This document shows, piece by piece, positions 1-6,925 of a DNA stretch of 6,925 nucleotides. The notes under the pieces are model-generated. The model was not told the origin of the DNA. It did not search any database and was given only the letters and a program-made list of their open reading frames with translations. Within the stretch, counting starts at the first letter, position 1; every line of letters begins with the position of its first letter. Source of the stretch: Deltaproteobacteria bacterium (GTDB lineage Bacteria; Desulfobacterota; Syntrophia; Syntrophales; UBA5619); the NCBI GenBank assembly GCA_026388345.1, contig JAPLJY010000287.1, positions 1 to 6,925 on the forward strand, read 5' to 3'. Made by a program: the position numbers and the translations under genes.

Positions 1-315
1 CGAATTGCAGGGATCATGGCGGCGAAGCAGACCGGCGGGCTCATTCCCCTGTGCCATCCGCTCGAACTCACGGGTATCGAGGTCCTCTTTACGTGCGATC
101 CCGCAGCGGGCGAGGTCGCGATCGAGGCACAGGTCAAAACGGTCAGCAGAACGGGCGTCGAGATGGAGGCCATGACGGCCGTCGGCGTCGCCGCGCTCAC
201 GATTTACGACATGTGCAAGGCGGTCGACCGGGAGATGGTCCTCACGGATATTCGCTTGATCGGCAAAGAGGGCGGCAAGAGCGGCGCCTTTGTCAGACGG
301 GAACCATTGGTTTGA
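1..315 (+). CDS. moaC: Cyclic pyranopterin monophosphate synthase MoaC, 3' part
   Basis: MoaC converts the 3',8-cyclo-GTP product of MoaA into cyclic pyranopterin monophosphate, an early cytoplasmic step of molybdenum cofactor synthesis. The reading frame is open from base 1, so the 5' end lies outside the window. By comparison with E. coli MoaC (161 aa) roughly the first 58 residues are missing; the ATG at 16 is internal. Visible family signatures are RIAGI..AK at the edge, [41 protein letters not shown] and the C-terminal GGKSGAF. The lysine of MCKAVD (bases 217-219) corresponds to the second catalytic lysine of the family; the first lies upstream. The TGA is at 313-315 and the next gene starts 29 bases on, so the two may be cotranscribed. 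Identification is secure. Confidence 0.97.
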
Positions 316-344
316 AAGCGGGTTCGTTCCCGCCGGGAGAGGAT

Positions 345-869
345 ATGTCGCAGCACGTCTATACGATCAGAAGGGCGTTTCTCATTCCCCTCGGCGTCGA
401 TGCCTTTCTTCTCTTCTGTCTGTTTGTCATCTCGCTGCTGCCGCAGGGTTCAACGACGGAACGGCTTGTATTTGCGTTTTTTTTCTTTCCCTCCTGTTAT
501 CTCTTCCTCGAATGTTTTTTCCGCCGGGTCACGGTGGATGACGGGGGGATTGTGCTCCGGAGGCTGTGGAGAGAAAAGGGGGTTCCCTGGGAGGGGATCA
601 CCCATATCGGAGGTCTCAGTCTCCACAAGAAGGTCTATATCCTGCTGACGACCGTCAGGGGATTTTTCATCGTTTCCAACGCCTATGAGGGATTCTCCGA
701 ACTGACGGAGGAGATCGTTTCTCATGTCGATCTTATAAGGGTGGAAGAAGAGGTCCGTCTGCAGGCAGGGTGCTCCCCGTCGGGGATTGCCCATGTCGCA
801 ATGGCATGGATCGCGGCCGTGTTCATGGTCGGCATCATCCTGATCAAAATGCTGCCTTTTCTGGCATGA
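345..869 (+). CDS. Membrane protein with probable bacterial PH-like domain
   Basis: A 174-residue protein of unknown function. The start is the ATG at 345, preceded by a purine-rich GGGAGAGG at 335-342; the frame stays open upstream, but only as an overlap with moaC in another frame. Two hydrophobic segments lie near the N terminus (about residues 11-32 and 41-59) and a third at the C terminus (about 148-170). Between them is a soluble, beta-rich stretch (about 61-130) with a W-E-x-I motif (PWEGI, 82-86) and alternating hydrophobic strands, resembling the bacterial PH-like domains found in many small membrane proteins. Codons for the second hydrophobic segment include a run of eight T (477-484). 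It could share a transcript with moaC, but nothing links it to molybdopterin synthesis. The gene is well supported; the domain name is an inference. Confidence 0.82.
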   Translation: MSQHVYTIRRAFLIPLGVDAFLLFCLFVISLLPQGSTTERLVFAFFFFPSCYLFLECFFRRVTVDDGGIVLRRLWREKGVPWEGITHIGGLSLHKKVYILLTTVRGFFIVSNAYEGFSELTEEIVSHVDLIRVEEEVRLQAGCSPSGIAHVAMAWIAAVFMVGIILIKMLPFLA

Positions 870-951
870 CGGCCGGGATCTCTTTGCATAAGGCGCTCAG
901 GCGACAAACCGGGAACGGCTTTGCAAAGGGTTAAGATCGCTCCATCCGTTC

Positions 952-971
952 ATTCCCGCGAAATCGGGAAT
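952..971. repeat. dRS3-like 20-bp palindrome (ATTCCC-N8-GGGAAT)
   Basis: The sequence reads ATTCCC, eight bases (GCGAAATC), then GGGAAT. This fits the ATTCCC-N8-GGGAAT form known as dRS3 in Neisseria and also common as dispersed repeats in other proteobacteria. It sits in the 197-base gap between the membrane-protein gene and the Fis-family gene. GCGCAGGCGTGACG at 1007-1020 looks like the other end of the same repeat class (typically CGTCATTCCCGC...GCGGGAATGACG), so the whole element may span about 945-1020 in decayed form. I see no convincing promoter or terminator in the rest of the gap; CTTTGCAAAG at 919-928 is a short perfect palindrome without a U tract. Confidence 0.55.
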
Positions 972-1066
972 CGGGTTTTGGTTTCAGGAACGATCGGGCC
1001 CTGTTTGCGCAGGCGTGACGATATTGCCGGTTATGCACAGCCGTTAAGAAAGGAATCCGCTGATTC

Positions 1067-1375
1067 ATGGTCCTCAACAGGCAGCAATCCGTCGTTGATC
1101 CGGCGGCACGGGAAAGGCGGTCGACCCCGGCCGCCGTGGCGGAAGAGATACTGGAGAAGAAACTCGATGACATCGCCACCATCCTGTGCAAGGCGGAGAC
1201 GGACAAAAGCAGGATCTATGAGGAGGTTATGGCGATGGTGGAGAGGAGTCTCGTCCGGATCGCCCTCCGGCGGTCGCATCACGTGAAGAGCGCGGCGGCC
1301 GCCTATCTGGGGATCAACCGGAACACCTTTCAGAAGAAGATGGTCAGCCTCGGAATCGATCACGATCCGGAGTGA
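1067..1375 (+). CDS. Fis-family DNA-binding protein
   Basis: A 102-residue protein close to the length of E. coli Fis (98 aa). Residues about 50-97 line up end to end with the Fis C-terminal half: IYEEVMAMVERSLVRIAL, then the helix-turn-helix AAAAYLGINRNTFQKKM (about 76-92), which matches the Fis pattern A..LGINR.T..KK. The N-terminal 45 residues are charged and helical and would be the dimerising part. The role is probably nucleoid binding or transcription regulation as a homodimer; targets cannot be inferred. The start chosen is the ATG at 1067. The nearest Shine-Dalgarno-like AAAGGA (1048-1053) is 13 bases away, rather far, so the exact start is less certain than the gene. The next gene follows after 82 bases. 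It is a stand-alone HTH, not attached to a sigma-54 activator AAA+ domain. Confidence 0.87.
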   Translation: MVLNRQQSVVDPAARERRSTPAAVAEEILEKKLDDIATILCKAETDKSRIYEEVMAMVERSLVRIALRRSHHVKSAAAAYLGINRNTFQKKMVSLGIDHDPE

Positions 1376-1457
1376 ACGGCAAGGGGGCGGAACGGTTCCG
1401 GGTGCGGCAGCGGCTCCGGGGGAGCATGGACGGGAAACAGCGAAGAGAGAAAAGTCA

Positions 1458-2723
1458 ATGACCCAGATGAAGCTCCCGGCAGCGGTGGAACGACTCCTGA
1501 TCCGGGGCGTCCGGATGCCCAATCCCTTTTCCGTTGATGTCGGCGAAGAGGTCGATCCGGACCGCATTTCAACGAACGGGGTTGTTTTATACACGGGGAC
1601 GAGGATCTCCGGGGCGAAGACCCTGATCTCCCCGGGGGTGAAACTGGGCGGCGAAACGCCGGTTGCCGTTGCGGATTGCCGGCTCGGCCGGGGGGTGGAG
1701 CTCAAGGGGGGCTTTTTCAGTTCTTCCGTATTTCTCGATCAGGCGAACATGGGGTCCGGCGCCCAGGTCCGGGAGGGGTGCCTCCTTGAGGAGGAGGCGA
1801 ACGGGAGCCATACCGTCGGCCTGAAACAGACCATCCTCTTCCCCTTTGTCACACTGGGCAGTCTGATCAACTTCTGCGACGCCTTTCTGGCCGGTGGCAC
1901 CAGCCGCAGGGACCACAGCGAGGTGGGGAGTTCCTATATCCATTTCAACTTTACCCCCAACCAGGACAAGGCCACCGCCTCCCTGTTAGGCGATGTTCCC
2001 CGCGGCGTGATGCTGAGGGAGCCCCCGATCTTTCTCGGAGGGCAGGGTGGGCTGGTGGGACCGGCCCGGATCGGTTTCGGGACGGTGATCGCCGCGGGAG
2101 AGGTCTGGCGGGGGGATTGCCCCGAGGGGGGAAAACTGCTCCGGGGAGAAGGACAACCGCTCTCCGCAAAGGCTTTTCATCCGGGTCTCTACGGCGACAT
2201 CCACAGCCGGGTGACCAACAATGTCCATTATATTGCGAATCTGTTGGCCCTGAGGCAGTGGTATATCCACGTTCGCCTTTCCTGCCCCGGCGAGCCGGAG
2301 ATGGGGGAGGCGCTCTATCAGGGGGCGCTGGAGATCCTGGATGCGGCTATAGCGGAGCGGCAGGCGCGTTTCAAGGCCCTGGCGGAAAAGATGGGGAAAT
2401 CGTTTGAACTCGGCGAAAGGTTTCTGCCGGAGGAGACCCGCGGGGATGTTCTCCGGCAGCAGCGGGAATTCCGGGAACGGTGGCCGGAGTTGGAAGCCTG
2501 CCTGACGGACTGTCGGGAGGAAGCGGCCGGCCGGAAGGAACGGGACGGATTTCTTGCGAATATGGTCCCCGTCCGGGATGTGCAGGGGAACGATTACATC
2601 CGGACGATCCGTTCCCTGGACCGGGGCGTTTCTTCGCTTGGGACGCTCTGGCTCCAGCGGGTGGTCGCTGCTGTCGCGGAGAGGGCGCTTGCCTGTGTTC
2701 CCTCCTGTCGTGTGAGGTCATGA
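1458..2723 (+). CDS. Left-handed beta-helix protein, GlmU acetyltransferase-like
   Basis: A 421-residue protein. Residues about 25-215 form hexapeptide-type repeats typical of a left-handed parallel beta-helix. The stretch DHSEVGSS (152-159), HFNFTPNQDKATASLLGD (from 162) and VGPARIGFGTVIAAG (about 200-214) parallels GlmU's KANHLSYLGD, AGTITCNYDG..KH and APVRIGDGAYIGAG regions. His153 aligns with the GlmU acetyltransferase histidine. The N-terminal nucleotidyltransferase domain of GlmU (with its GxGTRM loop) is absent. Residues about 240-420 are mainly helical and unlike GlmU. Such proteins are often labelled UDP-GlcNAc pyrophosphorylase-related, but without that domain pyrophosphorylase activity is unlikely; sugar or sugar-phosphate acyltransfer is a better guess. 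The start ATG at 1458 has GAGAGA at 1445-1450, spacing 7. The TGA overlaps an ATG at 2720 (ATGA), and the gene is paired with the downstream GlmS-like gene, suggesting a shared amino-sugar pathway. Confidence 0.85.
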   Translation: MTQMKLPAAVERLLIRGVRMPNPFSVDVGEEVDPDRISTNGVVLYTGTRISGAKTLISPGVKLGGETPVAVADCRLGRGVELKGGFFSSSVFLDQANMGSGAQVREGCLLEEEANGSHTVGLKQTILFPFVTLGSLINFCDAFLAGGTSRRDHSEVGSSYIHFNFTPNQDKATASLLGDVPRGVMLREPPIFLGGQGGLVGPARIGFGTVIAAGEVWRGDCPEGGKLLRGEGQPLSAKAFHPGLYGDIHSRVTNNVHYIANLLALRQWYIHVRLSCPGEPEMGEALYQGALEILDAAIAERQARFKALAEKMGKSFELGERFLPEETRGDVLRQQREFRERWPELEACLTDCREEAAGRKERDGFLANMVPVRDVQGNDYIRTIRSLDRGVSSLGTLWLQRVVAAVAERALACVPSCRVRS

Positions 2724-2768
2724 AGGGACTCGTGTTCAAAAACCCGCCGCCATGCCCCGCCGGTTGTT

Positions 2769-2932
2769 CGGGCTGCAAACAGGCTGTTGAAAAACGCCCA
2801 TCTACGTCGTTTCCCTTATCCTTCGCCGCTCAACGTACCTCAAAGTACGTCTCGCGGCTCAGGATTTCGGGAGCCTTGCATCTGGGCATTTTTGAACAGC
2901 CTTCAAAAAGAGACTTTTCAACGGGCTGCAAA
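2769..2932. repeat. 11-bp direct repeats flanking the MITE-like element
   Basis: CGGGCTGCAAA occurs at 2769-2779 and again at 2922-2932, bracketing the 122-bp inverted-repeat element. The right-hand copy is joined to CTTTTCAACGGGCTG, whose reverse complement resembles the left terminus (AGGCTGTTGAAAA). The true outer boundary may therefore be this position rather than 2902. The direct repeats could be a target duplication or a duplicated element end. Confidence 0.5.
2781..2902. repeat. MITE-like element with 20-bp terminal inverted repeats
   Basis: The left terminus AGGCTGTTGAAAAACGCCCA (2781-2800) and the reverse complement of the right terminus (2883-2902) match at 18 of 20 positions. Inside is a hairpin with perfect arms ACGTAC/GTACGT (2833-2838 and 2845-2850), extended by GCCGC/GCGGC further out. 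The element carries no gene. Its ends and its length of about 120 bp fit non-autonomous dispersed elements seen repeatedly in deltaproteobacterial genomes. It sits exactly in the gap between the beta-helix gene and the GlmS-like gene. It is open in the frame of the downstream gene, so automatic gene calling may translate it as a false N-terminal extension. Confidence 0.85.
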
Positions 2933-2940
2933 GGCGGGAA

Positions 2941-2947
2941 AGGGAGG
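2941..2947 (+). promoter_or_regulatory. Candidate ribosome binding site AGGGAGG for the GlmS-like gene
   Basis: AGGGAGG is the strongest Shine-Dalgarno match between the beta-helix stop codon and the predicted catalytic cysteine of the GlmS-like protein. It lies 3 bases before the in-frame GTG at 2951, which is short spacing. An out-of-frame ATG at 2949 meets a stop at 2973-2975. It supports 2951 as the start but does not prove it. Confidence 0.45.
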
Positions 2948-2950
2948 CAT

Positions 2951-5900
2951 GTGTCTGTTGAATGCGCCGCGCTGAGGCTTTTCCGGAAGCTCGTCCTTTT
3001 TCTGGCGGAATGCAGGATCCATATCGGGTGCGACCCGCAACGGGTTGAGGCGCCGGCGCTGATCCTCTTTCCCCATTATTCGGCGACCCTTTGCTGCGGT
3101 CTTGCCGGTATCCTGACCCTCCGCCGGAAGACCCAGCCCGCTGCGGCGGGCGTCGACCTGTCCATCCTCTTTTCCCGGGCAGCGCAAAAGAATCTACCGG
3201 TGTTTCTCCGCGGCGCAATTCCCTCGAAGGCATATTTGGGCGGGATCCCGACTCAGGAGGCGATGGAGCGGGAACTTTTCCGTATGAAGGGGGAGGAGGC
3301 CTTCGGGAAGATCTTCTACGATGACGGGGAGGTGCGTCGTCTGACCCTTCTTTCCGACAAAATGAAGGCATTCCTCACGGACGAGGAGATGCTGTTGGAG
3401 GGGCAGGCGGACCGGATTTCGACCGCCGATCTGGAGGCCGTCAACCGCGGCCTGGTTCTGCTCAGAGATCTCGTCTGGGGGCTGGAGCGGGATATTCTGG
3501 ACAACATCGGGCGGATCTGCCGCCTGGCCGGGGTGGAGAGTTCTGCCGGTGTGGCGCCGGAGGCGCTGCCGAAGTACCGGAAAATGAACTTTCTGTTGAA
3601 CGGTCTGGACCGCCTGGAGGTCCGGGGCCGGGATTCGGCGGGGATACAGATCTCCTTCGTTGCTGCGGATGCCGGGGCCTTCGGGGAGTTCATGACCTGT
3701 CTCCGGAAAGACGGGTTTGGCGAGGAGTTGGACCGCCGGATGGCGCCAGGCGATCTTGCCGACGGCTCGATCACATGCTCTCCGGCTGTTGAATGGGGAC
3801 ATGATGCCGCATCGTGTCCCCGGCGAGATTCAAAATCCGCCTTGAGCCAGACCGTCTCCTTCACTTACAAGACCGCCGAGATCATCGGAGAACTGGGCCG
3901 GAACGTTCGGGAACTGAGGCGCCACATCTCAGGGGACCGCCTGTTTCACGACTTCGCCCGCCTCCCGGTGGCCTTCGAGACCGCCTTCACCCACACCCGC
4001 TGGGCGTCCGTCGGATCGATCACGGAGGAGAACTGTCATCCCATCGGGAATTTTACGCTTTCACCGGGAGATTCCCCCGCCGGGGTGCGGGAGAAGCATT
4101 ATCCCGCCTACGGGATCGGACCCTGGACCATCCATGTGGCCTTGAACGGGGACATCGACAACTACCAGTCACTCCGGGAGGCACGTGAGGCGCAAGGGGT
4201 GGCGATCGCGCCGGAGGTGACGACGGATACGAAGATCATTCCCCTGCAGGTTGAAAGCTACCTTCTGGCGGGTCATGATCTGGCCGAGGCGTTCCGGCGC
4301 GCCGTAGGCGATTTCGAAGGCTCCCACGCCATCGCCATGATCAGCAATGCGGAGCCGGGAAAGATCTTCCTGGCCCTGAAGGGGAGCGGCCAGTCGATTT
4401 ACATCGGGATCACCCCCGACCGGTATCTCTTCTCCTCGGAGCTCTACGGCCTGGTGGAGGAGACCCCCTTCTTCATCAAGATGGACGGTGAAAGGCCCGC
4501 GCGTCCGGAGAAACCGAAGGCCACGGGACAGATTGCCATCCTTGATCAGGATGCCCCCGGGGGGGCGGCCGGCATCCGGGGGCTCTTCTATGACGGGACG
4601 CCGCTTCCTTTCGGCGAAGACGCGGTGAAGCGGGCGGAGATGACGACGAGGGACATCGATCGCGGCGACTACCCCCACTACTTCCTCAAGGAGATTACCG
4701 AATCGGCCCTGTCCGTCCGGAAGACCCTCCGCGGCAAATACCGGATCGAGCGGGACGGGGGTACGCAGCGGGCCGTCTTCAATCTCGGCCTCGACATCGT
4801 CCCGGAGGGAATCCGGGAGGCCCTCCGCGAGGGAAAGATCCGGCGGATCGCCGTGATCGGTCACGGGACGGCGGCCGTCGCCGGGAGTTCCGTGGCCGAC
4901 GCGATGGAACGCTGCCTCCGGGGAAGCGGGATTCTTGTGGAGGCCCGGATCGCCTCCGAACTGAGCGGTTTCTGCCTGGAGAATGATCTGCACGATACCC
5001 TGGTCATCCCGATCACCCAGTCGGGGACGACGACGGACACCAACCGCGCCGTGGCGATGGCTGCGGAGCGGGGCGCGAAGGTTATCGCGATCGTCAACCG
5101 CCGCCAGTCCGATATCACGGCGAAGGCGGACGGCGTCTTTTATACCTCGGACGGCCGGGATATCGAGATGGCCGTCGCCTCGACCAAGGCCTTCTATTCC
5201 CAGATTGTGGCCGGACACATCCTCGCTCTCTATCTGTCCCGGCTCCTATCAACCCTCTCCGATGAACGGATCGCGGAGGAGCTCCGCCTGCTGGAATGGG
5301 CGCCGGAGCTGATGGGAAAGGTTCTTGCGGGGAAGGAGGAGATTCGCGGCGTTGCGGAACGGTTGGCGAAGGGAAAGCGTCACTGGGCGGTCGTGGGAAG
5401 CGGACCGAACAAAGCGGCGGCGGAGGAGATCCGGATCAAACTCAGCGAACTCTGTTACCAGACGATCTCCTCCGACGTCGTGGAGAACAAGAAGCACATC
5501 GATCTCTCCGCCGAACCGCTCATTCTTGTTTGCGCCGCGGGGAGTCCGGAAACCGTCATGGGGGACATCGTCAAGGACGCGGCGATCTTCAAGGCCCACA
5601 AATCCGCGGTGGTCGTCTTTGCCGACGAGGGAGAGGAACGCTTCGATGCGATCGCCGATGCGGTGATTCGCATCCCCCGCGCGCCGCTGCCGCTTCCCGT
5701 GATCCTGAACACGCTGGCCGGCCACCTCTTCGGCTATTACGCGGCGTGCAGCATCGATGCCGACGCCCTGTACCTCCGTGCGTTCAAGAGCCGCCTTAAT
5801 CTGATCATGATCGAACAGGCGAAGCGGAACCTTTCCGTCGATGAATGCATCGCCGACGGCCGTCTGCGCCGTCTCGTGAACGATTTCACGGAACGCTTCC

Positions 5901-6763
5901 AACTGAGGAAGAACCGGGGCGCCTTTTCACAAACCGGCGTGCGAACGATCTCCGATCTGATCCTCCTTTTAAAATATGCGGCCGGGAAACTGCCGCTCGA
6001 CGACTTCGAGCATGATTTCCCCGGGGCGGAGGCGCCGGCCTCGCCGATCGACCTGCTGGACATCACGCTCGGCCACGCGGTGGATGAACTCTCTCGGCCG
6101 ATCGATGCGATCCGCCACCAGGCAAAGACGGTGACGGTGGGAACGAGCCGGAAGGAAACGCCGCCCGGCGGCGTCCTCTTCAACATCCTTGCGGAGCTCT
6201 CCTTCTCCGCCAAGTCCCTCCTCAGCACGAATCTCCTTGCCCTCCGCCGGATACAGAAGGCGGTGACCGCCGCCAACGGCTACACCCTCTATGCGGTGAA
6301 TCACATGGATGCCGAGGGAAAACCGGGGGACGATTCAACGATCGAGATCCGTAAGCGGGCGGGCGTTTCCGTCGGGATGCCTTCTCGGGTCGAAAAACCG
6401 GGACTTCTGATGGGGACCAAGAAGGGAATCGTGGCCTCCGGGCGGATCTACGTGGGACAAGGCAAGTCGGACGGCGCGTCCGTTGTGATCATCCCCCTTC
6501 TCGGGGAGGGAGAGCAGGTCCGGAATCTCCTGCTGATCCATGTGACGTTCAACGAGGCGCTCTCCGTCCGCGAACGGAAGGAGCTTTTGGGCGAGCGGGC
6601 GAACGATATCCGGAATCTCATCCAGGAATACAACCTGGCGTGGGACGACCGTTGTCTTGGGGAAATTCCCCTCGGCGTCCTTTTGGGAGAGCCGGTGGAG
6701 GTGATCGCCGGGCAGATCAAGCGGAATCTCGGCCGACCTGCGGAGGGGTGGGGACAGATTTGA
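2951..6763 (+). CDS. Giant GlmS-like protein: glutamine amidotransferase + 2 SIS domains + C-terminal extension
   Basis: About 1270 residues from the GTG at 2951, about twice GlmS (roughly 609). GlmS makes glucosamine-6-phosphate from fructose-6-phosphate and glutamine. The class II amidotransferase part has CGLAGIL (Cys49), RLEVRGRDSAGI (221-232), HTRWASVGSITEENCHP (from 348), NGDIDNY (from 399), TTDTKI and YPHYFLKEI (about 574). SIS1 (about 630-775) has TQSGTTTDT (689-697) and ASTKAF (743-748). SIS2 (about 805-950) keeps equivalents of the GlmS isomerase residues: Glu833 in LSELCY, His849 in KKH and Lys946 in AFKS. Residues about 958-1270 form an extension I do not recognise. About 170 residues separate the Cys motif from RGRDSAGI, against about 20 in GlmS. 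No start codon adjoins Cys49. The alternative start is the ATG at 2720, which forms an ATGA overlap with the upstream stop but would translate the MITE. A GGGGACA repeat encodes the last residues and the stop. Family certain; start and exact product uncertain. Confidence 0.88.
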   Translation: MSVECAALRLFRKLVLFLAECRIHIGCDPQRVEAPALILFPHYSATLCCGLAGILTLRRKTQPAAAGVDLSILFSRAAQKNLPVFLRGAIPSKAYLGGIPTQEAMERELFRMKGEEAFGKIFYDDGEVRRLTLLSDKMKAFLTDEEMLLEGQADRISTADLEAVNRGLVLLRDLVWGLERDILDNIGRICRLAGVESSAGVAPEALPKYRKMNFLLNGLDRLEVRGRDSAGIQISFVAADAGAFGEFMTCLRKDGFGEELDRRMAPGDLADGSITCSPAVEWGHDAASCPRRDSKSALSQTVSFTYKTAEIIGELGRNVRELRRHISGDRLFHDFARLPVAFETAFTHTRWASVGSITEENCHPIGNFTLSPGDSPAGVREKHYPAYGIGPWTIHVALNGDIDNYQSLREAREAQGVAIAPEVTTDTKIIPLQVESYLLAGHDLAEAFRRAVGDFEGSHAIAMISNAEPGKIFLALKGSGQSIYIGITPDRYLFSSELYGLVEETPFFIKMDGERPARPEKPKATGQIAILDQDAPGGAAGIRGLFYDGTPLPFGEDAVKRAEMTTRDIDRGDYPHYFLKEITESALSVRKTLRGKYRIERDGGTQRAVFNLGLDIVPEGIREALREGKIRRIAVIGHGTAAVAGSSVADAMERCLRGSGILVEARIASELSGFCLENDLHDTLVIPITQSGTTTDTNRAVAMAAERGAKVIAIVNRRQSDITAKADGVFYTSDGRDIEMAVASTKAFYSQIVAGHILALYLSRLLSTLSDERIAEELRLLEWAPELMGKVLAGKEEIRGVAERLAKGKRHWAVVGSGPNKAAAEEIRIKLSELCYQTISSDVVENKKHIDLSAEPLILVCAAGSPETVMGDIVKDAAIFKAHKSAVVVFADEGEERFDAIADAVIRIPRAPLPLPVILNTLAGHLFGYYAACSIDADALYLRAFKSRLNLIMIEQAKRNLSVDECIADGRLRRLVNDFTERFQLRKNRGAFSQTGVRTISDLILLLKYAAGKLPLDDFEHDFPGAEAPASPIDLLDITLGHAVDELSRPIDAIRHQAKTVTVGTSRKETPPGGVLFNILAELSFSAKSLLSTNLLALRRIQKAVTAANGYTLYAVNHMDAEGKPGDDSTIEIRKRAGVSVGMPSRVEKPGLLMGTKKGIVASGRIYVGQGKSDGASVVIIPLLGEGEQVRNLLLIHVTFNEALSVRERKELLGERANDIRNLIQEYNLAWDDRCLGEIPLGVLLGEPVEVIAGQIKRNLGRPAEGWGQI
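3791..3821. repeat. REP-like palindrome inside the amidotransferase coding region
   Basis: A near-perfect hairpin, GGGGACATGATGC / GCATCGTGTCCCC with a tiny CC/C loop and one mismatch in the stem, preceded by GAAT. The 31 bases are identical to 6768-6798. Here the repeat lies wholly within the GlmS-like gene and is read in frame as EWGHDAASCPR (about residues 281-291). It falls between the RGRDSAGI and HTRW motifs, where the protein is already longer than GlmS. The reading frame is undisturbed. Confidence 0.9.
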
Positions 6764-6767
6764 AATC
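6750..6767. repeat. GGGGACAGATTTGAAATC repeat unit carrying the stop codon
   Basis: This unit shares its first 11 bases (GGGGACAGATT) with the palindrome at 6819-6843 and contains the TGA (6761-6763) of the GlmS-like gene. The final residues of the protein (about GQI) are therefore encoded by repeat sequence, and the ancestral C terminus was probably different by a few residues. Confidence 0.75.
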
Positions 6768-6798
6768 GAATGGGGACATGATGCCGCATCGTGTCCCC
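6768..6798. repeat. REP-like palindrome, second copy
   Basis: This is a second, identical 31-base copy of the hairpin at 3791-3821, here in the 103 bases between the GlmS-like gene and pyrG. It has a 13-base stem with one mismatch between GGGGACA and TGTCCCC ends. There is no T tract after it, so a role as a Rho-independent terminator is not supported, although the hairpin could stabilise the 3' end of the upstream mRNA. Confidence 0.9.
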
Positions 6799-6818
6799 GT
6801 TCGGCGACAGGCCGGGAC

Positions 6819-6843
6819 GGGGACAGATTTCAAATCTGTCCCC
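6819..6843. repeat. Perfect palindrome GGGGACAGATTT-C-AAATCTGTCCCC
   Basis: Two perfect 12-base arms (6819-6830 and 6832-6843) are separated by one C. This is the third GGGGACA unit in under 100 bases. It ends 11 bases before the pyrG Shine-Dalgarno and is followed by TTGAAATG, which is too weak a T tract for a confident terminator. The peptide GTDFKSVP read through it is a familiar artefact of this repeat in predicted proteins. Confidence 0.88.
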
Positions 6844-6854
6844 TTGAAATGAAT

Positions 6855-6861
6855 TAAGGAG
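6855..6861 (+). promoter_or_regulatory. Shine-Dalgarno of pyrG (TAAGGAG)
   Basis: TAAGGAG lies 5 bases before the ATG at 6867 and only 2 bases before the ATG at 6864. The spacing favours the second of the two tandem ATG codons as the start. Confidence 0.7.
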
Positions 6862-6866
6862 CGATG

Positions 6867-6925
6867 ATGAAGACGAAATTCATATTTGTGACGGGCGGGG
6901 TTCTCTCCTCCCTCGGCAAGGGGCT
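6867..6925 (+). CDS. pyrG: CTP synthase PyrG, 5' end
   Basis: Only the first 19 complete codons are in the window, and they encode the diagnostic N terminus of CTP synthase: MKTKFIFVTGGVLSSLGKG, the conserved GGV.SSLGKG nucleotide-binding loop of the synthetase domain. The enzyme makes CTP from UTP, ATP and glutamine in the cytoplasm. The tandem ATG at 6864 would add one Met. The gene follows the GlmS-like gene after a repeat-filled gap of about 100 bases. It may have its own promoter or be read through from upstream; I cannot see a convincing promoter. The 3' end lies outside the window. Confidence 0.93.
   Translation, partial: MKTKFIFVTGGVLSSLGKG

What the first reader, a model, noticed from the sequence alone, without database searches (positions are those of the whole stretch)
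2951..6763. Oversized GlmS-like enzyme with large insertions and an unrecognised C-terminal domain
GlmS is normally about 600 residues. Here the same amidotransferase-SIS-SIS order spans about 900 residues because of an insertion of about 150 helical residues right after the Cys motif and a longer RGRDSAGI-to-HTRW spacing. About 310 further residues (from about 958) follow SIS2. Key isomerase and glutaminase residues look retained (Arg351, Asn399, Glu833, His849, Lys946). The extension contains blocks such as RHQAKTVTVGTSR and a strand-rich section around GLLMGTKKGIVASGRIYVG. This may be a sugar aminotransferase with a different substrate or a regulatory domain.
Basis: partly seen in the sequence, partly recalled or inferred. 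Interest (0 to 1): 0.72.

Follow-up and report, generated by a model that had tools for sequence, protein, structure and literature searches.

The report
Giant GlmS with extra C-terminal domain
Some sulfate-reducing and syntrophic bacteria appear to make the first amino-sugar building block of their cell walls with a double-sized, deeply divergent form of the GlmS enzyme that carries extra domains, perhaps for built-in regulation, in place of the ordinary enzyme.

Summary
ORF 2951-6763 (1270 aa) belongs to a conserved family (80 loci kept, 41-86% identity). It is most likely the organism's glucosamine-6-phosphate synthase, not a different aminotransferase: the catalytic residues checked match canonical GlmS except Ser303 (Ala), Ser347 (Thr) and His77 (Val). 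The catalytic C-tail (canonical ...AKSVTVE, Lys603) is the internal motif RHQAKTVTVGT, so the lysine is Lys1059, not Lys946. About 111 residues are inserted before it and a ~200-residue domain follows it. In 297 genomes of one phylum, 32 of 33 with a strong match to this domain have no GlmS over cut-off; 233 of 234 with canonical GlmS lack the domain. GlmM and a stand-alone GlmU-like acetyltransferase can lie beside it. With two sister subfamilies it forms its own clade (support 100), 29% identical in the core to canonical GlmS. The C-terminal domain has no Pfam match over cut-off and no PDB sequence match; its model (pLDDT 92) looks PAS/GAF-like, so a sensor is inferred, not shown. An extension (48 residues here) precedes the catalytic Cys in 59 of 60 genes tested, predicting a propeptide.

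The parts
2951..6763 (+). long GlmS-like gene, 1270 aa, GTG start
   Evidence: Open frame. A possible start at -48 from Cys also occurs in homologues L001 to L006, L008 and L018; GGGAGG lies just upstream.
2951..3094 (+). N-terminal extension, residues 1-48, before the catalytic Cys; predicted propeptide
   Evidence: Conserved (G26 in 77 of 80 rows). Present in 59 of 60 locus genes tested; L019 instead starts ATG-TGC after a ribosome-binding-like site.
3095..3097 (+). Cys49, predicted Ntn nucleophile (canonical Cys1)
   Evidence: Cys49-Gly50 invariant in 80 of 80 rows; aligned with Cys1 of Klebsiella GlmS.
3122..3568 (+). about 150-residue helical insertion after the first strand of the glutaminase domain (about residues 58-206; limits approximate)
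   Evidence: Cys-to-RGRD spacing 173-190 against 26; helical in the model; the structural alignment to E. coli GlmS 2j6h starts at model residue 180 = GlmS residue 9.
3569..4630 (+). rest of the glutaminase domain, with a longer R26-to-R73 segment (about residues 207-560)
   Evidence: GATase_6/7; R225, R350, W351, H363, N399, G400 and D426 match R26, R73, W74, H86, N98, G99 and D123.
4838..5755 (+). isomerase part: two SIS domains (about residues 630-935)
5756..6094 (+). helical insert between the second SIS domain and the catalytic C-tail (about residues 936-1048)
   Evidence: 209 residues from H849 to A1058 against 98 from H504 to A602 in canonical GlmS; mostly helical in the model.
6098..6151 (+). 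internal catalytic C-tail PIDAIRHQAKTVTVGTSR with Lys1059 (canonical Lys603)
   Evidence: HQAKTVTVGT in 80 of 80 rows; aligned with A602-K603 in all 25 canonical, 17 long, 3 'sis' and 5 'acido' rows.
6152..6760 (+). C-terminal domain (residues 1068-1270), predicted PAS/GAF-like fold
1458..2723 (+). neighbouring 421-aa protein resembling the GlmU acetyltransferase half
   Evidence: Weak GlmU hits over model 241-431. Found in 30 of the 80 loci and in 32 of the 33 genomes with a strong C-terminal-domain match against 27 of 264 others.

Best explanation
This is a divergent, enlarged glucosamine-6-phosphate synthase that does the job of GlmS in these bacteria. Glutamine is hydrolysed at Cys49, ammonia is channelled to the two-SIS isomerase site, and fructose-6-phosphate becomes glucosamine-6-phosphate (inferred from conserved residues, fold and gene replacement). 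GlmM, a stand-alone GlmU-like acetyltransferase and a stand-alone uridylyltransferase would carry the product to UDP-GlcNAc (inferred). The 48 residues before Cys49 are most likely a propeptide removed to free the Cys, as in PurF and GltB precursors (inferred). The catalytic C-tail lies inside the chain, between a helical insert and a ~200-residue PAS/GAF-like domain, so that domain is well placed to move the C-tail and act as an allosteric sensor (inferred; ligand unknown, about even odds).
Against: No activity data. Score is well below the GlmS model cut-offs. Ser303 is Ala in all long, 'sis' and 'acido' rows (also in 2 of 25 canonical), Ser347 is Thr in 12 of 17 long rows, His77 is Val. 4 of 20 carriers (G002, G004, G009, G013) have no GlmM over cut-off; G013, the chromosome-level one, also has no acetyltransferase match at E <= 1e-30. 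One genome, G204, has both forms; 31 have neither, and completeness of these genomes is not told. The sensor role rests on a fold prediction without sequence homology and without a Foldseek match at E <= 0.001. The C-tail stretch has pLDDT under 50 in the model (residues 1004-1016).
Confidence: 0.8

Rival explanations
1. A glutamine-dependent ketose-phosphate aminotransferase for another sugar (for example for a surface glycan), not the housekeeping GlmS.
For: Long branch to canonical GlmS and 29% core identity; Ser303 to Ala and Ser347 to Thr; named only 'SIS domain-containing protein' in several NCBI records; G204 has it together with a canonical GlmS gene.
Against: No canonical GlmS over cut-off in 32 of 33 carrier genomes; can be operonic with GlmM and a GlmU-like acetyltransferase. 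Gln348, Ser349, Thr352, Lys485, Glu488, His504 and Lys603 kept in 17 of 17 long rows.
Confidence: 0.1
2. The C-terminal domain is structural (dimer or partner binding, for example holding GlmM or the acetyltransferase) rather than a ligand sensor.
Against: Invariant positions in 80 of 80 homologues (S1145, K1157, D1174, E1226, W1231) would suit a pocket, but could also suit an interface.
Confidence: 0.4
3. The 48-residue extension is not removed; the enzyme uses free ammonia, or the Cys works without a free amino group.
For: No processing data; the extension is itself conserved, more than a discarded tail needs to be.
Against: The glutaminase residues re-checked are invariant in 80 of 80. Sister subfamilies and L019 have Met directly before the Cys. 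PurF and GltB precursors are called self-processing (MEROPS C44).
Confidence: 0.2

Closest known systems
Canonical bacterial/archaeal GlmS (TIGR01135, about 608 residues)
   Different: 29% core identity, separate clade; two insertions in the glutaminase part, about 111 extra residues before the C-tail, a ~200-residue domain after it, and an N-terminal extension
Eukaryotic GFAT-1
   Different: There the inhibitor binds the isomerase domain and linker; absence of a trailing sensor domain and of a propeptide in GFAT is recalled, not tested
PurF / GltB precursors (MEROPS family C44)
   Same: Extension before the nucleophilic Cys (recalled); called self-processing in PMC5753285 (passages read)
   Different: Other enzymes; the extension here resembles a hairpin of the protein's own C-terminal domain (suggestive)
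N-terminal segment of large glutamate dehydrogenase L-GDH180 (7jsr, residues 174-394)
   Different: rmsd 5.0, no detectable sequence homology to 6 L-GDH sequences (hhalign P 0.15)

Membership tests
GlmS (glucosamine-6-phosphate synthase), broad sense | Glutaminase residues Cys1, Arg26, Arg73, Trp74, His86, Asn98, Gly99, Asp123 (list recalled) | tested here: met
   All match in the window and in 17 of 17 long rows, except one alignment gap at Cys1; C49, R225, R350, W351, N399, D426 invariant in 80 of 80
GlmS (glucosamine-6-phosphate synthase), broad sense | Isomerase residues Gln348, Ser349, Thr352, Lys485, Glu488, His504, Lys603 (list recalled) | tested here: met
   All match in 17 of 17 long rows; outside this list Ser303 is Ala and Ser347 is Thr or Ser
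GlmS (glucosamine-6-phosphate synthase), broad sense | Glutaminase-SIS-SIS fold | tested here: met
GlmS (glucosamine-6-phosphate synthase), broad sense | Makes GlcN6P from Fru6P and Gln | not testable with these tools
   Needs an assay; gene replacement supports it
Canonical GlmS equivalog TIGR01135 | Score at or above 418 bits | tested here: not met
   230.2 bits
Canonical GlmS equivalog TIGR01135 | Cys directly after the initiator Met; C-tail at the end of a ~608-residue chain | tested here: not met
   48 residues before Cys49 and 203 after the C-tail
AgaS / FrlB / NagB-II type phosphosugar isomerases | Two SIS domains without a glutaminase domain (recalled) | tested here: not met
   Glutaminase domain present with its residues
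Self-processing Ntn precursors (MEROPS C44: PurF, GltB) | Conserved extension before the nucleophilic Cys | tested here: met
   59 of 60 locus genes tested
Self-processing Ntn precursors (MEROPS C44: PurF, GltB) | Autocatalytic removal of the extension | not testable with these tools
   Needs protein chemistry
PAS/GAF domains (C-terminal domain) | Five-stranded sheet with PAS/GAF connectivity | tested here: inconclusive
PAS/GAF domains (C-terminal domain) | Sequence membership in a curated family | tested here: not met
   Of the 8 Pfam families matched by any of 38 members at E <= 1, none is PAS or GAF and the best E-value is 0.097

The most novel reading that the evidence does not exclude
A third class of GlmS beside the bacterial/archaeal and eukaryotic ones: an amino-sugar enzyme with a built-in ligand sensor that holds the catalytic C-tail, made as a precursor whose N-terminal hairpin copies a hairpin of the sensor and blocks or docks there until processing. 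Cell-wall precursor supply would then be switched at the protein level by a metabolite and by maturation.
Probability: 0.2. Interest if true: 0.85.

Novelty: new variant of a known kind. Interest (0 to 1): 0.62.

Why it matters
GlmS opens the route to the bacterial cell wall and is a textbook ammonia-channelling enzyme (general knowledge). Here part of a phylum appears to have replaced it with a double-sized form that falls below NCBI's GlmS cut-offs, although JGI records already name many copies GlmS. The catalytic C-tail, normally the last residues of the chain, is now internal and tied to an extra domain. [quoted passage not shown] It also predicts a propeptide in a GlmS, which I do not recall being described; the paper searches made here found none.

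Tried and rejected
Different-substrate aminotransferase: rejected as first choice (gene replacement, conserved residues). Sequencing error or fused genes: rejected, the layout is shared by the 80 aligned homologues. Stand-alone copies of the C-terminal domain: a profile search gave 257 hits among 7997 scored candidates (capped) of 5.8 billion proteins. The 120 listed look like contig-edge fragments of the same family, judged only from contig length and source names; some sit on long contigs and were not opened. Homology of that domain to L-GDH: tested with 6 L-GDH sequences, not found (hhalign P 0.15). Extension against C-terminal hairpin: hhalign P 0.00045 over 24 columns against that domain, P 0.0038 and best place against the rest of the protein, but 1 of 300 column shuffles scored higher, so suggestive only. 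Regulatory RNA in the window: no Rfam match at gathering scores. An inverted-repeat search at 2700-2960 found none, though an imperfect palindrome is visible by eye. Ten paper searches: I saw listings only, and passages of three papers; none listed is about a long GlmS of this kind, judged from titles and the starts of abstracts, and most subscription journals are not held. One search scanned a blind stretch of L130 and says nothing about that gene. Not done: residue contacts in the models (coordinates not available), codon-level selection tests, structure of the two glutaminase insertions on their own. Rows dropped: gene L021 (wrong frame picked) and loci without a complete frame of over 1150 codons were left out of the 60 genes.
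Full report
What was found. The window holds an open frame at 2951-6763 (+) for 1270 residues. A GTG start 48 codons before the key Cys agrees with possible starts at the same place in eight homologues (L001 to L006, L008, L018). No whole genome is held for the window. The nearest named relatives are Deltaproteobacteria/Syntrophales metagenome-assembled genomes. The protein scores on GlmS models but below their cut-offs: 230 of 418 bits for TIGR01135, 253 of 381 for NF001484.

A conserved family. One scan of genome contigs confirmed 110 encoding places; the best 80 loci were kept, at 41-86% identity, most titled Deltaproteobacteria, Syntrophaceae/Syntrophales or Desulfobacterales/Desulfobacteraceae, one Acidobacteria. 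A protein search gave 2640 matches, 120 listed; many JGI names are already 'glucosamine--fructose-6-phosphate aminotransferase', several NCBI ones 'SIS domain-containing protein'. The length is conserved, so the insertions are not errors.

Active sites. A residue-by-residue alignment with 25 canonical GlmS proteins, Klebsiella GlmS giving the numbering, shows that the glutaminase residues Cys1, Arg26, Arg73, Trp74, His86, Asn98, Gly99 and Asp123 and the isomerase residues Gln348, Ser349, Thr352, Val399, Ser401, Lys485, Glu488, His504, Ala602 and Lys603 are kept (the list is recalled). Ser303 is Ala, Ser347 is Thr (Ser in 5 of 17 long rows) and His77 is Val. In canonical GlmS the last residues, AKSVTVE, carry Lys603. 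Here the motif is internal: HQAKTVTVGT is present in 80 of 80 aligned homologues, with Lys1059 in the place of Lys603.

The replacement test. Among 20 genomes that carry the long gene, 0 have GlmS over the TIGR01135 cut-off, against 14 of 14 controls; one carrier (G013, CP070694) is titled a chromosome. In 297 genomes of the phylum of G013, 234 have canonical GlmS over cut-off and 33 have a strong match to the C-terminal domain (E below 1e-66). Only G204 has both, so 32 of 33 carriers have no GlmS over cut-off; 31 genomes have neither (Fisher p 3e-24, not corrected for relatedness; completeness is not told). Four weaker matches were not counted as carriers: G025, G062 and G122 are a sister subfamily and G098 a partial copy of it; none of the four has canonical GlmS over cut-off.

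Pathway context. The GlmU-like acetyltransferase gene at 1458-2723 has a relative near the long gene in 30 of 80 loci, many of which are cut by contig ends. It is present in 32 of 33 carrier genomes against 27 of 264 others. Full GlmU over cut-off is present in 1 of 33 carriers (G091) and in 148 of all 297 genomes, hence 147 of 264 others. A separate GlmU N-terminal half scores 248-284 bits in 13 of the 20 first carriers; the other seven score 97 bits or less. GlmM is over cut-off in 16 of 20; G002, G004, G009 and G013 lack it. GlmM lies within 9 of 80 loci. In L125 (the same place as L032) the order is long GlmS, acetyltransferase, GlmM; in L126 (= L066) GlmM is next to it; in L117 (= L057) a PF01182-family gene is next to it. 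tblastn gave further matches to that PF01182 protein at about 30% in L029, L032, L034 and L080 and a short distant one in L008, not examined. Against the simple pathway picture, G013 lacks both a GlmM over cut-off and the acetyltransferase, so its later steps are unexplained.

Evolution. A tree of the shared core puts the long family (support 94) together with two sister subfamilies, 'sis' (G062, G025, G122) and 'acido' (five genomes in the phylum of G018), in a clade with support 100, apart from canonical GlmS that includes an archaeon and a Paenibacillus (support 94). The root is the very distant giant proteins L118/L119, so the root position is uncertain. Both sister subfamilies have the internal C-tail and a trailing domain, and a Met codon directly before the Cys; in L120 and L121 the open frame leaves only six residues before the Met-Cys pair's Cys. 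Hence the N-terminal extension was gained or lost separately from the trailing domain. L019 lacks it within the long family.

N-terminal extension. It is present in 59 of 60 locus genes tested. Only L019 has a start codon directly before the Cys; three others (L022, L049, L054) have one two or three codons before. Class-II amidotransferases use the free amino group of the N-terminal Cys (established knowledge), so removal is expected. A MEROPS paper calls amidophosphoribosyltransferase and glutamate synthase precursors self-processing (PMC5753285, passages). The segment 'IxxGRxPxxVxxPALIxFP' of the extension (consensus) resembles 'IYVGQGKSDGASVVIIPL' in the C-terminal domain; the statistics are suggestive only.

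Verdict. What is shown: architecture, residues, gene replacement, pathway linkage in some loci, separate clade. What is inferred: activity, propeptide removal, sensor role.

Noticed in passing
L118:1118-5650(-) and L119:191-4783(+): Two carrier genomes (G015, G020) also encode a second, still larger GlmS-like protein of about 1485-1510 residues with Met directly before the Cys and an internal PRNRAKSVT motif; in a low-identity alignment several catalytic positions (Arg26, Asp123, Gln348, His504) differ. Function unknown.
   Followed up: partly
window 2777-2925: An imperfect palindromic element (arms near 2779-2803 and 2881-2912, by eye) lies between the acetyltransferase gene and the long GlmS; L008 has an 88% copy at 13483-13594, away from its GlmS gene, so it looks like a dispersed repeat.
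   Followed up: partly
window 1-2723: The upstream order MoaC fragment, 183-aa weakly PH-like protein, Fis-type HTH protein (1067-1375) and GlmU-like acetyltransferase recurs in homologous loci: MoaC matched in 25 and the HTH protein in 26 of the 80 loci. Why a molybdenum cofactor gene sits here is unexplained.
   Followed up: partly
G013 (CP070694): Carries the long GlmS and a stand-alone GlmU N-terminal half but no GlmM over cut-off and no GlmU-like acetyltransferase match.
   Followed up: no
L123:1506-5336(+): G204 is the one genome of 297 with both a canonical GlmS and a strong match to the long form; the long gene is followed by an NAD-dependent sugar epimerase-like frame (judged by eye), so a glycan-specific copy is possible.
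   Followed up: no
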